From: Flavobacteriales bacterium
Lineage (GTDB): Bacteria > Bacteroidota > Bacteroidia > Flavobacteriales_D > Sanyastnellaceae
Assembly: GCA_029238785.1 (NCBI GenBank)
Contig: JAQWFN010000123.1
Span: forward strand, 1-64,000
DNA length: 64,000 bases
Direction: 5' to 3'
In this document: piece after piece, positions 1-64,000 of the stretch
Numbering within the stretch: the stretch's first letter is position 1
Layout of the letters: each line of letters opens with the position of its first letter
The notes under the pieces: model-generated
Seen by the model: only the letters and a program-made list of their open reading frames with translations
The model's database searches: none
What the model was told of the DNA's origin: nothing
Made by a program: the position numbers and the translations under genes

Positions 1-80
1 CCTTGCGTCTTGGTCTCCGAGGAGACACGTTCTTCACATTTGTTCCTGAGGAAATGGTGAATAAAGCTAAAGGGAAGTAA
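1..80 (+). CDS. 3' end of an unidentified gene (partial)
   Basis: The first 80 bases hold an open frame ending at TAA 78-80. About 25 C-terminal residues are visible, ending in VPEEMVNKAKGK. The rhodanese gene begins two bases after this stop, so the two are probably co-transcribed. The fragment is too short for me to recognise a family, and the rest lies outside the window. Confidence 0.55.
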   Translation, partial: LRLGLRGDTFFTFVPEEMVNKAKGK

Positions 81-82
81 GC

Positions 83-403
83 ATGAAGGAGTTAAGCGCA
101 GCAGAACTAAAGGCTTGGCTGTACGAAGGTAAAGCATGTCAGGTTATCGACATTAGAGAAGTTCAGGAAAGAGAGGTGGGCTTTTTTGCTGAATACCATA
201 TTCCAATGGGAGAAATCGTCGAACGCATCAATGAGTTACGAACTGATATTCCGGTGGTTATTCATTGCCGATCTGGCGCTCGTTCTGAAGCTGTAATTAC
301 GAGCCTTGAATCGCGTTTTGAATTAAATAACCTTCACAATTTAAGCGGTGGTATCTCAGCTTGGGTGGAAGAAATCGATGCTTCTATTCAATTAGATGTT
401 TGA
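83..403 (+). CDS. Rhodanese-like domain protein (single domain)
   Basis: This is a 106-residue single-domain rhodanese, probably cytoplasmic because no signal peptide is seen. It opens with the usual strand-helix (QVIDIRE) and carries the active-site loop HCRSGARS with the catalytic Cys at about residue 62, which fits the family pattern CxxGxR. Single-domain rhodaneses carry persulfide sulfur on this cysteine; the acceptor is not evident here. Its stop overlaps the next start (TGATG at 401-405), so it is probably translationally coupled to the DUF368 gene. The link to that membrane protein is positional only. Confidence 0.9.
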   Translation: MKELSAAELKAWLYEGKACQVIDIREVQEREVGFFAEYHIPMGEIVERINELRTDIPVVIHCRSGARSEAVITSLESRFELNNLHNLSGGISAWVEEIDASIQLDV

Positions 404-1344
404 TGAAGTCTAAAAAAGAACAACTCTCACTCCTTTTTAAAGGTGTTGCCATGGGCGCAGCAGACGTTGTGCCTGGAGTTTCTGGAGGAACAATCGCCTT
501 CATCTCTGGAATCTACGAAGAACTGCTTTCCACCATTTCATCCTTAAAACCCGCGCTTCTAAAACCGCTGCTTCAAGGAAAATTCAAAACCTTCTGGAAA
601 GAGATCAATGGTGGTTTTTTAGCCCCTCTACTCGCCGGAATCGCTATTAGTGTGTTAAGCTTGGCGAAGGTCATTTCCTGGATGCTTGAAAACGAACCAG
701 TGCTGCTTTGGAGCTTCTTTTTCGGACTAGTACTCGCCTCCATTTTCCTTGTGGGAAAACAAGTAGAACGATGGAACATTGGAAGCATTGCGGCCTTTAT
801 CTTAGGAGCTGGGCTTGCCTTTTGGATCACCTTACTCCCTCCTCTTGCGCCAAGTACGAGCTTGTGGTTTCTGTTCTTCAGCGGAGCCATTGCTATCTGT
901 GCCATGATCCTCCCAGGGATATCAGGCTCTTTCATCCTCCTTATTCTAGGTTCTTACAAAATCGTAATTGATGCCGTGAAGGGCTTCGAAATCAAGGAAA
1001 TAATTGTTTTCGCAGCAGGCTGTTTGTTAGGCCTCTTGAGCTTTTCTCGACTCTTGAAATGGCTCTTTGCCAAATTTCAAAACACCACTATTGCCGTGCT
1101 CACTGGGTTTTTACTCGGTTCTTTAAATAAACTTTGGCCTTGGAAAGAAAACGTTCAGTTGCTCTACACGCATAGCGACGGTAAAGAAGATTTCCTTCAG
1201 GAAAACATCTCTCCCTTTGCGCTCGAAAACCCTCAGCTTTTAGGTGTAAGTGTACTATTTATTCTGGGCATACTCATTATTGTAGCACTCGAAATCTGGT
1301 CGCGAAATAATGAGAAAAAAACCAAACTTAACGCTGAGCAATGA
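403..1344 (+). CDS. popT: DUF368 membrane protein, PopT-type undecaprenyl phosphate translocase
   Basis: This is a 313-residue polytopic membrane protein. The N-terminal motif GAADVVPGVSGGTIAFISG and the later PGISGSFILLILG are the paired re-entrant motifs typical of DUF368. Known family members (PopT) return the C55 lipid carrier undecaprenyl phosphate across the inner membrane during cell-wall synthesis. I chose ATG 403 over the longer frame because it overlaps the rhodanese stop and puts the motif about 20 residues from the N-terminus. The 3' end overlaps aroE by four bases (ATGA at 1341-1344), so the rhodanese, this gene and aroE read as one coupled unit. Family assignment is strong. The substrate is carried over from characterised homologues. 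Confidence 0.85.
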   Translation: MKSKKEQLSLLFKGVAMGAADVVPGVSGGTIAFISGIYEELLSTISSLKPALLKPLLQGKFKTFWKEINGGFLAPLLAGIAISVLSLAKVISWMLENEPVLLWSFFFGLVLASIFLVGKQVERWNIGSIAAFILGAGLAFWITLLPPLAPSTSLWFLFFSGAIAICAMILPGISGSFILLILGSYKIVIDAVKGFEIKEIIVFAAGCLLGLLSFSRLLKWLFAKFQNTTIAVLTGFLLGSLNKLWPWKENVQLLYTHSDGKEDFLQENISPFALENPQLLGVSVLFILGILIIVALEIWSRNNEKKTKLNAEQ

Positions 1345-2072
1345 AGCATTTCGGGCTCATAGGCAAATCACTTCAACACTCTTTTTCAAAGGAGTATTTT
1401 GAAGCGAAATTCAAAAAGCTTGATCTGACCGACCATCAATACGACCTTTACGAGTTAAGAGACATTGATGTTTTCCCGCTGCTTATTGGTCATGAACGAC
1501 TGAGCGGACTAAATGTCACCATCCCCTTCAAAGAGAGTATCATTCCTTTTCTTGACAAGCTCTCTGATGAAGCAAAAGAAATTGGCGCGGTAAATACCGT
1601 TGTGTTCGACAAAGGCTTACTCATTGGTCACAACACAGATGCTATAGGCTTCTCAAGAAGCATTCGCCCCTTTCTCGCCATGCACCACGAACGCGCTTTG
1701 ATTCTTGGAACAGGTGGAGCAGCCAAAGCCGTTCATTATAGCCTCACGAAGCTGGGCATCAACTGCCTCTATGTTTCGCGATCGCCAAAAAACGCACAGG
1801 AAATTAACTACGCAGAACTACGCGCAGAAGGTATCAAACACTGGCCTTTAATCGTGAACTGCACTCCATTGGGTACTTATCCAAATGTTGACAAAGCCCC
1901 AGAAATTCCTTACGAAGGAATTGGTGAACAGCACTTTTGCGTAGATCTTGTTTACAATCCTGAGAAAACGAAATTCCTTTCAAACTGCGAGAAAAATGGC
2001 GCCATGATCCTCAACGGGAAAGACATGCTTCATTTTCAAGCAGAAGCGGCTTGGGAACTTTGGAACGCTTGA
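1341..2072 (+). CDS. aroE: Shikimate dehydrogenase
   Basis: Predicted 243-residue enzyme of the shikimate pathway, reducing 3-dehydroshikimate to shikimate with NADPH in the cytoplasm. The substrate-binding N-terminal domain shows GKSLQHSFSKEYF (usually G-x-PxxHSxSP) and NVTIPFKE with the catalytic Lys. The NTDAIGF motif follows near residue 97. The Rossmann loop LGTGGAAKA lies near residue 125, and a C-terminal GKDMLHFQAEAAWELW segment matches the family end. It is slightly shorter than the roughly 270-residue E. coli enzyme, as is common in Bacteroidota. Start ATG overlaps the stop of the DUF368 gene. Confidence 0.93.
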   Translation: MKHFGLIGKSLQHSFSKEYFEAKFKKLDLTDHQYDLYELRDIDVFPLLIGHERLSGLNVTIPFKESIIPFLDKLSDEAKEIGAVNTVVFDKGLLIGHNTDAIGFSRSIRPFLAMHHERALILGTGGAAKAVHYSLTKLGINCLYVSRSPKNAQEINYAELRAEGIKHWPLIVNCTPLGTYPNVDKAPEIPYEGIGEQHFCVDLVYNPEKTKFLSNCEKNGAMILNGKDMLHFQAEAAWELWNA

Positions 2073-2136
2073 AGCTTCACTAAAGTCATTTTTAATTAGC
2101 TCTTTCTTTGGGTGATTTTCTTCCTAAATTGCCTTC

Positions 2137-4632
2137 ATGAGAATTTGCCTTTTTATCATCACACTTATTTTGAGCAGCGCTTTTCAGGCTCAAGAATATC
2201 GAAACCTCACATTGAGATGGGAAATGCAGGAAGTTGGCGGTAAGCAAACAATTCCAACGATGCTCCCTGGTAGTGTGATTCACACTTTGGTGGAAGCAGG
2301 AGAACTCCAAGACCCAAGCCAAGAAAACTGCGAAAACCAAGCGCAATGGGTAAGTGAAAAAGATTGGCTCTTCACCTCTCAAAAGTTCAACTTGGGAAAG
2401 TTTTTCGACTACGAACACATCGAACTGGAATTTCAAAACTTAGACACATACGCTGAAATCTACATCAACGGAAAACTACTTCTTTCTGCAGATAACTATC
2501 ATCGAACTTGGAGAATTAAAGATGCCAAAAAACACATGGACCCCTTTGTTAATGTGATTGAAATCAAATTCTTCAGTCCGCTAAAAAAAGCTGAAGAACA
2601 GCTACAAGCCCTAGAACATAGCTTACCCACGGAAGCCATACGCTCAGTGAACAGGAGTCCTCAATTTCAATATGGCTGGGATTGGGCGCCAAAGCTTGTA
2701 GACATGGGACTTCATTCTCCCATCAAGCTCATCGGATGGAACAACGCGCGCATTTTAAATACCAACTTTGAAACAATCTCTTGCAATAAACAGGAGGCTC
2801 AAATTAAAGCTCAAATTAAGATTGAAGCAGATAAAGCCACACGTGCTAGAGGACTAATAAATGTTTTGAATGATCGAGATGAGTTGGTTTTCACTCAAGA
2901 TATCGACCAAAGCATTGAAGAAGGATTAAATACAATTGATTTCAATTTTTCTATCGACAAGCCTGAGCTCTGGTGGTCTTGGGATCTAGGAAAACCGCAT
3001 CAATACAAGGCCATTTTCAAAGCGAAAATTAATGGTGAACCAAATACAATCCTCAATGGAGAAAGCTACTTTGGCGTACGTAAAATTGAGCTGATACAAG
3101 AAAAAGATCAGTGGGGCGAAAGCTTTTACTTTAAACTCAACGGCAAAGCGCTTTATGCGAGAGGGGCCAACCTTGTTCCTCTGAACCTTCAAGAGCACAA
3201 AACCGATAGCTCTCAAATTGGAGAACTCGTGCGCAACACCTTTAAGGCCAATATGAACATGATTCGCGTTTGGGGTGGCGGTATTTATCAAGACGACTAT
3301 TTCTACGAGCAGTGTGATAAATTAGGCATTCTTGTTTGGCAGGACTTTATGTTTGCTTGCGCGATGTATCCAGGGAATGAAAATTTCCTGAATTCGGTGA
3401 AAGCCGAAAGTGAAGACCAACTAGAACGATTGAAACAACACGCTTGCCTCGCACTTTGGTGTGGAAATAACGAAGTCAGCGAAGGCTGGGAACGATGGGG
3501 ATGGAAAACTGGACTCGATAAAAAAGAAATAAAACTCATTGAAGAGGCTTACAACACGCTCTTTCTCTCCCTACTACCTGAACAAGTGAAAAAACACACT
3601 TCAGTGCCTTATCACGCGTCATCTCCGAGCTTTGGCAGGGGCGATGAACGCTACCTGAAAGAAGGAGATGCACACGATTGGTGGGTGTGGCACGATGCCT
3701 ATCCTTTTGAGCACTTCCAAGAAAACATCCCCCGTTTTATGAGTGAATTCGGTTTTCAATCCATCCCTCAAGAAAGTACGCTTAGACAAGCCATAGGAGG
3801 AGAATTAGACACCAACAATGTATCGCTACAAGCTCACCAAAAACACCATAAAGGCTTCCCGACCATCAGCACATACCTCCATCGCGACTTCAACAAAACG
3901 AACAGTTTTGAATCATACGCATACCTCTCCAGAGTGCAACAAGCCCGCGGCATTGGAATGGGGATGAGAGCGCAACGTTTGGCTCCTCAGTGCATGGGCT
4001 CATTGTACTGGCAGTTGAACGACTGCTGGCCTGCTGTTTCTTGGAGCAGCATTGATAGCGAAGGACAATGGAAACCGCTTCATTACGAAGCACGAAGAGC
4101 CAATGCTCCATTCGCTTTCTCTTTGAAATCTGAGGCCAAAACAATCAACTACGGCGTCAGCTCACTTGAGAAATATGCTTATTACGGTATTCTTCGCTTG
4201 GAACTCTTCGATGAGTTCGGAGAAATGATCTTTCAGCAAGAAGAAACCGCAGAGCTCGAATACCTCGATACAAGAGCATTCACTACAGACCAGCTTAAAA
4301 ACGAGGCCTGCTATGCTAAAATTAGTTTTATTGTGAATGATGAACTTGTTGCTAGCGAGAACTTTCCCTTGATTGAAATGAAGCAACTTCAAGTGATCGA
4401 TGGTTCTTCAAACCTGAAGCCAATCCAAGAAGGAGAAAAGTTCAGATTTGAGTTGAAATCGGCCTTTTTCACCTATGGATTAGAAATAACGGCAAATGTA
4501 AATGGCACTTGGAGCGATAACTTCCTCTGCCTTGCTCCGGGAGAAACACAAAGTATTTATTTCACTCCAGACACAAAGACCAAAGAAATTCAGTTCCAAG
4601 CAATGAGCCTACAACGGACTATTTTAAAATAA
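2137..4632 (+). CDS. Glycoside hydrolase family 2, beta-mannosidase-like, secreted
   Basis: This is an 831-residue exoglycosidase with a signal peptide (MRICLFIITLILSSAFQAQ). The N-terminal jelly-roll domain contains GWDWAP, typical of the beta-mannosidase branch of GH2. An Ig-like domain follows, then the TIM barrel with NMIRVWGGGIYQDDYFYE. The acid/base Glu is in WCGNNE near residue 446 and the nucleophile Glu in MSEFGFQS near residue 536. It probably releases terminal beta-mannose from oligosaccharides in the periplasm or at the surface. There is no T9SS sorting tail. No SusC/D pair or other polysaccharide-utilisation genes sit beside it, so it stands alone. Its 3' end overlaps the convergent gene on the minus strand by 14 bases. 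Confidence 0.88.
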   Translation: MRICLFIITLILSSAFQAQEYRNLTLRWEMQEVGGKQTIPTMLPGSVIHTLVEAGELQDPSQENCENQAQWVSEKDWLFTSQKFNLGKFFDYEHIELEFQNLDTYAEIYINGKLLLSADNYHRTWRIKDAKKHMDPFVNVIEIKFFSPLKKAEEQLQALEHSLPTEAIRSVNRSPQFQYGWDWAPKLVDMGLHSPIKLIGWNNARILNTNFETISCNKQEAQIKAQIKIEADKATRARGLINVLNDRDELVFTQDIDQSIEEGLNTIDFNFSIDKPELWWSWDLGKPHQYKAIFKAKINGEPNTILNGESYFGVRKIELIQEKDQWGESFYFKLNGKALYARGANLVPLNLQEHKTDSSQIGELVRNTFKANMNMIRVWGGGIYQDDYFYEQCDKLGILVWQDFMFACAMYPGNENFLNSVKAESEDQLERLKQHACLALWCGNNEVSEGWERWGWKTGLDKKEIKLIEEAYNTLFLSLLPEQVKKHTSVPYHASSPSFGRGDERYLKEGDAHDWWVWHDAYPFEHFQENIPRFMSEFGFQSIPQESTLRQAIGGELDTNNVSLQAHQKHHKGFPTISTYLHRDFNKTNSFESYAYLSRVQQARGIGMGMRAQRLAPQCMGSLYWQLNDCWPAVSWSSIDSEGQWKPLHYEARRANAPFAFSLKSEAKTINYGVSSLEKYAYYGILRLELFDEFGEMIFQQEETAELEYLDTRAFTTDQLKNEACYAKISFIVNDELVASENFPLIEMKQLQVIDGSSNLKPIQEGEKFRFELKSAFFTYGLEITANVNGTWSDNFLCLAPGETQSIYFTPDTKTKEIQFQAMSLQRTILK

Positions 4633-6253
4633 AGGTCTCCTGAATTACCGTTTGTTTTGCCTCGTTCAAGCGTATTTCAATTTCCTTCGTTTCAATACCG
4701 CCCTTGTGCTTCACGTTGATGATATAAGTATGGTCGCCAGGTAGGTTTACTCGCACTAAACCGAGTTTATCGCTCTCTCCTCTGGTAATCACTCTATTGC
4801 TTCCTTTCAGTAAAATCTCATACTGTTCTCCTTTTTGAGGCTTGCCATCTTCATCTTGTAATGTCAAAGTAAGTCCACCATACCCGCTGCTTTCATAACC
4901 AGAAGAGATCAAAGGATACTTGCTAACGTCGATTTTATAGATATCACGTTCCCCAAAAGTATCGCCGTACTCAGCAGCGATCAACATGGTCTTATTGTCT
5001 TGTGTTAAAGAAAAAGTAGACTCTTCATTTACGGTATTAATGGGGTACCCTAAATTGATTGGAATACTCCATCGCCCATTAACATATTCTGTTTTGAAGA
5101 TGTCATAGCTCCCCAAACACTGGTGTCCATCTGACGCAAAATACAAGGTCTTCCCATTCGGGTGAATAAACACAAACTTCTCGTCAAAAGGGGTATTAAT
5201 GACATCTCCCAAGTTTTCTGGCTTACTCCAGCCTGAGCCTTGTTTTTCGGAAACATAAATATCTCCTTGGCCAAAACCACTTCCGCCTCGCTCACTAATG
5301 AAGTAAATTTTTTGTCCGTCTTGAGTAATGCTTATTGAACTCTCAAAATAAGAAGTATTGATTGGTCGTGGCATTTTCTCAGGCGCTCTCCAACTGTTGT
5401 CGTTGCCATTTAGCGTACTCACGAAAATATCACCTGCCGAATTCAGGTTGTTTTTGTAAACGAAAATTTGTTTTCCGTCTGGGGCGATGGAAAGCACCGC
5501 ATCGTAAGTTGGCGTGTTCACTTCACCTTCTATCCCTTCTGCATCACTCCATGTTCCCGTTTCCTTGTTCCACTCGCTGTAGAAAATATCTTCGAAGAAT
5601 TTGTAATCTGAGCCTTCATCAATCTCCCCTCCAATACTGTTTGCTCTTCTGCTGGTGAACACCAATAATTTTCCATCTGCAGTAATTGATGGAGAATAAT
5701 CGTCATACCTCGAATTAACTTCTTTACCCAAATTAGACACACTAACTTCTGCCGGTTTGGCCATCATATCTTGAGCAAATCTGCACTCTGAAATGTACCG
5801 CTGCGCATCTTCAACATCCAAACTGTTCTTTCCTTCATTCTCTTTCAAAAAAGCTTCAAAAGAGGCAATGGCCTCATCTAAGCGAGCCAGTCTATGATAA
5901 ATCTTCCCTTGAAAAAACTCGTTGTTCTTCCCAATTTCAGGATTTACATGTAGTGCTTGATCCAAGTACTCCTGCGCCAAACGGTACTTTTTCAACTCGT
6001 AATGACAACGGGCCGTCCAATACAATGCCGACTCATTATTCGGTTCCATCTCCAGCACCTCGCGGTAAATGGTAAGCGCACCACGCATGTTATTCTCGTT
6101 AAACTCGTGCTTTGCGGCAATCATCTTCGCAGAAACTTGAGCATTTCCGAAGAAACCTGTGTCAGTTGTATCGCTAGCTAAGTGCTTATAATCCAAACTA
6201 TAAACACTAAATGAAATACTCACGAAGAGTGCAGAAATAAGTAATGATCTCAT
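4619..6253 (-). CDS. TPR and PD40 beta-propeller envelope protein, PorE-like without an OmpA domain
   Basis: The protein has 544 residues from the ATG at 6253 (a TTG seven codons upstream is less likely, since the signal peptide starts at MRSLLISALFVS). Residues 40-160 form TPR-like helical repeats (YREVLEMEPNNESALYW). Next come about five WD40-like PD40 strands (SPSITADGKLLVF, SISITQDGQKIYF, FVFIHPNGKTLYF, TFSLTQDNKTMLI). The end is a carboxypeptidase-regulatory-like beta domain. This is the order seen in PorE/OmpA-family proteins of the T9SS, but the peptidoglycan-binding OmpA domain is absent. No lipobox is seen, so it should be periplasmic. The 3' end overlaps the convergent GH2 gene. The exact role is unknown. 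Confidence 0.75.
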   Translation of the reverse strand: MRSLLISALFVSISFSVYSLDYKHLASDTTDTGFFGNAQVSAKMIAAKHEFNENNMRGALTIYREVLEMEPNNESALYWTARCHYELKKYRLAQEYLDQALHVNPEIGKNNEFFQGKIYHRLARLDEAIASFEAFLKENEGKNSLDVEDAQRYISECRFAQDMMAKPAEVSVSNLGKEVNSRYDDYSPSITADGKLLVFTSRRANSIGGEIDEGSDYKFFEDIFYSEWNKETGTWSDAEGIEGEVNTPTYDAVLSIAPDGKQIFVYKNNLNSAGDIFVSTLNGNDNSWRAPEKMPRPINTSYFESSISITQDGQKIYFISERGGSGFGQGDIYVSEKQGSGWSKPENLGDVINTPFDEKFVFIHPNGKTLYFASDGHQCLGSYDIFKTEYVNGRWSIPINLGYPINTVNEESTFSLTQDNKTMLIAAEYGDTFGERDIYKIDVSKYPLISSGYESSGYGGLTLTLQDEDGKPQKGEQYEILLKGSNRVITRGESDKLGLVRVNLPGDHTYIINVKHKGGIETKEIEIRLNEAKQTVIQETFILK

Positions 6254-6369
6254 TGAAAAACGTTGTTTTGTCAAAGTAAATGAATTTTAGTTTGTTAAGC
6301 TGTATTCTTTAGCAATCCCTTTAACTCACTTTCATGCATAAACATGAATCAGAAGCACAGAATTAGCTT

Positions 6370-6377
6370 TATTTTTG
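6370..6377 (+). promoter_or_regulatory. -7 box TATTTTTG directly before murQ
   Basis: This is a perfect match to the Bacteroidota -7 consensus TAnnTTTG, ending only four bases before the murQ ATG at 6382. With the usual spacing to the start site, transcription would begin at or next to the ATG, giving a leaderless mRNA. I see no clear TTG -33 box. Confidence 0.55.
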
Positions 6378-6381
6378 TCCC

Positions 6382-7194
6382 ATGATGTCCAACAAACCAT
6401 CCACGGAACAAGACTCCAACTACGATAAACTCGATGAGATGTCGGTTCGCGACTTGCTCACAAATATCAATCGTGAAGACCACAGCGTTCCGCAAACCAT
6501 TGCTAAAATCATTCCACAGATTGAAGCGCTTATAGCAGCTACTGTTGAAAAGCTCAAGGCTGGGGGTCGATTATTCTATATCGGAGCGGGCACCAGTGGC
6601 AGGCTTGGAATTGTTGACGCTAGTGAGTGTCCTCCCACCTTTGGGGTACCTCATGACTTGGTTATCGGGCTCATTGCCGGAGGAGACACTGCCATTAGAA
6701 GCGCCGTTGAATTTGCCGAAGACGATGAGAATGGTGCCTGGAACGATCTTAAAGCTCATGGTGTTTCGGCTAAAGATGTGGTTGTTGGAATTGCTGCATC
6801 GGGCACCACGCCATATGTTGTTGGAGCACTAAAAAAATGCAGAGTGGAAGGCATTATAACAGGAGGGATTACCTGCAATTCAAATTCTCCTGTGGCCGAA
6901 GCTGCGCTGTACCCTATTGAAGCTATCGTAGGACCTGAATTCGTTACTGGAAGCACTCGAATGAAAGCCGGAACCGCTCAAAAACTAATTTTGAACATGA
7001 TCAGCACAGCTACCATGATTCAACTCGGAAAGGTGAAAGGAAACAAAATGGTGGATATGCAGTTAAGCAACCATAAACTTGTACAACGCGGCACATTAAT
7101 GATCATGGAACAAGGAAACATTGATGCCGAAACAGCCAAAGCGCTTCTGCTCAAACACGGAAGCGTTCGCGAAGCATTGAAGAACATAAAGTAA
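6382..7194 (+). CDS. murQ: N-acetylmuramic acid 6-phosphate etherase
   Basis: Predicted 270-residue SIS-domain lyase that cleaves the lactyl ether of MurNAc-6-phosphate to GlcNAc-6-phosphate and lactate during peptidoglycan recycling. Diagnostic stretches are GAGTSGRLGIVDASECPPTFG (residues about 68-88, with the catalytic Glu of ASECPP), AASGTTPYV and EFVTGSTRMKAGTAQK. It is somewhat shorter than the 298-residue E. coli protein, lacking part of the C-terminal helical domain. The start is ATGATG; either Met is possible. No MurNAc transporter or kinase (AnmK) is adjacent, and the next gene belongs to an unrecognised family. Confidence 0.95.
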   Translation: MMSNKPSTEQDSNYDKLDEMSVRDLLTNINREDHSVPQTIAKIIPQIEALIAATVEKLKAGGRLFYIGAGTSGRLGIVDASECPPTFGVPHDLVIGLIAGGDTAIRSAVEFAEDDENGAWNDLKAHGVSAKDVVVGIAASGTTPYVVGALKKCRVEGIITGGITCNSNSPVAEAALYPIEAIVGPEFVTGSTRMKAGTAQKLILNMISTATMIQLGKVKGNKMVDMQLSNHKLVQRGTLMIMEQGNIDAETAKALLLKHGSVREALKNIK

Positions 7195-7206
7195 GCAGTT
7201 TTACTC

Positions 7207-7785
7207 GTGCACAATATAGAACCATACTACCGTTGGCTTGATCTTTACAATACTAGTGAAGACGAAAACTCTCCTTTCTTTGAAAAAGAGTATAGTGAAT
7301 TTCAGTTTTCGGAGCGCATTTACGATCACTTCATCCACCCGCAGTGGGACAATATTGGTTCCACTACCCTCTTCATCAAAGTGCTTTATGCCGATTATGA
7401 CGCTGGTTTTGTAGTGATTGAAATGATGGGCGAATGGAACGACTGCCTGCACAACGACATCATGATCTTCAAACGAAACATCATTGAGCACTTTACTTAT
7501 TTGAACGTGAGCAAATTCATTCTCGTGGGCGAAAACGTGCTCAACTTTCATTCAAGCGATGATCTGTATTACGAGGAATGGTTTGATGAAGTGGATGATA
7601 TGGACGGATGGATCTGCATGTTGGATTTCCGCGAGCATGTTCTTGACGATTTTAAGGAGGCCAATATCGACAGCTACTTTGTTCTTGGAGGAAAGCTGAA
7701 CGAAGTCGAATGGAGAACACATCAGCCGCAGCACCTTTTTCAAATCGTTAACGAAGCTGTACAAAAGCGCTTGGGCTACGCCTAA
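7207..7785 (+). CDS. Conserved-looking hypothetical acidic cytoplasmic protein
   Basis: This is a 192-residue protein with a GTG start, 12 bases after murQ and probably in its operon. It is rich in Asp, Glu and aromatic residues (FDEVDDMDGWICMLDFREH), with no signal peptide, no transmembrane segment and no catalytic motif I know. Alternating hydrophobic strands (STTLFIKVLYADYDAGFVVIEM, SKFILVGENVLNF) suggest a small alpha/beta fold. It ends with a three-base convergent overlap with the Nudix gene (7782-7785). Function is unknown. Codon use and context support a real gene. Confidence 0.75.
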   Translation: MHNIEPYYRWLDLYNTSEDENSPFFEKEYSEFQFSERIYDHFIHPQWDNIGSTTLFIKVLYADYDAGFVVIEMMGEWNDCLHNDIMIFKRNIIEHFTYLNVSKFILVGENVLNFHSSDDLYYEEWFDEVDDMDGWICMLDFREHVLDDFKEANIDSYFVLGGKLNEVEWRTHQPQHLFQIVNEAVQKRLGYA

Positions 7786-8225
7786 ATTCCTTTAAGCTGG
7801 CTCACCACGTGCTTGTCAATAGGGAAAGACATCATTTCTGGATGAAGCTCAGAAAGCGCTACCCAGCGAAACACCTCTGTATCCAACTTGCTTGTATCGA
7901 AATCAAAACGCTTTTCACTTACTTTGAATTTGGGTGCTGTTTTTAATCGAGCGCTATAATAAACAGCAATCAATTGATCGCTCTCTCTAAATCCTGAGCG
8001 CTGAAAGAAATCAGTGGTATAAAAGTGTTCCAAAACCTCAATCTCTTGTCCCAACTCTTCAATGGCTTCACGCTTCAAACCCTCAATAAGTCCTTCGCCA
8101 TACTCCAATCCTCCGCCTGGAAACTTCGTGTAAGCATTGCCCAAGATGAACTCATCAGACAACAAAATGCTTCCTTCATGCTCTAAAATCATGTAAACGC
8201 GAACATTGAAACGATTTATCCCCAC
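7782..8225 (-). CDS. Nudix hydrolase
   Basis: Predicted hydrolase of about 147 residues with a complete Nudix box, GGLEYGEGLIEGLKREAIEE followed by LGQEI, fitting Gx5Ex7REUxEExGU. This box binds Mg2+ and cleaves nucleoside-diphosphate-linked substrates; the specific substrate cannot be read. The start is uncertain. The reading frame stays open far into mnmD, but the Nudix fold begins at NRFNVRVYMI. Two GTG codons are candidates, at 8225 (GGAAGA eight bases upstream) and 8240. I prefer 8225, which lies just past the mnmD stop at 8227-8229. Either way the gene is packed against mnmD and probably coupled to it. Confidence 0.85.
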   Translation of the reverse strand: MGINRFNVRVYMILEHEGSILLSDEFILGNAYTKFPGGGLEYGEGLIEGLKREAIEELGQEIEVLEHFYTTDFFQRSGFRESDQLIAVYYSARLKTAPKFKVSEKRFDFDTSKLDTEVFRWVALSELHPEMMSFPIDKHVVSQLKGI

Positions 8226-8226
8226 A

Positions 8227-8880
8227 CTATTTTCTTCCACGAAGCATTTCTCTTTTGCCTGGCGGACCAGGGAGTCGTTCAACTTCAAAACCGCAAGACA
8301 CCAGATCTCTTCGTACCTGTCCTTTAGCGCAATAAGTAACAAAAACACCGCCTTCATCAAGGGCGTCGTAACAACGTTGCAACTGACTCGGTAACCACAT
8401 CTCGGGTTGTGTATTAGGACCGAAGGCATCAAAGTAAACCAAATTGACCTTTTCGCTTGGCAAATAGTTTTCGAGCTTCGTTTCTATTTTTAGTAGTTCT
8501 TTTTCTGGCTGAAGCTCCGCAGGGTGTCCCCATTCGGCCCTATGAATTGCTTCGAATAAGTTACGGTCTTCAGCAGCATAATTCATGCTTGAAACGAGAT
8601 CCCATTCAAGCGGATAAGCTTCCAGGGCGGTGTATTTTAAAGGAAGTGATTTTTCTTTGAGGTGATGAAAGCTCAACCAACAATTGAGTCCGGTTCCTAA
8701 GCCTACTTCGAGTATTTTCGGATGTGGTACTTGTTTCAACACCTCGTTCAGTCCCATTTCAATAAACACGTGTTTTGCCTCTTGAAGCGCCCCGTGCCTT
8801 GAATGATAGGTTTCGTCTAAATCAGGCATCCAAAGGGAGTCTGAACCATCTTTTGTTTGGATTTTTTCGACACGATTCAT
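8227..8880 (-). CDS. mnmD: MnmD-type tRNA 5-methylaminomethyl-2-thiouridine methyltransferase
   Basis: This is a 217-residue Rossmann SAM-dependent methyltransferase of the DUF752 family, equivalent to the methyltransferase half of E. coli MnmC without the oxidase half. Motif I is LEVGLGTGLNCWL near residue 57. The family-specific YFDAFGPNTQPEMW lies near residue 150, and the C-terminal GPPGKREM closes the fold. By family knowledge it completes mnm5s2U at the wobble position of certain tRNAs. It lies 34 bases downstream of the SpoIIE phosphatase gene on the same strand and ends against the Nudix gene. No functional tie between the three is obvious. Confidence 0.88.
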   Translation of the reverse strand: MNRVEKIQTKDGSDSLWMPDLDETYHSRHGALQEAKHVFIEMGLNEVLKQVPHPKILEVGLGTGLNCWLSFHHLKEKSLPLKYTALEAYPLEWDLVSSMNYAAEDRNLFEAIHRAEWGHPAELQPEKELLKIETKLENYLPSEKVNLVYFDAFGPNTQPEMWLPSQLQRCYDALDEGGVFVTYCAKGQVRRDLVSCGFEVERLPGPPGKREMLRGRK

Positions 8881-8914
8881 AGTGCCTGTAAAGTTAGAGA
8901 AATAAAGGAGCTAC

Positions 8915-10939
8915 TTAGAGTCTTGCTCCAATAACCAAAATATCATCGATTTGGTCGTTATCGCCTCGCCACGCAGCAAAACGCTCACTCATAGTCGTTT
9001 TGGCTTGAGCGAGTCCGGATTCACTTAAGTTGATAAGCATTTCATTAAAACGCTGCTTGTTCAACTTTTTATTTTCATCACCGCCAAACTGATCTAAGAA
9101 GCCATCTGTAAACATGTATAAGAATGTTCCATGGTGATAAGGAATCGTTTTCGTGGTGAAGGTAGCTCGCTTCATAAAGAAATGACCACCAATACTGTAG
9201 TTATCGGCCTTCACTTCATGTGCTATACCATTGTTTACCAGAACAATTCCATTTTGTGCTCCGGCAAAACTAATGGTGCGTTCTCCTTGATCGATAACAC
9301 ATAAACTCATGTCCATACCATCTTGAGAACGGTCGCTTTCTTCAGAAGCTTGGTTGAGTGATTTGTAAATCTCGTGGTGCACTTCACTTAAAATCAAACC
9401 TGGATCATAGATGCGCTTCTCGTTCACCACCTTGTTCAACTTCGCGTTAGCAATTAAAGACATAAAGGCCCCAGGAACTCCATGTCCGGTGCAATCAATG
9501 GTTGCTAAAATAAAGCGATCACCAATTTCCGTGAACCAATAGAAATCGCCACTCACGATATCCTTCGGCTTGAAAAACACAAAAGATTCAGGCAAGAAGC
9601 GTCTGATCTGCTGCTCTGGAATCAGTATGGAATTTTGAATCTTCCTGGCGTAATTGATACTGCTGATGATTTTTCTACGCTGATTCTTGATTTCACAATT
9701 CTGTTGATTCAATATTCTGTTGGTGTTTCTTTTTTTGATGACACTCCATACCAGCATGAGCAGCACAATCATGATTGAAATTCCAATCACCAAAAACACC
9801 TTTCTCTGATTGGCTTCTGAGGCTTTTTGTTGAATCAACTGTGCAGATATCTCCGCATTTTTCTTTTCGCGTTTTTCAGATTCATACTTCGCATTCAGCT
9901 CATTGATTCTACTCACATTATTAAGCCGGTCGAGACTATCTTTCAAAGCAACATATGATTGCGTAGAAAGATATGCTTGCTCATAGTTCATTTTTGCTTC
10001 AAACAGCTCTGCTCTCAACTCATGAATTGAAAGCAAAGCATCCATAAAATCGTTTTTGATACAGCTTGGTTCAGCTGTAAGCAATAAAGCAATAGCGTTA
10101 TTATAATTTCCTTCTTTCAAGGCAACATTGGCCAAACCGATATACCCTTGCACGGCACCCATTTCATCTTGCTGATCGAGACTCCACTTTAGTGCTTCAT
10201 TCATATGGTACTTAGCTGAATCAATTTCGTTTTCAGCCAAATACACATCACCCAAAATAGCAGAGGGACTCACTACTTGGCCGTGCAGCGACTGAAAACG
10301 CTGAAGCGACTGAGTATAATACAAGCACGAATCATATTGCTCTAGGCTTAAATAAGACAATGCGATATTGTATAAACAAATCGCAGCTCCATGATAATCT
10401 TGAATTTCAATGTCGATATTGTACCCTTCGCGATGATGTCGAATGCTTTCCCCATAATTCTCTATGTAACTATAAATGGCTCCAAGGTTATTTAGAATTT
10501 TAGAAGCTCCCTCCCGATCATTCGCCCTCTCGAAATAGTCTAAAGCCAATTGAAAGTTTTCTAACCCTGTTAAATTCTTACCCTTTAAAGAAGCAACGAT
10601 ACCTATATTATTATAGGCTTCTGCGATGTGTAAATCATCTTCTAATTCATGCGCTAGACGCAGGGCATTCTCAGCATGGCTTAGGGCAGAATCAGGATGA
10701 GAGAACAACAAGAGGTCGCTAATTTCAAGTTCGATGTGAACTGCGCTGCTATCTTCAGTACTTTTGCTGAGTTCGAGATACAATTCTTCCACGCTGCGCT
10801 CAGCTTGAGCTAGCGCATTAAACGAAAGACCTACAAGAAGAAGTAGGAATGATATTCGCCAAAGGGTGGATGTAATGAAGCGTATCAGTTTTTGATTCTT
10901 ATCTCCCCTTATTACGAAACGTCCTACAAAAAGTTTCAT
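8915..10939 (-). CDS. TPR sensor with SpoIIE/PP2C-type serine phosphatase
   Basis: The predicted 674-residue signalling protein has an N-terminal membrane signal (residues about 28-45) and a periplasmic array of tetratricopeptide repeats (about 60-330, e.g. EAYNNIGIVASLKGKNLTGL). A transmembrane helix near residues 378-398 (VFLVIGISIMIVLLMLVWSV) precedes a short coiled segment and a cytoplasmic PP2C domain. The phosphatase shows FKPKDIVSGDFYW and ATIDCTGHGVPGAFMSLI with the metal-binding Asp residues, and the later MFTDGFLDQFGG. This architecture is common in Bacteroidota. SiaA of the Sia pathway is also a PP2C phosphatase, so this could act on a SiaC-like protein (21.3 kb), but the genes are 10 kb apart. 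It is divergent from rpsT. Confidence 0.88.
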   Translation of the reverse strand: MKLFVGRFVIRGDKNQKLIRFITSTLWRISFLLLLVGLSFNALAQAERSVEELYLELSKSTEDSSAVHIELEISDLLLFSHPDSALSHAENALRLAHELEDDLHIAEAYNNIGIVASLKGKNLTGLENFQLALDYFERANDREGASKILNNLGAIYSYIENYGESIRHHREGYNIDIEIQDYHGAAICLYNIALSYLSLEQYDSCLYYTQSLQRFQSLHGQVVSPSAILGDVYLAENEIDSAKYHMNEALKWSLDQQDEMGAVQGYIGLANVALKEGNYNNAIALLLTAEPSCIKNDFMDALLSIHELRAELFEAKMNYEQAYLSTQSYVALKDSLDRLNNVSRINELNAKYESEKREKKNAEISAQLIQQKASEANQRKVFLVIGISIMIVLLMLVWSVIKKRNTNRILNQQNCEIKNQRRKIISSINYARKIQNSILIPEQQIRRFLPESFVFFKPKDIVSGDFYWFTEIGDRFILATIDCTGHGVPGAFMSLIANAKLNKVVNEKRIYDPGLILSEVHHEIYKSLNQASEESDRSQDGMDMSLCVIDQGERTISFAGAQNGIVLVNNGIAHEVKADNYSIGGHFFMKRATFTTKTIPYHHGTFLYMFTDGFLDQFGGDENKKLNKQRFNEMLINLSESGLAQAKTTMSERFAAWRGDNDQIDDILVIGARL

Positions 10940-10982
10940 TGAAAAAAGTAAAGAATAAGCTTAGAAAGAATAAAAAAGTTCC

Positions 10983-10990
10983 TATATTTG
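10983..10990 (+). promoter_or_regulatory. -7 box TATATTTG of rpsT
   Basis: This exact TAnnTTTG box, followed by CACCCC, lies 31 bases before the rpsT ATG. It gives rpsT a short leader of about 25 bases. No convincing -33 TTG element is seen. Confidence 0.7.
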
Positions 10991-11021
10991 CACCCCTATT
11001 TGAGAAGATAAAGAAAAAACC

Positions 11022-11273
11022 ATGGCAAATCACAAGTCAGCCCTCAAGAGAATTCGTTCTAACGAAAAGAGAAAAGTAAGAAACCGCTACCAGCATAAGA
11101 CAACACGTAATGCTGTACGCGTCTTGCGCAGTACTGAGGACAAAAAAGAAGCATCAGAAATGTTGCCCAAGGTTTGTTCCATGCTAGATAAATTAGCGAA
11201 GAGAAACATCATTCACAAAAATAAAGCAGCCAACCTCAAATCGAGCTTGACTTTGCTAGTGAAGGCACTCTAA
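11022..11273 (+). CDS. rpsT: 30S ribosomal protein S20
   Basis: Predicted 83-residue basic helical protein ([21 protein letters not shown]) with the family-typical C-terminal segment [15 protein letters not shown]. It binds 16S rRNA in the small subunit body. It stands as a single-gene unit with its own -7 box and an intrinsic terminator at 11296-11323. Confidence 0.96.
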
Positions 11274-11295
11274 AAACATTTATGTTTATAACATG

Positions 11296-11323
11296 AAAGC
11301 TCCCACTAATGGGGGCTTTTTTT
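11296..11323 (+). terminator. Intrinsic terminator after rpsT
   Basis: The stem AAAGCTCCC / GGGGGCTTT has one T-G wobble and a six-base loop, followed by seven T. It lies 22 bases after the rpsT stop and ends just five bases before the radC ATG. Confidence 0.8.
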
Positions 11324-11327
11324 GTTT

Positions 11328-12026
11328 ATGGCTGAAAATTATACGCATTCGAGCATTCAATTGCTCAAAGAAGAAGACCGCCCAAGAGAGCGAATTTTAA
11401 AAAATGGAATTGCTGCTGCGAGTGACACCGACCTACTCACAGTTATCTTAGGAACCGGAAGTGCAACGATGGGAGTAGCAGAATTGGCCCACTCCCTGCT
11501 CGAAACACATCACTTCGACCTTTCCATTCTCTGCAGAATGTCAATTCAACAACTCCAAAAAGCAAAGGGAATTGGTCCGGCTAAAGCCATTACCATCGCC
11601 GCAGCGTTTGAGCTAGGAAGGCGACTCGATCAGCATCGGGCTAAAAAACGGGTTAAAATAAGTTCTTCCAAAGACGTTCATGAACTCCTACGTCCGCTAC
11701 TAGTAGATTTAGCGCACGAGGAATTTTGGATTCTTTGCTTGAACCGAGCAAACATGGTTCTTAGCCAAGAAAAAGTATCCTCAGGGGGCTTGGCAGGAAC
11801 TGTTGCCGACCCAAAAGTAATTTTTGAGAAAGCGCTTTCCATTCAAAGTTCGGCCATTGTGCTCGCACATAATCATCCTAGCGGAAATCTTAAACCAAGT
11901 GCCTCAGACGACAAGATCACCAAACAGCTCAAAAATGCAGGGGAATTCTTAGATTTACCAATCATTGATCACCTCATCATTAGCGTGCAGGGTTACTTTA
12001 GTTACGCTGATGAAGGAAAGCTCTAA
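11328..12026 (+). CDS. radC: RadC/JAB-domain protein
   Basis: Predicted 232-residue member of the RadC (YicR) family. The N-terminal half contains a helix-hairpin-helix (LQKAKGIGPAKAITIAAAFELGRRL). The C-terminal JAB1/MPN-like domain carries the metal motif AHNHPSGN followed by SASDDKIT. Family members were once linked to DNA repair, but their biochemical role is unclear. I start it at ATG 11328; the frame upstream only adds TTG TTT inside the terminator T-run. There is no room for a separate leader, so expression must come from read-through or a start site inside the rpsT terminator region. Confidence 0.92.
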   Translation: MAENYTHSSIQLLKEEDRPRERILKNGIAAASDTDLLTVILGTGSATMGVAELAHSLLETHHFDLSILCRMSIQQLQKAKGIGPAKAITIAAAFELGRRLDQHRAKKRVKISSSKDVHELLRPLLVDLAHEEFWILCLNRANMVLSQEKVSSGGLAGTVADPKVIFEKALSIQSSAIVLAHNHPSGNLKPSASDDKITKQLKNAGEFLDLPIIDHLIISVQGYFSYADEGKL

Positions 12027-12027
12027 T

Positions 12028-13158
12028 ATGAAGAAAATCATTACCGTTATCGGTGCCCGTCCACAAATCATTAAAGCTGCAGCACTCAGCCGCGCTATAC
12101 AAGAAAAATGGGACTCTCATCTTGAAGAAGTTCTTGTTCATACCGGTCAGCATTACGACGAGAACCTATCTGCTGTATTTTTTGATGAGATGAATATCCC
12201 TCGTCCCAAGTACCAACTTGAAGTGGGTTCAGGCTTACACGGAGCACAAACAGCCAAGATGATGATCGACCTTGAAGCAGTTGTTCTGAAAGAGAAACCT
12301 GATGCAGTAGTTGTTTATGGCGATACCAACTCTACGCTCGCAGCAGCGCTTGTTGCAGCTAAACTTCACATCCCCTTAATTCATATTGAAGCCGGTTTGC
12401 GCTCATTCAACAAATCAATGCCCGAAGAAATTAACCGAATTCTTTGCGACCACTGCAGCACCTTGCTCTTCTCCCCCACCAAAAGCGGTATCCACAATTT
12501 AGAGAACGAGGGCTTCAAAAAAGGTAATGCTGGTCCATACTCCGCAGACAATCCTTTGATTGTTCATTGTGGTGATGTGATGCTCGACAACGCATTGTAC
12601 TTCGCGCAAAAAGCTCAGGAAACTAAATCACTACCCGCTGAAATCAGTGGCGACTTCGCACTGGCCACCGTTCACCGTCCATACAATACTGATGATCCGC
12701 AAAGGCTCAAAGCAGTGATGCAAGCCTTGATGGACATCTACACCAAGCACAAGATGCAAGTGGTACTTCCACTTCACCCGAGAACCAAACACCTGCTAGA
12801 ACAACATCTACCTGAGTTTTTTGACGGCATGAAGACTAGTCCGGCACTTGTACTTTGCGAACCTTTGGGCTACTTGGATATGATCTTGCTTGAAAGCCAA
12901 GCAAAATTAATCGTTACCGATTCTGGTGGTGTGCAAAAAGAAGCTTACTTCTTTAAAACGCCTTGCATTGTATTAAGAACAGAAACCGAATGGACCGAGT
13001 TGATTGAATCTGGCGCCGCTAAATTGAGCTTCGACTTGGATAAGATCGACCAGCATGTGGATACCCTGCTCAGCCATCCGCCTCAGGAGTGGCCCGCTTT
13101 CTATGGCGATGGAAAAGCCGCTGAATTTATTGCTGAAAAACTCCTCCAAACACTGTGA
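12028..13158 (+). CDS. wecB: Non-hydrolysing UDP-N-acetylglucosamine 2-epimerase
   Basis: This 376-residue enzyme interconverts UDP-GlcNAc and UDP-ManNAc, supplying ManNAc sugars for surface polysaccharides. The GT-B fold motifs are VIGARPQIIKAA at the N-terminus, HTGQHYDENLS near residue 41, YGDTNSTLAAALVA near 90, HIEAGLRSF near 115 and TDSGGVQKEAYFF near 290. I start it at ATG 12028, one base after the radC stop. Longer in-frame extension overlaps radC without adding family sequence. It overlaps the next gene (GTGA at 13155-13158), which encodes a polysaccharide deacetylase, so both probably serve the same glycan. Confidence 0.94.
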   Translation: MKKIITVIGARPQIIKAAALSRAIQEKWDSHLEEVLVHTGQHYDENLSAVFFDEMNIPRPKYQLEVGSGLHGAQTAKMMIDLEAVVLKEKPDAVVVYGDTNSTLAAALVAAKLHIPLIHIEAGLRSFNKSMPEEINRILCDHCSTLLFSPTKSGIHNLENEGFKKGNAGPYSADNPLIVHCGDVMLDNALYFAQKAQETKSLPAEISGDFALATVHRPYNTDDPQRLKAVMQALMDIYTKHKMQVVLPLHPRTKHLLEQHLPEFFDGMKTSPALVLCEPLGYLDMILLESQAKLIVTDSGGVQKEAYFFKTPCIVLRTETEWTELIESGAAKLSFDLDKIDQHVDTLLSHPPQEWPAFYGDGKAAEFIAEKLLQTL

Positions 13159-14480
13159 AGCTCATCTTATATAATGAATATCCAAGCACTCGCCTAAGCT
13201 ACATTGCTAAGGTTATTTTTGGCGAGCTTTTGGGCTTGGAAATCGAACATTGTCATGATGAGAAGAGCTATCAGCAAGCCGAAGGAGCAAAGATCAACTA
13301 CTCTCAAAACACCGAATTACCAGGCATCCACATTTATGATGCTGGCTTACTTCGTGAAAAAGGCATTCGAAACCTCCAATTGACACACCATTTTAATGAG
13401 CAAACTCAGCTCGATGAATTGTGTTTCGACAATAAGTCTTTCGACCTGCTCAGTGCTGCTTTTTTCTTGGTGACTCGATACGAGGAATACTTACCTCATA
13501 AAACTGATGAGCACAGCAGGTTTCTGCCGGAACAAAGCGCCGCACTCAAATTTGGTTTTCTCCATAGAGCTGTTGTCAACCGATATGCCTTATTCCTCAA
13601 AAAACAGCTTGAACGCGTTTACCCTTCACTCAGGTTCAATTGTCAGAAATATCAATTCATCTCAAGTGTTGATATCGATAGCGCTTACGCTTATAAAGAG
13701 AAAGGATTCATGCGTTTTGCAGGTGGAATTGCAAAAGACCTCATTGCCTTTGATTTTGAAAACCTCAAGCAACGCGTGTTAACCCAATTGGGAAGAAAGC
13801 ACGATCCATACGACACCTATGCATACATGGATGCCCTGCATGAAAAGCACAAGGTAAAAGCTATTTTCTTTTTCTTAATGGCCGATTATGGACATAACGA
13901 CAAAGGATTACCTTGGAGAAGCAAAGCCTTTCAATCGCTTATTAAGTCGGTTAATGACAAGAACGAGGTAGGTATTCACCCTGGTTATCAAAGTAACTTT
14001 CAAGAAGGTAAATTGAAACTTGAATTGGAACGACTGCAAAAGATCACTCACAGAAAAGTGCATCAGAGCAGACAGCATTTCTTAATGTTGCGTTTCCCTT
14101 TTACTTACCGCAAGCTCGTTGCTGCTGACATTACAGAAGATTACACCATGGGCTATGCACAACATCCTGGTTTTAGAGCTAGTATATGCAGCTCCTTTTT
14201 GTGGTATGACCTAGATGCTGAGAGAAGCAGTAAACTTAGAATACATCCCTTCACCTTTATGGATGCCACACTCAATCGTTATTTGGATTGGCCCGCAAAT
14301 GAAGTTTTAAGTAGGATTAAACCGCTACTGGATGAAGTAAAAGCCGTAAATGGAACAGGCATGAGTCTGTGGCACAACGAGTCGCTTTCTGGAACTTGGT
14401 TTTGGAAGGGCTGGGAAAATGTTCTTGATGAAATTCTTTTTGAAGCTCAACAGAAAGAAAAGGAAACTAATCCATCCTAA
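13155..14480 (+). CDS. Polysaccharide deacetylase family protein
   Basis: This is a 441-residue protein with a GTG start overlapping the wecB stop. The N-terminal 150 residues resemble the accessory region found in Bacteroidota deacetylases (FDLLSAAFFLVTRYEEYLPH). A NodB-type barrel follows: SSVDIDSAYAY gives the metal Asp residues near 175, and VGIHPGYQSN near 275 supplies a metal His. No signal peptide is visible, so it should be cytoplasmic. By family it removes N-acetyl groups from an acetylated sugar substrate; pairing with the WecB-type epimerase suggests cell-surface polysaccharide synthesis. Exact substrate unknown. Confidence 0.85.
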   Translation: MKLILYNEYPSTRLSYIAKVIFGELLGLEIEHCHDEKSYQQAEGAKINYSQNTELPGIHIYDAGLLREKGIRNLQLTHHFNEQTQLDELCFDNKSFDLLSAAFFLVTRYEEYLPHKTDEHSRFLPEQSAALKFGFLHRAVVNRYALFLKKQLERVYPSLRFNCQKYQFISSVDIDSAYAYKEKGFMRFAGGIAKDLIAFDFENLKQRVLTQLGRKHDPYDTYAYMDALHEKHKVKAIFFFLMADYGHNDKGLPWRSKAFQSLIKSVNDKNEVGIHPGYQSNFQEGKLKLELERLQKITHRKVHQSRQHFLMLRFPFTYRKLVAADITEDYTMGYAQHPGFRASICSSFLWYDLDAERSSKLRIHPFTFMDATLNRYLDWPANEVLSRIKPLLDEVKAVNGTGMSLWHNESLSGTWFWKGWENVLDEILFEAQQKEKETNPS

Positions 14481-14540
14481 AAAAACCAAACTAGCCTGCA
14501 CTCATCAAGGCTTTAACTAACTTAGCTTAAAACAACAAGC

Positions 14541-15188
14541 ATGATTCACGAACTCGGCAAAACCAATTCCATTCTACAAGTTTACTTGTCTGAGATAAGA
14601 GACAGTCAAATTCAGCAAGACCGCATGCGTTTCAGAAGGAACATGCAGCGAATTGGAGAGGTTTTGGCCTACGAGTTGAGCAAGACTTTGGATTTCAAAG
14701 AAACCGAAGTTAGCACTCCCTTGGGCGACGCTACTGGTCATGAACTCAAAGAACAACCCGTTCTTGCAGCTATTCTCCGCGCGGGACTGCCATTGCATGA
14801 AGGAGTTCTCAACATTTTTGATCATGCTGATAATGCTTTTGTTTCTGCCTACCGCAAATACCAAAACAACGGTGAGTTTGAAATCGCTATTGAATACATG
14901 TCTAGCCCAGATATAACCGGAAAAACCTTAATTCTTTGCGATCCAATGATTGCCACTGGAGCGAGCATGGAACTGGCATTTCGGGCCTTACTGAAACGAG
15001 GGATCCCAGAGAAAGTCTATGTGGTTTCAGCCATTGTAAGCAATCAAGGAATAAACTACTTACGCAAGCACATGCCCGAGAACACCTCCTACTGGTGCGG
15101 AGCTGTTGACTTAGAACTAACGGCAAAAGCATACATTGTTCCTGGTTTAGGCGACGCAGGTGATTTAGCTTACGGTGCAAAAAATTAA
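14541..15188 (+). CDS. upp: Uracil phosphoribosyltransferase
   Basis: Predicted 215-residue pyrimidine salvage enzyme that converts uracil and PRPP to UMP. The PRPP-binding loop is LILCDPMIATGASMELAF near residues 130-147. The uracil-binding C-terminal stretch includes PGLGDAGDLAYG. The N-terminal segment HELGKTNSILQVYLSEIRD is family typical. Sixty bases separate it from the deacetylase, so it may have its own promoter. The next gene follows after 12 bases. Confidence 0.95.
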   Translation: MIHELGKTNSILQVYLSEIRDSQIQQDRMRFRRNMQRIGEVLAYELSKTLDFKETEVSTPLGDATGHELKEQPVLAAILRAGLPLHEGVLNIFDHADNAFVSAYRKYQNNGEFEIAIEYMSSPDITGKTLILCDPMIATGASMELAFRALLKRGIPEKVYVVSAIVSNQGINYLRKHMPENTSYWCGAVDLELTAKAYIVPGLGDAGDLAYGAKN

Positions 15189-15200
15189 ACTCAAACACCC

Positions 15201-15647
15201 ATGTGGGGCAAGTTGATTGGTTACTTCTTTTTATCGATTGTGAAATTTCTTTTCACCCCATCGGCCATGTTCCTCGACCCTACAGAAGATTATAGCTTTC
15301 TCACCATTGTGCTCACAACATCAAGCGGTGCTGCTGTTGGTGTTTTTGTGATCTATAGCTTTGGAAAACGCCTCTTCAAATACCTTTCAATGCGAGCAAA
15401 ACGCAGAGGGGCTAAAGTTTTTTCTGCTTCGCGAAGGAGAATCGTAAGGATTAAAAACAAATACGGTATTTTTGGATTGATGCTTATCTCGGGATTAATT
15501 TCCGTCCCCATCACTTCCCTCATCGCCTCAAAATATTTTAACCATAAAAAAGAAACTCCTTTTCTAATTACCCTCGCATTCTTTGCCTGGTCTATACTTC
15601 TCACAGGAGTTCATTTCATTTTTAAAAACGCAGTAAATGCTGGATAG
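15201..15647 (+). CDS. Small conserved-looking membrane protein
   Basis: This 148-residue protein has two hydrophobic segments in its N-terminal half (about 5-20 and 33-52), a strongly basic cytoplasmic stretch (LSMRAKRRGAKVFSASRRR, about 70-90), and two C-terminal helices (GIFGLMLISGLISVPITSLIA and ITLAFFAWSILLTGVHFIF). The KYGIFGLMLISGLISVPI pattern resembles the small multidrug export/DedA-like group, but I cannot assign it. It sits between upp and the YjjG-type phosphatase and overlaps the latter by 11 bases, so it is translated and coupled. Function unknown. Confidence 0.78.
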   Translation: MWGKLIGYFFLSIVKFLFTPSAMFLDPTEDYSFLTIVLTTSSGAAVGVFVIYSFGKRLFKYLSMRAKRRGAKVFSASRRRIVRIKNKYGIFGLMLISGLISVPITSLIASKYFNHKKETPFLITLAFFAWSILLTGVHFIFKNAVNAG

Positions 15648-16344
15648 TTCGCACTTATTTTTTGACCTCGACCGCACCTTATGGGATTTTGATACCAACT
15701 CGCAACTCGCCTTACAGGAAATCTTTCAATCTGAAGAACTTGAAGCACGTTTGAATACCAAATTCAATAAATTCTACTCGCAATATGTGAAAGAAAATGA
15801 GCTTTGTTGGGACGACTACCGCCTTGGAGTAATGAGCAAAGAAGACCTCCGATTTGAACGTTTCTTGAGAACCTTGAAGCAATTCAACTCTAGCGATAAA
15901 GACTTGGCTATTAAAATGGGCGACCTCTACGTAGCCAAAAGCCCGATGAAAACGGCACTTATCGATGGCACAAAAGAAGTGCTCGATGTACTTTCTCAAC
16001 AGGGATATCGAATGCACATCATTACCAATGGTTTTGAAGAGATTCAGCACATCAAACTGAGCAATTCAGGAATAGATAAGTACTTTGAAGAAATCATAAC
16101 CTCAGAAAGAGCAGGTGTAAAGAAACCGCACGAGCAGATTTTCTTATACAGCTTAAAACTGGCCAATGCTCACCCGCATGATTCTGTAATGATTGGTGAT
16201 GATTTGCCCGTAGATATTTTAGGCGCGAAGTCTGTTGGAATGAAGCAAGTATACTTCAACCCCGAAGGAATACCTCATCAAGAAGAAATTACAAAAGAAA
16301 TAAAATCACTTAAAGAAATGTTGGCCTGGATCGAAGGCCATTAA
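15637..16344 (+). CDS. HAD-family YjjG-type pyrimidine nucleotidase
   Basis: This is a 235-residue haloacid dehalogenase-superfamily phosphatase. Motif I is FFDLDRTLWDFD near residue 8, motif II IITNGFEE near 127, motif III Lys in GVKKPHEQIF near 163, and motif IV MIGDDLPVDILGAK near 188. The helical cap lies between motifs I and II. By similarity to YjjG it dephosphorylates nucleoside monophosphates, including non-canonical pyrimidines, acting as house-cleaning. Proximity to upp fits a pyrimidine theme. Confidence 0.88.
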   Translation: MLDSSHLFFDLDRTLWDFDTNSQLALQEIFQSEELEARLNTKFNKFYSQYVKENELCWDDYRLGVMSKEDLRFERFLRTLKQFNSSDKDLAIKMGDLYVAKSPMKTALIDGTKEVLDVLSQQGYRMHIITNGFEEIQHIKLSNSGIDKYFEEIITSERAGVKKPHEQIFLYSLKLANAHPHDSVMIGDDLPVDILGAKSVGMKQVYFNPEGIPHQEEITKEIKSLKEMLAWIEGH

Positions 16345-16354
16345 ATACAAGAAC

Positions 16355-16672
16355 ATGATGGAAGAGAACAAAAAACCACAATTGAACATCGAATTGAGCG
16401 AAGAAGTTGCTGGAGGCACATATTCGAATTTAGCTATCATTACACATTCAGCGGCTGAATTTATCCTTGACTTCATTCGAATTATGCCTGGTGTACCTAA
16501 GGCTAAAGTTAAGTCGAGAGTGATCATCACTCCTCAGCATGCGAAACGACTCATGCGCGCACTCAACGAGAACATCAAGAAATACGAAAGTCAACACGGT
16601 GTGATTAAAGAAGCTCCAGGTCCAGAAATGAACCTTCCAATGAACTTCAGCGGACCACAAGGAGAAGCTTAA
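16355..16672 (+). CDS. DUF3467 family protein
   Basis: Small 105-residue acidic cytoplasmic protein matching DUF3467: core EVAGGTYSNLAIITHSAAEF, then DFIRIMPGVPKAKVKSRVI and the closing TPQHAKRLMRALNENI. Its role is unknown; members are widespread in Bacteroidota. It is ten bases after the HAD gene. Its stop overlaps the convergent dihydroorotase-like gene by four bases. Confidence 0.88.
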   Translation: MMEENKKPQLNIELSEEVAGGTYSNLAIITHSAAEFILDFIRIMPGVPKAKVKSRVIITPQHAKRLMRALNENIKKYESQHGVIKEAPGPEMNLPMNFSGPQGEA

Positions 16673-17940
16673 TCTTCTTGCAATACCAATTGTTCTCCGT
16701 TTACAATACCGTAAACTTTACCGGGAAGTGTTTGTCCGATTATTGATGAGTTCAGTGATTTACTGATCCAGCTATCTTTAGTGTATTCACTAGAAACATC
16801 AGCTGAAAACAGCGTAAACTCGGCCTTATTTCCGAGCTCAATACTTTGCTGCTCATCTCCTAAGACCTGCCTTGGTCCAATGGCTAAAGCATGTACAATT
16901 TGATCGATGCCAAGTTTCTCAGCGCTTCCTTTGCAAATCAATGAAAACGCGGCTTCGATGGTACTGTTTCCAAAAGCAGCATGTTCGAATTCGCGTTTTT
17001 TGTTTTCAATATTCTCCGGTTCGTGGTTAGAACAGATCACGTCGATGGTGCCGTCTTTCAATCCTTTGATCAGTGCTAAGCGGTCGCTTTCTTCACGAAA
17101 CGGAGGAAGGACTTTGAGGTTCGAGTCAAAGCTCGCAAGGTCTTTATCAGTGAAACACAATTGCTGAGCAGCCACACCTGCCGTGATGTTTAGTCCTTCT
17201 TTTTTGGCTTTGCGCACCATTTCTACTGCTCGTTTACTTGAAAGGAGCATCAGATGTAGTTTCCCCCCTGAATAACGAAGCACTTCAATTTCTCGTGCAA
17301 CTCGAATTTCTTCAGCCACAGAAGGAATTCCTTTCAAACCAAGACTATTGCTCATTTTACCTTCATGCATCACTCCGCCATCAGCCAAATCAGGATCCAT
17401 GCAAATGCTCATTAAAGGCACATCGAGTTCTCTGCTGTAATCCAAGCTACGGTTCATGAGTGCAGTTCGCTCAATGGGTTTATCATCACTAAAAGCAACA
17501 GCACCAACAGACATCATATCAAACATTTCACTCATCTGTTGTCCTTTTCCTCCCTGTGAAATGCAACCTGCAGGCAGTAAGTCAACCGCGTGTCCAGCAG
17601 AACGAGATCTAAGGTAAACCACTTGAGCTTTAGAGTCTATTGCTGGCAGTGTTGAAGGCATGCAAAGCACTCGGGTAAAACCACCCTTCGCTGCAGCATC
17701 CAAACCATTCAACAGGCCTTCTTTGTATTCAAATCCCGGATCTCGAAAATTGGCTTTTAAATCGATCCAACCCAAAGACAAATTCATTCCTTTTGCATTG
17801 ATCAGACGATCTTCCTTCTCCGCTTTGAGCGACGATTTGATGTCTTGAATAATGCCATTTTCAATCAACACATCACGGACTTTATTGTGATGTTTCCCTT
17901 TAGGGTCTAAGATTAAAGCAGATTGAATGATCCAACGCAT
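16669..17940 (-). CDS. Dihydroorotase-like protein with metal-site residues lost (PyrC'-type)
   Basis: This 423-residue amidohydrolase-fold protein aligns by eye along its whole length with type I dihydroorotase: the N-terminal beta sandwich (ALILDPKGKHHNKVRDVLIENG), FSDDKPI, the loop around LKGIPSVAEEIRVAREIEVL and VLPPFREESDR. However, catalytic positions are changed. The HxH of IDxHxHxREPG is IDLKANFRDPG; the His-Glu of the HCED motif is ICMD; the second His of the HxxH motif is Leu (LHLMLL); and the Asp of TDHAPH is Asn (SNHEPE). It therefore probably does not bind zinc or make dihydroorotate. Known inactive homologues scaffold aspartate transcarbamoylase. A neighbouring BatA-type gene follows the same arrangement I recall from other Bacteroidota. 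Confidence 0.88.
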   Translation of the reverse strand: MRWIIQSALILDPKGKHHNKVRDVLIENGIIQDIKSSLKAEKEDRLINAKGMNLSLGWIDLKANFRDPGFEYKEGLLNGLDAAAKGGFTRVLCMPSTLPAIDSKAQVVYLRSRSAGHAVDLLPAGCISQGGKGQQMSEMFDMMSVGAVAFSDDKPIERTALMNRSLDYSRELDVPLMSICMDPDLADGGVMHEGKMSNSLGLKGIPSVAEEIRVAREIEVLRYSGGKLHLMLLSSKRAVEMVRKAKKEGLNITAGVAAQQLCFTDKDLASFDSNLKVLPPFREESDRLALIKGLKDGTIDVICSNHEPENIENKKREFEHAAFGNSTIEAAFSLICKGSAEKLGIDQIVHALAIGPRQVLGDEQQSIELGNKAEFTLFSADVSSEYTKDSWISKSLNSSIIGQTLPGKVYGIVNGEQLVLQED

Positions 17941-17944
17941 GATG

Positions 17945-19987
17945 CTAAAACAGTTTTATAAAAATCACTTCTAAAAACAAAAAGGCCAAGGCCAAAACAA
18001 GGAACATCCACCACAGTGTTCGTCCTTCATCTATATCCGCCACAAGCGCGGCAATGCGATCTATATCCCCTTCAAAAACGGCAGCATTACTCCAGTTTTT
18101 TTCATTCAGAACACCCTGCCATTCGCTTATTGAATAGGCTTGAGTGGCGCTTTCTAAACGAGAATAGTTAAAGCTCAAAGCTTCTTTTAGTACTTCTCCT
18201 TGTCCCAATTCATATTGCCCAGCATCTTGAATTTGACTGTGCACAAACAATTGCGTTTTACCTCCTAATTGTCTTGATTCAGGAATAAAGGTAAACTCAT
18301 TGTCTTTACTGCGAATTTCAAAAACTTCGTCGTTCTGCAAACCTTTGTTAGACAATTCAATTACCACCTCATCGCTTACGGGGTAGTACAATGGTGTTTT
18401 TCGCTGACTAAATTCGGCAATCCTAAGTAAACTTGGCACAAAGAGGGCGTGCTGAGCAAAATTGCTTTGTGAGCTCGACAAAGAAGTAGCCAAAAGATAA
18501 AAGCGACCATTTCCAAGAGGATAGGCAGCTAAAAAGCTCGTTCCTGATTGAAGTGAAAGCAGCTGTTCTTCATCGTTTCTTGAAGATCGATTGATGACAT
18601 AAGCTCCATCACCCTTCGGTAAATCAATGTTTCCATTTAATGATTCAAAAACACCTGAGTAGATGAAGTGGTCTAAATTTATTTCATCCACCTTAAAACT
18701 TCCGATAGATTTAGCAATCTGGCTATTAGCTAAAGCTAAGGTAAGTTCGTTATAAGTGCTCACATCTCCATTTTCTGAAGGAATAAGCAAACAAGTTCCT
18801 CCATTGCGGGTATAGTTTTCAAGTTCATTAACCAAGCCAGAACTCACAGCATCTAGTTGATTCAAGATGAGCAATTGATAAGCACTCAATTCTCCATAAT
18901 TCACCTGACCTTCGCTCATTGAACTGTAAGCATAAAAGGGATCGTTGGCGAAAACCTTCTCTACATTGCTTCCCGCGCTTTTGCCTTTGATGTCGAGAAT
19001 ACTGATTTGACTTGCAACATTGTACGAAAAGAAAAATTCGTCGTCGAAAGTCACGGGATAATCCTCAATACTCAAGCTGGCAAACTGATTCCCAGCAGAG
19101 GTTTGGGTGAAAGTAAGACTGGTATCAGTCGCAACTCCAGGAACCAATTTAAAGCTACCAATGGCTTTCTTAGCACCGTTGATATTGAGTTGTAAGGGGA
19201 TGTTCTCAAGAACCTCATCTGAGTTATGCTTCACTCTTAAATGAAGCACCTCAGGTTGATTCAAGACGCGCACAGGAGTATCAAACCACACACTATCGAT
19301 GTAAACATTCACGTCAATGGCCGAAAGCTGAGGAACAAAGCGAACATTAATCAAACTATCTGCTTTAAAATCTGCCGACAATTCGTGCGTGTTTTTCTGA
19401 AGATCTGACAAGAGAAAAGAAAGTCGTTCACCTTCTAGTTCATTCGATTTCAGCAGGTCGTTCTGACGAGAAATCACATCTTCCAACTTTCTAACTTGCG
19501 CTGAAACTTGTATCTCATCAATCAACTCTTTTGCTTCTTCCTTACTCACCAATCGTTGGTGCCTTCCTTCGAAATCATTGGTGATGATTTGAAAACGATC
19601 TGTTGGTCCGTAGGCCAAAAGCAGCTCTCTAGCCTTATTCTTGGCTACTTCAAGCAGTTGTCCTTCTTCGCTCTCACCTTCCATCGAAAAGCTATTATCG
19701 ATGTAAATAGAAATAGCACGGTCTCCTTGGGCTTTGTTGTTTTCGTGGAGGGGAATAAAGGGCTGCGCAAAGGCCAAAATCAAACAAGCTAATGCAATTA
19801 AACGGGCAAAAAGTATAAGGAAGTGCTTGATTTTCGAGCGCGACTTGGTTTCTTGTTGAACCTCTTTTAGAAAAGATACATTGGAGAATGTAACTTTGCG
19901 AAAGCGACGAAAATTAAATAGGTGAACAATAATGGGAATCAACAGGGCGAAGAGTGCCCACAATATTTCCGGTCGTGCAAAGCTCAT
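17945..19987 (-). CDS. BatA-domain, VWA-like membrane protein
   Basis: This is a 680-residue protein starting MSFARPEILWALFALLIPII; the frame's TTG nine bases upstream is rejected. Residues 1-80 form the BatA domain with two transmembrane helices (LFALLIPIIVHLFNFRRF and HFLILFARLIALACLILAFA). A von Willebrand A-like domain follows, with the MIDAS-type IDNSFSM near residue 97. A long beta-rich periplasmic region and a C-terminal transmembrane helix (LWWMFLVLALAFLFLEVIFI) complete it. Homologues occur near Bat/MoxR-type systems, but no MoxR ATPase is present here. It lies four bases upstream of the dihydroorotase-like gene and is probably co-transcribed with it. Confidence 0.85.
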   Translation of the reverse strand: MSFARPEILWALFALLIPIIVHLFNFRRFRKVTFSNVSFLKEVQQETKSRSKIKHFLILFARLIALACLILAFAQPFIPLHENNKAQGDRAISIYIDNSFSMEGESEEGQLLEVAKNKARELLLAYGPTDRFQIITNDFEGRHQRLVSKEEAKELIDEIQVSAQVRKLEDVISRQNDLLKSNELEGERLSFLLSDLQKNTHELSADFKADSLINVRFVPQLSAIDVNVYIDSVWFDTPVRVLNQPEVLHLRVKHNSDEVLENIPLQLNINGAKKAIGSFKLVPGVATDTSLTFTQTSAGNQFASLSIEDYPVTFDDEFFFSYNVASQISILDIKGKSAGSNVEKVFANDPFYAYSSMSEGQVNYGELSAYQLLILNQLDAVSSGLVNELENYTRNGGTCLLIPSENGDVSTYNELTLALANSQIAKSIGSFKVDEINLDHFIYSGVFESLNGNIDLPKGDGAYVINRSSRNDEEQLLSLQSGTSFLAAYPLGNGRFYLLATSLSSSQSNFAQHALFVPSLLRIAEFSQRKTPLYYPVSDEVVIELSNKGLQNDEVFEIRSKDNEFTFIPESRQLGGKTQLFVHSQIQDAGQYELGQGEVLKEALSFNYSRLESATQAYSISEWQGVLNEKNWSNAAVFEGDIDRIAALVADIDEGRTLWWMFLVLALAFLFLEVIFIKLF

Positions 19988-19993
19988 TAAGCA

Positions 19994-20001
19994 CAAATTT
20001 A
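19994..20001 (-). promoter_or_regulatory. -7 box TAAATTTG before the BatA-domain gene
   Basis: On the minus strand a perfect TAnnTTTG box ends six bases before the ATG at 19987. A near copy (TAAATTTC) lies directly upstream. The predicted transcript would be leaderless or have a leader of only one or two bases. Confidence 0.5.
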
Positions 20002-20059
20002 GCGGAAATTTAGCGACTTGTAAGCTTTTTTTTCAAGCAAGTAATAGATCGTGGTGAAG

Positions 20060-20833
20060 ATGAAAATGAAAGACCTTGAGATGAAAGAATATCTCGACGA
20101 ACAAATGAGCAAATACAACCTTGCGGGTTTCATTGGTGAAGATCCAATTGCCATACCTCACGGATTCACAAAGCGAGAAGATATTGAAATTGCTGCCTTC
20201 TTTTCAGCCATCATCGCATGGGGTCAGCGCCCTACCATCATGAAGAATGCGCGCAGTTTGATGGAGCGCATGGAAGAAACGCCTTATGATTTTGTGATGA
20301 ATGCTTCGGAAAACGATCTTCAAGCCTTTGATGGATTTGTGCACCGAACGTTTAATTCAGAAGATGCCAAACATTTTGTGAGGGCTTTGAAAAAAGTTTA
20401 CCAAAACGGTGGACTAGAACAAGTCTTTGTAGATGCATTTATGGCAGGACAGCCCAATTACAAATCTGGAATTATGGCACTTCGGGAGCTTTTTTTCGGC
20501 ATACCCCATCAGCCCCGCACACAAAAACACTTGGCAAATCCCGACAAAGGATCTTCGGCAAAGCGCTTGAACATGTTTTTGAGATGGATGGTGAGGCAAG
20601 ACAAACGGGGGGTTGACTTCGGTTTGTGGACCAGGCTGGACAGCTCCTTACTCCTCCTGCCCTTGGATGTTCATACAGGTAATGTGTCTCGAGAGCTTGG
20701 TTTGTTAAAGCGCACGCAGAACGATTGGAAAGCGGTAATTGAAATAAGCGAGCAGCTTAAGCGCTTTGATCCTAAAGACCCAATAAAATATGATTTTGCT
20801 TTGTTTGGAATTGGTGTGAATGGGGGTATATGA
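20060..20833 (+). CDS. TIGR02757 family protein
   Basis: This is a cytoplasmic protein of about 257 residues, matching the TIGR02757 group of Bacteroidota and relatives. Diagnostic parts are DPIAIPHGFTKREDIEIAAF near the start, the central SSAKRLNMFLRWMVRQDK, and the C-terminal LDVHTGNVSRELGL followed by DFALFGIGVNG. Function is unknown. The fold resembles helix-hairpin-helix DNA glycosylases, judged only from the helical pattern and the DVHT and GVN motifs. The start is one of several in-frame codons (GTG 20051, ATG 20060, ATG 20066). It is divergent from the BatA gene. A short hairpin (CCTCA/TGAGG, 20846-20864) with four T follows and could be a weak terminator. Confidence 0.83.
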   Translation: MKMKDLEMKEYLDEQMSKYNLAGFIGEDPIAIPHGFTKREDIEIAAFFSAIIAWGQRPTIMKNARSLMERMEETPYDFVMNASENDLQAFDGFVHRTFNSEDAKHFVRALKKVYQNGGLEQVFVDAFMAGQPNYKSGIMALRELFFGIPHQPRTQKHLANPDKGSSAKRLNMFLRWMVRQDKRGVDFGLWTRLDSSLLLLPLDVHTGNVSRELGLLKRTQNDWKAVIEISEQLKRFDPKDPIKYDFALFGIGVNGGI

Positions 20834-20877
20834 ATTTGCTTTGTTCCTCATTTCTTAGCTGAGGTTTTGAAAATGAG

Positions 20878-21211
20878 CTTATCCATTTAGGTCGCCAACC
20901 TGAAAAACAGAAGAATCCCCTTCGTTCTTCGCTCTCGTTCTCACTCAGAAAACACTTATCCATTTAAGTTGCCAAGTACTATAAACAAGGAAAAACACCC
21001 TCATTCTCCGCTCTCATTCTCACTCTGAAAAATCTTATCCATTTAGGTCGCCAACCTGAAAAACAGAAGAATTCCCTTCGTTCTTCGCTTTCATTCTCAC
21101 TCAGAAAACACTTATCCATTTAAGTTGCCAAGTACTATAAAACAAGGAAAAACACCCTCATTCTCCGCTCTCATTCTCACTCTGAAAAAGCTTATCCATT
21201 TAGGTCGCCAA
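20878..21211. repeat. Two-phase tandem repeat, period 156-157 bp, made of alternating 77/79-80 bp halves
   Basis: The phrase CTTATCCATTTA begins at 20878, 20955, 21034, 21111 and 21191. Odd copies continue GGTCGCCAA and even copies AGTTGCCAA. Each half then has its own middle and a pyrimidine-rich end closing on TTCTCACTC(A/T)GAAAA. So the array is A-B-A-B plus a partial A. The two full A-B units are nearly identical, differing at a handful of bases and one inserted A. A and B share only their ends. Nothing in it codes convincingly. It fills the gap between TIGR02757 and the SiaC gene. Confidence 0.92.
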
Positions 21212-21259
21212 AACACAGAATGTAAAAGGGGCACTTTTGTGGGATGGCCTTGAAGTTGT

Positions 21260-21640
21260 TTATTGAACTGTCGTTATCACCTCAAAAGGAAGTTTAATCA
21301 AACTCTTCAACTCATGACCTTTTTCAATCATTAACTCATCATCCTCTTCAGCAAACCAATTAATTTTTATCAATGATGCTTTGCCGTAGATCTCTAATTT
21401 TGAGAGCAACTCTAGTAAGTATCTTCCAGAAGAAGAATTAAAATAATCGAGCTGAAAATTCAACTCAACTTTCTGAATCGGATTGGCCCTGAGGTAAGCT
21501 TCTGTCCAGTCAATAATCGGCTGGTAAAACGAGAAGGCATCCTCAGGAAGAGATCTTCCGTTGATACGCAACACACCACTGCTCTTATCGAACATGACTT
21601 CTGGTGTTTCTGCACTTGCTTTTATCTCGAGTGATTGCAT
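21260..21640 (-). CDS. siaC: SiaC-type regulatory phosphoprotein (DUF1987)
   Basis: Predicted 126-residue cytoplasmic protein of the DUF1987/SiaC family. It has an N-terminal beta strand pair (TPEVMFDKSSGVLRINGRSLPED), the central FSFYQPIIDWTEAYLR, then VELNFQLDYFNSSSGRYLLELL. In this fold a Thr or Ser near that loop is the phosphorylation site in Pseudomonas SiaC; here the loop reads YFNSSSGR. In the known pathway SiaB phosphorylates SiaC and the phosphatase SiaA reverses it, controlling a diguanylate cyclase. No SiaD is present in this window. The gene lies nine bases downstream of the SiaB-like gene. Confidence 0.85.
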   Translation of the reverse strand: MQSLEIKASAETPEVMFDKSSGVLRINGRSLPEDAFSFYQPIIDWTEAYLRANPIQKVELNFQLDYFNSSSGRYLLELLSKLEIYGKASLIKINWFAEEDDELMIEKGHELKSLIKLPFEVITTVQ

Positions 21641-21649
21641 TTGGGTGGT

Positions 21650-22753
21650 TTATACAACAACACTTAATGTATAAAACATATCTCCATCATAGGGAGTCAA
21701 GCTATATCGCGGAACTTCTGTACTCGCTTTAGCAATTTGAATCAAGCCTAAACCGGTTCTTGTTTTATCTTCTAAGTAAATACTCTCTTTAATTTTTTCT
21801 TTGTGCAAGATAGCGAGTTCCTCGTACTTCATTTCTTGCAACTCTTTTATCCTCGTACTAAGTTCTTTAGATTCTGTCTCCTCAACCCTATTTCCCGTTT
21901 GTACAAAAAACCTGTCTTTATATCTTCCTATGGTAAAAATGCCATCTTTGGCTCCATTTGTTCCTTTGGCGTGCTTCGCGATATTCTGGAGCATTTCAAT
22001 GAGAACATGTCCCACTTTCTTTGCCAAATAAGCTTCATGTTTGCTCTGACCAATATTGCTTTCAACAATGTTCAATAAAGGTAAAATACTCTTTTGAGAG
22101 AAATCGCCTTTATAGGTCATCATCAAGTCAGACTCTTCTAATTGTTTGTAGAGCGACTTCGTTCTTTCGATTTGATTTGCACCAGTCTTACCGTCTATCG
22201 ACGAAAAGAAAACCTGTTGGTGGAATAAAGCATAATCACCATCTAGTGGTTCAAACTCAACTTCCAAACGATTCCCTGATTTACGCGCGATTTCGATTAA
22301 TCCGAGACCTGCACCGCCCTTATCGCTTAATTCATTATTAACAAGTTGAGCACGATACATTTCTTTAAGTTCTTCTCTTGTTTTTGAGTTGATCAAAGCA
22401 ACTGTTTGACTCAATCCTTCGATTTGATCTTTTCGAACTACATTAATTGAATTGATGAAGTAACTATCACCTTCACTGCGAAAGGTAAACATCCCATCGT
22501 CCAAAATGGTCTCATTTGGATCACGTTTGATTTGTTCGCCATGCTTGATGATATTCTGAAAGCACTCAACAAGAAGAAAAGACACTTTCCTATTCATCTT
22601 TTTTTGCCCTAGATGGTCAGCGATGGTATTCTCACTGATGTCCACAATCCTCTCAGTCAAACCGTCGTGAAACGGACCTCGATAAGAAAAAGACAACTGA
22701 ACATCTTTGACTTCCATATAAACACGAAAAGCAGAAGCAGGGTTTAACTCCAT
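21650..22753 (-). CDS. siaB: SiaB-type kinase with two tandem domains
   Basis: This is a 367-residue protein made of two copies of the SiaB family (DUF6272) domain, about 180 residues each. Copy 1 has SFLLVECFQNIIKHGE (about 56-72) and the glycine loop DKGGAGLGLIEIARKSG. Copy 2 has HVLIEMLQNIAKHAKG (about 240-256) and DKTRTGLGLIQIAKAS. These are the N-box-like Asn and the G-box of a GHKL ATPase fold. SiaB homologues I know are single-domain, so this looks like an internal duplication and fusion. It should phosphorylate the adjacent SiaC protein. The start is ATG 22753, and it is transcribed together with siaC. Confidence 0.85.
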   Translation of the reverse strand: MELNPASAFRVYMEVKDVQLSFSYRGPFHDGLTERIVDISENTIADHLGQKKMNRKVSFLLVECFQNIIKHGEQIKRDPNETILDDGMFTFRSEGDSYFINSINVVRKDQIEGLSQTVALINSKTREELKEMYRAQLVNNELSDKGGAGLGLIEIARKSGNRLEVEFEPLDGDYALFHQQVFFSSIDGKTGANQIERTKSLYKQLEESDLMMTYKGDFSQKSILPLLNIVESNIGQSKHEAYLAKKVGHVLIEMLQNIAKHAKGTNGAKDGIFTIGRYKDRFFVQTGNRVEETESKELSTRIKELQEMKYEELAILHKEKIKESIYLEDKTRTGLGLIQIAKASTEVPRYSLTPYDGDMFYTLSVVV

Positions 22754-22955
22754 TCAATGTATTGTTAGCATTCGAAAAATAACACCATTCAAACCAAAAG
22801 CTGAATAAGGCACCTTTTAATTGTTAAAAAGATCACGTTAATAGACCTGATTAATTGAGCTTGGTGTCTGAATGAATACGTTAAAGAAGGGTTTTTGGTT
22901 TCACCGCAAGAAAAAAGCAATGAGAATTGAGACCAAAACAAAAAGCGCTAAATAC

Positions 22956-23108
22956 AAAAAACACCCTCGTTAGGGTGTTTTTCATGACTTGATTTAACCA
23001 AACTAGAGCTTTAACCATATACTCTAATCATTATTTTGCTTTCGGTTTTGAAACCGAGTGAGTCTTAAATTATGACAATATTTTTGCTACCTGTTTGTCA
23101 TACTAACA
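22956..23108 (-). ncRNA. Candidate structured small RNA or attenuated leader upstream of siaB
   Basis: Reading leftward, a perfect -7 box TACCTTTG (23119-23112) is followed by about 150 bases and an intrinsic terminator at 22982-22957. The interval has two more inverted repeats: TATGACAA/TTGTCATA (arms 23095-23102 and 23071-23078) and TCGGTTT/AAACCGA (23051-23057 and 23042-23048). No reading frame longer than a few codons is present. It could be a free-standing small RNA or a leader that terminates before siaB, whose ATG lies 200 bases further on. I do not recognise it as RNase P, tmRNA, SRP or 6S RNA. The exact 5' end is inferred. Confidence 0.5.
22957..22982. terminator. Perfect 11-bp terminator hairpin, bidirectional
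   Basis: AAAAACACCCT pairs perfectly with AGGGTGTTTTT around the four-base loop CGTT. Both strands have a T tract at the 3' side of the stem. It would end the candidate minus-strand RNA and could also stop transcripts coming from the left. Confidence 0.85.
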
Positions 23109-23111
23109 CTG

Positions 23112-23119
23112 CAAAGGTA
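23112..23119 (-). promoter_or_regulatory. -7 box TACCTTTG of the candidate small RNA
   Basis: A perfect TAnnTTTG followed by CAGTG on the minus strand. No annotated gene starts nearby in that direction, so its target is the hairpin-rich interval to the left. A TTG lies upstream, but at less than the usual -33 spacing. Confidence 0.5.
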
Positions 23120-23246
23120 AGAGGAAGCAAGGGCTTACTTTTCGTTTTTTCGATGGGCTGCTTTATAATGCCGACAAAATGCATTCAATTGAGATATTCG
23201 GTGTAAAACAGTTAAAAAAAGCCCTCATCCTGAACTCAAAAAAGTG

Positions 23247-23272
23247 TTGAAGGAGCCAAAATGCCCCTTCAA
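23247..23272. other. Hairpin, inverted repeat TTGAAGG/CCTTCAA
   Basis: Seven-base perfect arms (23247-23253, 23266-23272), plus two more pairs after one mismatch. There is no adjacent T-run, so it is not a standard terminator. Role unknown. Confidence 0.6.
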
Positions 23273-23322
23273 GTTTAGCAATAATTAGACAGGTTATAAT
23301 TTCTTTACTAGTAAGCTTAAAC

Positions 23323-23345
23323 CGGAGCGGCTCACCCCCGCTCCG
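23323..23345. other. GC-rich hairpin, inverted repeat CGGAGCGG/CCGCTCCG
   Basis: Perfect eight-base arms around CTCACCC in AT-rich surroundings. It lies directly after the stop of a short protein-like frame on the minus strand (stop at about 23356-23358). It lacks a proper T-run. It could be a weak terminator or a repeat element. Confidence 0.6.
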
Positions 23346-23887
23346 ACTTATTGCTTTTACTTCAACATCCATTGCGCCTCCATCACAAAGGCATTCACAA
23401 TTGAACAATTCACCAAATCAATGCTATTCAATGGAAGTGTTGATTGTTTGATAGTATTTACGCCCGCAGTTCACGCTTGTTTATTTTTTTCGACAAGGCG
23501 ACGAATAATTTCGTTTTTCGGCACGAAAACAGCTTTTTACCGCACCGTCGCTTATCCCTCATGAGCTGTAAAGAACCTTTTTGAAGTAAATGAGCACTAC
23601 TGACTGCACAGAGCATTTTCTAAAACAAGGGGAAGCTATCAATCACACAAATCTCGCCATCGTCAAAACCTAGCACAGCAAATGTGCTTGATCATAGGTC
23701 TGTCATAGCTGTGGCAACTTGACTGTAAGAAATTTCGTCCGAGCTTCTTTTGCTCCCATCTCAACCATAAATAATTTAGCTTCCAGGAAGCAAGAAGCTT
23801 CACTCATATAGCAAGAAATTTAATTGTTCAGCGATATTCAGCGAAACACCTATTTCGAGATTCACTTTTATGCATCATCTTTGTATT

Positions 23888-23907
23888 ATGTTATGCTGGC
23901 ATAACAT
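23888..23907. promoter_or_regulatory. 20-bp operator-like palindrome upstream of the XRE gene
   Basis: ATGTTATGC and GCATAACAT are perfect arms separated by TG. A -7-like box CATCTTTG (23876-23883) ends four bases before it, so the palindrome would cover the transcription start. Copies of ATGCATCAT lie at 23870-23878 and 23942-23950. This suggests an autoregulatory operator, although the gene starts about 190 bases downstream. Confidence 0.5.
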
Positions 23908-24094
23908 TTAAGGCTTTAAAAATTGCTGACTCCTTTGTAAGATGCATCATAATTGCAGTTTTTACCTTTTTAAGGAATTCAGTTCAAGTTCAAGAAGTCT
24001 TTAATACATGAAAAAACACCCCTTCTTACTTAAAATACTAGGGTTTTATGTATCTCGCTAACAATTTAAAGAGCCACTTTTGGTTATTTGCCGC

Positions 24095-24385
24095 ATGTCT
24101 ATGACTGATCAAGATTACATCAATTACGTTGGAAAAGCGATAGTACAACGACGCAAAGCACTCGGCTTGTCACAAGCTGATTTAGCTTACCGTGTGAACA
24201 TGGAAGTACCTAACTTGAGTGTTATCGAGAACGGCAAGTCCAATCCACAGGTTTTAACTTTACTGAAAATTGCTTCAGCCCTGGACTCCAATCTTGGAGA
24301 ATTCCTTCCAACTTTGTCGAAACCTCGACAATTTCTGGAACAACCAACAGTTTACATTCCTCAAAGAAGAAAGAAGAAAGCCTAA
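24095..24385 (+). CDS. XRE-family helix-turn-helix regulator
   Basis: This is a 96-residue protein consisting almost only of a Cro/C1-type HTH. Residues 12-68 carry it: IVQRRKALGLSQADLAYRVN, then VPNLSVIENGKSNPQVLTLL and KIASALDSNLGEFL. The basic tail ends QRRKKKA. I place the start at ATG 24095 (MSMTDQDY); ATG 24101 is equally possible. It stands alone between the 1.3 kb non-coding region and a terminator, with no toxin partner, phage genes or methylase nearby. A perfect palindrome upstream may be its binding site. Confidence 0.88.
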   Translation: MSMTDQDYINYVGKAIVQRRKALGLSQADLAYRVNMEVPNLSVIENGKSNPQVLTLLKIASALDSNLGEFLPTLSKPRQFLEQPTVYIPQRRKKKA

Positions 24386-24432
24386 CTGGAGCAAAGAAAA
24401 AGGAGTGTCTGAATCCTTACGAAACAAACTTA

Positions 24433-24459
24433 AAAGAGCGTCAATATGGCGCTCTTTTT
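24433..24459 (+). terminator. Intrinsic terminator after the XRE gene
   Basis: AAAGAGCG (24433-24440) pairs with CGCTCTTT (24450-24457) around a nine-base loop, followed by a T-run to 24459. It lies about 48 bases after the XRE stop. Confidence 0.8.
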
Positions 24460-24500
24460 GCTTGTCATGATTTTTTTCAAAAAAAAAGGGAGCAACAAAA

Positions 24501-24530
24501 AAAAGCGAGCTTCAGATGAAACTCGCTTTT
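24501..24530 (-). terminator. Intrinsic terminator after tRNA-Glu
   Basis: On the minus strand AAAAGCGAG pairs with CTCGCTTTT around a loop that can fold further (TTCA/TGAA), followed by eight T. It begins two bases after the tRNA 3' end. Confidence 0.85.
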
Positions 24531-24532
24531 CG

Positions 24533-24604
24533 TAGCCCGTAGGGGATTCGAACCCCTGCTACCAGGATGAAAACCTGGCGTCCTAACCCCTAGACGAACG
24601 GGCC
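24533..24604 (-). tRNA. tRNA-Glu (anticodon TTC)
   Basis: A complete cloverleaf on the minus strand: acceptor GGCCCGT/ACGGGCT (one G-T pair), D arm with GTC/GAC, anticodon stem CCAGG/CCTGG around TTTTCAT giving anticodon TTC, and T arm AGGGG-TTCGAAT-CCCCT. The discriminator is A. CCA is not encoded. About 72 bases long, with its own terminator. Confidence 0.95.
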
Positions 24605-24668
24605 ATTGTTCTTTTGGGAGTGCAAATATACACAAGTTGATTTTCTCTCCAAAAAAAACTGAGAAAAA

Positions 24669-25358
24669 TTACACAATTTCTTCCCCATCCTCTGTACTGA
24701 ACTTGAAACCTAGTCGCTTTCCAGTAACAATGTTCATGTTCATACTTAATGCTTCTATCTGACCCACAGTAACTTCCTGCACATGCTGGTAAGGAGGAGT
24801 GTATAAATCAAAACCTAAAGTATAAATCATGGCACTCTCCACAATTCTGGTCAATTCTTCTTTAGACACTTTCGAATTCAAAAAGTCATTGTACAAATAG
24901 CCCAGCTGACGTTTCCCTTGAACCATAAAATGACCTTCATGATTCACAAAAATACGTGCAATCATGTAACCCAAATCGTGTTTTCTTTGAAACTTAAAGG
25001 AGTCTGCTAGAAAATTGTAAACGTTGATTACACCTACATAGCCGTTCAACTCGTTATCGCGCAAATAACTGCTGTTCCAAACACTGTGCGAACGATCGAA
25101 TTGAAAAACATTGGTGTGCATGTGAAAAATCAACACATCACCAGCCATTTTAATCTCAGCCTCAAACTCACCCTTGTCTTTATAATAAAACTGAACTCTC
25201 GAGTCGGTATTTGCAAACTCATCTTGAATTCCTTCAATTGACTCAGCGAGGACCTCCTTCAAGGTTGAAAAGGTACTGTGCACTTGAGCATAAACATCCT
25301 GCTTTAAGCAAGAGCGCTCTTTGATCATTTTTACGATCAATTCTTTTGCTTCACTCAT
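24669..25358 (-). CDS. Conserved-looking hypothetical protein downstream of proS
   Basis: Predicted 229-residue cytoplasmic protein with no signal peptide or membrane span. It mixes helices and strands (e.g. EIKMAGDVLIFHMHTNVFQF, NELNGYVGVINVYNFLADSF, LGYMIARIFVNHEGHFMVQG), and it carries no metal or nucleotide motif I know. Its ATG directly abuts the proS stop (25359), so the two genes are co-translated. I recall the same neighbour of proS in other Bacteroidota but cannot name a function. Confidence 0.75.
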   Translation of the reverse strand: MSEAKELIVKMIKERSCLKQDVYAQVHSTFSTLKEVLAESIEGIQDEFANTDSRVQFYYKDKGEFEAEIKMAGDVLIFHMHTNVFQFDRSHSVWNSSYLRDNELNGYVGVINVYNFLADSFKFQRKHDLGYMIARIFVNHEGHFMVQGKRQLGYLYNDFLNSKVSKEELTRIVESAMIYTLGFDLYTPPYQHVQEVTVGQIEALSMNMNIVTGKRLGFKFSTEDGEEIV

Positions 25359-26834
25359 TTAATAGGCCTTAGCAAACAATACACGTTTAGAAGATGGCGC
25401 ACCTGTGTAGATACATTTGCCTTCCTCCTCTTTCGCATCCAAAGGAATACACCTAATGGTTGCTTTCGTTTCTTGTTTAATTTTTTCTTCAGTTTCTGCG
25501 GTTCCATCCCAATGAGCAGATACAAAACCGCCTTTTGAGTTTAAAACCTGCTTAAATTCGTCATAATCATTCACTTCTGTGGTATGATTAGTTCTGAACT
25601 CGCTACTTCTCAGAAACAAGTTCTCTTGAATCTTGTTCAACAAAGCTTCAATCACTTCTTCAGCACCTTCCATTTGAAGTGCCATTTTCTCTTTGGTATC
25701 TCTTCGAGCAACTTCAATGCTACCGTTCTCCAAATCCCTTGGCCCCATTGCAATTCGAACAGGAACCCCTTTTAACTCATATTCAGCGAATTTCCACCCT
25801 GGCTTTTTGGTATCATCCAAATCAACTTTAACGCGAATTCCTTTCGCTGTGAGTTTCGCCGATAACTCATCCATCTTGGCAGCTAAAGCTGCCAGTTGCT
25901 CATCATTCTTATAAATAGGAACCATGACAACTTGAATAGGCGCCAATTTCGGAGGCAACACCAAACCTTCATCATCGCTGTGAGTCATAATCAAGGCTCC
26001 CATTAAACGTGTAGAAACTCCCCAAGACGAAGCCCAAACGTATTCCATTTTACCAGTTTTATCGGCAAATTTCACATCAAATGCTTTTGCAAAATTCTGC
26101 CCCAAGAAATGTGATGTCCCGGCTTGTAAAGCTTTGCCATCTTGCATCAAAGCTTCAATACAATAAGTATCTTCTGCCCCAGCAAATCGCTCGCTTTCAC
26201 TTTTCACCCCTCTAATCACCGGCATGGCCATCCATTCTTCAGCAAACTTCGCATAAACGTGAAGCATTTTTTCAGACTCTTCAATGGCTTCAGCTTTGGT
26301 GGCATGAGCGGTATGACCTTCCTGCCATAAGAACTCCGCAGTTCTCAAAAACAACCTGGTTCTCATCTCCCAACGAACAACATTCGCCCACTGGTTAATC
26401 AAAATCGGTAAATCTCGATAACTCTGAATCCAATTTCTATAGGTATTCCAAATGATGGTTTCTGAAGTCGGACGCACGATCAGCTCTTCCTCAAGCTTTG
26501 CATCCGGATCAACCACGACCTCACCAGTTAGCTCATCCGTTTTTAAGCGGTAATGAGTAACAACCGCACATTCTTTGGCAAAACCTTCAACGTGCTTGGC
26601 TTCTTTACTCATGTACGACTTTGGAATAAACAAAGGAAAATAAGCGTTTTGATGCCCTGTTTCCTTAAACATCTTATCTAAGACATCCCTCATGTTTTCC
26701 CAAATAGCATAGCCATAAGGTTTAATTACCATACACCCCTTCACTTCAGAATGCTGTGCAAGGTCGGCCTGCATTACCAATTCATTGTACCATTTAGAGT
26801 AATCCTCAGCTCTTGAAGTCAGTTTATTTGCCAT
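25359..26834 (-). CDS. proS: Prolyl-tRNA synthetase, short archaeal/eukaryotic-like type
   Basis: Predicted 491-residue class II synthetase that charges tRNA-Pro. It lacks the bacterial insertion domain and has the compact organisation of the archaeal-like group, which is normal for Bacteroidota. Class II motif 2 is in [21 protein letters not shown], with RPTSETI upstream; motif 3 lies around [21 protein letters not shown]. The anticodon-binding domain follows, and the C-terminus ends in the family-typical [18 protein letters not shown]. Start ATG 26834. Confidence 0.96.
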
Positions 26835-26947
26835 CTTTGGTATAATTATTGTTCTTTTTTAACGTCCGCTAAAGTAAGAAATAATTATATTGAAGGAGTT
26901 GCTAATTATTGATTGAAGGCGCATTAAAAACAGAAAAACACCATTCT

Positions 26948-28039
26948 ATGAACAAGCTAGCCATCACTTTTGCCCTTTTCGTTTTGCTCTCCCTCACGAG
27001 TTGCATCAGCACAAGATATGCCGGTGATTTCGGAACGGAAACGGACGACCTTTATTATACTTCGAGCGACGACCAGAAATATGACATGAGCCTGAGGCAC
27101 AGCAATGCCGACCTTGCCGATGCTCCTGTCTACTCTTCGCAAGACGACTACTATGATCCAAACGCTCCAGTTGACATCAACAATCAAAACAACTGGAACC
27201 AAAACAACATTTCGCCCAACTTCCAAGACCCCTTCTTCTCTCCAACTTCTTTTCGCTTTGGTGTGAACTACAATTCATGGTTCTTTAGGTGGCACCCAAA
27301 CTACATGGGCTACGGTTACGGACACTATTACCCCTTCAACAGCCCTTTCTACGGTGGTCAATTTAATACCATGTGCAATCCTTGGTTTAACGACCCTTGG
27401 CTTTCTCCTTATTACTATTCTCCCGGAACACTTTGGGCGAACAACTACATGAATTATTGGTACGGTTGGAATAACGGATGGAACAATGGATGGGCAGGTG
27501 CTATGGATGGAAATGGTTTGTTTATGCAAAACAGGCACTTCGGCCACCGTCAGTCTAGTGGAGTGAACTATGCAAACAACAGCACTTATGGCTCAAGTTC
27601 TACCTATCAACGACCAAGAGACATTCAAGTTCGTGTTCCTAATGTGAATGTACCGCGACCAAACAATGTTAATCGAGACGACATTAAAGCAAGTCCTATT
27701 GTTCGAACTCCTGTTGTAACAAGACCAACAGATCCGGATATGAATAACAGTCCTGATCGCCTGCGCGATAATTCTAGACGAAACAATTCTGGTAACAGTA
27801 CTACTCGACCTTCAAATAATACCCGACCATCGAGTCCGAGTGTTACTCCAAGAAGCCCTCAACGAGGTGGAAACTCTGGTAGAACTGGAGGAAGCACTAC
27901 TCCTTCAAGAAGCGGAGGAAGCAGCACACCATCACGAGGTGGAGGAAGTGTTAGCCCTTCAAGAAGCAGCGGATCTCAAGGTGGAGGTTCAAGAAGTTCG
28001 GGTTCTAGCAGATCTGGATCAAGCAGAAACCCGAGATAA
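26948..28039 (+). CDS. Lipoprotein with aromatic/Asn-rich core and basic Ser-Gly-Arg tail
   Basis: This is a 363-residue predicted lipoprotein. The start ATG 26948 gives a signal peptide ending in the lipobox LTSC (Cys 19); the longer frame begins at TTG and only adds 13 residues. Residues about 100-200 are very rich in Tyr, Trp, Asn, Gly and Phe (GYGHYYPFNSPFYGG, YWYGWNNGWNNGWAG). The last 120 residues are low-complexity Ser, Gly, Arg, Pro and Thr (GGSTTPSRSGGSSTPSRGGG) and strongly basic, so they are probably disordered. No enzyme motif. It overlaps the porin gene by one base (TAATG at 28037-28041), suggesting a shared outer-membrane role. Function unknown. Confidence 0.78.
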   Translation: MNKLAITFALFVLLSLTSCISTRYAGDFGTETDDLYYTSSDDQKYDMSLRHSNADLADAPVYSSQDDYYDPNAPVDINNQNNWNQNNISPNFQDPFFSPTSFRFGVNYNSWFFRWHPNYMGYGYGHYYPFNSPFYGGQFNTMCNPWFNDPWLSPYYYSPGTLWANNYMNYWYGWNNGWNNGWAGAMDGNGLFMQNRHFGHRQSSGVNYANNSTYGSSSTYQRPRDIQVRVPNVNVPRPNNVNRDDIKASPIVRTPVVTRPTDPDMNNSPDRLRDNSRRNNSGNSTTRPSNNTRPSSPSVTPRSPQRGGNSGRTGGSTTPSRSGGSSTPSRGGGSVSPSRSSGSQGGGSRSSGSSRSGSSRNPR

Positions 28040-29511
28040 TGAAGCAGCGTTCAGCACATATATTATTGATGGCCCTTTTGTTTTCAGCCTTTTCCACAAG
28101 CGCACAAAATGAAACGGAAGCGCTGAGGTATTCCTTTAAAGACAACTCAGGTTCTGCTCGGGTAACGGCTATGGGAGGAGCCTTTGGTGCTCTTGGTGGT
28201 GATTTGACTGCCCTATCAATCAATCCGGCAGGGATTGCTGTATTCAGACACTCCGAAATGTCCATGTCGCTAGGTCTAAACAGCAGAGCGGTGGGAACAA
28301 CATTTAGAGCTACCACAAGCGATGAAATGCAGTACGGCCTTAATGTGCCTCACATCGGACTCGTTGGGGTAACAACAAGTAACAATCCCAGCTGGAGTAG
28401 AGTGAATTTCGGTATCTCGTTTAATAGAATAAATAGTTTTAATGAACGATTCCGTTCCACCGGCGAAACTCAAGGGAATAGCTTTTTAGAGCAATATGTC
28501 AATCAAGCCAATGGCTTTTTCGGTGAAGAACTCTCTGGAGAATATCCCTTTGGGGCAGGTTTAGCTTGGGATACCTACCTCATCGACCCAATTGACACAA
28601 ATAATCTCGACCAATACATTAGTGCTAACCCCTATGGCCAATATCAACAGTCGAAGCTGGTAACCAGAAACGGACATGCTTCAGAAACCGTTGTGGCTTT
28701 AGGTGGAGTCTATGAAGAGCGACTATATTTGGGCGCTACCTTGGGATTCCCTAGCATTAGCTTCTCTGAAGAAACACAATACAGCGAATCTCAATTAGAC
28801 CCAGATCACCAATTAGAATCATTCACTCAAACAGAAACCATCACCACCAGTGGAAGAGGAATCAACTTAAAGCTCGGTGCTATCTTAAAAGTGAGTGATT
28901 ATCTGCGCCTCGGTTTGGCTTACCACACTCCTAGTGTTTTAACCATTACTGATACTTACGACACAGAAATCAGCAGCACCTTCAAAGATGGAGAACGCTA
29001 CAATGCCCTTTCACCAATAGGCAGTTTTGAATACCGCTTAAGAACACCTTCACGTTATGTCCTCAGCGCGGCATATATCTTAGGGAAGTCTGGTATCATT
29101 AGTGCCGACTACGAATTCATTAACTACAGTGGGGCTGCTATGCGCACCTCTTACAATGCGATTGATCCATATAGTTTTGAAGCCGAGAACGAAATTATCG
29201 ATCAAGTTTTTCGTGGAGCCCATAACGTGAGGCTTGGCGCCGAGATGAGGATCAGTAAACCTTTATCCATTCGCGCTGGTTTTGCCTTACAACAATCTGC
29301 CGAAGACCCCACATTGGTTTCAAGTGTTTCAGATAGAATGAGTTACTCCGCGGGAGTTGGCTACCGTAAATCGGGCTATTTCTTCGATATTGGTTATCGC
29401 CTTACTCAGTGGGAAGACACTTACTTCATCTACAACCCGAATCTCGTGCCGCAAAGTAACCTAAACCACCGTCAAGGTCAATTCGTTATTTCTTTTGGTC
29501 TGAGATATTGA
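28039..29511 (+). CDS. OmpP1/FadL-type outer membrane transport protein
   Basis: Predicted 490-residue outer-membrane beta-barrel with a signal peptide ending near TSAQ. The N-terminal hatch-like motif SGSARVTAMGGAFGALGG followed by LTALSINPAGIAVFRHSE is typical of the Bacteroidota OmpP1/FadL group. The barrel strands end in aromatic residues, and the final strand GQFVISFGLRY is a canonical C-terminal BAM signal. It probably passes hydrophobic compounds across the outer membrane. It is translationally coupled to the preceding lipoprotein and ends at a strong terminator. Confidence 0.87.
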   Translation: MKQRSAHILLMALLFSAFSTSAQNETEALRYSFKDNSGSARVTAMGGAFGALGGDLTALSINPAGIAVFRHSEMSMSLGLNSRAVGTTFRATTSDEMQYGLNVPHIGLVGVTTSNNPSWSRVNFGISFNRINSFNERFRSTGETQGNSFLEQYVNQANGFFGEELSGEYPFGAGLAWDTYLIDPIDTNNLDQYISANPYGQYQQSKLVTRNGHASETVVALGGVYEERLYLGATLGFPSISFSEETQYSESQLDPDHQLESFTQTETITTSGRGINLKLGAILKVSDYLRLGLAYHTPSVLTITDTYDTEISSTFKDGERYNALSPIGSFEYRLRTPSRYVLSAAYILGKSGIISADYEFINYSGAAMRTSYNAIDPYSFEAENEIIDQVFRGAHNVRLGAEMRISKPLSIRAGFALQQSAEDPTLVSSVSDRMSYSAGVGYRKSGYFFDIGYRLTQWEDTYFIYNPNLVPQSNLNHRQGQFVISFGLRY

Positions 29512-29564
29512 TAAGCCCTTTAGAGGAATTAAAAGACTTTCTACGAACAGAAATAAACACGCAC

Positions 29565-29597
29565 AAAAAAAGCAGCTCTATCGAACTGCTTTTTTTT
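29565..29597. terminator. Bidirectional terminator between convergent genes
   Basis: AAAAAAAGCAG pairs with CTGCTTTTTTT around a ten-base loop. T-runs are present on both strands, serving the porin gene (plus) and the coiled-coil gene (minus). Confidence 0.88.
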
Positions 29598-29615
29598 ATT
29601 TCCTCGGGAAAATGC

Positions 29616-30410
29616 TTATTTACTGATTTTCTTAAGTTCAGTAGCAATGAGCTTTTCCATTTTTTCTTTCTCTTCTTCTGCCAATTCAGAATCTACTAAG
29701 ATTCTTCCACTGTGCTCATCAACGATGATTTTCTTACGAGCCGCAACGTCAAGAATTTTCTGTGGTGGAATTTTAATGTAAGAACCAGCTGATGCTTCTC
29801 TTTCAATTGGCACAACTGCCATTCCGTTCTTAGCTGCCTCACGAATTCTCTTGTAAGCTTTCAAAAGACGTTCTTCAATGTCTTTTTCGAACTCTTCGCT
29901 TTTCTTCATAAGCACTTCTTCTTCCGCTTTCGTCTCTTGAATAATTTCTTCAAGCTCAGATTGTTTTGCTTCCAAATCAGCTTTACGATCGTTGTAGCGC
30001 TCCTCGCTAGCTCCACGAATTTCTTCTTTATGAGCAAGTGTAGCTTGGTACTCTTTGATTTTCTTTTCGCATAGTTGAATCTCCAAATTTTGGAACTCAA
30101 TCTCTTTGCTCAAGGAATCAAACTCACGATTGTTGCGAACGTTGTTCTGTTGCTCTTCGTACTTTTTGATCAAGCTTTTGCTTTCTTCGATGGCGTTTTT
30201 CTTGTCAGAAATCATCTGCTCCACCTCATCCTTCTCGTTCTGGAGCTTGGTAACGCGTGTTTTCAAACCTTCCAATTCATCTTCCAAATCTTGAACCTCG
30301 AGAGGAAGTTCTCCGCGGATGATGCGGATTTTATCTATCTTAGAATCGATCACTTGAAGATCGAAAAGCGCTCTTAGCTTCTGTTCTGGTGTAGCCGTTT
30401 TACTTGCCAT
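29616..30410 (-). CDS. Coiled-coil C4-type zinc-ribbon family protein without its cysteines
   Basis: This is a 264-residue protein with a long coiled coil (residues about 15-190) and the C-terminal domain of the zf-RING_7/HP0958-like family. In relatives the end reads CGGCF...IPPQ...CEHCGRILVD and binds one zinc. Here the matching positions read EASAGSYIKIPPQ and IVDEHSGRILVD, so all four Cys are Ser, Ser, Asp and Ser. The fold is otherwise kept. Family members chaperone or bind nucleic acids in some species, but no general role is settled. It lies six bases downstream of the Nif3 gene, a conserved pairing. Confidence 0.88.
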   Translation of the reverse strand: MASKTATPEQKLRALFDLQVIDSKIDKIRIIRGELPLEVQDLEDELEGLKTRVTKLQNEKDEVEQMISDKKNAIEESKSLIKKYEEQQNNVRNNREFDSLSKEIEFQNLEIQLCEKKIKEYQATLAHKEEIRGASEERYNDRKADLEAKQSELEEIIQETKAEEEVLMKKSEEFEKDIEERLLKAYKRIREAAKNGMAVVPIEREASAGSYIKIPPQKILDVAARKKIIVDEHSGRILVDSELAEEEKEKMEKLIATELKKISK

Positions 30411-30416
30411 GTGTGT

Positions 30417-31511
30417 TTAAAAGTATTGAACAGGATTTGTATTTACCTGCGTTAAACGAACTGCAAAGGTAGGAAATTTTTGCATGAGAAAATCAGCTAT
30501 CCAATCCTTTACAAGATGCTCGCTTTCGTAGTGACCAATATCTGCAATAACGAGCTTGTTTTCGGCATCAAAGAACTGGTGATACTTGAAGTCTGCAGTA
30601 ACAAAAACATCGGCTTTCGCCTTGATCGCATCACTCAATAAAAAACTTCCAGAGCCCCCACAAAGAGCAATCGTTTTGACCTTTTCTTTGTTTGGCGTGG
30701 TGTATTTAATCATTTGAACACCTAAATTTTCCTTCAGAAGCTTGAAAAATGCTTTGAGCTCCATTTCTTGAGGAAGTTGTCCTATCATTCCAGAACCAAT
30801 ATTTTGATGCACATTATCCAAACTAATGATGTCGTGTGCTACTTCTTCATAAGTATGAGCTGCTTTCACCCCAGACAGAACAGCAGCTAATCTCCAGTCT
30901 TCAACCAAAAAATCGAGTTGAAATTCTTTTACTTCTTCGCGTTTACCAATTGTTCCTTCACTAGGATTTGATCCTTCACCGGGCTTAAATGTACCATCCC
31001 CCTTCACCCCAAAACTGCACTCCGAATAATTCCCAATCTCACCGGCACCTGCTTCCCAAGCCGCCTTTTTTACGGCCTCTAAACAAGACTCAGGGGTATT
31101 TACAATCAACTTCTTAAGGCGTCCTTTTTTGGGCGATAGAATACGAGTTGCTTCTAAACCCAAGTGTTTCGAGATCATTTGGTTCACTCCATGACTCACA
31201 TTGTCGAGATTTGTATGTATAGCGTAGACGGCTATATCATTCTTAATGGCCTTCATGACCACACGTTCAATATAGGACTGGCCAGTGAAGCGCTTTAATC
31301 CTGAAAACACAATGGGATGATGTGCGATAATTAAATTCGCCCCAATGGCTATGGCTTCGTCAACAACGGCTTCTGTGCTATCGAGGCATATTAAAGCCGA
31401 CGTGAGCTCCATATTTTTGTCGCCCACGATAAGTCCACTGTTGTCATACGACTCCTGTAAACTTGGTGCTGCCCATTGTTCTAATGCTTGAATGATCTCT
31501 TTTAGCTGCAT
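30417..31511 (-). CDS. Nif3-like dinuclear metal centre protein
   Basis: This is a 364-residue member of the Nif3/YbgI/YqfO family, with the central PII/CutA-like insertion (about residues 130-235) typical of the longer version. The metal ligands are in ANLIIAHHPIVFSGLKR near residue 60, AIHTNLDNVSHGVN near 100, and the late ADIGHYESEHLV. Several members carry the annotation GTP cyclohydrolase I type 2, but the true activity is uncertain. It is divergent from lpxK with only 33 bases between start codons. Confidence 0.9.
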   Translation of the reverse strand: MQLKEIIQALEQWAAPSLQESYDNSGLIVGDKNMELTSALICLDSTEAVVDEAIAIGANLIIAHHPIVFSGLKRFTGQSYIERVVMKAIKNDIAVYAIHTNLDNVSHGVNQMISKHLGLEATRILSPKKGRLKKLIVNTPESCLEAVKKAAWEAGAGEIGNYSECSFGVKGDGTFKPGEGSNPSEGTIGKREEVKEFQLDFLVEDWRLAAVLSGVKAAHTYEEVAHDIISLDNVHQNIGSGMIGQLPQEMELKAFFKLLKENLGVQMIKYTTPNKEKVKTIALCGGSGSFLLSDAIKAKADVFVTADFKYHQFFDAENKLVIADIGHYESEHLVKDWIADFLMQKFPTFAVRLTQVNTNPVQYF

Positions 31512-31544
31512 GGATTGTGTATTTTAGCTGACGTAAATTTAGCA

Positions 31545-32546
31545 ATGCACATCGTTCGACTCCTTCTTTTTCCATTTTCTTTGATTTACGGATCAATACT
31601 TTTCTTGCGGAACAAGCTTTTCGACTGGGGGATTTTCCCTTCGGAAAAAGGAGCACTACCCACTTTACTCATTGGGAACCTGAATACAGGGGGTACAGGA
31701 AAAACACCTCACACCATTCATTTAGCCAAAGCCCTTGATTCCTTAAACCCTGCCATCTTAAGTCGAGGATACGGGAGAAAGTCAAAAGGCTATTTTCTGC
31801 TTGAAGATGATATGGACCCCGAAATTTCAGGAGATGAGCCACAACTTTATCTTGAGGCGGGGATGAAAACGGTAGCCGTTTGTGAAGATCGTTTACTTGG
31901 TATAGCCGAACTTAAAAAATCTGGTCATATAGGAATTGTCATTCTGGATGATGCCCTGCAGCACCGATCTCTGAAACCTGACTATTGTATTCTAATGGTC
32001 CCCGGGAAGCGGCCATATTACAAGGACTTTTACTTGCCCAGTGGTGATTTAAGAGACCATAAAATAAGTGCTCGACGTGCGGATGCCGTGATTATTAGTG
32101 AGGCCCCTGATCATTTAGATCTCGTTTCTTGCCGAAGAAAATTAAGCTTGAAAGACCATCAGTTACTTTTTAAAAGTAAAGTCATCTATTTTGAACCTGA
32201 AGCATGGGGGCATCAAAGCAACTTCGACAAGAATAGGCCGGTTGTGCTTTTAACTGCAATTGCCAAAGCGCATCGACCGGCAAATTATCTCGACGAAAAT
32301 TTCGAGCTGAAAAAGCACTTTCAATATCGAGATCACTATCGCTTTTCCCAAACAGATGTTCAGACGTGGACGAATTATTTAAATGCCCATCCAGGCGCAC
32401 AACTAGTTACTACGGCAAAGGATGCAATCCGACTTAAACCTTTTCAGAAAGAACTTCAAACACTCAGTATTTTCATTTTGCCTATTGGCGTTGAAATTGA
32501 AAATGAAGCTGAGTTGATAAATCATCTTAAAAAGCACTTTAAATGA
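31545..32546 (+). CDS. lpxK: Tetraacyldisaccharide 4'-kinase
   Basis: Predicted 333-residue inner-membrane kinase that phosphorylates the 4' position of the lipid A precursor. It has an N-terminal membrane helix (IVRLLLFPFSLIYGSILFL) and the Walker A loop LLIGNLNTGGTGKTPH near residue 50. The Asp-rich VILDDALQHRSLKPD segment lies near residue 130. I prefer ATG 31545 to the TTG ten codons upstream. GTAAATTTAGCA, resembling a weak -7 box, ends just before this ATG. The gene implies a lipopolysaccharide-type outer membrane, matching LpxH at 33.8 kb. Confidence 0.93.
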   Translation: MHIVRLLLFPFSLIYGSILFLRNKLFDWGIFPSEKGALPTLLIGNLNTGGTGKTPHTIHLAKALDSLNPAILSRGYGRKSKGYFLLEDDMDPEISGDEPQLYLEAGMKTVAVCEDRLLGIAELKKSGHIGIVILDDALQHRSLKPDYCILMVPGKRPYYKDFYLPSGDLRDHKISARRADAVIISEAPDHLDLVSCRRKLSLKDHQLLFKSKVIYFEPEAWGHQSNFDKNRPVVLLTAIAKAHRPANYLDENFELKKHFQYRDHYRFSQTDVQTWTNYLNAHPGAQLVTTAKDAIRLKPFQKELQTLSIFILPIGVEIENEAELINHLKKHFK

Positions 32547-32635
32547 GTAGAATAGCTTGAATAAGATTTGGAATACTCATGCCTTAAACGAAACTTTGCA
32601 CTTCGGCTCAAAACTATTTTAAACTAAAAAAAGGG

Positions 32636-32643
32636 TATTTTTG
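32636..32643 (+). promoter_or_regulatory. -7 box TATTTTTG of the TlpA-like gene
   Basis: Perfect TAnnTTTG, 27 bases before the preferred ATG at 32671. This supports ATG 32671 rather than the TTG at 32641, which lies inside the box. Confidence 0.6.
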
Positions 32644-32670
32644 AGAGACCTAATGCGGAAGAATAGAACT

Positions 32671-33825
32671 ATGAAAATTCAGAAAGTAACAACACACCTC
32701 CTTTTGCTCCTAACAGCAAGTGTCTTTTTCGCTTGTAACAATTTCTCAAATATTGAGAGTGGTATCAGCGGCACGATTGATGGCGCCGAAGGAGAAACCA
32801 TTTACCTTCAGCGCTTTGTTAACAACAAAGCCGTTGTTACCGATTCAGCACTTATTAACGACAAAGGACAATTCCTTATTCAACCAGAAAACGGTTTAGA
32901 ACTGAATTTTTACAAGCTGATGCTTTCTAACGACCAGTACATTGTATTGGTAACTGATTCTACAGAGCACTTATCTATTGAAACAAGTGCCGACAATTTC
33001 GAGGAGGATGCTCAAGTAAAAGGCTCTCACAATACCTGCCGCTTACTGGACTTTCACAGAAGCCTAACGAAAAAACAAGAAAAGCTTATCGAGTTAAAAG
33101 CGCAAACCAACAATCCTAAATTATCTGATGATGAGCGTCAATTGGCTCAAAAACAGTTAATAGAAATTGCCGGAGAACGTCGTCAAGAATGTTTGAAATT
33201 TATTGATGATGAACTCCCTTCTCCAGCAGTTCTTGCAGCGTTGTCTGAGCTAGATGTAAACCGAGATAAAGACCATTTCATCAAGGTAAAAGAAGGCTTA
33301 AAATCAAATTTTAGTCACACTTATTACTATAAGATGGTTGACCAACAGATTCAGAAAACCAATCAGCCAAAGCAAGAGCGTCAGCAGCCCAACACAAAAT
33401 ATGGAGCTGGTATGGAGGCACCACAAATTAGCATGCAAAATCCTAAGGGTGAAACAATGAATCTTTCTGATTTGAGAGGGAAAGTTGTTATGATTGACTT
33501 TTGGGCCTCTTGGTGTGGTCCTTGCCGCAGAGAAAACCCTCATGTGGTTGAAGCTTACAAGAAGTACAACAAAGAAGGCTTCGAAGTATTCTCTGTGAGT
33601 TTAGACAAGCAAGTAGATAAATGGGAGCAAGCTATTGAAAAAGACGGCTTGTTATGGCCATACCATGTAAGCGACCTCCTAGGTTGGCAAAATGCAGCGG
33701 CCCAAAACTATGGCGTATCTAGTATACCTCACACTGTCTTGGTTGGAAGAGATGGTAAGATTATCGCTACACATTTAAGAGGTTCTGCGCTTAGTGCTCA
33801 ACTCAGCGAAATTTTCGGACATTAG
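32671..33825 (+). CDS. TlpA/ResA-type thioredoxin lipoprotein with DUF4369 domain
   Basis: Predicted 384-residue exported redox protein. The signal peptide ends at a lipobox-like FFAC (Cys 22), so it is probably a lipoprotein facing the periplasm. Residues 30-130 match the DUF4369 beta domain common in Bacteroidota thioredoxins (GISGTIDGAEGETIYLQRF). A charged helical linker follows. The thioredoxin domain carries MIDFWASWCGPCRRENP with the CGPC site near residue 281 and the cis-Pro in SSIPHTVL. It likely reduces disulfides in periplasmic or cytochrome substrates. Its 3' end overlaps the lpxH reading frame by 32 bases. Confidence 0.9.
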   Translation: MKIQKVTTHLLLLLTASVFFACNNFSNIESGISGTIDGAEGETIYLQRFVNNKAVVTDSALINDKGQFLIQPENGLELNFYKLMLSNDQYIVLVTDSTEHLSIETSADNFEEDAQVKGSHNTCRLLDFHRSLTKKQEKLIELKAQTNNPKLSDDERQLAQKQLIEIAGERRQECLKFIDDELPSPAVLAALSELDVNRDKDHFIKVKEGLKSNFSHTYYYKMVDQQIQKTNQPKQERQQPNTKYGAGMEAPQISMQNPKGETMNLSDLRGKVVMIDFWASWCGPCRRENPHVVEAYKKYNKEGFEVFSVSLDKQVDKWEQAIEKDGLLWPYHVSDLLGWQNAAAQNYGVSSIPHTVLVGRDGKIIATHLRGSALSAQLSEIFGH

Positions 33826-34636
33826 CGGGTCTAAACCATCATCTTTGGAAAACGTTCAGCTTCCGGAAGGAAAACACATCTATTTTGCTTCAGACTTTCA
33901 TCTTGGGGCACCTAGTGCTGAAGCGAGCTTAGTTCGTGAGAAAGCGGTTGTTGCTTGGTTAGAGCATATTGCTCCTAGCGCTCATGAAATCTATTTGGTA
34001 GGTGATATCTTTGACTTCTGGTTTGAATACAAGCACGCAGTTCCTCGTGGCTTTTCTCGTTTATTAGGCACCCTATCTCGCTTAACGGATGCCGGTATTC
34101 CTATTCATGTCTTTACAGGAAACCACGACATGTGGATATTCGACTATCTCCCAAAGGAATGTGGTGTGCAAGTTCATCGCGACTCCATTCAGCGCTCTTG
34201 GAATGATGCCCGTTTTTTCATTGGGCATGGCGATGGCTTAGGTCCTGGTGATTATGGCTATAAATTCATCAAACGTGTTTTTTCTAGCCGCTTATGTCAA
34301 TGGTTATTTGCCCGTATCCACCCTAACTTTGGAATTGCAATGGCTAATTTCTGGAGCAGAACCAGCAGAAAAGCAGGGGGTGAAAAAGACAAAACTTTTT
34401 TGGGCGATGACAAAGAGTGGTTAGTAATTTATGCCAAAGAAATACTTGAAAAAGAACACTTCGATCACTTTGTTTTTGGCCATCGCCACATGCCTTTAGA
34501 GATTAATCTCGGTAAAGAAAGCAGATATACCAATCTGGGCGACTGGATTTCCTATTTCACTTTTGGCGTATTTGATGGTCAAGAAATGAAGCTATTGAAT
34601 TGGGAAAAGCCTTCACCTCATCATAAAGCGACATAG
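33794..34636 (+). CDS. lpxH: UDP-2,3-diacylglucosamine diphosphatase
   Basis: Predicted metallophosphoesterase of up to 280 residues, hydrolysing UDP-2,3-diacylglucosamine to lipid X in lipid A synthesis. Metal motifs in order: YFASDFHLGAP (Asp, His), LVGDIFDFWFEY (Asp), FTGNHDMWIFDY (Asn, His, Asp), FIGHGDGLGPGDYG and VFGHRHMPLE. The start is unusual. No ATG precedes the fold; GTG 33794 lies inside the thioredoxin gene, and TTG 33845 is an alternative. The 3' end overlaps the convergent gap gene by 24 bases. Confidence 0.88.
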   Translation: MLNSAKFSDISGSKPSSLENVQLPEGKHIYFASDFHLGAPSAEASLVREKAVVAWLEHIAPSAHEIYLVGDIFDFWFEYKHAVPRGFSRLLGTLSRLTDAGIPIHVFTGNHDMWIFDYLPKECGVQVHRDSIQRSWNDARFFIGHGDGLGPGDYGYKFIKRVFSSRLCQWLFARIHPNFGIAMANFWSRTSRKAGGEKDKTFLGDDKEWLVIYAKEILEKEHFDHFVFGHRHMPLEINLGKESRYTNLGDWISYFTFGVFDGQEMKLLNWEKPSPHHKAT

Positions 34637-35611
34637 GTCGATCATTCTACTGCTGTAACCTACTTCATTATCATACCACCCTACAATTTTCACCATGTTA
34701 TTGATCACACTGGTTAGTAAGGCATCGAACACACAACTGTAGTGATTCCCAATTACATCTCTTGAGACAATAGGGTCTTCTGTGTATTCTAAAATCCCTT
34801 TGTAGCGACCTTCAGCTGCTTTCTTAAAAAACGCATTGATCTCTTCGGCTGTTTTTGGGTTCTTGACGTTACATGTGATATCCGTTAAGGAGCCGTCTGG
34901 CACAGGAACACGAATTCCACAACCTCCAATAACGTCGTTAAGTTCAGGAAAAATTAAGGTCAATGCCTTAGCTGCACCAGTTGTAGTAGGCACAATACTC
35001 TCTGCAGCCGCTCTACCTCTTCTCCAATCATGGTGTGGTGCATCTTGAAGAAGCTGGTCTCCGGTATAACTGTGTACCGTTGTAATGTAGCAGCTTTCTA
35101 TATCGCACAATTCATTGAGGATTTGAATCATCGGGGCTGCATTGTTGGTCGTACAAGATGCATTTGAGACAATACAATCTTCAGCTTGAAGACTATCCTC
35201 ATTAACACCAAGAACAACTGTTTTCATGGATCTATCGCTTGGAGGAGACGAGAGGATGACTTTTTTGGCCCCAGCGTCTAAATGCGCTTGGAGTTCACCC
35301 TTTGTTTTATACCTACCTGTGCATTCCAAAACAACATCGATAGCTAATTCATTCCAGGGTAAGCGACTCACCTTTGATTCCTTAAGAAACTGTGCCTTCT
35401 GGCGGCCGAAGCTCAAGACCGATTCATTTAAATTAAAATCTAAAGGTGATTTTCCGTGTGTAGAATCATATTTCAACAAATGAGAAAGCACATCAGCATC
35501 GTGGAGATCATTTATAGCCACTAGAACGATTTGTTCGTCTTCAGCTAACAATCGCGCTATCGTTCTCCCTATTCTACCAAACCCATTGATTGCTACTCTG
35601 ATCTTTTTCAT
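34613..35611 (-). CDS. gap: Glyceraldehyde-3-phosphate dehydrogenase
   Basis: Predicted 332-residue glycolytic enzyme. NAD-binding INGFGRIGRTIAR opens the protein; the catalytic Cys lies in SNASCTTNNAAP near residue 150; HSYTGDQLLQD and RRGRAAAESIVPT bind phosphate; and WYDNEVGYSSRMIDL closes it. The second strand ends in IND, which favours NAD over NADP. It is a monocistronic minus-strand gene. Confidence 0.95.
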   Translation of the reverse strand: MKKIRVAINGFGRIGRTIARLLAEDEQIVLVAINDLHDADVLSHLLKYDSTHGKSPLDFNLNESVLSFGRQKAQFLKESKVSRLPWNELAIDVVLECTGRYKTKGELQAHLDAGAKKVILSSPPSDRSMKTVVLGVNEDSLQAEDCIVSNASCTTNNAAPMIQILNELCDIESCYITTVHSYTGDQLLQDAPHHDWRRGRAAAESIVPTTTGAAKALTLIFPELNDVIGGCGIRVPVPDGSLTDITCNVKNPKTAEEINAFFKKAAEGRYKGILEYTEDPIVSRDVIGNHYSCVFDALLTSVINNMVKIVGWYDNEVGYSSRMIDLCRFMMR

Positions 35612-35651
35612 GTGGTGAAATTACTCTTTTCCCAAAAATTTACATCAAAAA

Positions 35652-35683
35652 AAACTCCCCTTCCAATGATGGAAGAGGAGTTT
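35652..35683 (-). terminator. Terminator of the 1049-residue secreted protein gene
   Basis: On the minus strand AAACTCCTCTTCCA pairs with TGGAAGGGGAGTTT (14 pairs, one wobble) around a four-base loop, followed by eight T. It lies about 20 bases after the stop. Confidence 0.88.
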
Positions 35684-35701
35684 CTATAGTCTTCGTTTCT
35701 A

Positions 35702-38700
35702 TTAGTTCAATACTACAAACTTGGCAACTTTAGTTGTTGTAGCTGTATTCAATTGAAGGAAGTATTGTCCTCTAGAAAGTTCATTAATATCAATGGTCAT
35801 ACGTTGTGTTCCCATAACATCATCCTTGCGAATAACCTTAACCAATTGGCCATTCATGCTGAAGATATTGATCAATACATCTTGTGGTGCATTCAAGTCA
35901 ACATTCACGTTCAACTGTCCGCCAGTAACTGGGTTCGGATAAACACTGAAGATTTCTTTTCCCACTTCATCTTGGAAGTTGTTTTGAACACTTACGAGGT
36001 TATCAGACTTGAAGATTCCACGTCCATGTGAACCTGCATAAACCACTCCTTTGTTGGTAGGTGAAGAATAGTTGTCGTCTTGTCTCCATTGCTGTTCAAC
36101 AGACATTACAGGACAAGCTAAAGCATCGGCCAATGGTGCCATTCCAACATTTACAAATTCCCAGTTGTTACCGTCATTGCTGGTCATTACACCAAACTCA
36201 GTACCAATGATAATTTCGTCTGGGTTGTTCACGTTAATAACACAATCGTACACAGGCATTGAAGAAAGTTCATCGCTGTTTGGCAACCATCTGTTGTCCC
36301 AGATAATACTTTGTGAAGTTGCGTTGAAAGTCTCACGCACTTTTCCACCACCTGTATTTCCGTATCCACCAACAGTAAACACAACGTGATCTGGATCGTT
36401 AGGGTCGATAGAAACACCAGTTACAACACCTCCTGCATTAGGCACTACTTCATCAATTTCCAATACACTTAAGTCTTCAGCATCCCAGAAGTTTCTGAGG
36501 TTTCCAACTCTCGTCAATGAACCATCCCAACCAGACACCCACATGTAGTTTCCATCTGTGGAGAATTCGATTGATTTTGTTCCACCACTACCCGGTGCAT
36601 TCATTACTCGATGCCAGTCTGGTGTAGTGTTGAAGTTCAGCGCTTCTCTTGTGATCCATACCCCTTGGCTACCGATGAAACCAACAGCGAATAAAGAAGT
36701 GTAAGGATCTTGAACAAGCAATTGCTCGCGAATATCATATAGTGTATCAGCTGCATAGAAGTAAGAGGTATCACACATTTGTGAGTACTCAAATACAGGC
36801 ACCTCAGCAAAAGTGGTGTCGAAACCAATGGTTACACAGATAATCTCGTCCAAGAAGGTAGTACAAGAATCAACTGGTTCGATGTTCGTAATGATCATCT
36901 CCGTTCCGATTTCAACCGAATCAGTGGTGCAAATGATTTGCTCTTCTGTTAATTGTTGTGGTTCTAACCAGAAGTAGTTTGCATCCTCAGTAATCGGCTC
37001 GTCGAGAGTCATCTCAGGACGAATCAACTGATCCCAGTAGCGCAATTCTTGGCCTGGCTCGAGTGTGTAATCTAACGGCATGTTTAAATTGAGCGTATTC
37101 AAGTTGAAAGTAGAGTCAGTAACTGTTTCTTCGTAAGGGTTAATTAGAATTACGAACTGACCAGAGTTCTCGTCGCTAAAATCCTCATGGAGCTGACATA
37201 CAGAGTAGAATTGTCCCACTTCTCCATCTTCATCTTGCAAAGCAATGATTTCATCATCATAAAAAGGACCTCCAGAACCGTCAGTTGTAAAACGACCGAG
37301 GTTTCCATATTGTGACATGACGAAGGCTGCTCTGAAAGGTGCTTCTGTGTTTTGAGAAACGGCACAATCAAACCCATCTCCTCCAAAAATCTCGATAGCT
37401 TCTTGTTCAGTTGTTAATGAACCGTCTGCAGGAATGTAAAGTGATCCGTTATCTTGTGTTCCACCAACAACTCCTCCATTTGGATCATACGCCATACCGT
37501 AAAACTGAGTAATGTTCAAGTTTCTGTTTGAAGCAGTATAAGTGTCTCCACCATCGGTTGATTTGTAGATACCACCATCAGTAGCGATGTACATATCTCC
37601 GTTTTCTCCAAATCTAATTTCATGAACATCTGCATGAACCGCGTTGGTTGAACCTGGAAAGTCGATTGCAAATGCAGCGAGCTCAGCTTGATAGTTTGGT
37701 CCACTTCTCCACAATTCGATACCTCCAACATAACAGATAGTAGGATCGCCTTTTTTCACGTCCAAAGCAAGGTCATAATTACCTTGTCCGCGAGGAAGTG
37801 GCGTTTGATCTCCTACGTTCGCTGGCCAGATGTTCGACCAAGAGCCCTCAGCACCAGCATTTCCAGAGTGGTAAACACCACCAAAGAAACCACCACCAGT
37901 AGAATACAAAACGTAAGCATGGTTTACATCATCTTTCGAAATGGCAACACGAGCTCTACCAATTCCACTTTGTGGAAGGTAACCTGGGTCGTTAGGTGCA
38001 AATAATTGAACAAAATCGAGGTAGGTATTATCAGTAGATCTCCAAACACGCCCTCCATCCATAGCAAGAAGCATATAAGAGCCATCTGCTGCGATTTCGA
38101 TATCTTGTGCGTTTCCGTTATTCACTCCGCTGGCTACTCCTGCAAAAACTTGAGTACCGTCGATATATCCGTATCCAGCATTACCTGCGTACCAAATTCT
38201 TTCTGCATTGAATGGATCTGCCTCCAAAGCTTCCACGGCAGACCAGTCGCCACCACCTAAAAGACCTGGATCGGTATCTTCGATGATTTCCCAGTTCACG
38301 CCGTCCGTGGAGGTATAAATTCCTCGACCACGGAAACCAGAGCCTCCAGAACCACTTCCACCATCAAATTGAGAACCAGTCCCAACGTACCAACGCCCAT
38401 TGCCATTTCTGGTAATTGATGTTACCATGCAGTTTGGGAACGAGGTGATTTGTTGCCATGAATTAGCTCCATTATAGGAAACCCAAAGTCCACCAGAAAC
38501 TCCACCAGTCCAAACTTCATTATCGTTTACGATATAGAGCGCTCTTCCGCGTCCTCCAATATTATCTGGTCCCATTTCAGCCCATTGCATGCTTGGAGCT
38601 GACTTCTCCATGCTGGCTTGACGTTTAATCGCCACCTTACGCAAACGCGCATAATCTGATTCGTTGACAACACCCGTCTCGTTGTCTGCACGCAATCTTC

Positions 38701-38851
38701 TCCAAACTTCAGCTGCTCCATCAGGGGATGCTGCGATTTGTTGATCTTCACGTGCTGTGTAAGACGAGGTAGTTTCCTGCATTGAGAGGAAAGTGAGGGC
38801 AGCTGCGGCAGCAACTACACCTGTAGAAAAGAGTAAAGCTCTGATTCTCAT
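35702..38851 (-). CDS. T9SS-secreted BNR/sortilin-type beta-propeller protein
   Basis: Predicted 1049-residue exported protein. It has an N-terminal signal (MRIRALLFSTGVVAAAAALTFL), then many BNR/Asp-box-like blades (STDGVNWE, STDGGDTY, SNDGNNWE) of a sortilin-like propeller between residues 70 and 960. A cysteine-containing segment near 570-700 interrupts the propeller (CTTDSVEIGTEMIITN, EIICVTIGFDTT). The end is a type A T9SS sorting domain (FSVYPNPVTGGQLNVNVDL to KFVVLN). It should cross the outer membrane by T9SS and be released or anchored at the surface. Substrate unknown; relatives include glycosidases and cell-surface binding proteins. Confidence 0.85.
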   Translation of the reverse strand: MRIRALLFSTGVVAAAAALTFLSMQETTSSYTAREDQQIAASPDGAAEVWRRLRADNETGVVNESDYARLRKVAIKRQASMEKSAPSMQWAEMGPDNIGGRGRALYIVNDNEVWTGGVSGGLWVSYNGANSWQQITSFPNCMVTSITRNGNGRWYVGTGSQFDGGSGSGGSGFRGRGIYTSTDGVNWEIIEDTDPGLLGGGDWSAVEALEADPFNAERIWYAGNAGYGYIDGTQVFAGVASGVNNGNAQDIEIAADGSYMLLAMDGGRVWRSTDNTYLDFVQLFAPNDPGYLPQSGIGRARVAISKDDVNHAYVLYSTGGGFFGGVYHSGNAGAEGSWSNIWPANVGDQTPLPRGQGNYDLALDVKKGDPTICYVGGIELWRSGPNYQAELAAFAIDFPGSTNAVHADVHEIRFGENGDMYIATDGGIYKSTDGGDTYTASNRNLNITQFYGMAYDPNGGVVGGTQDNGSLYIPADGSLTTEQEAIEIFGGDGFDCAVSQNTEAPFRAAFVMSQYGNLGRFTTDGSGGPFYDDEIIALQDEDGEVGQFYSVCQLHEDFSDENSGQFVILINPYEETVTDSTFNLNTLNLNMPLDYTLEPGQELRYWDQLIRPEMTLDEPITEDANYFWLEPQQLTEEQIICTTDSVEIGTEMIITNIEPVDSCTTFLDEIICVTIGFDTTFAEVPVFEYSQMCDTSYFYAADTLYDIREQLLVQDPYTSLFAVGFIGSQGVWITREALNFNTTPDWHRVMNAPGSGGTKSIEFSTDGNYMWVSGWDGSLTRVGNLRNFWDAEDLSVLEIDEVVPNAGGVVTGVSIDPNDPDHVVFTVGGYGNTGGGKVRETFNATSQSIIWDNRWLPNSDELSSMPVYDCVINVNNPDEIIIGTEFGVMTSNDGNNWEFVNVGMAPLADALACPVMSVEQQWRQDDNYSSPTNKGVVYAGSHGRGIFKSDNLVSVQNNFQDEVGKEIFSVYPNPVTGGQLNVNVDLNAPQDVLINIFSMNGQLVKVIRKDDVMGTQRMTIDINELSRGQYFLQLNTATTTKVAKFVVLN

Positions 38852-38962
38852 AATTCTTTATTAATAGCCCAAAACAAACGTGCGGCAATTTACAACATTC
38901 TCCTTCTATTAAAAAAGGAAAGTCTACAAGTACTTGCAATAATTATACAAGTCAGTGGATTT

Positions 38963-39829
38963 CTAGAACACATGTTTCTCTGCGTGGTATGAGCTTCTGA
39001 CAAGCGGGCCGCTTTCCACAAATCTGAATCCCATTTCTAAACCTTTAACCCGATATTCTTCAAATTGTTCAGGATGAATAAACTCGGCCACTGGTAGATG
39101 TTTCGGTGTTGGCTGAAGATACTGACCTAAGGTAAGCACATCGCAGCCCACACTTCTGAGGTCTTCCATTGTCTCATACACTTCGTCCACCGTTTCCCCT
39201 AACCCGAGCATGACCCCTGACTTGGTTTTCATGCCTCCGTCTTTCAATCTTTTGAGGACTTCTAGGCTCCTGTCGTATTTCGCCTGAATACGCACTTGTT
39301 TTGTTAAGCGACGCACCGTTTCTAAATTGTGGCTAACGATTTCCGGCCCCACATTGATGATGTACTGAAGATTTTCCCATTTACCAGCGAAATCAGGAAT
39401 GAGGGTTTCTAGTGTTGTTCCCGGACTTTTTCTTCGGATTGCTTTCACTGTTTTCACCCAGATCTCTGCTCCTCCATCAGAGAGGTCGTCCCTATCTACA
39501 GAAGTGATTACCGCGTGCTTTACATTCATCAGCTCAACAGAGCGAGCTACTCGTGCTGGTTCAAATGGGTCTACGGCGTCAGGCCTGCCCGTATTCACTG
39601 CACAGAAACCGCAAGAGCGCGTACAAATGTTCCCGAGGATCATGAATGTTGCCGTACCTTCTCCCCAGCACTCTCCCATATTAGGACAGTTTCCACTTTC
39701 ACAAATGGTGTGGAGTTTATGCTCCGAAACAAGCTCTCTTACTTTCTTATAGCTTTCGCCTGTAGGCAGCTTCACCCTGAGCCATTTTGGCTTTGGTGTT
39801 CTCTTATTAGGTATTGCCTGATCTGTCAT
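38963..39829 (-). CDS. lipA: Lipoyl synthase
   Basis: Predicted 288-residue radical SAM enzyme that inserts two sulfurs into octanoyl groups on lipoyl domains. The auxiliary cluster ligands are [12 protein letters not shown] near residue 43, the radical SAM cluster CTRSCGFC near residue 68, and the C-terminal RSSYHAE supplies the Ser ligand. It overlaps the upstream barrel gene by four bases (39826-39829). Confidence 0.96.
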
Positions 39830-40602
39830 CGAATAATGTACTTTCTTCCAAAAAAGAAATTCACGTATGCGTTCAAAAAGAACTGTTTATTTGTTCCGTA
39901 GAGATCGGCGAGGATTGGAATATCTGTAGAATAAGCATCTAAAACAGCTCCTACTTCCAGCCCTTTCAAGCCATCGTTCTCTGAGGAATATTCAAAGTTG
40001 AGTGCAAACTTAACAAATGCTCCGGGATGAAGTTTCAATTCGTCCAAACCATTTAATGCGGACGCCCTTCCATAGATGTTATTAGAGAAGTGCTCAGCGG
40101 GATCATATTTCTCTACAGCCAAATACTCGTAAGGTATACTCGGGTAGCCTATTTCGAGATAAACAGGTTTCGTTACGCCCAAAGAAGGACCAAGATGCCA
40201 AGAGTAGCCTACACGAACTCCACTTTTGCGCTGTTTAGAAGTAATGATTCGCTGTTTCCCTATTGATGGACGAAAGACGAAGAAACTATTTTGCTTCCCG
40301 ATAACATAACTTCTAGAATCGTCATAAACAGGATTGAAACTTCTGATTTCCTTTTCGTGCTTCATGTAAAGCATTTCAAAGCCAAAGAGTAATAGGTTTG
40401 AGGCATCTTGGTATTTCGCATATTGGCCAAACAAACCACCTCCAGCGGTATGCAGGTGCAACCCTCCACTGATTTCATGAGAAAAAAGCACCTTAATATC
40501 GTCGTCAACTTGCACGTTTTGAGCCTGGTATCTCGATGAGATTAAAACTAAAAACGAAAAGGTAAAGAAGAGGTTTAATATGTACTTAGGCACTGTCGTC
40601 AT
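39826..40602 (-). CDS. Outer-membrane beta-barrel-like protein, unknown function
   Basis: Predicted 258-residue exported protein. The signal peptide covers about 28 residues ([21 protein letters not shown]), then alternating amphipathic strands with aromatic belts ([36 protein letters not shown]) suggest an outer-membrane barrel of 8-12 strands. No known motif. It is translationally coupled to lipA. I believe this neighbour is common in Bacteroidota but can give no functional link. Confidence 0.72.
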
Positions 40603-40630
40603 GAATGCGTAATTTCGATGCTTTGACTAT

Positions 40631-40638
40631 CAAAGTTA
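40631..40638 (-). promoter_or_regulatory. -7 box TAACTTTG of the barrel-lipA operon
   Basis: Perfect TAnnTTTG on the minus strand, 28 bases before the ATG at 40602. It overlaps the inverted repeat CTTTGA-CTA-TCAAAG (40621-40635), which could be a regulator site or chance. Confidence 0.55.
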
Positions 40639-40676
40639 CAAATTAATAACGCTGAGACCCTAACAAAAGTTCTCCT

Positions 40677-41093
40677 ATGAAATACAAATTAAGTTATACA
40701 GGTTCCTTAAGAACAGAAATGATTCATGAGGGAAGTGGGGCATCAATTAACAGTGATGCGCCTAAAGACAACCATGGTAAAGGGGAAGCATTTTCTCCAA
40801 CAGATTTGAGCGCAGTGAGCTTATCATCTTGCATGATCACCGTGATGGGAATTCATGCCAACAAAAAGGGATGGGGACAATTGAAAATTTCAGGCAGTGC
40901 TGAAAAAGTGATGCAGGCGAACCCTCGCCGAATTAAAAGTATTTCCACAGACTTAAGTGTAGGAATTGAGCGTGCTCATTTCACACAGCAAATTCAAGAC
41001 GAACTCTATAAGATTGCAGAAGACTGTCCGGTTGCACTGAGCTTGCACCCCGAAATCGAACAGCCCTTAAAAATAAGTTTTTACGCTTATTGA
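40677..41093 (+). CDS. OsmC/Ohr family peroxiredoxin-like protein
   Basis: Predicted 138-residue protein with the OsmC fold and the two redox cysteines: SLSSCMITVMGI near residue 52 and AEDCPVALSLHP near residue 120. Family members reduce organic hydroperoxides; YhfA-like subgroups have other or unknown roles. The central FSPTDLSAVSLSSC is characteristic. It is divergent from the barrel-lipA operon. Confidence 0.9.
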   Translation: MKYKLSYTGSLRTEMIHEGSGASINSDAPKDNHGKGEAFSPTDLSAVSLSSCMITVMGIHANKKGWGQLKISGSAEKVMQANPRRIKSISTDLSVGIERAHFTQQIQDELYKIAEDCPVALSLHPEIEQPLKISFYAY

Positions 41094-41097
41094 TCTT

Positions 41098-41229
41098 TTA
41101 CTTTAGTTCTTGTGCTTGCTCTACTTCAACACCATTGTAAGCAGCACAAGACTGTTTCGTTGGCAAACATGAAGACAAAAGAGCGATACCTACAAGTACG
41201 AGCATTAATGTGGCGAAAGACTTTTTCAT
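41098..41229 (-). CDS. Small lipoprotein of 43 residues
   Basis: A short open frame on the minus strand encodes a 43-residue protein. It starts MKKSFATLMLVLVGIALL, ends its signal peptide at a clear lipobox LSSC (Cys 21), and has a tail with CAAYNGVEVEQAQELK. ATG 41229 is preceded by a -7-like box CATCTTTG (41256-41249). A K-rich start, hydrophobic core and lipobox in this order are hard to get by chance. It would be a tiny periplasmic or outer-membrane lipoprotein of unknown role. Confidence 0.72.
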   Translation of the reverse strand: MKKSFATLMLVLVGIALLSSCLPTKQSCAAYNGVEVEQAQELK

Positions 41230-41377
41230 GATATTGTTTGTTTCTTCTCAAAGATGAGAACCTTTATTACTTCTTTAACGTAACGAACTCTTGAAAGTTT
41301 CACGGACTTATCCACAAGTAAAAGCTCCTTGGTTAATAACGCACCAAAACCCACTCCTATTGCGTTCTTTAAGCTCG

Positions 41378-43033
41378 ATGACCAAGCTAATTTTACGTAT
41401 TTCTCCCTTGATCTTTGTCTTACTCTTAAGCAATCAAGCTTGGGCACAATGGAATTTCTGCGCCCTTAAACCATCCGCCGCTTGTTTGAGTTTTTCAAAC
41501 GAAGTCCAAAGAGACTCTCTAGCAGAACTTAGCTACAGCGAGGCTTTGAAATCCGGTTACTTCAGTGCTTACCTAGCAGACAGCGACACGCTCACGACAG
41601 AACTTCATTATGGAGAGCAATACTTTTTTCAAGATTTAGCGAATCTCGATAGCCTTATTGCCATGGGTCGGTTCACTAAAAAAGAAAAACGGAACATCAA
41701 GGAAAATGGATTTACCCCACAACTTGTTTCAGAAATTGCTGAACGACTGATATCCCTTCAAGAACAAAACGGTTATCCTTTTGCTCGACTTTCTTTCGTT
41801 CCAATAAATACAGAGGAAGGAATTAGCTTACAGACTTATTTTGATAAGGGTCCTCGGGTTTATATTGACAGTCTAATTATAAAATCCAAAAGCGGTATTC
41901 GCGCTCCTTTGATTGAAAAGCTTTTGCAGCTCAGTCCGGGAGATATTTATAATGAAAAGCAGCTCAAGGACATCACCAAACAAATCAACAAAGTACCTTA
42001 TTTACAAAGTGCACAATCGCCGCAGCTCGTTTTTTCTCCAAAGGGCGCCAAGGTATTTTTATTTGTTGAGAAGAAAGCAGCCAATCGTTTTGATGGGATG
42101 ATTGGTTTTCAGCCCGACCCCAATACAGACGCTACAATTATCACAGGAGACATTAATCTCGACTTACAAAACACCCTTCAACAAGGAGAACGCCTTCGAT
42201 TTCAATGGAGGCGATTACAAGCAGAGGTTCAAGAGTTAGATATTGGGATAAATTTCCCTTACCTCGCTCAAACCTCCCTTGGAATTGGTGGTGAATTGGA
42301 GATTTATCGTCGTGATTCCACCTTTAGCACCACACGTTTGCGTGGGGAGTTGATTTGGATGACCGCTTTCGAAAAAGAACTCGGAGGCTTTATTGAGCGC
42401 TGGAATTCAAACCAATTGGGATCAGCCTTGGGGGTTGAAGATTTAAACATCACCAGGTATGGGCTCCGCGGGAAATATGTTGCTTTGGATTATCGACTCA
42501 ATCCATTGAATGGAATTGACTTGAGTATTGAGGGAAGTGCCGGACTTAAAACCCGGAAACAATTTGACATCGACCAAGAAGTGCAAGAAATCGAAAGCAC
42601 TCAAGTTGCGGCCAGTCTGCGTTTTTTGTGGCACAAAGGAATCATCGGAAACTTGGGGATTGGGGGGCGAGTGATTGCCGAGAAGAAATGGGATGAAAGC
42701 GTTTTGACCAATGAGCAATTTCGAATTGGCGGACTAAACTCACTCCGAGGTTTTAATGAAGAAGGTATTTTCACCGAAGCGTACAGTATTGTAAGCATTC
42801 ACTTAAAGTACCGATTTGACAGTAATTCTGGTGCCTTTGTGTTTTACGACCAGGGCTGGACCGAAGGCAACGAGCTCATACCATACGATCGTCCTTTTGG
42901 ATTTGGTGCTGGCGTGAATTTCGGAACTAAAAATGGTGTTTTCAGCCTGGTTTACGCTTTGGGGAGTCAGTTTAACCAAGCCATCTTGCTTCGCGATGCA
43001 AAAATCCACTTTGGCTTTGTGAACCTATTTTAG
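41378..43033 (+). CDS. BamA/TamA-like outer-membrane protein
   Basis: Predicted 551-residue outer-membrane protein. ATG 41378 is chosen because it starts the signal peptide (MTKLILRISPLIFVLLLSNQAWAQ); the frame's earlier TTG adds unrelated residues. Residues about 120-260 look like POTRA modules (GPRVYIDSLIIKSKSG, QLSPGDIYNEKQLKDI). The rest is a 16-strand-type barrel with the Omp85 loop motif GGLNSLRGFNEEG near residue 455. It is shorter than BamA, so it is more likely a TamA-like or specialised Omp85. It is followed after 16 bases by the GWxTD gene. Confidence 0.85.
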   Translation: MTKLILRISPLIFVLLLSNQAWAQWNFCALKPSAACLSFSNEVQRDSLAELSYSEALKSGYFSAYLADSDTLTTELHYGEQYFFQDLANLDSLIAMGRFTKKEKRNIKENGFTPQLVSEIAERLISLQEQNGYPFARLSFVPINTEEGISLQTYFDKGPRVYIDSLIIKSKSGIRAPLIEKLLQLSPGDIYNEKQLKDITKQINKVPYLQSAQSPQLVFSPKGAKVFLFVEKKAANRFDGMIGFQPDPNTDATIITGDINLDLQNTLQQGERLRFQWRRLQAEVQELDIGINFPYLAQTSLGIGGELEIYRRDSTFSTTRLRGELIWMTAFEKELGGFIERWNSNQLGSALGVEDLNITRYGLRGKYVALDYRLNPLNGIDLSIEGSAGLKTRKQFDIDQEVQEIESTQVAASLRFLWHKGIIGNLGIGGRVIAEKKWDESVLTNEQFRIGGLNSLRGFNEEGIFTEAYSIVSIHLKYRFDSNSGAFVFYDQGWTEGNELIPYDRPFGFGAGVNFGTKNGVFSLVYALGSQFNQAILLRDAKIHFGFVNLF

Positions 43034-43049
43034 TCGTAATTTAGCAGCC

Positions 43050-44330
43050 ATGAATTACACCCTAAAACGTCAGATCAATTACCTCATCGGCTTTCTTTTG
43101 CTGAGTACTGGTCTGTTCGCTATTAGTTCTTGTAGTAATTCTGGAGCTATAAAGGCAGATCAACAGCGCAACCTTTATGATTGGGAGGCGAAGCTAATTC
43201 ACCCTGAGCTCATGGTCTATCATCAGAGCACAGATAGCAGCACCTTTTACTTTAAACTATTTAGTGACGAGCTTTTGTATACTCGCTCTGGACCAGAAGA
43301 TCCTTTTTCGGCGAGAATGAAGTTTTTTCTTGAGGTGAAAGACTTAAAAACGGGGAGCATTGACAGTTTAGAATTCAACTATTACGACATCAACCCCGAA
43401 CAGGAGTCGCGCCAAATCATTGGTAAACATCGCTTCAAGCTCAAGGACCTCACTTACTACGATTTAAGGATAAAAATTACCGATTTAAGCAGGAAAACCA
43501 GTGTTATCGAAAGACTAAGGGTTGAGAAATCTCCGGGGCTCATAAGAGAGAACATGTTGATCATTGACGATGAGACCCTTGCTCCAGTTTTTGGGAACTA
43601 TAGTGGTGTTGGGCGAAGCTTGTTGATGAGTTCGGACCGCTATCAAGCAGAAAAACTCAGCATTTCTGAAAGCAAATCAGACCTTCCACTCCCACCTCCT
43701 CCCTATTCTTATAGTGAACCAAAACTTGACCTAGGTTTAGAACAGGAAGAAGAACTGAGTAGTATAGGCGAGCTTTACCTCCTTTCATTAGACAGCTCAA
43801 TTAATGTCATTAGAAGTGCTGATGGTTTGTCGTCATTCGCGCTTTTTGGTCGGCCCCAGCCCTATCCTGAAGTTCGGGAGTTGGATCAGCTTATCCAAAG
43901 CATGCGCTACATTACTTCACGAAGTGAATTCAAGAAAATCACGAGCAGTTCTTACCCTAAAAAAGCGCTCGATGAATTTTGGATTGAAACTGCTGGAACT
44001 AAGGAGAAAGCTCGTTCTTTAATTAGAACATATTACCGCAGAGTTCGCGAAGCCAACATTTATTTTTCGGGGATAACTGAAGGATGGAAGAGCGATCGCG
44101 GCTTGGTACACATTGTCTTTGGCAACCCTAATAAAATCATTGTTGAATCAGACAAAGAAATCTGGGTTTATGGAGAAGACAGTAACATCAGCGCCTTAAC
44201 CTTCACTTTTAGAAAAAAAACACACCCTTACAGTCACAATCTATATGTCTTAGACCGCAGTGCGCTCTATAAACCTGGATGGGATCAAGCCGTTGCTAAC
44301 TGGCGCAGGGGCCGTGTTTTTTCGGAATAA
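43050..44330 (+). CDS. GWxTD-domain lipoprotein
   Basis: Predicted 426-residue lipoprotein (signal peptide ending in the lipobox SSC near residue 28). The C-terminal third matches the GWxTD domain: LDEFWIETAGTKEKARSLI, then YYRRVREANIYFSG and GWKSDRGLVHIVFGNPNKI. The motif here reads GWKSD. An alternating beta-rich N-terminal half precedes it. GWxTD proteins are envelope proteins of unknown function in Bacteroidota. The gene sits between a BamA-like barrel and rlmB. Confidence 0.86.
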   Translation: MNYTLKRQINYLIGFLLLSTGLFAISSCSNSGAIKADQQRNLYDWEAKLIHPELMVYHQSTDSSTFYFKLFSDELLYTRSGPEDPFSARMKFFLEVKDLKTGSIDSLEFNYYDINPEQESRQIIGKHRFKLKDLTYYDLRIKITDLSRKTSVIERLRVEKSPGLIRENMLIIDDETLAPVFGNYSGVGRSLLMSSDRYQAEKLSISESKSDLPLPPPPYSYSEPKLDLGLEQEEELSSIGELYLLSLDSSINVIRSADGLSSFALFGRPQPYPEVRELDQLIQSMRYITSRSEFKKITSSSYPKKALDEFWIETAGTKEKARSLIRTYYRRVREANIYFSGITEGWKSDRGLVHIVFGNPNKIIVESDKEIWVYGEDSNISALTFTFRKKTHPYSHNLYVLDRSALYKPGWDQAVANWRRGRVFSE

Positions 44331-44336
44331 GACAAC

Positions 44337-45077
44337 ATGGAAAAAGACTACATTATAGGCCATCACCCATTGCGGGAGGCACTCGACAAGGAGAAAGAGA
44401 TTCAACGCATTCTGTACATGCGCGGACTAAAGAGTCCGGAAATTCTCCAAGCTATTAGCGAGGCGAAGGCATTGGGAATACCTTGTTCTCCTGTACCAGA
44501 GCAAAAACTTGCACGGATCACCAAAAAAAACCACCAAGGAGTCATTGCTTTTTTATCGCCAATTACCTTTGAGGTATTGGATATTTTCATCAGTCAGCTT
44601 TACGAGGCCGCGATTGTTCCTAAGGTATTATTGCTAGATGGTATTACCGATGTGAGAAATTTTGGAGCAGTTGTTCGAAGCGCCGAGTGTTTAGGTTTTC
44701 ACACCGTTGTTATTCCAACCAAAGGCATGGCGCCCATCAACGCCGACGCTATAAAAAGCAGTTCTGGGGCACTACTCAGACTCCCAATTTGCAGAACCGA
44801 TAGCGTTGCTGAGTGCATAACTTACTTGCAGAGTTATGGCATAAAAGTTATTGGATGCACTGAGAAATCAGAACAACTTATCAATGAAACACCGCTCGGA
44901 GGGGCCATCTGCGTAGTGCTTGGAAACGAAGAAACCGGATTATCTCGTGCCAGCTTAACTAAGGCTGATGATCTGGTGCGCATACCGATGTCGGGGCAAG
45001 TGCAAAGCTTAAATGTGGCTGCTAGTGGAGCAATTGCCATGTATGAAGTTGAAAGGCAACGTTTAGCAAGTGAATAA
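44337..45077 (+). CDS. rlmB: 23S rRNA (guanosine-2'-O-)-methyltransferase RlmB
   Basis: Predicted 246-residue SpoU/TrmH-class methyltransferase with a trefoil-knot SAM site. Motif 1 is VRNFGAVVRSAECLGFH near residue 105, motif 2 VLGNEETGLS near 195, and motif 3 IPMSGQVQSLNVAASGAIAMYE near 215. The N-terminal substrate domain begins IIGHHPLREAL. It methylates a guanosine of 23S rRNA by family knowledge. Six bases separate it from the GWxTD gene. Confidence 0.92.
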   Translation: MEKDYIIGHHPLREALDKEKEIQRILYMRGLKSPEILQAISEAKALGIPCSPVPEQKLARITKKNHQGVIAFLSPITFEVLDIFISQLYEAAIVPKVLLLDGITDVRNFGAVVRSAECLGFHTVVIPTKGMAPINADAIKSSSGALLRLPICRTDSVAECITYLQSYGIKVIGCTEKSEQLINETPLGGAICVVLGNEETGLSRASLTKADDLVRIPMSGQVQSLNVAASGAIAMYEVERQRLASE

Positions 45078-45178
45078 GATCAGAATATTATAACTTGCTA
45101 TTACTGATAAACTATTGTACTTTTTAGCATCTTTGCCGAAACACTTTACGAAATACCCTATTTCCTAAACAATTAAAC

Positions 45179-45574
45179 ATGAACAAATCCGCTCAACGTT
45201 CGAAGTTCTGGTTAAACCTTTTTTTTCTCATCGCATTATTTGTGGGACTTACAGGAGATGCCATAGCTCAATCTGCTTCTGAAGCACAAACAATTTACAT
45301 CAATCTTAATGGATTAAGCACTGACGATTATGCCGTGCTTGTTAAGGCTTGCCGCGAAAACAGCAGCTTTGATCTCACTCAAGCTTGTGTTCCCGTTGGC
45401 TTACTTGAATTTAAAGCGGCGGAAAACAACTCAAATACCTTGGCTGAGAATTTTGCTGCCATTAAAGCATTAATTTCTGCTAAGACCGGAAAGAATAACG
45501 CTGAATTGCTAGCAGATTTCAATGCCGAAACCTTTTTGAACAGCTGTAAAGCGTTCAGAAATGGATCTCACTAA
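45179..45574 (+). CDS. Small secreted protein at the head of the adhesin locus
   Basis: Predicted 131-residue exported protein: signal peptide about 30 residues (FWLNLFFLIALFVGLTGDAIAQ), then a domain with three Cys (VKACRENSSFDL, TQACVPVGLL, FLNSCKAF). The strand-helix start (QTIYINLNGLSTDDYAVLVKACRE) hints at a ferredoxin-like, HMA-type fold, but there is no CxxC metal site. A -7-like box CATCTTTG (45128-45135) precedes it. The adhesin gene begins 31 bases after the stop, so they are likely one operon. Function unknown. Confidence 0.75.
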   Translation: MNKSAQRSKFWLNLFFLIALFVGLTGDAIAQSASEAQTIYINLNGLSTDDYAVLVKACRENSSFDLTQACVPVGLLEFKAAENNSNTLAENFAAIKALISAKTGKNNAELLADFNAETFLNSCKAFRNGSH

Positions 45575-45605
45575 TTAGCACCCAACACTTATCAAAATAA
45601 CATCT

Positions 45606-48600
45606 ATGAGGTCACTGACATCATATCGCATCCTTTTGATGCTCTGTATAATTTTTATCGCCGGAACAACAAAAGCTCAGTTAACACTGGATTACTCGCT
45701 CACACCAGACCAAATTGCTCAAAACTTGGTTGGTGATGGGGTTGAGATTTTTAATGCTCAACTTACCGCGGCAGACTCAAGCTACGCTTACTACACCTCG
45801 AACAATACCGAGATCGGAACAAGCGAAGGTGTTCTACTTACCACAGGTAGAGCATGGAATGCTGTTGGTCCGAATGACGAGACCGGTCTTCCCGACTTGG
45901 ACGGAACCACCTGTTTGAACTGCAACCTTTACGACAACTTCTTCCCTGGAGACCCAACTTTGACAACTGCCAATGGTGGTTTGACAACTTGGGATGCATG
46001 TAAACTGCAATTCGACATCGTTCCTCAGGGTGATAGCATCAAGTTTGATTTCGTCTTTGCTAGTGAGGAATACCTCGAATGGGTAGGTTCTCCATTTAAC
46101 GACATTTTTGGATTCTTCATTACTGGCCCTGGTATTGGAACTCAAGTAAACATTGCTTTGATTCCGGGTACATCACAGCCGGTTGCTATCAACAACGTCA
46201 ACAACATCGACAATACCAGCTTTTTCTACAACAATCAGAACCCACTTGGGCAAGGTGTTCAGTATGATGGATTCACCATTGGACTTCAAGCACAAGTTGG
46301 TAACGTTATTCCTTGTGAGACTTACACATTGGAGTTGATCATTGCTGATGGTTCTGACCGTTTGTATGACAGTGCTGTATTTGTTTCGAAAATTGAATCC
46401 AACCCTATTGCTGTTCTCACCAGTACTGCTGGTGGTACAGATTACATGATTGAAGGTTGTAACAATGGAACAGTCACCTTTGAAAGTGGTGTTGTACAGG
46501 CCAATCCTTTGGATGTTAGTTTCACAATTGCGGGAGATGCTGAATTTGGAGTGGATTACACGACTTCACCGGACTTGACTCCGTTTTACGATGCGCTGAA
46601 CGACATTTACACCCTTACCATCCCGGCGGGAGAGACCAGTTTCAGTGTAGACATTCTTACAGTCAATGATGGACTAGGTGAAGGAACCGAGTTTATTTCA
46701 GTTCAATTGGTAGATCAACTTTGCGATGGTCTGGATTTTCAGAGTTCAGTAGATTTCGCCATTGAAGAAGAACTGGTAGTTACTCTTGCGCCAGCAGCAG
46801 CAACGATATGCTCTGGACTATGCGTACAATTGTTAGGCACAGCCGAAACTAATGGCGATGGTGACTTCACTTGGAGCCCCACACTTGGATTAAACAATCC
46901 TAACAGCCTCAGCCCTGAAGCTTGCCCAACAGTTACTACGACTTACACATTAACAAGCACACTTGCTTCTTGTGTTGCTTCAGCATCGAGCACAATCACT
47001 GTTACCAATCCAAGCATTAGCTTTGATGTTAGCGGTGTTACTTGCCAAGAAGGAAATAATGGAGAGATTGATATTACCGTAGGAGACGCAACGGCTCCTT
47101 TAACTTTTGAATGGACTCAAGACGGTGCTTTCTTCTCAGATCAGGAAGATTTATTTAATGTTCCAACGGGAGAATATTGCGTAACAGTTACGGATGCTTT
47201 GGGTTGTACATCAACAGAATGCGTAGCTGTTGTTGAAGTGAATTTATTGACCATTGCCGATGTGAATTTCAGCGATTACACTTGCTTCCCAATTTCTTGT
47301 AATGGCGCTTGTGATGGTTCTATTGCACTGAACATTGAGGGAGGTATTGCTCCTTACACAACAAGCATTGACGGTGTAGACCAAATAGGTGATGCTCCTG
47401 TATTCAATGATTTGTGCGCTGGAACTTATGATGTGACTATTATTGATGCAATTGGTTGTGAAATCACGGCTCAATACACACTTGAAGAACCTGAAATTTT
47501 GGAAATTCAAGTAGACGGAACCACTGATGTACTTTGTACTGGGGAAGAAACTGGTATAATTACCGTTACAACCACAGGTGGATGCCCGTTCTACACCTAC
47601 AGCTGGAGTCATGACCCTAACTTGACTTCGCCTTTGGCGACCTCTTTGCCCGCGGGCGACTTCACTGTAACAGTGACTGACGTGAATGGTTGTACATCAG
47701 TTCAATCGGTGACCATTACGATTAGTGAACCAAGCGCACCGCTTGCTGTTGTGGTGGACAATGTTTCTTTATATCCTGGAGGATTTGGAGTTAGTTGTCC
47801 AGACGCAGAAGACGGAAGCATTGATATTTCTACATCTGGAGGGACTCCTCCCTACTTAGTAACATGGATTCACGATCAAAGTGGAACAACTTACATCGGG
47901 CTAGAAGACTTGAGCAACTTGCCTTGTGGAATTTATGAGTTGACTGTAACAGACGATAATGGATGTGTTGTTACAGATGAAGTAGAAATTACTTGTGTTC
48001 CGGCGTGGGATATTCAAGTAAGCACTGTTCCTAACCCATGTGGAGATCCTTTAGCTGCTTTGGGTGAAATCGAGGTGATTGCTGGAGGTGCTCATGGAGG
48101 TCCTTTTACTTTTGATTGGACCGGCGGACCAAGCTGTCCGTGTACAGGACCTAATCTCACCAATTTAATCTCTGGTGATTACTTTTTGACCCTTACAGAT
48201 GTTGAAGGATGTTCCACAGACCTTGTGATTAATATTGGTGAAAACGACCAGTTTACGGTGAACGAGACCATCACACCTGCTTCTTGTGGAGGTACTTGCG
48301 ATGGTAGCATTGAAATCGAAGTGGCCGGGGCTGTCGCTGATAGTTTCTCTTGGACTGGTCCTGATGGCTTTGTATCAAGTGATGAAGACATCTTTGACTT
48401 GTGCGCTGGAAGCTATGTGGTAACTGTTACTTCTGGCTTGTGCGAAGAACAATTTGTATACGTGGTAACTGAACCTACTCCAATTGATATCGATTTTGAT
48501 GTGGTTGTTCCTCCAATTTGTTTCGGACAGAACAATGGTTCAATCGATATCTCACTTAGTGGTGGTACTGGCGTATTAACTGCAGTTTGGGAAGCCCAGC

Positions 48601-51497
48601 CTGAGTGTTTCTTCCCTGAAACCACCGGTACAAGCATTTCTAACCTGTTTGAGTGCACTTATGTGGTTCAAGTTACTGATGCTGATGGATGTGTTGTTAC
48701 TGACAGCCTCTTCTTGGACGCACCACAAGTGATGGACATCTTTGTTTCAGTTTCTGATTTTGGTGGTGACTTTAATGTTTCTTGTAACGGTGCGAATGAT
48801 GGTGCTATTTCTGTGAGTATTGAAGGCGGAACACCTGATTGTACAACCTTTGCTCCTGAGTGTTACAATTATGACTGGACCAGCTGTGACCCGGTTAATA
48901 TTCCTGGTATATCACAACAGACTGATTTACCAGCAGGGAGCTATTGCGTTGTAGTTACCGATGTAAATGGTTGTGTTGCTACTACTGAAATCGACCTTGA
49001 AGAACCAGAACCAATTGAAAGTTCAGGAGCAGTTAGTGATTACAATGGATTTGAAATTAGCTGTAACGGACTTTGTGATGGGTGGATATCACCAAACATC
49101 ACAGGAGGAAATGGAAATTACGTTCTTTATCAGTGGATTACTGGAGATATTGGTGACAACCTTGCTGATGCAGATACCTTGTTTAACCTTTGCCCAGGCA
49201 CTTACGAATTGCGTGTTGTAGATCAACAAGACTGTGAAAACACCATCCTTTTTGAATTGCAGGAACCAGATGCTTTAGAACTCAGCATTGATAACATCAC
49301 ACCAGTTAGTTGTTACGACTATAGCGATGGATCTATTGCTGTTTCAGGAAACGGTGGAACGGGAGTGTATACCTTCGATTGGAACAACGGAGATTTTGCA
49401 GGAAACGTGCTTGCTGGTATTCCTGGTGGGCTCTATGACTTGGAGATGACCGACACAAACGGTTGTATCCTTGAAGAATCCGTTGTGGTTTTTGAACCAG
49501 ACACCTTCATTGTTAACTTGACTGTTCCTATTTTAAATGGAAGTGATTTTGTTATCCCATGTGTTGGCGACTCAAGCGGGGCTATTTTTACTATCATTCA
49601 AGGTGGCCTTCCTAACTTTGACATTGTGTGGACAGGGGCTGGAATCGAAAACCCAAATGATTTGAATCAAGTTGAACTTCCTGCTGGTGTTTATGATATT
49701 ACCGTTACAGATAGTGATGGCTGTATCGCTACTGCTTCTGCGGAAATAACCGAACCAGATGAAGCTCTTGAAGTAAGCGCCATTGTTTCATTATATCCAA
49801 GTGGTGAAGAAATCTCTTGCTTTGGTTCTTGTGATGGTAGTATTGACTTGACTGTAAACGGAGGAGTTGGCCCTTACACCTTCCTTTGGGAGTTGGATAA
49901 TCTTGGCGATACTTTGAGCATTGCTGAAGATCAATTTGATTTGTGTGAAGGCTTTTATGAAGTTTTGGTGAGTGATGCGAATGGATGTGACACCCTTCTT
50001 CAATTCAACATTCAACAACCTACACAAATCATGTCTAATGCAGTGCTTTCGGACTTCAACGGTTTCAACACTTCTTGTCCTGAAGCTTGCGACGCTTCGA
50101 TTACGGCTAGCCCAACAGGAGGAACTCCTGGCTACACTATTCTATGGACAGTTAATGATACCCCAGTAGGTGGAGGAGAAACTCTTCTTGGTTTATGCGC
50201 TGGAGATGTTGTAAGCTTGCTCATCACTGATGATGTAGACTGCAGTATAGAAGAAATCTTCGTTATTACGGGTCCAGAACCTATTCAAGCAAATGAAAGT
50301 GTCACCAACATTTCTTGTGATGGCCTTACACTGGGAAGTATTGACTTAGCTACAAGCGGTGGAACTGGTGATTACACTTACACTTGGACACCTGATTTTG
50401 GTAATGTTTCAAGCATCTCTGATTTGAGTGCTGGTGAATACTGTGTGAATATCGAGGATAGCAATGGATGCTTTATAGATGAGTGCTTTACCATTATTGA
50501 ACCAACCCCAATTGAGGGTACCGGAACGTCAAGCGCCGCAAACTGTGGTTTGTGCGACGGAAGTATAGACTTGTTGTTAACAGCTATTGATGCTCCTTTT
50601 ACAGTTGTATGGACTGGACCAACAGTAATCGCTAATGACGAAACTAACCCTGTTGACTTGTGCGAAGGAACCTATACAGCCATCATCACTGATGCTAATG
50701 GTTGCTCTGCTGTGATTGAACTTGATGTGAATGGTACGCAAGCATTAACTGCTGATGCTGAACTTGTTCAACCACTTTGTTATGGTGACTGCAACGGTAG
50801 TATCGATTTGAGTATCGAGAATGCCAACGGAGATGTCACTATTGTTTGGAGTGATGCTGAAGGAAACGTGATTAGCAATGACACAAGCATCGATGGTATT
50901 TGCCAAGGATCGTTTAGTGTGGTAATTACAGATGAGCTTGGTTGTGAGATTACTGAAAGCTACAGCATCATCGAGCCAGATTCAATTTCAATCTTTGGAA
51001 CAAGCCCATTGTATTCGAATGGATTTAATGTTTCTGATTTCGACGGAAACAATGGAAGCATAGAAACAGATATTTCTGGAGGAACCCCTGATTACGAAAT
51101 CATGTGGACCGGTCCGAGCATGATCGAAGACGGTGAAGCAATGCCTAGTGGTTTAACAGCAGGCAGCTACGTCATCAGCATTACTGATGCCAATGGTTGT
51201 ATGAAAGACAGTACCATTATTTTAACTCAGCCTGACGATTTAGCTTTACCAACAGGACTTTCTCCGAACAACGATGGCGCTAACGATGCTTATGTGATTT
51301 TAGGCGTATCTGAACACCCAGACAATACCTTTGTGGTCTTTAACAGATGGGGAAATATCGTTTACGAAAAGAACAATTATAACAACGAATGGACCGGCAC
51401 CAATACCGATGGAGAAGAGTTACCTGACGGGACTTACTTTGTGGTATTCACCGCTGGAGATCGTGAGTTTGCTACTTACGTAGACTTAAGAAGATAA
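45606..51497 (+). CDS. Giant SprB-like repeat adhesin with T9SS type B sorting domain
   Basis: Predicted 1963-residue cell-surface protein. A signal peptide (ending near TTKAQ) is followed by a choice-of-anchor L-type domain (residues about 30-260, FDFVFASEEYLEWVGSPFND). A Calx-beta-like segment follows (about 285-400). About 17 SprB-type repeats of 70-90 residues then fill 460-1860, each with a pattern near CxGxCDGSIxLxxxGG, Y, W, and ending GxYxVxVTDxNGC. The end is the type B sorting/gliding C-terminal domain (LPTGLSPNNDGANDAYVI to FVVFNRWGNIVYE and DLRR). In Flavobacterium such adhesins move along the surface during gliding. It is the substrate of the proteins encoded immediately downstream. 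Confidence 0.9.
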   Translation: MRSLTSYRILLMLCIIFIAGTTKAQLTLDYSLTPDQIAQNLVGDGVEIFNAQLTAADSSYAYYTSNNTEIGTSEGVLLTTGRAWNAVGPNDETGLPDLDGTTCLNCNLYDNFFPGDPTLTTANGGLTTWDACKLQFDIVPQGDSIKFDFVFASEEYLEWVGSPFNDIFGFFITGPGIGTQVNIALIPGTSQPVAINNVNNIDNTSFFYNNQNPLGQGVQYDGFTIGLQAQVGNVIPCETYTLELIIADGSDRLYDSAVFVSKIESNPIAVLTSTAGGTDYMIEGCNNGTVTFESGVVQANPLDVSFTIAGDAEFGVDYTTSPDLTPFYDALNDIYTLTIPAGETSFSVDILTVNDGLGEGTEFISVQLVDQLCDGLDFQSSVDFAIEEELVVTLAPAAATICSGLCVQLLGTAETNGDGDFTWSPTLGLNNPNSLSPEACPTVTTTYTLTSTLASCVASASSTITVTNPSISFDVSGVTCQEGNNGEIDITVGDATAPLTFEWTQDGAFFSDQEDLFNVPTGEYCVTVTDALGCTSTECVAVVEVNLLTIADVNFSDYTCFPISCNGACDGSIALNIEGGIAPYTTSIDGVDQIGDAPVFNDLCAGTYDVTIIDAIGCEITAQYTLEEPEILEIQVDGTTDVLCTGEETGIITVTTTGGCPFYTYSWSHDPNLTSPLATSLPAGDFTVTVTDVNGCTSVQSVTITISEPSAPLAVVVDNVSLYPGGFGVSCPDAEDGSIDISTSGGTPPYLVTWIHDQSGTTYIGLEDLSNLPCGIYELTVTDDNGCVVTDEVEITCVPAWDIQVSTVPNPCGDPLAALGEIEVIAGGAHGGPFTFDWTGGPSCPCTGPNLTNLISGDYFLTLTDVEGCSTDLVINIGENDQFTVNETITPASCGGTCDGSIEIEVAGAVADSFSWTGPDGFVSSDEDIFDLCAGSYVVTVTSGLCEEQFVYVVTEPTPIDIDFDVVVPPICFGQNNGSIDISLSGGTGVLTAVWEAQPECFFPETTGTSISNLFECTYVVQVTDADGCVVTDSLFLDAPQVMDIFVSVSDFGGDFNVSCNGANDGAISVSIEGGTPDCTTFAPECYNYDWTSCDPVNIPGISQQTDLPAGSYCVVVTDVNGCVATTEIDLEEPEPIESSGAVSDYNGFEISCNGLCDGWISPNITGGNGNYVLYQWITGDIGDNLADADTLFNLCPGTYELRVVDQQDCENTILFELQEPDALELSIDNITPVSCYDYSDGSIAVSGNGGTGVYTFDWNNGDFAGNVLAGIPGGLYDLEMTDTNGCILEESVVVFEPDTFIVNLTVPILNGSDFVIPCVGDSSGAIFTIIQGGLPNFDIVWTGAGIENPNDLNQVELPAGVYDITVTDSDGCIATASAEITEPDEALEVSAIVSLYPSGEEISCFGSCDGSIDLTVNGGVGPYTFLWELDNLGDTLSIAEDQFDLCEGFYEVLVSDANGCDTLLQFNIQQPTQIMSNAVLSDFNGFNTSCPEACDASITASPTGGTPGYTILWTVNDTPVGGGETLLGLCAGDVVSLLITDDVDCSIEEIFVITGPEPIQANESVTNISCDGLTLGSIDLATSGGTGDYTYTWTPDFGNVSSISDLSAGEYCVNIEDSNGCFIDECFTIIEPTPIEGTGTSSAANCGLCDGSIDLLLTAIDAPFTVVWTGPTVIANDETNPVDLCEGTYTAIITDANGCSAVIELDVNGTQALTADAELVQPLCYGDCNGSIDLSIENANGDVTIVWSDAEGNVISNDTSIDGICQGSFSVVITDELGCEITESYSIIEPDSISIFGTSPLYSNGFNVSDFDGNNGSIETDISGGTPDYEIMWTGPSMIEDGEAMPSGLTAGSYVISITDANGCMKDSTIILTQPDDLALPTGLSPNNDGANDAYVILGVSEHPDNTFVVFNRWGNIVYEKNNYNNEWTGTNTDGEELPDGTYFVVFTAGDREFATYVDLRR

Positions 51498-51518
51498 ATC
51501 AAGTTTGAAAACAAGATC

Positions 51519-52442
51519 ATGAAAAAATATATTTTCCTTTTTGTTCTGATGTGCTTGAGCGGAATTACTTTCGCCCAACAAGAGCTGCAAGTGAGTCAGT
51601 ACATGTTCAATGGCATGTTACTGAATCCTGCTTATGCTGGCACACACGACTATTTTGGCGCAACACTCTTGCACCGATCTCAGTGGGTTAACCTTGACGG
51701 CGCTCCAACAACGCAAGTATTTGCTATTGACGGACCAATTGCTAACAAACGCATGGGAGTTGGGCTTGTAGTGAGTAACGATCAAATTGGGATTACCTCT
51801 CAATTAGATGTTGCCGCTAACTTTGCCTACCACTTGCCTTTAGGACCAGGAAGTTTGTCTTTCGGTATTAAAGCTGGTATTGCTATGTATAGCGCAGATC
51901 TTGGCGATGTAACCATTTGGGACAATAACGACGCGGTTTACAATCAAAACAGCATCCAAAACGAAATGATCACGAAGTTTGGTTTTGGAACTTACTACCA
52001 TACGGAGAAGTTTTATGCAGGAATCTCTATCCCAATGATTTATTCTTTGGACGACAACATTCTTCCTGAGATTACAAATCAAGACAACTACTTTACTCAA
52101 CACTACTACGCTAATGTTGGTGGGGTAATTGATTTAGGTCCGGCCCTTGCCTTCAAACCTTCAACCTTGATTAAATTCTTACCTGGAGCACCAATTGAAT
52201 TGGACCTTAATGCTAACTTCTTGCTTTATGAGCGACTGTGGTTAGGTTTAGGTTATAGAACGCAAGATGCGATGATTGGGATGATTGAATACAACATCTC
52301 TCCTCAATTGCGTATTGGTTATGCTTACGATTACACTTTGACCGATATCCAGGATTATTCTGCTGGAAGTCATGAGATCATGATTGGTCTTGATTTTGGC
52401 AAAGACATTTCAATAAAAACTAGATCACCAAGATACTTCTAA
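51519..52442 (+). CDS. PorP/SprF family outer-membrane protein
   Basis: Predicted 307-residue outer-membrane barrel of the PorP/SprF family (type IX system): signal peptide ending near TFAQ, then the signature QYMFNGMLLNPAYAGTHDYF near residue 30 and amphipathic strands to the C-terminus. SprF is needed for secretion of SprB-type substrates, and its gene is usually immediately downstream of the adhesin. The position here, 21 bases after the adhesin, fits that exactly. Confidence 0.93.
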   Translation: MKKYIFLFVLMCLSGITFAQQELQVSQYMFNGMLLNPAYAGTHDYFGATLLHRSQWVNLDGAPTTQVFAIDGPIANKRMGVGLVVSNDQIGITSQLDVAANFAYHLPLGPGSLSFGIKAGIAMYSADLGDVTIWDNNDAVYNQNSIQNEMITKFGFGTYYHTEKFYAGISIPMIYSLDDNILPEITNQDNYFTQHYYANVGGVIDLGPALAFKPSTLIKFLPGAPIELDLNANFLLYERLWLGLGYRTQDAMIGMIEYNISPQLRIGYAYDYTLTDIQDYSAGSHEIMIGLDFGKDISIKTRSPRYF

Positions 52443-52445
52443 ACT

Positions 52446-54500
52446 ATGACCTCTACATTTAAACATCTTGCCATAGGTCTAGCCGTTTTGACTTTGGCCT
52501 CATGTGCTTCTTTGAACATTAAAGAAGGCATCTCGGCGTATAAGGATTATGAGATGGATGACGCCATCACCCTTCTAGAAAAAGGACTGGACAAAAAAGA
52601 AGACGCTGAAGGAAGACGGAGTTTAGCAGATGCTTACTTTCAAACCAATCAGTATGATTTAGCTATTGCACAATATGAACTTCTCGGTGTGAGCACTGCA
52701 GCCACAGACGAAGATCGTATTGCTCATGGAAAAGCATTGATGGCCAGCGAACGCTATGAAGACGCTGAGAACATTTTTTCTGGGATTTTATCGAGAGACC
52801 CTTCGAATGAAATTGCACAGGCACTGAAATCATCTTGCAAACGCGTTAATGAGTTCAAACAAGATTCATCACTCTACGAAATCGCTCCTTTAATAATCTC
52901 AGGAGTTGATTTGGCTTATGCACCTGTGAAGTACAAAGAAGGAATCTTATTTACGGGGGAAAACGCTGTTAGTGGTCCTAAAGACAGCTACACCGGCCTA
53001 GCTTATACAGATTTATTCTACGCTGCCAGAAGTGGTAATAATTTTAGTGCTGCGGAGCGTCTTGACGGAGTGAACCAGAAATATCATGATGGCATTGCTT
53101 GTATTAGTGCTGATGGAAACACCATGATCTTAACGCGAAGCCACTACAAACGCAAGAACGTTTTAGAGGGAAATGACGTCGAGGAAAGCACAACTCAATT
53201 GTATAGCAGCACTAAAGACGAAGCGGGCAATTGGACTGCACCAGAGGAATTAAGTATTAACGACCCTAATTTCATGTTTGCTCACCCTAGCTTGAGTGCC
53301 GATGGAAAAACGCTTTATTTCTCTTCTAACAAAGCCGGCGGTTTTGGTGGAATGGACATTTGGAAAGTGGAGCAACTTGAAACTGGTGAATGGGGAACGC
53401 CTATGAACTTAGGTTCAAGAATTAACAGCAAGGGCGATGAAGTATTCCCAAGCTTGAAATCTGCAGACAGCCTTTACTTTTCATCAGATGCACAACAAAC
53501 CATTGGTGGCTTGGACATCTTGTATAGTGTAAACAGAAACGGTGGATGGTCTGTGCCTACTCACCTTGCTTACCCATTAAACACATCACGTGATGATTTT
53601 GGGGTTCTTTTTGTTGATGGAATGAGCGGTTATCTTTCTAGTGATCGCAGTGGCATCGATAAGGTCTATGCCTTCCAAATCTTTGAACCGAGTGTTGTGA
53701 TGAGTGGTGTTGTAACTAAAAAAGGAAGTGTTGAGCCTTTGGACAATGCTAAAATCACCATCATCAACAAAACAGACGGAACAGAAACAGTTGTCATGTC
53801 TGATGAAGTTGGTATGTTCGAAATGCCATTAATCACTGGTAAAAGTTACGAGGTGAAGGTGGAAAAGGAAGGTTACTTTAGCACTATCGACCAATTTGAT
53901 ACAAGAGATATCCAGTCAAATAAAATCATTGAACAGAATTTCGCTCTTCTTCCCTTGTCCAATGACGAGAATACTGCTGACGGAAGTGAGGAAGGTTCTG
54001 GAAATGATAAAAACGGTTCTGGCACTGATAATGGTAATGAAAGCGGTTCTGAAAGCGGTTCTGAAAACGGTTCTGGAAACGGTTCTGGAAACGGAGATAA
54101 CAACGGCAACAATTCGAATGGAAACCAAACCGGCATCAACCAGAATAAGCCCTATGAGATCCCTAACATTAATTGGGATTACAACAAATATGATATCAGA
54201 CCAGACGCAATTCCTTACTTGAACTACGTTGTGAAATTATTGAAAGACAATCCAGAATTGCGCATTGAAATTAGCTCTCATTGTGACTCTAGAGGTTCGG
54301 ATGATTTCAACGATGCTTTATCTCAAAAACGTGCAAACGAAGTGGTAAAATACCTCGTAGCAAAAGGCGTAAAGCGAAGCATGCTCATCAGCAAAGGTTA
54401 CGGAAAACGCCGTTTATTGAACAAATGTGCTACCGGAGTTGAGTGCTCAGAAGCAGAACATCAAAAGAATAGAAGAACTGAGTTCCTTGTAATTCAGTAA
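52446..54500 (+). CDS. PorE-like OmpA/PD40 lipoprotein of the adhesin locus
   Basis: Predicted 684-residue lipoprotein (lipobox LASC, Cys near 20). Order of domains: TPR repeats (about 30-140, LADAYFQTNQYDLAIAQYELL); PD40 propeller (about 150-430, FAHPSLSADGKTLYFSSNKAG); a carboxypeptidase-regulatory-like domain (about 430-510); a low-complexity Gly/Ser/Asn/Glu linker (about 515-560); and a C-terminal OmpA domain (about 570-684) with the peptidoglycan-binding Asp and Arg in SHCDSRGSDDFNDALSQKRA. This matches PorE, which links T9SS to peptidoglycan. It lies three bases after the PorP/SprF gene, so the three genes form a single export unit. Confidence 0.88.
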   Translation: MTSTFKHLAIGLAVLTLASCASLNIKEGISAYKDYEMDDAITLLEKGLDKKEDAEGRRSLADAYFQTNQYDLAIAQYELLGVSTAATDEDRIAHGKALMASERYEDAENIFSGILSRDPSNEIAQALKSSCKRVNEFKQDSSLYEIAPLIISGVDLAYAPVKYKEGILFTGENAVSGPKDSYTGLAYTDLFYAARSGNNFSAAERLDGVNQKYHDGIACISADGNTMILTRSHYKRKNVLEGNDVEESTTQLYSSTKDEAGNWTAPEELSINDPNFMFAHPSLSADGKTLYFSSNKAGGFGGMDIWKVEQLETGEWGTPMNLGSRINSKGDEVFPSLKSADSLYFSSDAQQTIGGLDILYSVNRNGGWSVPTHLAYPLNTSRDDFGVLFVDGMSGYLSSDRSGIDKVYAFQIFEPSVVMSGVVTKKGSVEPLDNAKITIINKTDGTETVVMSDEVGMFEMPLITGKSYEVKVEKEGYFSTIDQFDTRDIQSNKIIEQNFALLPLSNDENTADGSEEGSGNDKNGSGTDNGNESGSESGSENGSGNGSGNGDNNGNNSNGNQTGINQNKPYEIPNINWDYNKYDIRPDAIPYLNYVVKLLKDNPELRIEISSHCDSRGSDDFNDALSQKRANEVVKYLVAKGVKRSMLISKGYGKRRLLNKCATGVECSEAEHQKNRRTEFLVIQ
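54010..54100 (+). repeat. In-frame 12-bp short tandem repeats in the linker of the PorE-like gene
   Basis: A unit close to GGTTCTGAAAGC recurs at least five times, later copies reading GGTTCTGGAAAC. It encodes Gly-Ser-Glu/Gly-Ser/Asn tetrapeptides of the disordered linker. The unit is a multiple of three, so slippage changes linker length without frameshift. Confidence 0.75.
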
Positions 54501-54514
54501 GCTTTGACTCATTT

Positions 54515-54553
54515 AAAAAGGGCTACCTCAATTAAGAAGTAGCCCTTTTTTTT
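54515..54553 (+). terminator. Strong terminator closing the adhesin operon
   Basis: AAAAAGGGCTAC (54515-54526) pairs perfectly with GTAGCCCTTTTT (54539-54550) around a 12-base loop, followed by further T. It lies 15 bases after the stop of the PorE-like gene. Confidence 0.9.
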
Positions 54554-54573
54554 GTCGAATAATTTTACTCCTA

Positions 54574-56100
54574 CTAGATTGCTTTTTTAATCGTATCAGC
54601 AAAAGAGGCATTTTCAATTTTACTATCCACCCACTTGATGAAATCGAAGTATTTAATAACTACACGGTGCTCAGGGTTTTCCATCATCAATTCAAGATCT
54701 TCTCTAAATTTAATGAAGACGTCTTTACGATCGATCACGTTTCCTGCACGAATCAGTTTTCTCATGCTATCGATGATGAGCTTCTCCATGGTGTAGTCTC
54801 TTTGTCTTTTGCTCAAGTAACGATGCGTTGACTTTGTAATGTATTCAAGCAAATCCATATTGCCCAGCTCGAAGTGGATCACCAAATTGAACAATCGAGC
54901 ATAAGAGTATATATCCTGGCGAAGGGTATTTTCATTATCGTTCAAGACCTTGTTGATCCAGAAGAGTGCTTTATTGTAAAGTCCCGCACCGAAATAAGCG
55001 TATGCAATCTGATAGAAGAAGGTGAGCTCTTGTTCTTTGTGCATCTTTCCTTCGTAAGCCTCCATTCCCGCAAGAATTTCTTCAACCGCTTCGATACCTC
55101 TCTCAAAATCTCCGGTTTGATGATACATCTGGAGTTCCGCTAGATGTGTATTCCTGAAGATGCTCACGCGTATATCAATGCTCTTGAAGCCTGTCTGACC
55201 AACGATACCTCTAGACTCCTTAATGATGGCTTTCACAGCACTATAATCTTTACTGTCTAAAAGGCATAGCGTAAGGTTATTGAGGGTTCTTACATAACGC
55301 TTGCCAAGGTCTTTCCGGATGTGTGCGTTATTGTCCAAAATCTCCTTTACCCTACTAAACTTAGTATAAGCCAAGTCGTAATTTCCGTGAGCTAATTGGC
55401 AGAAGCCTTGAGTATAATAGCAAATGGTAGCCGCTCTGCTGCTAAGTGCTGTATTTTTTCCTTTAATAAGTGGATGATTAGCAATCTCCTCAACCAATCT
55501 TCGATCTTCTTCATTACGCACAAATCCACCACTTCTGAAGACATAGTTGATTTTGCTGTAGAGCACATGATAAGCAGCTAGGTTTCTCAGTTTCTCTATT
55601 ACCTCTTGTTCTTCAATAATGAGCAAATCGAGATCTTTTGTAAACTGACCATCTTCAAGGGCCTCCTCGAGTAGCATCTTTTCCCAACTAATTAACTCAA
55701 AAAGGTAGTAGAACTTTTCGTGCTCTATGGCCATTTTTTTCGCCCTCATCAAGAATTTATTGCATTCCTTGAACAAGGCTTTATGAAAAAGAATCTCAAT
55801 ATTTTTGATCTCTTGTTTGAGAATTGAGCTTACAGAATTATCACTATGATAGCTACGAAGGCTCTTTAAGATGAGCTTGTAGAGGTGATTTTTTTCTGAA
55901 GGGAAATGCTTGATAAATGTTTCCTTCCGGAATTGATGCTTTATTGCATTCTCATCATACTCCGTCTGCTTATCAATTGCGTCAAAAATTTTCAAGTAGT
56001 TCTTGTCTCCCGTTTGCAGAGACGAGGCTAGCTTGAAAAAGCGCTTTTCACTTTTACTAAGCGACTTAATGAGTTCAAACAATTCGTTTGATGGCTTCAT
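54574..56100 (-). CDS. Large helical TPR-like protein, unknown function
   Basis: Predicted 508-residue cytoplasmic protein, almost entirely alpha-helical, with TPR-like pairs in the middle and C-terminal half (TQGFCQLAHGNYDLAYTKF, QIAYAYFGAGLYNKALFWI). No signal peptide, membrane helix or catalytic domain. The N-terminal SKSEKRFFKLASSL is a pattern I associate with a family of unknown role in Bacteroidota. It is convergent with the adhesin operon and divergent from the M1 peptidase gene. About 250 bases separate it from the latter, and I see nothing definite in that gap. Confidence 0.8.
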   Translation of the reverse strand: MKPSNELFELIKSLSKSEKRFFKLASSLQTGDKNYLKIFDAIDKQTEYDENAIKHQFRKETFIKHFPSEKNHLYKLILKSLRSYHSDNSVSSILKQEIKNIEILFHKALFKECNKFLMRAKKMAIEHEKFYYLFELISWEKMLLEEALEDGQFTKDLDLLIIEEQEVIEKLRNLAAYHVLYSKINYVFRSGGFVRNEEDRRLVEEIANHPLIKGKNTALSSRAATICYYTQGFCQLAHGNYDLAYTKFSRVKEILDNNAHIRKDLGKRYVRTLNNLTLCLLDSKDYSAVKAIIKESRGIVGQTGFKSIDIRVSIFRNTHLAELQMYHQTGDFERGIEAVEEILAGMEAYEGKMHKEQELTFFYQIAYAYFGAGLYNKALFWINKVLNDNENTLRQDIYSYARLFNLVIHFELGNMDLLEYITKSTHRYLSKRQRDYTMEKLIIDSMRKLIRAGNVIDRKDVFIKFREDLELMMENPEHRVVIKYFDFIKWVDSKIENASFADTIKKAI

Positions 56101-56353
56101 AGGAATTCAATTAAGTTCCGAGGTTATTTGAGGCAAGTAGTTTCAGTCTTGCAATGCTAAAAGTCTTCTTTTTGAGATAGGCTTCCAACATAAATTTTAC
56201 AAGAATAAAACCAATAACCCTACCTATCAATTAATAAAGAGATGATTTTGTTCATTCCTCATTAAATTCTATAAATGGGAAAACAAGATTTCAATATCCC
56301 ACAATTCGATAAACCTACTAGAATGAGTACTTTCAGCAATACAATTTATTACT

Positions 56354-58744
56354 ATGAATATCATGCGTTATCTATTCGCTTTAATTGTCTTCAGCACTAT
56401 AACTTCTCCCCTAACAGCTCAGAAGAATCTCTGCGCACATCGACATCAAGTCAAACGTTTTATGGGAATACAGAAAGCTGATGAATCTCGCAGCGACTCC
56501 ATAGATGTGACGCACATTTCCTTGGATTTAGACTTCACACAAATGAATGCATTTCAGATCTCTGGCACTTGTGAAATTAGTTTTGAGGCACTTCTTGACA
56601 ACATTAATCATCTCGCTCTTGATCTCATAGAAATGGAAGTAAGTAGCGTTACGATGAATGGAGCTGATCTCAATTTTGATTACAACTCACCACTTTTAGT
56701 GATCAATTTCGATGAAAGCATGAACACCGGTGATGGTGGTGTTGTAAACATCGCATATGCAGGTCAACCCCAAGGTGATGCTTCTGGTTGGGGTGGGTTC
56801 TATTTCCAAAACAATCACGCGTTTAATTTAGGAGTAGGTTTTGATGCTGATCCGCACAACTATGGTCGAGTTTGGTTCCCCTGTTTCGATAACTTTGTTG
56901 AACGCAGCACCTTTGACATTCAAGTACTCACCAACAACGGAAGAACAGCATATTGTGGTGGTGATTTAGTTGAGCAGCTTGTTGTTGGACAAGATAGTTT
57001 ACTCAGCCGATGGTCTATTAATCAGTCCATCCCAAGCTACCTCACGAGTATCGCCGTAGCAAATTACACCCACATTGAAGACAGCTTCGAAAGCATCGAT
57101 AACTCAAGCATTCCAATCTGGCTTGCAGCTCTTCCTGAAGACACTGCACAAGTTCGAGCAAGTTTTATCAATTTAGTTCCTTGTCTTGAAGGTTTTGAGA
57201 ATAACTATGGAGCATACCGCTGGGATCGCGTTGGCTATGTAATGGTGCCCTTTTCTTCTGGAGCGATGGAGCACGCCACCAATATAGCTTACCCCGCGGC
57301 ATTCGCTAATGGTAGTTTAGATTATGAAACACTCATGGCACACGAACTTGCTCACCACTGGTGGGGCGATCTTGTGACCTGCAGAAGACAAGAAGACATG
57401 TGGATTAACGAAGGCATGGCTTCCTATGCTGAGAGTCTTTTTCTTGAAGCGGTTTATGGTAATGACGCTTATTTAGAAAGCGTATTGGACAATCACAAAG
57501 ACGTTTTGCTCTACGCCCATGAGCGCGACGGGGCTCGACTTCCAGTTTCTGGTATTGGTCATGAACACACCTATGGCGACCATGTCTATAACAAAGGCGC
57601 TGTAATTGCTCATAATCTAAGGAAAGTTATGGGAGATGAAGCTTACTTTGAAGCGGCGAAAGCCTTTCTCGACGCCAATCAGTTCAGTGATGTCAGTAGC
57701 CTCGACATGCAGGATTTCTTTCAAAACTATACCCTTAAAAACCTGGGTGACTTCTTCAACGGATGGATATTTCAAGAAGGCTTTCCTGATTTCATTCTAA
57801 AATCGTGGAGCACAACTCAAATTGATAACAGCACAGATTGGAATCTCCAGTACTCGATCAGTCAGCAAAACCATTACAATCCAAGCTTAATTGAATCTCA
57901 GTCAATGTTTATCGAGGCCAGAGGATTTAATGGGGAGTATTTTAGAGAGGAAGTGAATTTAATTGGACAAAATAGTAATGGGTCAATCAACCTTCCATTT
58001 CAGGCCAAATGGGTTTTTCTAGACGATATTTCTCACACCTTACAAGCTTCTCTTTCTGAAGAACAAATGATCAGCGACGATGGCATAACAAATTTCAATC
58101 GGGCAGAATTCCGTTTAGATATTGATACACCTGTGGAGAGTCCTTTTTGGATGCGTGTTGAAAACCACTGGAGCACGGCAGAGAGCGAAGAACAAGAGAA
58201 TGTTTATCTCTCTGATGACCGCTTTTGGCGTGTTTTGGGTGATTTCCCTTCAGGCTTGATTTCCACAGCTCGAATTCGTTATTATGGCAACCCCGATGCG
58301 GGAAACTATTTTGACCCGAGGTTCTTTGCCGTATTGACAGACCTCGGGATTCCTGAAGACAGTTTGCGCCTTTTCTTTCGTCCCTTACAATCCAATGTTT
58401 GGCAAGCTCATCCTCATGAATTGGGCGTTCAAGGGAACAACACCAACTACCAAGGACAAATAGAGTTCCCATTAAGTCAGGCCGGTGATTACGCATGGGG
58501 AATTGCCTCTGATTTTGTTGGCGTCGAAGACAAGACTCAAACACAACTCCGTTTATTCCCAAACCCTTGTGGCTCTGATTTGAACGTAAGCGTAAACAAG
58601 GAAACAGCTTTTCAAGTGCTCAATACTTCAGGCCAAATTGTCTTAAGCGGCCAAACAAGCGAGAGAATTGATGTGTCTGAATTGTCCATTGGAAGCTATT
58701 TTCTGAAGATGGGCAATCAGCTTCTGACTTTCATAAAACAGTAA
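56354..58744 (+). CDS. M1-family metallopeptidase secreted by T9SS
   Basis: Predicted 796-residue exported aminopeptidase: signal peptide ending near PLTAQ, an N-terminal beta domain (about 50-240), then the gluzincin site HELAHHWWG near residue 330 with the third zinc ligand Glu in WINEGMASYAE about 18 residues on. GAMEHA (about 310) corresponds to the GAMEN substrate motif. The protein ends in a type A T9SS domain (LRLFPNPCGSDLNVSVN to KQ). GAMEN reading GAMEH is a mild departure. It should cut N-terminal residues from peptides outside the cell. An overlapping frame at 56275-56481 is not a gene. Confidence 0.9.
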   Translation: MNIMRYLFALIVFSTITSPLTAQKNLCAHRHQVKRFMGIQKADESRSDSIDVTHISLDLDFTQMNAFQISGTCEISFEALLDNINHLALDLIEMEVSSVTMNGADLNFDYNSPLLVINFDESMNTGDGGVVNIAYAGQPQGDASGWGGFYFQNNHAFNLGVGFDADPHNYGRVWFPCFDNFVERSTFDIQVLTNNGRTAYCGGDLVEQLVVGQDSLLSRWSINQSIPSYLTSIAVANYTHIEDSFESIDNSSIPIWLAALPEDTAQVRASFINLVPCLEGFENNYGAYRWDRVGYVMVPFSSGAMEHATNIAYPAAFANGSLDYETLMAHELAHHWWGDLVTCRRQEDMWINEGMASYAESLFLEAVYGNDAYLESVLDNHKDVLLYAHERDGARLPVSGIGHEHTYGDHVYNKGAVIAHNLRKVMGDEAYFEAAKAFLDANQFSDVSSLDMQDFFQNYTLKNLGDFFNGWIFQEGFPDFILKSWSTTQIDNSTDWNLQYSISQQNHYNPSLIESQSMFIEARGFNGEYFREEVNLIGQNSNGSINLPFQAKWVFLDDISHTLQASLSEEQMISDDGITNFNRAEFRLDIDTPVESPFWMRVENHWSTAESEEQENVYLSDDRFWRVLGDFPSGLISTARIRYYGNPDAGNYFDPRFFAVLTDLGIPEDSLRLFFRPLQSNVWQAHPHELGVQGNNTNYQGQIEFPLSQAGDYAWGIASDFVGVEDKTQTQLRLFPNPCGSDLNVSVNKETAFQVLNTSGQIVLSGQTSERIDVSELSIGSYFLKMGNQLLTFIKQ

Positions 58745-58771
58745 GCCCCTAACCAGAAGGCTAAGGGCTTA
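58742..58771. terminator. Imperfect hairpin between convergent M1 peptidase and eno genes
   Basis: TAAGCCC (starting in the M1 stop codon) pairs with GGGCTTA, with two more short pairings inside. T-runs lie 10-18 bases further on (58782-58787), so it is only a weak intrinsic terminator. Confidence 0.45.
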
Positions 58772-58793
58772 AATAGTGATCTTTTTTAAAATC

Positions 58794-60086
<1,293 letters not shown>

Positions 60087-60091
60087 CTATT

Positions 60092-61201
60092 TTAATTAAG
60101 GTGTTTTTTCATGTTTTCGACAAAGGTATCGAAAAGGTAGCGGCTATCATGCGGACCAGCAGAAGCTTCTGGGTGATATTGCACAGAGAAAACAGGTCTA
60201 TTCTTGAGACGAATTCCTGCTAGAGTGCCATCGTTCAAATGAAGATGAGTTACCACAAGATCTTCGCGTTTTTCGGCTTCTTCACGATTCACAACAAATC
60301 CATGATTTTGCGAAGTCACCTCACATTTTCCCGTTTCAATATTTTTAATTGGATGATTCACTCCTCGATGTCCGTTGAACATCTTTTCCGTTTTCAAACC
60401 TTGGCTTAAAGCAATGACTTGGTGTCCAAGACAGATTCCAAATACTGGGATATCAGCATCGATTAAGGTTTTTACATTAGCAATGGTATCCAACATTGCT
60501 TGCGGATCTCCTGGTCCGTTAGAAAGCATTATTCCATCCGGTTTTGAAGCAATGATGTCAGCGGGTGTTGTGTGCATAGGATAAACCGTTACATGGCAAC
60601 CACGCTCGGTGAGGCATCTAATGATATTGGTTTTCACACCTAAGTCGAGAAGCGCTACTTTGAGAGTAGCATTTTGATCTCCAACTTGGTAGATTTCTTT
60701 AGTAGAAACTTTGGAGCTGAGCTCAAGGCCTTCCATAGAAGGTACTTGTTTCACTGATTTTTGGAGTTCTTCTATTGGGGTTCCATCGCTGCAAATGATG
60801 GCATTCATAGCACCTCTTTCTCTGATATACCTTACAAGTGCTCGGGTGTCGACATCACAGATAGCAACAACGCCGTCTTTCTCGAGATAGTCTTGAAGCG
60901 AAGCGTTTCCTGCTATTCTACTATAAATTTCAGAGAATTTTTTCGAAACGATCCCGGCGATTTTCAAGCCGTCAGATTCCACTTCATCTGGATGCACACC
61001 GTAGTTACCGATATGAGAGGTGGTCATGATAAGAATTTGACCGAGATAGCTAGGATCTGTGAAGATCTCTTGATAGCCGTACATTCCTGTATTAAATGCG
61101 ATTTCTCCGCTTGTTTGGCCTATTACGCCAGCTGCTTTACCGTTGAAGACTGTTCCATCTTCAAGCACAAGTACTGCATTCTGATGATTCTCTGTTTGCA
61201 T
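60092..61201 (-). CDS. carA: Carbamoyl-phosphate synthase small subunit
   Basis: Predicted 369-residue glutaminase subunit that feeds ammonia to CarB for arginine and pyrimidine synthesis. The N-terminal CPSase domain begins NAVLVLEDGTVFNGKAAG. The class I glutaminase carries the nucleophile Cys in FGICLGHQVIALSQG near residue 265 and His/Glu in VQYHPEASAGPHDS near residue 350. ATG 61201 is preferred over the frame's longer start, because the longer one enters the operon terminator's neighbourhood and the TATCTTTG box ends four bases upstream of ATG 61201. carB is not in this window. Confidence 0.93.
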   Translation of the reverse strand: MQTENHQNAVLVLEDGTVFNGKAAGVIGQTSGEIAFNTGMYGYQEIFTDPSYLGQILIMTTSHIGNYGVHPDEVESDGLKIAGIVSKKFSEIYSRIAGNASLQDYLEKDGVVAICDVDTRALVRYIRERGAMNAIICSDGTPIEELQKSVKQVPSMEGLELSSKVSTKEIYQVGDQNATLKVALLDLGVKTNIIRCLTERGCHVTVYPMHTTPADIIASKPDGIMLSNGPGDPQAMLDTIANVKTLIDADIPVFGICLGHQVIALSQGLKTEKMFNGHRGVNHPIKNIETGKCEVTSQNHGFVVNREEAEKREDLVVTHLHLNDGTLAGIRLKNRPVFSVQYHPEASAGPHDSRYLFDTFVENMKKHLN

Positions 61202-61205
61202 GTGG

Positions 61206-61213
61206 CAAAGATA
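61206..61213 (-). promoter_or_regulatory. -7 box TATCTTTG directly before carA
   Basis: Perfect TAnnTTTG on the minus strand, ending four bases before the carA ATG (CCAC between). This mirrors murQ and predicts a leaderless transcript. No -33 TTG is visible. Confidence 0.6.
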
Positions 61214-61277
61214 CATTTTGGTGATGAAGTAGCGGGTATAAGGGCTACTTGAAGATTTCAACACCTATTGAACAAAA

Positions 61278-61306
61278 AAAAGGATAGTCAATAAGACTAT
61301 CCTTTT
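61278..61306 (-). terminator. Terminator of the alpha ribosomal operon
   Basis: On the minus strand AAAAGGATAGTC pairs perfectly with GACTATCCTTTT around a five-base loop, followed by more T. It lies about 26 bases after the rplQ stop and separates that operon from carA. Confidence 0.9.
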
Positions 61307-61332
61307 AATAAGTATTCATAAAAGCGCATCAT

Positions 61333-61875
61333 TTACGCTTCTTTATTTTCTTCCGCTGCATCTGTTCCGTCCGCTTTATCTTGAACGTCTTCAGCTGCTT
61401 CAGTGCTTGCTTCTTTCACTTCGCTTGCTGTTTCAGCAGCAACATCAGTTACTTTCTTAGCACCTCCTCTTCGGCTTCTTCTTGTTTTAGCTTTCTTCTC
61501 ACCACCTCCGTAAAGGTCGTTAAAGTCAACTAATTCGATCATGCACATTTCCGCGCTATCACCTAAACGGTAACCCGTTTTAATGATTCTCGTGTATCCA
61601 CCTTCTCTAGTTGCTACTTTCGGAGCAATTTCTCTAAAGAGTTCAGTTACTGCATATTTGTTTCTCAAGTAAGAAAAACAAACACGACGAGAGTGCGTTG
61701 AATCGTCTTTTGATTTTGTAATCAAAGGCTCTACATACATGCGAAGTGCTTTCGCTTTGGCTACCGTGGTATTGATTCTTTTGTGTTCAATAAGCGAAGA
61801 AGCCATGTTAGCTAGCATCGCCTGACGGTGAGCACTTTTTCTACCAAGGTGGTTAAATTTTTTACCGTGTCTCAT
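61333..61875 (-). CDS. rplQ: 50S ribosomal protein L17
   Basis: Predicted 180-residue protein. Residues 1-115 are the L17 core ([20 protein letters not shown], then [20 protein letters not shown]). The remaining 60 residues are a family-atypical extension: first basic ([15 protein letters not shown]), then Ala, Glu and Asp rich. The E. coli protein is 127 residues; C-terminal extensions occur in Bacteroidota. It is the last gene of rpsK-rpsD-rpoA-rplQ. Confidence 0.96.
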
Positions 61876-61911
61876 GGTTATAGGTGTTCAATAAGTCTGG
61901 GACTTATCCGC

Positions 61912-62904
61912 TTATTCTTTATCTAATTTATATTTAGCTACATTCATTCCGAATGACAGCCCTTTATTGTCAACTAGGTCTTCCAACTCAGTTAAAGACT
62001 TTTTACCGAAGTTTCTGAACTTCAATAAATCGTTTTTATTGTAAGATACCAAGTCACCTAAAGATTCGATATCAGCAGCCTTAAGGCAGTTGAGTGCTCT
62101 CACAGACAAGTCCATATCAACCAATTTGGTTTTAAGCAATTGTCTCATGTGAAGAGAAGTCTCATCAAATTCCTCTGTTTCCGCTTTTTCTTCACTTTCA
62201 AGTGTGATTTTCTCATCACTGAAAAGCATGAAATGGTGGATAAGGATTTTAGCTGCTTCTTGAAGAGCATCTTTAGGAGAGATAGATCCATCACAGTCGA
62301 TGTCCATGATCAATTTCTCATAATCCGTTTTTTGCTCTACACGGAAGTTTTCGATGGTGTATTTTACGTTTCTGATCGGTGTGAAGATAGAATCGATGAA
62401 GATTGTTCCGATAGAAGCACCTTCCACTCTATTTTCTTCAGAAGGAACATATCCACGACCTTTCGTGATGTTCACTTCCATGTTGATCTTAACGCTAGGA
62501 TCCATCTTACAGATCACGTGATCTGGGTTCAATACTTGGAAAGCGCTTGTAAATTTCCCGAGGTCTCCCGCGGTCAAAACATCTTGTCCTGTAATGTTTA
62601 CCAAAACACGCTCCGTATCTGTATCAGCGATTTGTTGTTTGAAACGAACTTGCTTAAGGTTCAAGATCATTTCAGTTACATCTTCAACAATACCTTTCAC
62701 AGTTGCGAACTCGTGGTCCACACCTTCCATTTTCAATGAAGTGATTGCATATCCTTCAAGAGAAGAGAGAAGAATCCTGCGCAAGGCATTTCCGATGGTG
62801 ATACCGAAACCTGGTTCCAGTGGTCTGAATTCGAACTGACCTTTAAAGTCGTTCGATTCAATCATGATTACTTTATCTGGTTTCTGAAAATCTAGAATAG
62901 CCAT
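61912..62904 (-). CDS. rpoA: RNA polymerase alpha subunit
   Basis: Predicted 330-residue alpha subunit. The N-terminal dimerisation domain includes [20 protein letters not shown] followed by [11 protein letters not shown]. The C-terminal domain, which contacts upstream DNA and activators, carries [20 protein letters not shown] and the [20 protein letters not shown] segment. I start it at ATG 62904 ([11 protein letters not shown]), because the two codons upstream begin with TTG. Confidence 0.97.
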
Positions 62905-62925
62905 ATTCAATGCGAGGATTAGTTA

Positions 62926-63531
62926 TTATTTAGAGTACAACTCGACGATCAATTGTTCCTTGATGTTTTCAGGGATTTGATCACGTGTGGGAATAGCCAG
63001 GAATGAACCTGTCATTGCTTGTGTGTTCCAATCCAACCAATCGTGCTTGCTGCTTCCAGAAGAAAGCGAGTTTGTGATTGTTTCAAGTGATTTAGAACGC
63101 TCTCTTACTCCAACAACATCACCTGGACGCAATTGGTAAGAAGGAATATTCACGAGTTGACCATTAACAGTAATGTGACGGTGTGAAACCAACTGACGAG
63201 CTCCACGTCTTGTAGGTGCGATACCTAGACGGTAAACTGTGTTGTCCAATCTGCTTTCGCACAATTGAAGTAGGATTTCACCAGTAATACCTTGCTTCGA
63301 TGATGCTTTCTTAAACATGTTCGAAAACTGACGTTCAAGAATACCATAGGTATACTTTGCTTTTTGCTTTTCTGCCAACTGAACTGAGTATTCCGATTGT
63401 TTCGGTCTACGCTTGTTAGGTCCATGTTGACCAGGGCCATAAGCTCTTTTTTCAAGGGCCTTGTCAGGGCCAAAGATTGGTTCACGGAATCTACGTGCAA
63501 TCTTCGATTTGGGTCCTCTATATCTTGCCAT
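62926..63531 (-). CDS. rpsD: 30S ribosomal protein S4
   Basis: Predicted 201-residue protein with the S4 RNA-binding domain [20 protein letters not shown] followed by [14 protein letters not shown]. The N-terminal part is [15 protein letters not shown]. The cysteine pattern of the zinc-binding S4 N-terminus is absent, as in other zinc-independent forms. It nucleates 30S assembly. It is 26 bases after rpsK. Confidence 0.97.
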
Positions 63532-63557
63532 GTCTTTTCTTCTTTAACTAACAGCGA

Positions 63558-63941
63558 TTATACTCTTCTTCTTTTCGGTGGACGACATCCGTTGTGCGGC
63601 ATTGGGGTCACATCCATGATTTCAGTTACTTCGATCCCCATGTTGTGGATCGCACGGATAGCAGATTCTCTACCACCCCCTGGTCCTTTTACAAAGACTT
63701 TCACTTTGCGTAGTCCAAGTTCGTAAGCCTCTTTACCACAGTCTTCAGCTGCTACTTGAGCAGCATAAGGGGTGTTTTTCTTCGACCCACGGAATCCCAT
63801 TTTTCCAGCGCTTGACCAAGAGATTACTTGACCCTGGTTGTTGGTTAACGAGATAATGATGTTGTTAAAGGATGCTTGTACGTGCAATTGTCCAACTGCA
63901 TCAACTTTAACCTTTTTCTTTTTCTTGACGTTCTTAGCCAT
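63558..63941 (-). CDS. rpsK: 30S ribosomal protein S11
   Basis: Predicted 127-residue platform protein: [41 protein letters not shown], and the C-terminal [18 protein letters not shown]. It is the first gene of the visible part of the alpha operon. rpsM would normally precede it and must lie beyond 64000. Confidence 0.97.
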
Positions 63942-64000
63942 GACATTTATTGTTCAGGTGCTCAGTTCATAATGAACTCGAATGGGGTTCGTCCCCTAAT
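63942..64000. other. Short non-coding spacer upstream of rpsK with two small inverted repeats
   Basis: Read on the minus strand, GGGG-ACGAA-CCCC (63984-63996) and GTTCA-TTA-TGAAC (63965-63977) lie within the last 59 bases. No end of rpsM is visible in any frame, so this is an intergenic spacer. Each hairpin is short and could be chance. Confidence 0.4.

Follow-up and report, generated by a model that had tools for sequence, protein, structure and literature searches.

A dihydroorotase homologue without its metal site as a likely subunit of aspartate transcarbamoylase in most Bacteroidia

Introduction

What does a dihydroorotase (DHO) homologue do once most of its metal ligands are gone, and with which protein does it work? 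These questions are raised by a gene in a 64,000-nucleotide stretch of DNA from a Flavobacteriales bacterium of the class Bacteroidia (contig JAQWFN010000123.1), hereafter referred to as the window. An initial annotation, made from the DNA alone, had proposed that the gene encodes an inactive DHO retained for a non-enzymatic job, like the PyrC' partners of aspartate transcarbamoylase (ATCase), and that a neighbouring BatA-type gene hints at a different role.

Passages of PMC7053772 divide ATCases into classes A1 and A2 and describe the P. aeruginosa pseudo-DHO (pDHO) as inactive yet necessary for ATCase activity, the two proteins forming a dodecamer. A DHO-ATC reactor is described in part of PMC4581275. 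Experiments have revealed an ATCase with a dead DHO in Pseudomonas, as a subunit, and in fungi, as a domain. Among the matches listed from the open-licence literature, no title concerned an inactive-DHO family of Bacteroidia, which may be known elsewhere.

Fold and metal site of the window protein

The gene and its metal-ligand codons, with places counted from the start codon, are as follows.

16669..17940, minus strand: pseudo-dihydroorotase (pseudo-DHO) of the type-I DHO fold, 423 aa, full-length open frame with ATG start and TAA stop
17755-17757, minus strand: K62, degenerate metal-ligand codon
17749-17751, minus strand: N64, degenerate metal-ligand codon
17482-17484, minus strand: D153, ligand codon retained
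17404-17406, minus strand: I179, degenerate metal-ligand codon
17245-17247, minus strand: L232, degenerate metal-ligand codon
17026-17028, minus strand: N305, degenerate metal-ligand codon

The type-I DHO match spans residues 2 to 417 of the protein (E 4e-72). Its AlphaFold2 model has a pLDDT of 92.9, and the top Foldseek match of this model is the DHO chain of the Aquifex aeolicus class-A1 DHO-ATC dodecamer (3d6n_A, TM 0.95). The top two rows in VIA-align are ATC-bound Aquifex DHO structures (Z 57.4 and 56.9, the latter with an rmsd of 1.6 over 418 aligned residues), with which Thermus DHO, at Z 56.5, is tied. Unlike the window protein, the Aquifex DHO has zinc ligands and works in the complex. 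These ligands are, in passages of PMC3880350, His61, His63, Asp153, the β-site His180 and His232, and Asp305 at 2.7 Å. In the alignment to 3d6n the window protein has K, N, D, I, L and N at the sites of H, H, D, H, H and D, with five of the six ligand positions replaced and D153 the sole one kept. The sites aligned to N95, G154, E182, A307 and H309 are likewise altered, and H306 is retained together with D153. The alignment confirms the losses that the initial annotation had read from the motifs (K-x-N for HxH, Ile for the HCED His, Leu in HxxH, Asn for the TDHAPH Asp), and the length of the match, the pLDDT and the TM score bear out its view that the rest of the fold is intact.

The TIGR00857 'dihydroorotase' model gives the protein a score of 299.9 against a cut-off of 279.05, and none of the 24 other models listed for it reaches its own cut-off. 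The protein passes this score cut-off although it lacks the metal site of a PyrC dihydroorotase (HxH, Asp/carbamyl-Lys, HCED, HxxH, TDHAPH). The earlier warning of misannotation was right: the gene receives its dihydroorotase name from a curated model, and pathway reconstructions and essentiality screens in these bacteria can accordingly be led to the wrong gene.

Loss of the metal site across the class

The losses are class-wide and not private to the window gene. Among 160 type-I rows, the six ligand residues are all kept in 30, zero to three are kept in 130, and four or five in none. The two HxH histidines occur together in none of the 130 degenerate rows, no two of which are identical. Rows from outside Bacteroidia are intact in 28 of 30 cases, the degenerate pair being L186 and L196, and the other 128 degenerate rows come from class genomes or from named records, two of them (L050 and L080) with unlikely titles. 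The titles of these two contigs name Bifidobacterium breve and Saccharospirillaceae, but the pseudo-DHO on them is of the Bacteroidia type, and they are probably mislabelled bins. The single intact row within the class (L189) comes from genome G131. L104, the one fully intact sequence in a set of 110 rows that includes four paralogue loci, was counted as intact and given no class, because its record carries the label Actinomycetes and its branch is a basal one beside Aquifex; its intact DHO adjoins pyrB. The locus of L186 (also L223; genome G155, family code f31), a degenerate type-I DHO outside the class, has no pyrB in the fetched flank.

Within the GTDB family of the window, 59 of the 61 genomes sampled contain a single match at 1e-20, and in all 30 sequences read both the first His of HxH and the His of HCED are gone. 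The nearest relative (L007, 76% identical) still has a His at the N64 position. Across 106 family rows, 14 and 12 residue types occupy the positions of His61 and His63 with no new consensus, which argues for decay and not for a new site. The same observation bears on the idea that the metal site has been rebuilt and the protein still acts as an amidohydrolase or dihydroorotase, be it on the old substrate or on a different one. The window protein retains D153 and H306, and passages of PMC3880350 report that the Aquifex DHO H180A/H232A remains active despite the loss of its β site; however, the α-site ligands His61 and His63 are here gone too, with no new consensus at either, and we regard a rebuilt enzyme as highly improbable.

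The decay is concentrated at the active site. Of 66 positions conserved at ≥95% in the intact rows, 41 still carry the same residue in ≥80% of the degenerate rows. The biggest collapses in conservation are mostly at metal and substrate positions (61, 63, 65, 95, 153, 154, 180, 182, 232, 305, 307 and 309), and further collapses are found at 93, 259, 313 and 326. In five close pairs, all from the GTDB family of the window, dN/dS lies between 0.03 and 0.07; between the window gene and L007, dS is saturated. As judged from these substitution patterns, selection keeps the Bacteroidia copies for a purpose other than catalysis. A functionless pseudogene in decay would agree with the lost metal site, but not with the full-length frame, the low dN/dS or the presence of a profile match (≤1e-40) in 261 of 296 class genomes, a figure that counts profile matches, not all read as sequences, and includes the intact gene of G131; the other 35 genomes have no match at this threshold. 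The pseudogene reading was rejected on purifying selection and distribution, and is hardly credible.

A maximum-likelihood DHO tree of 86 rows was calculated with the active-site columns masked. In this tree, which comes from a quick search with SH-aLRT as its sole support and many open forks, a single clade (SH-aLRT 98) holds 53 of the degenerate rows, and three state changes suffice. One degenerate clade and three changes indicate that the main loss most likely took place once, near the base of the class, with two more losses outside it (L186 and L196). The nearest relatives in the tree, whose outgroup is Aquifex alone and from which Pseudomonas PyrC' sequences are absent, are intact DHOs of the same phylum, which points to an origin separate from that of Pseudomonas PyrC'.

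Other dihydroorotases

The second dihydroorotase that the initial annotation had suggested looking for is present in the window genome, on contig C66. It is of the PRK09236 type (NF006688, 704.5 bits against a cut-off of 535), keeps the Lys, HCED, HxxH and TDHAPH motifs, and has QxH in place of HxH; the P. gingivalis structure 2gwn is its nearest match. Both this protein and the window protein are amidohydrolases annotated as dihydroorotase, but the two are only distantly related. In a sample of 80 genomes, chosen to include all class genomes without the pseudo-DHO gene (44 with it, 36 without), a PRK09236 DHO accompanies the gene in 43 of 44 genomes. The exception is G131, with its intact type-I DHO next to pyrB. 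The type-II DHO model is over its cut-off in none of 40 genomes, that of the window included; in these 40 it gives three weak matches, two of them within PRK09236 frames. Of the three DHO types, only the PRK09236 protein was detected in the 15 class genomes that carry PyrI (at the thresholds applied), and this speaks for it as the enzyme in use.

The window genome encodes a second PRK09236-type protein (L002:1423-2814, on contig C15 of G000), which lacks the carbamylated Lys and the HCED Cys and has an Asp-Asp aligned near the Lys site, as in type-I enzymes. It is possibly another non-canonical DHO paralogue, to judge from these residues. The frame that follows it presumably encodes a DAHP synthase/chorismate mutase, which it resembles by eye. 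In the seven genomes of family f76 (G337, G365, G389, G411, G432, G449, G467), pyrB is present at 48-51% identity, and there is no pseudo-DHO/type-I profile match better than 1e-28, no PRK09236 match at 1e-80 and no TIGR00856 match at 1e-10.

Distribution with PyrB and PyrI

PyrI occurs in 15 of the 296 class genomes, all among the 35 without a pseudo-DHO profile match. The two co-occur in 0 of 296 genomes (Fisher 5e-16 with kinship ignored; the genomes are related, the counts are not independent, and the PyrI genomes may be one clade). PyrI was not found in the window genome.

In the 80 chosen genomes, a PyrB at least 60% identical to that of the window organism accompanies the gene in 41 of 44 genomes and is found in 5 of the 36 without it. 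The 41 PyrBs are 64-82% identical to the window PyrB (the window genome itself, 100%). The three exceptions are G131 (PyrB 46%), G539 (53%, with a very diverged copy of the gene) and G320 (a weak copy and no PyrB match). The five gene-less genomes with a similar PyrB (66-77%) are G480, G487, G527, G485 and G533. In the first three, the contig start cuts the BatA-type gene where the pseudo-DHO gene should follow. In G485 and G533 the gene and its BatA neighbour are both absent with no visible contig break, which counts against a partnership with PyrB, as do the weak copy of G320 without PyrB, the diverged copy of G539 with a 53% PyrB, and the 48-51% PyrBs that occur in f76 and G352 without either partner. 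The arrangement in the window genome also counts against it: pyrR-pyrB lies on contig C102 and the pseudo-DHO gene on C95, so that the genes are not adjacent. The PyrBs of the 15 PyrI genomes are 33-38% identical to that of the window, and among the other genomes without the gene the values are 48-51% (the seven of f76, and G352), 43-45% (three genomes of f5) and 32% (G376). No PyrB match was found in G225, G334, G363 and G463, all without the gene; the joint absence in G334 and G363 was counted in favour of a partnership. In G376 the gene was not found behind the BatA-type gene, where 307 bases of contig are left, or elsewhere, and sampled genus-mates keep it; the sole PyrB match of this genome is of a different type, which likewise speaks for a partnership.

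In a PyrB tree of 66 rows, made by a quick search, the 34 partnered PyrBs included group together with those of G480, G487, G527, G485 and G533 (SH-aLRT 88). The PyrBs of f76, G352, G539 and f12 adjoin this group, and the nine PyrI-type PyrBs in the tree make up a clade of their own (SH-aLRT 96). The PyrB of the window organism matches the Aquifex ATC chain (3d6n) at 4e-60.

A search for PyrB sites lost together with the partner supports no claim. Eight of 92 conserved positions seemed lost in lineages without it, but no effect was left after leave-one-out correction. Partnered PyrBs of like overall identity depart equally often (9/99, 14/100, 14/98 and 8/97) as the partnerless ones of f76 and G352 (11/92 to 14/92); in f5 the value is 23/92.

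The window protein is probably a catalytically dead type-I DHO that serves as a structural subunit of ATCase, like PyrC'. The non-enzymatic job proposed initially is in this respect supported, as far as genes can tell, by the separate DHO, the purifying selection, the focal loss, the exclusion of PyrI and the association with one type of PyrB. A protein that partners PyrB but chiefly regulates it, sensing nucleotides like PyrI instead of holding the enzyme together, would also be distributed in complementary fashion to PyrI. The nucleotide inhibition of the P. aeruginosa enzyme is, however, ascribed in passages of PMC7053772 to destabilisation of the complex and not to allostery, and a chiefly regulatory role appears very unlikely.

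The BatA-type neighbour

The pseudo-DHO gene is flanked by the following two genes.

17945..19996, minus strand: BatA-type membrane protein (PF07584 / TIGR02226 two_anch), stop 4 bases before the pseudo-DHO start
16355..16672, plus strand: DUF3467 protein, convergent, with a 4-base overlap with the pseudo-DHO 3' end

It is probable that the BatA-type gene belongs to the same operon as the pseudo-DHO gene. A BatA-type gene lies immediately upstream in 60 of the 75 named loci with enough flank, and no such match is present there in the other 15, which include Flavobacteriaceae, Spirosomataceae, Sphingobacterium and some Chitinophagaceae; in one Flavobacteriaceae locus (L089) its place is taken by DUF2400. 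A full-length BatA match (1e-30) is found in 41 of the 44 genomes with the pseudo-DHO gene and in 11 of the 36 without, compared to 41/44 and 5/36 for PyrB. Divergence scores, taken as E-values against window-centred queries, correlate between the pseudo-DHO and the BatA-type protein with rho 0.82 (n=37), against 0.68 (n=40) for PyrB. The partial correlation with BatA given PyrB is 0.67, and that with PyrB is 0.44 given PRK09236 and 0.25 given BatA. When the six fastest genomes are removed, the values given PRK09236 are 0.30 for PyrB and 0.68 for BatA. The divergence correlation favours BatA over PyrB as rate partner. It was not used as proof, because the E-value scores are window-centred and linked genes share history.

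These data are the basis for a reading in which the protein works with the upstream BatA-type membrane protein in a role unrelated to pyrimidines. The position upstream in most loci, the 4-base spacing in the window and the top correlation, which holds given PyrB and without the fast genomes, all speak for it. The genes also occur apart, however. Besides the 15 loci without an upstream match, no BatA-type match at 1e-8 exists anywhere in G150, G067 and G135, which have the gene (a copy too diverged is possible), and a BatA-type gene occurs without the pseudo-DHO in three PyrI genomes (G408, G429, G506) and in G225, G334, G363, G376 and G463. Shared history of linked genes moreover raises the correlation by itself. 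The BatA-type gene is probably not required, and we consider a role unrelated to pyrimidines unlikely. The hint of a different role, drawn initially from the neighbouring gene, is weaker than the proposed job with PyrB, in spite of the adjacency and the correlation.

The upstream linkage and the higher correlation leave room for a second role of the pseudo-DHO, which might both join PyrB trimers and tie ATCase to the membrane through the co-transcribed BatA-type protein. We hold such a bifunctional protein to be distinctly improbable. If it existed, most Bacteroidia would carry out the first committed step of pyrimidine synthesis with a membrane-associated, differently regulated enzyme, which PyrI-bearing lineages would have exchanged for PyrI.

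A uracil phosphoribosyltransferase gene (PF14681) lies at 14541-15188 of the window, at a distance of 1.5 kb from the pseudo-DHO gene. Only 4 of 80 named loci have a homologue nearby.

Proposed assembly and origin

In Pseudomonas the pseudo-DHO gene typically lies beside pyrB. The class-A2 ATCase of Pseudomonas (PyrB + PyrC') resembles the case described here in having a full-length DHO homologue without catalytic site that is kept with PyrB. Full-length type-I homology, missing ligands and catalytic residues, a further DHO and no PyrI are all found in the window genome. Unlike in Pseudomonas, the window gene is not beside pyrB, a feature not counted as defining class A2, and the complex is here a predicted one. 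The pseudo-DHO domain of the fungal CAD-like Ura2 is likewise an inactive DHO retained with ATCase, according to passages of PMC7053772 and PMC4581275, but it is a domain of one large polypeptide, whereas the window protein is a separate chain. By analogy with the Pseudomonas class-A2 enzyme, two PyrB trimers would be held together as a dodecamer by pseudo-DHO dimers, which may make PyrB stable or active, and the dihydroorotate ring would be closed by the PRK09236-type enzyme of contig C66. Most of the class appears to run ATCase with a dead dihydroorotase as subunit. The apparent swap of the pseudo-DHO for PyrI, together with the other losses, offers a testable system for the replacement of a non-catalytic subunit.

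Apart from G131, only relatives outside the class show adjacency to pyrB. In 7 of 20 loci, each about 10 kb long and fetched from outside the class, pyrB is directly followed by an intact gene, the arrangement to be expected for a class-A1 DHO-ATC pair. From the trees and neighbourhoods we infer descent of the pseudo-DHO from the intact DHO of such a pyrB-DHO pair. The simplest history would start with an ancestral pair; the PRK09236 enzyme would then have arrived, the old metal site been lost and the old chain stayed as a subunit, to be dropped where it was superseded by a PyrI-type ATCase or a different PyrB.

One locus outside the class (L196 / L222, genome G061, family f12) carries a separately degenerate DHO directly after pyrB, the open frames overlapping, and may represent an adjacent-gene version of the same design.

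Follow-up and report, generated by a model that had tools for sequence, protein, structure and literature searches.

Located between a divergent HTH gene (24080–24385) and a siaB-like gene (22753–21650), a 152-nt element of the minus strand is well supported by genome comparison as a real, free-standing small RNA gene, and it belongs to a set of RNAs with GGUUAA motifs which apparently represents an undescribed small RNA family in Flavobacteriales. The element was found within a stretch of 64,000 nt (the window) from a 3.1-Mb assembly of 132 contigs. The predicted gene (22956–23107, minus strand, approximately 150 nt) is expected to start near 23107–23104, behind a sigma-A type −7 box, TACCTTTG, which is reported in the initial annotation, was read at 23119–23112 and is a perfect match to TAnnTTTG, the sigma-A consensus of Flavobacterium psychrophilum (PMC9723704). 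Taken alone, this box is weak evidence for a promoter since 52 such boxes occur in the window with both strands counted and no TTG lies at the usual −33 spacing upstream of it. Better evidence is given by its being kept as TATCTTTG in a genus mate.

The initial annotation described three hairpins downstream of this box. Hairpins are indeed present, but they form four stems. Hairpin 1 (23071–23102) has 8-bp arms, TATGACAA/TTGTCATA, and the loop ACAGGTAGCAAA, hairpin 2 (23042–23057) has the 6-bp stem CGGTTT/AAACCG within TCGGTTT..AAACCGA, and hairpin 3 (23001–23029) is built around TAGAG/CTCTA with a first GGUUAA motif (23011–23016) in its loop, a layout also seen in relatives from a second bacterial family (f5, see below). 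A second GGUUAA motif (22994–22999, UUUGGUUAAAUCAAG) is single-stranded and is the proposed seed. The last stem is the perfect 11-bp intrinsic terminator already described, AAAAACACCCT-AACG-AGGGTGTTTTT plus T (22956–22982), all of these features being on the minus strand. The folding energy of the RNA is −40.1 kcal/mol compared to a mean of −26.0 for shuffled sequences (z = −3.7), with none of 200 shuffles equalling it.

The element was compared with its counterpart in an uncultured Flavobacteriales MAG (CALKGK010000047.1), the only genus mate, where it lies at the same position with 88% identity overall. The approximately 105 nt of the 3′ side are 100% identical while the flanks on both sides have diverged, and it is on account of this identity inside diverged flanks that the element is taken to be an independent small RNA gene. 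The genus-mate copy folds with z = −4.2. Its hairpin 1 keeps seven of the eight pairs, one of them as G-U, with one pair broken and the loop retained, and its hairpin 2 shows one compensatory change from T-A to C-G together with the loss of two loop-side pairs. A BLASTN search of the whole RNA within the family gave the genus mate as the only real match, a match at L010 being dismissed as it sits in coding-like sequence. At 23310–23480 (minus strand) another non-coding block is shared with the genus mate and conserved, containing GGCGTAAATA-TATCAAACA, TTTGGTGAATTGTT and the strong hairpin GGAGCGGGGGTGAGCCGCTCC; it has no Rfam match and its reading frame is not kept in the genus mate. The terminator-like hairpin at 23272–23247 is not conserved.

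To find relatives, a full-length covariance model (R2) was used, which gave weak but coherent matches in other genera mixed with chance matches to the terminator only (e.g. L067, L068 and L071–L074, which were dismissed). A model of the 3′ module (R3), for which scores below about 37 bits were not trusted, returned matches with E values of 1e-17 to 1e-13 in genus g11, with 6–16 per genome at E ≤ 0.1, and of 1e-9 to 1e-6 in g8, g10, g12, g19 and others, as well as relatives in four genomes of f5, where they form tandem arrays. Within the genomes of a further family, f4, no convincing R3 match was detected, the three that were read (L134–L136) being dismissed as lying inside or adjoining coding sequence. 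The window copy (22956–23030) scores 66 bits, being also a member of the model, and a second clear copy in the same genome (C92:27051–27117), with an ortholog in the genus mate (G001:C8:38107–38172), scores 49 bits; the next best score in 408 kb of this genome is 22 bits. A third candidate of this genome, at approximately 17990–18100 of contig C96, is weak with R3 (19.9 bits) but shows UUUUGGUUAA and a terminator along with a promoter of the ECF type.

Common to these relatives is the presence of UUUGGUUAA, in one to three copies, immediately ahead of the terminator, the loop of which is usually AACG. The set was defined by UUUGGUUAA shortly before an intrinsic terminator with an AACG-type loop, an arrangement which is present in the window copy, and in 400 kb of its genome strict AACG-loop terminators were found only at two GGTTAA RNAs. 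In an alignment of the relatives (A4) the twin GGTTAA motifs are fully aligned, and the terminator stem covaries, with 97.7% of cells paired and two-sided changes at seven of the eleven pairs. Against Rfam release 15, searched with gathering and relaxed thresholds, the window RNA had no match at the gathering score, fifteen relative loci matched only tRNAs, and no earlier description of a GGUUAA small RNA set was found in the papers searched. The earlier remark that the RNA fits no known family is therefore correct for Rfam, although many unannotated relatives exist.

Several of these loci contain repeated units. At L130/L139 (G309:C1:530836–531327), L131, L132 and L133, two or three nearly identical small RNA genes stand in tandem; every unit ends in a terminator of its own, and most units also have a separate ECF-type promoter. 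Locus L289 (G307:C358) holds a diverged form of the family, with two tandem ECF-promoted units ending in CTAATTGGTTAAAA and a hairpin, and L125 (G089:C61:48554–48805), from another genus, holds two tandem copies of a structured form that is longer, with GCAAGCAATTTGGTTAAGT followed by an ACG-loop terminator.

An ECF-type promoter (GTAACC/GAAACC-type, N14–17, CGT) was predicted upstream of 40 of the 88 distinct GGTTAA-terminator units, compared to a mean of 3.3 and a maximum of 10 in shuffled controls, the 88 units not being independent because the g11 copies are close paralogs. The motif also precedes copies of f5, g10, g12 and g19. In F. psychrophilum, ECF promoters are recognizable by a −10 box of CGT, which has been associated with type IX secretion genes (PMC9723704). 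On this statistical showing, many relatives, including one further candidate of the same genome, lie behind predicted promoters of the ECF type. The window copy and that of the genus mate have TAnnTTTG instead of GTAACC/GAAACC-N15–17-CGT.

A promoter of the same type was found for the downstream neighbours, a siaB-like gene (PF19788, DUF6272; 21650–22753, minus strand) followed by a siaC-like gene (PF09345; 21260–21640, minus strand). The start of siaB, which the initial annotation placed some 200 bases further on, is at 22753 and thus 203 nt past the terminator, and the predicted promoter, GAAACC-N16-CGTATT (22875–22902, minus strand), lies between the terminator and the siaB ATG. The genus mate has GAAACC-N15-CGTATA before siaB. 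Such a motif was found upstream of siaB in ten scanned loci (L003, L004, L042, L043, L045, L046, L048, L049, L051 and L052, with the match at L045 starting inside an extended siaB frame) and spans about ten genomes of the family, the genus mate and eight further loci of other genera included. The background for this motif is 14 matches per 128 kb of window strands, or approximately 0.05 expected per upstream region. An ECF-type promoter thus seems to drive the siaB-like genes throughout the family, and siaB is regarded as a separate transcription unit because its own conserved promoter follows the terminator.

To search for possible targets, the pattern TTAACCAA-N5–18-ATGAA was used, in which TTAACCAA is the complement of UUUGGUUAA, with an 8-nt core; the genomes were covered by sampling and pattern searches, and reversed motifs and one permuted motif served as genome-wide controls. 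The pattern was found at 106 sites in 11 genomes, compared to 52 for the reversed and 58 for the permuted motif, and at 16 sites in the genome of the window compared to 3 and 4, with no excess in the genus mate (7 compared to 5 and 7). A few of the sites found with TTAACCAA merely reflect the opposite strand of the small RNA genes. Starts of ORFs with a signal peptide were present at 15 of 30 sampled TTAACCAA loci and at two of 30 for the permuted motif, and this comparison, made under the same filter, is the one to trust since ATGAA itself favors signal peptides. Among 420 permutations in 400-kb samples, TTAACCAA ranked 6th in the genome of the window and 39th in G309, on contigs which were partly known from earlier matches; further contigs were rejected as a control as those with known matches had been left out. 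An unbiased analysis of k-mers at the starts of secreted genes in 400-kb samples found TTAACCAA enriched without being the top word, and therefore only a subset of secreted genes has the motif.

The predicted targets of full length have either T9SS sorting domains (TIGR04183, TIGR04131, PF13585), or a subtilase domain, or a dockerin-like tail. Of the dockerin-tail genes in the 400 kb sampled, three have a start that could be read, and TTAACCAA is present at each of these, while one such gene elsewhere is without it. It should also be noted that large secreted proteins of the genus, at L365, L366, L368, L369, L318, L323, L371 and L372, share the C-terminal tail DxNxDGxVNAxDLLxFLxxFGxxC, which is GC-type dockerin-like (NF041540, below cut-off) and may serve in sorting to the surface. 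At L254 (G000:C89) and L258 (G000:C118) a subtilase gene occurs in two almost identical copies that begin with one and the same leader, TTAACCAAAATAACCAAG, due to either gene duplication or an assembly repeat.

The distance from TTAACCAA to the ATG is tight, with a median of 11 nt, and AACC occurs a second time at 22 of 43 sites. Seven of 23 f5 sites and none of 20 sites of f1 have a T immediately following TTAACCAA (p = 0.01), which agrees with the f5 seed GAUUGGUUAA, and the complement of the f5 seed, TTAACCAATCA, has three matches located 16–19 nt before the ATG of signal-peptide proteins. The window RNA is perfectly complementary over 13 nt (TGATTTAACCAAA) to the start region of a secreted-protein gene in its own genome (G000:C70). 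For most targets its duplex energies are not exceptional; a better fit is given by the C92 RNA, with complementarity over 10–12 nt to eight of nine targets in the same genome.

It is probable, judging from these patterns, that the GGUUAA RNAs are trans-acting small RNAs, often ECF-driven, which pair with the mRNAs of secreted proteins and probably repress their translation. The UUUGGUUAA motifs are the putative seeds and would pair with TTAACCAA where it closely precedes the start codon in mRNAs for secreted surface proteins, most of them exported by the T9SS, and this pairing would block ribosome loading; that the effect would be repression is suggested by the position of the site before the start codon. 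An ECF sigma factor active under envelope stress would thereby lower surface-protein synthesis, and the window copy, with its sigma-A type box, would provide a regulator of this kind in a housekeeping or growth-linked manner. Because UUUGGUUAA matches the start regions of many secreted surface proteins, these RNAs probably tune the content of the cell surface. More tentatively, and with somewhat more doubt than confidence, a whole circuit may be proposed in which an ECF sigma factor drives the multi-copy GGUUAA RNAs together with siaBC, and the RNAs repress T9SS-exported proteins by repeated 3′-proximal seeds without an RRM-type chaperone.

A real small RNA family could also carry GGUUAA as a protein-binding site, acting as a sponge or with a chaperone in the manner of CsrB, with the TTAACCAA sites being a separate translation or DNA element. 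The one to three repeats near the terminator and the conserved hairpin beside them would fit such a site, and the very tight TTAACCAA-ATG spacing could in itself act as a signal for translation. This is considered unlikely, as it leaves unexplained the antisense match of GGUUAA and TTAACCAA, the lineage-matched extension of the core, the complementarity of 10–13 nt at several targets and the doubled AACC motifs at those 22 sites.

The remaining explanations fare far worse. Besides a free small RNA, the initial annotation allowed for a leader in which siaBC transcription is attenuated, as by a riboswitch, and the location of the RNA on the same strand 203 nt upstream of siaB, its perfect terminator and the synteny with siaB kept in the genus mate agree with this. 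Such a leader is nevertheless very improbable given that the conserved siaB promoter lies downstream of the terminator, that the spacer between RNA and siaB is otherwise diverged from the genus mate, that the regions upstream of siaB at 25 other loci, from other genera of the family, yielded no copy of the RNA, and that its relatives stand alone elsewhere, several of them in tandem; the conservation within diverged flanks, the RNA's own terminator and the relatives in many genera favor the free small RNA. A small coding gene or dual-function RNA is highly improbable: short frames are present in the identical part, for example MVKALVWLNQVMKNTLTRVFF overlapping the terminator or MIRVYG, but the fully identical stretch has no synonymous changes and also spans non-coding parts, the frames are not seen in relatives and the terminator falls inside the longer frame. 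As for hairpins and a terminator arising by chance and having no function, the frequency of TAnnTTTG boxes could be brought forward, yet the conservation, the z-score and covariance-model relatives at E values down to 1e-17 make this hardly credible, in keeping with the earlier argument that the perfect arms are not due to chance.

Outside Bacteroides, little is known of how Bacteroidota regulate genes after transcription. If the small RNA reading of the GGUUAA set is correct, then the seed, promoters and targets have been named for a small RNA family linking a stress sigma factor with surface proteins exported by type IX secretion, siaBC would belong to the same ECF regulon, and direct testing would be possible in cultivable relatives.

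The enterobacterial small RNAs MicA and RybB are sigma-E dependent, act at start regions to repress proteins of the envelope or surface, and use Hfq and 5′ seeds. The GGUUAA RNAs resemble them in the proposed path from a stress (ECF) sigma factor to small RNAs that would repress surface proteins, and differ in having unrelated sequence, repeated 3′-proximal motifs and other targets. Within Bacteroides, FopS and GibS are paralogous multi-copy small RNAs with a shared seed, of which FopS binds the start regions of SusC mRNAs and blocks translation; its R1′ seed is 5′-proximal, its promoters are of the sigma-ABfr type and its partner is RbpB (PMC11697453). The GGUUAA RNAs are likewise multi-copy in Bacteroidota, with a shared putative seed, and their predicted targets are also start regions of surface-protein mRNAs. 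Unlike in FopS, the GGUUAA motif is 3′-proximal beside the terminator, many promoters are of the ECF type and the predicted targets are T9SS cargo; the two seeds were set apart by description, with no Rfam match linking them. No RRM_1 (PF00076) protein, as RbpB is, was detected in the genome of the window, the Bacteroides control being positive. The GGUUAA RNAs may work like MicA/RybB and FopS, but they do not appear to be members of either group. There is a weak likeness in layout to BTnc049 (RF04179), which also has hairpins before a terminator, and membership was rejected at 19.9 bits compared to a gathering score of 81.9 (E = 1.4). Compared by description, the GGUUAA RNAs differ from Rfp18 of F. 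psychrophilum (PMC9723704) in that deletion of Rfp18 lowers target mRNA levels and in that R3 had no convincing match in f4 genomes; they are like it in that Rfp18 is a small RNA of flavobacteria which has been connected with secreted proteases and, as a prediction, with an adhesin.
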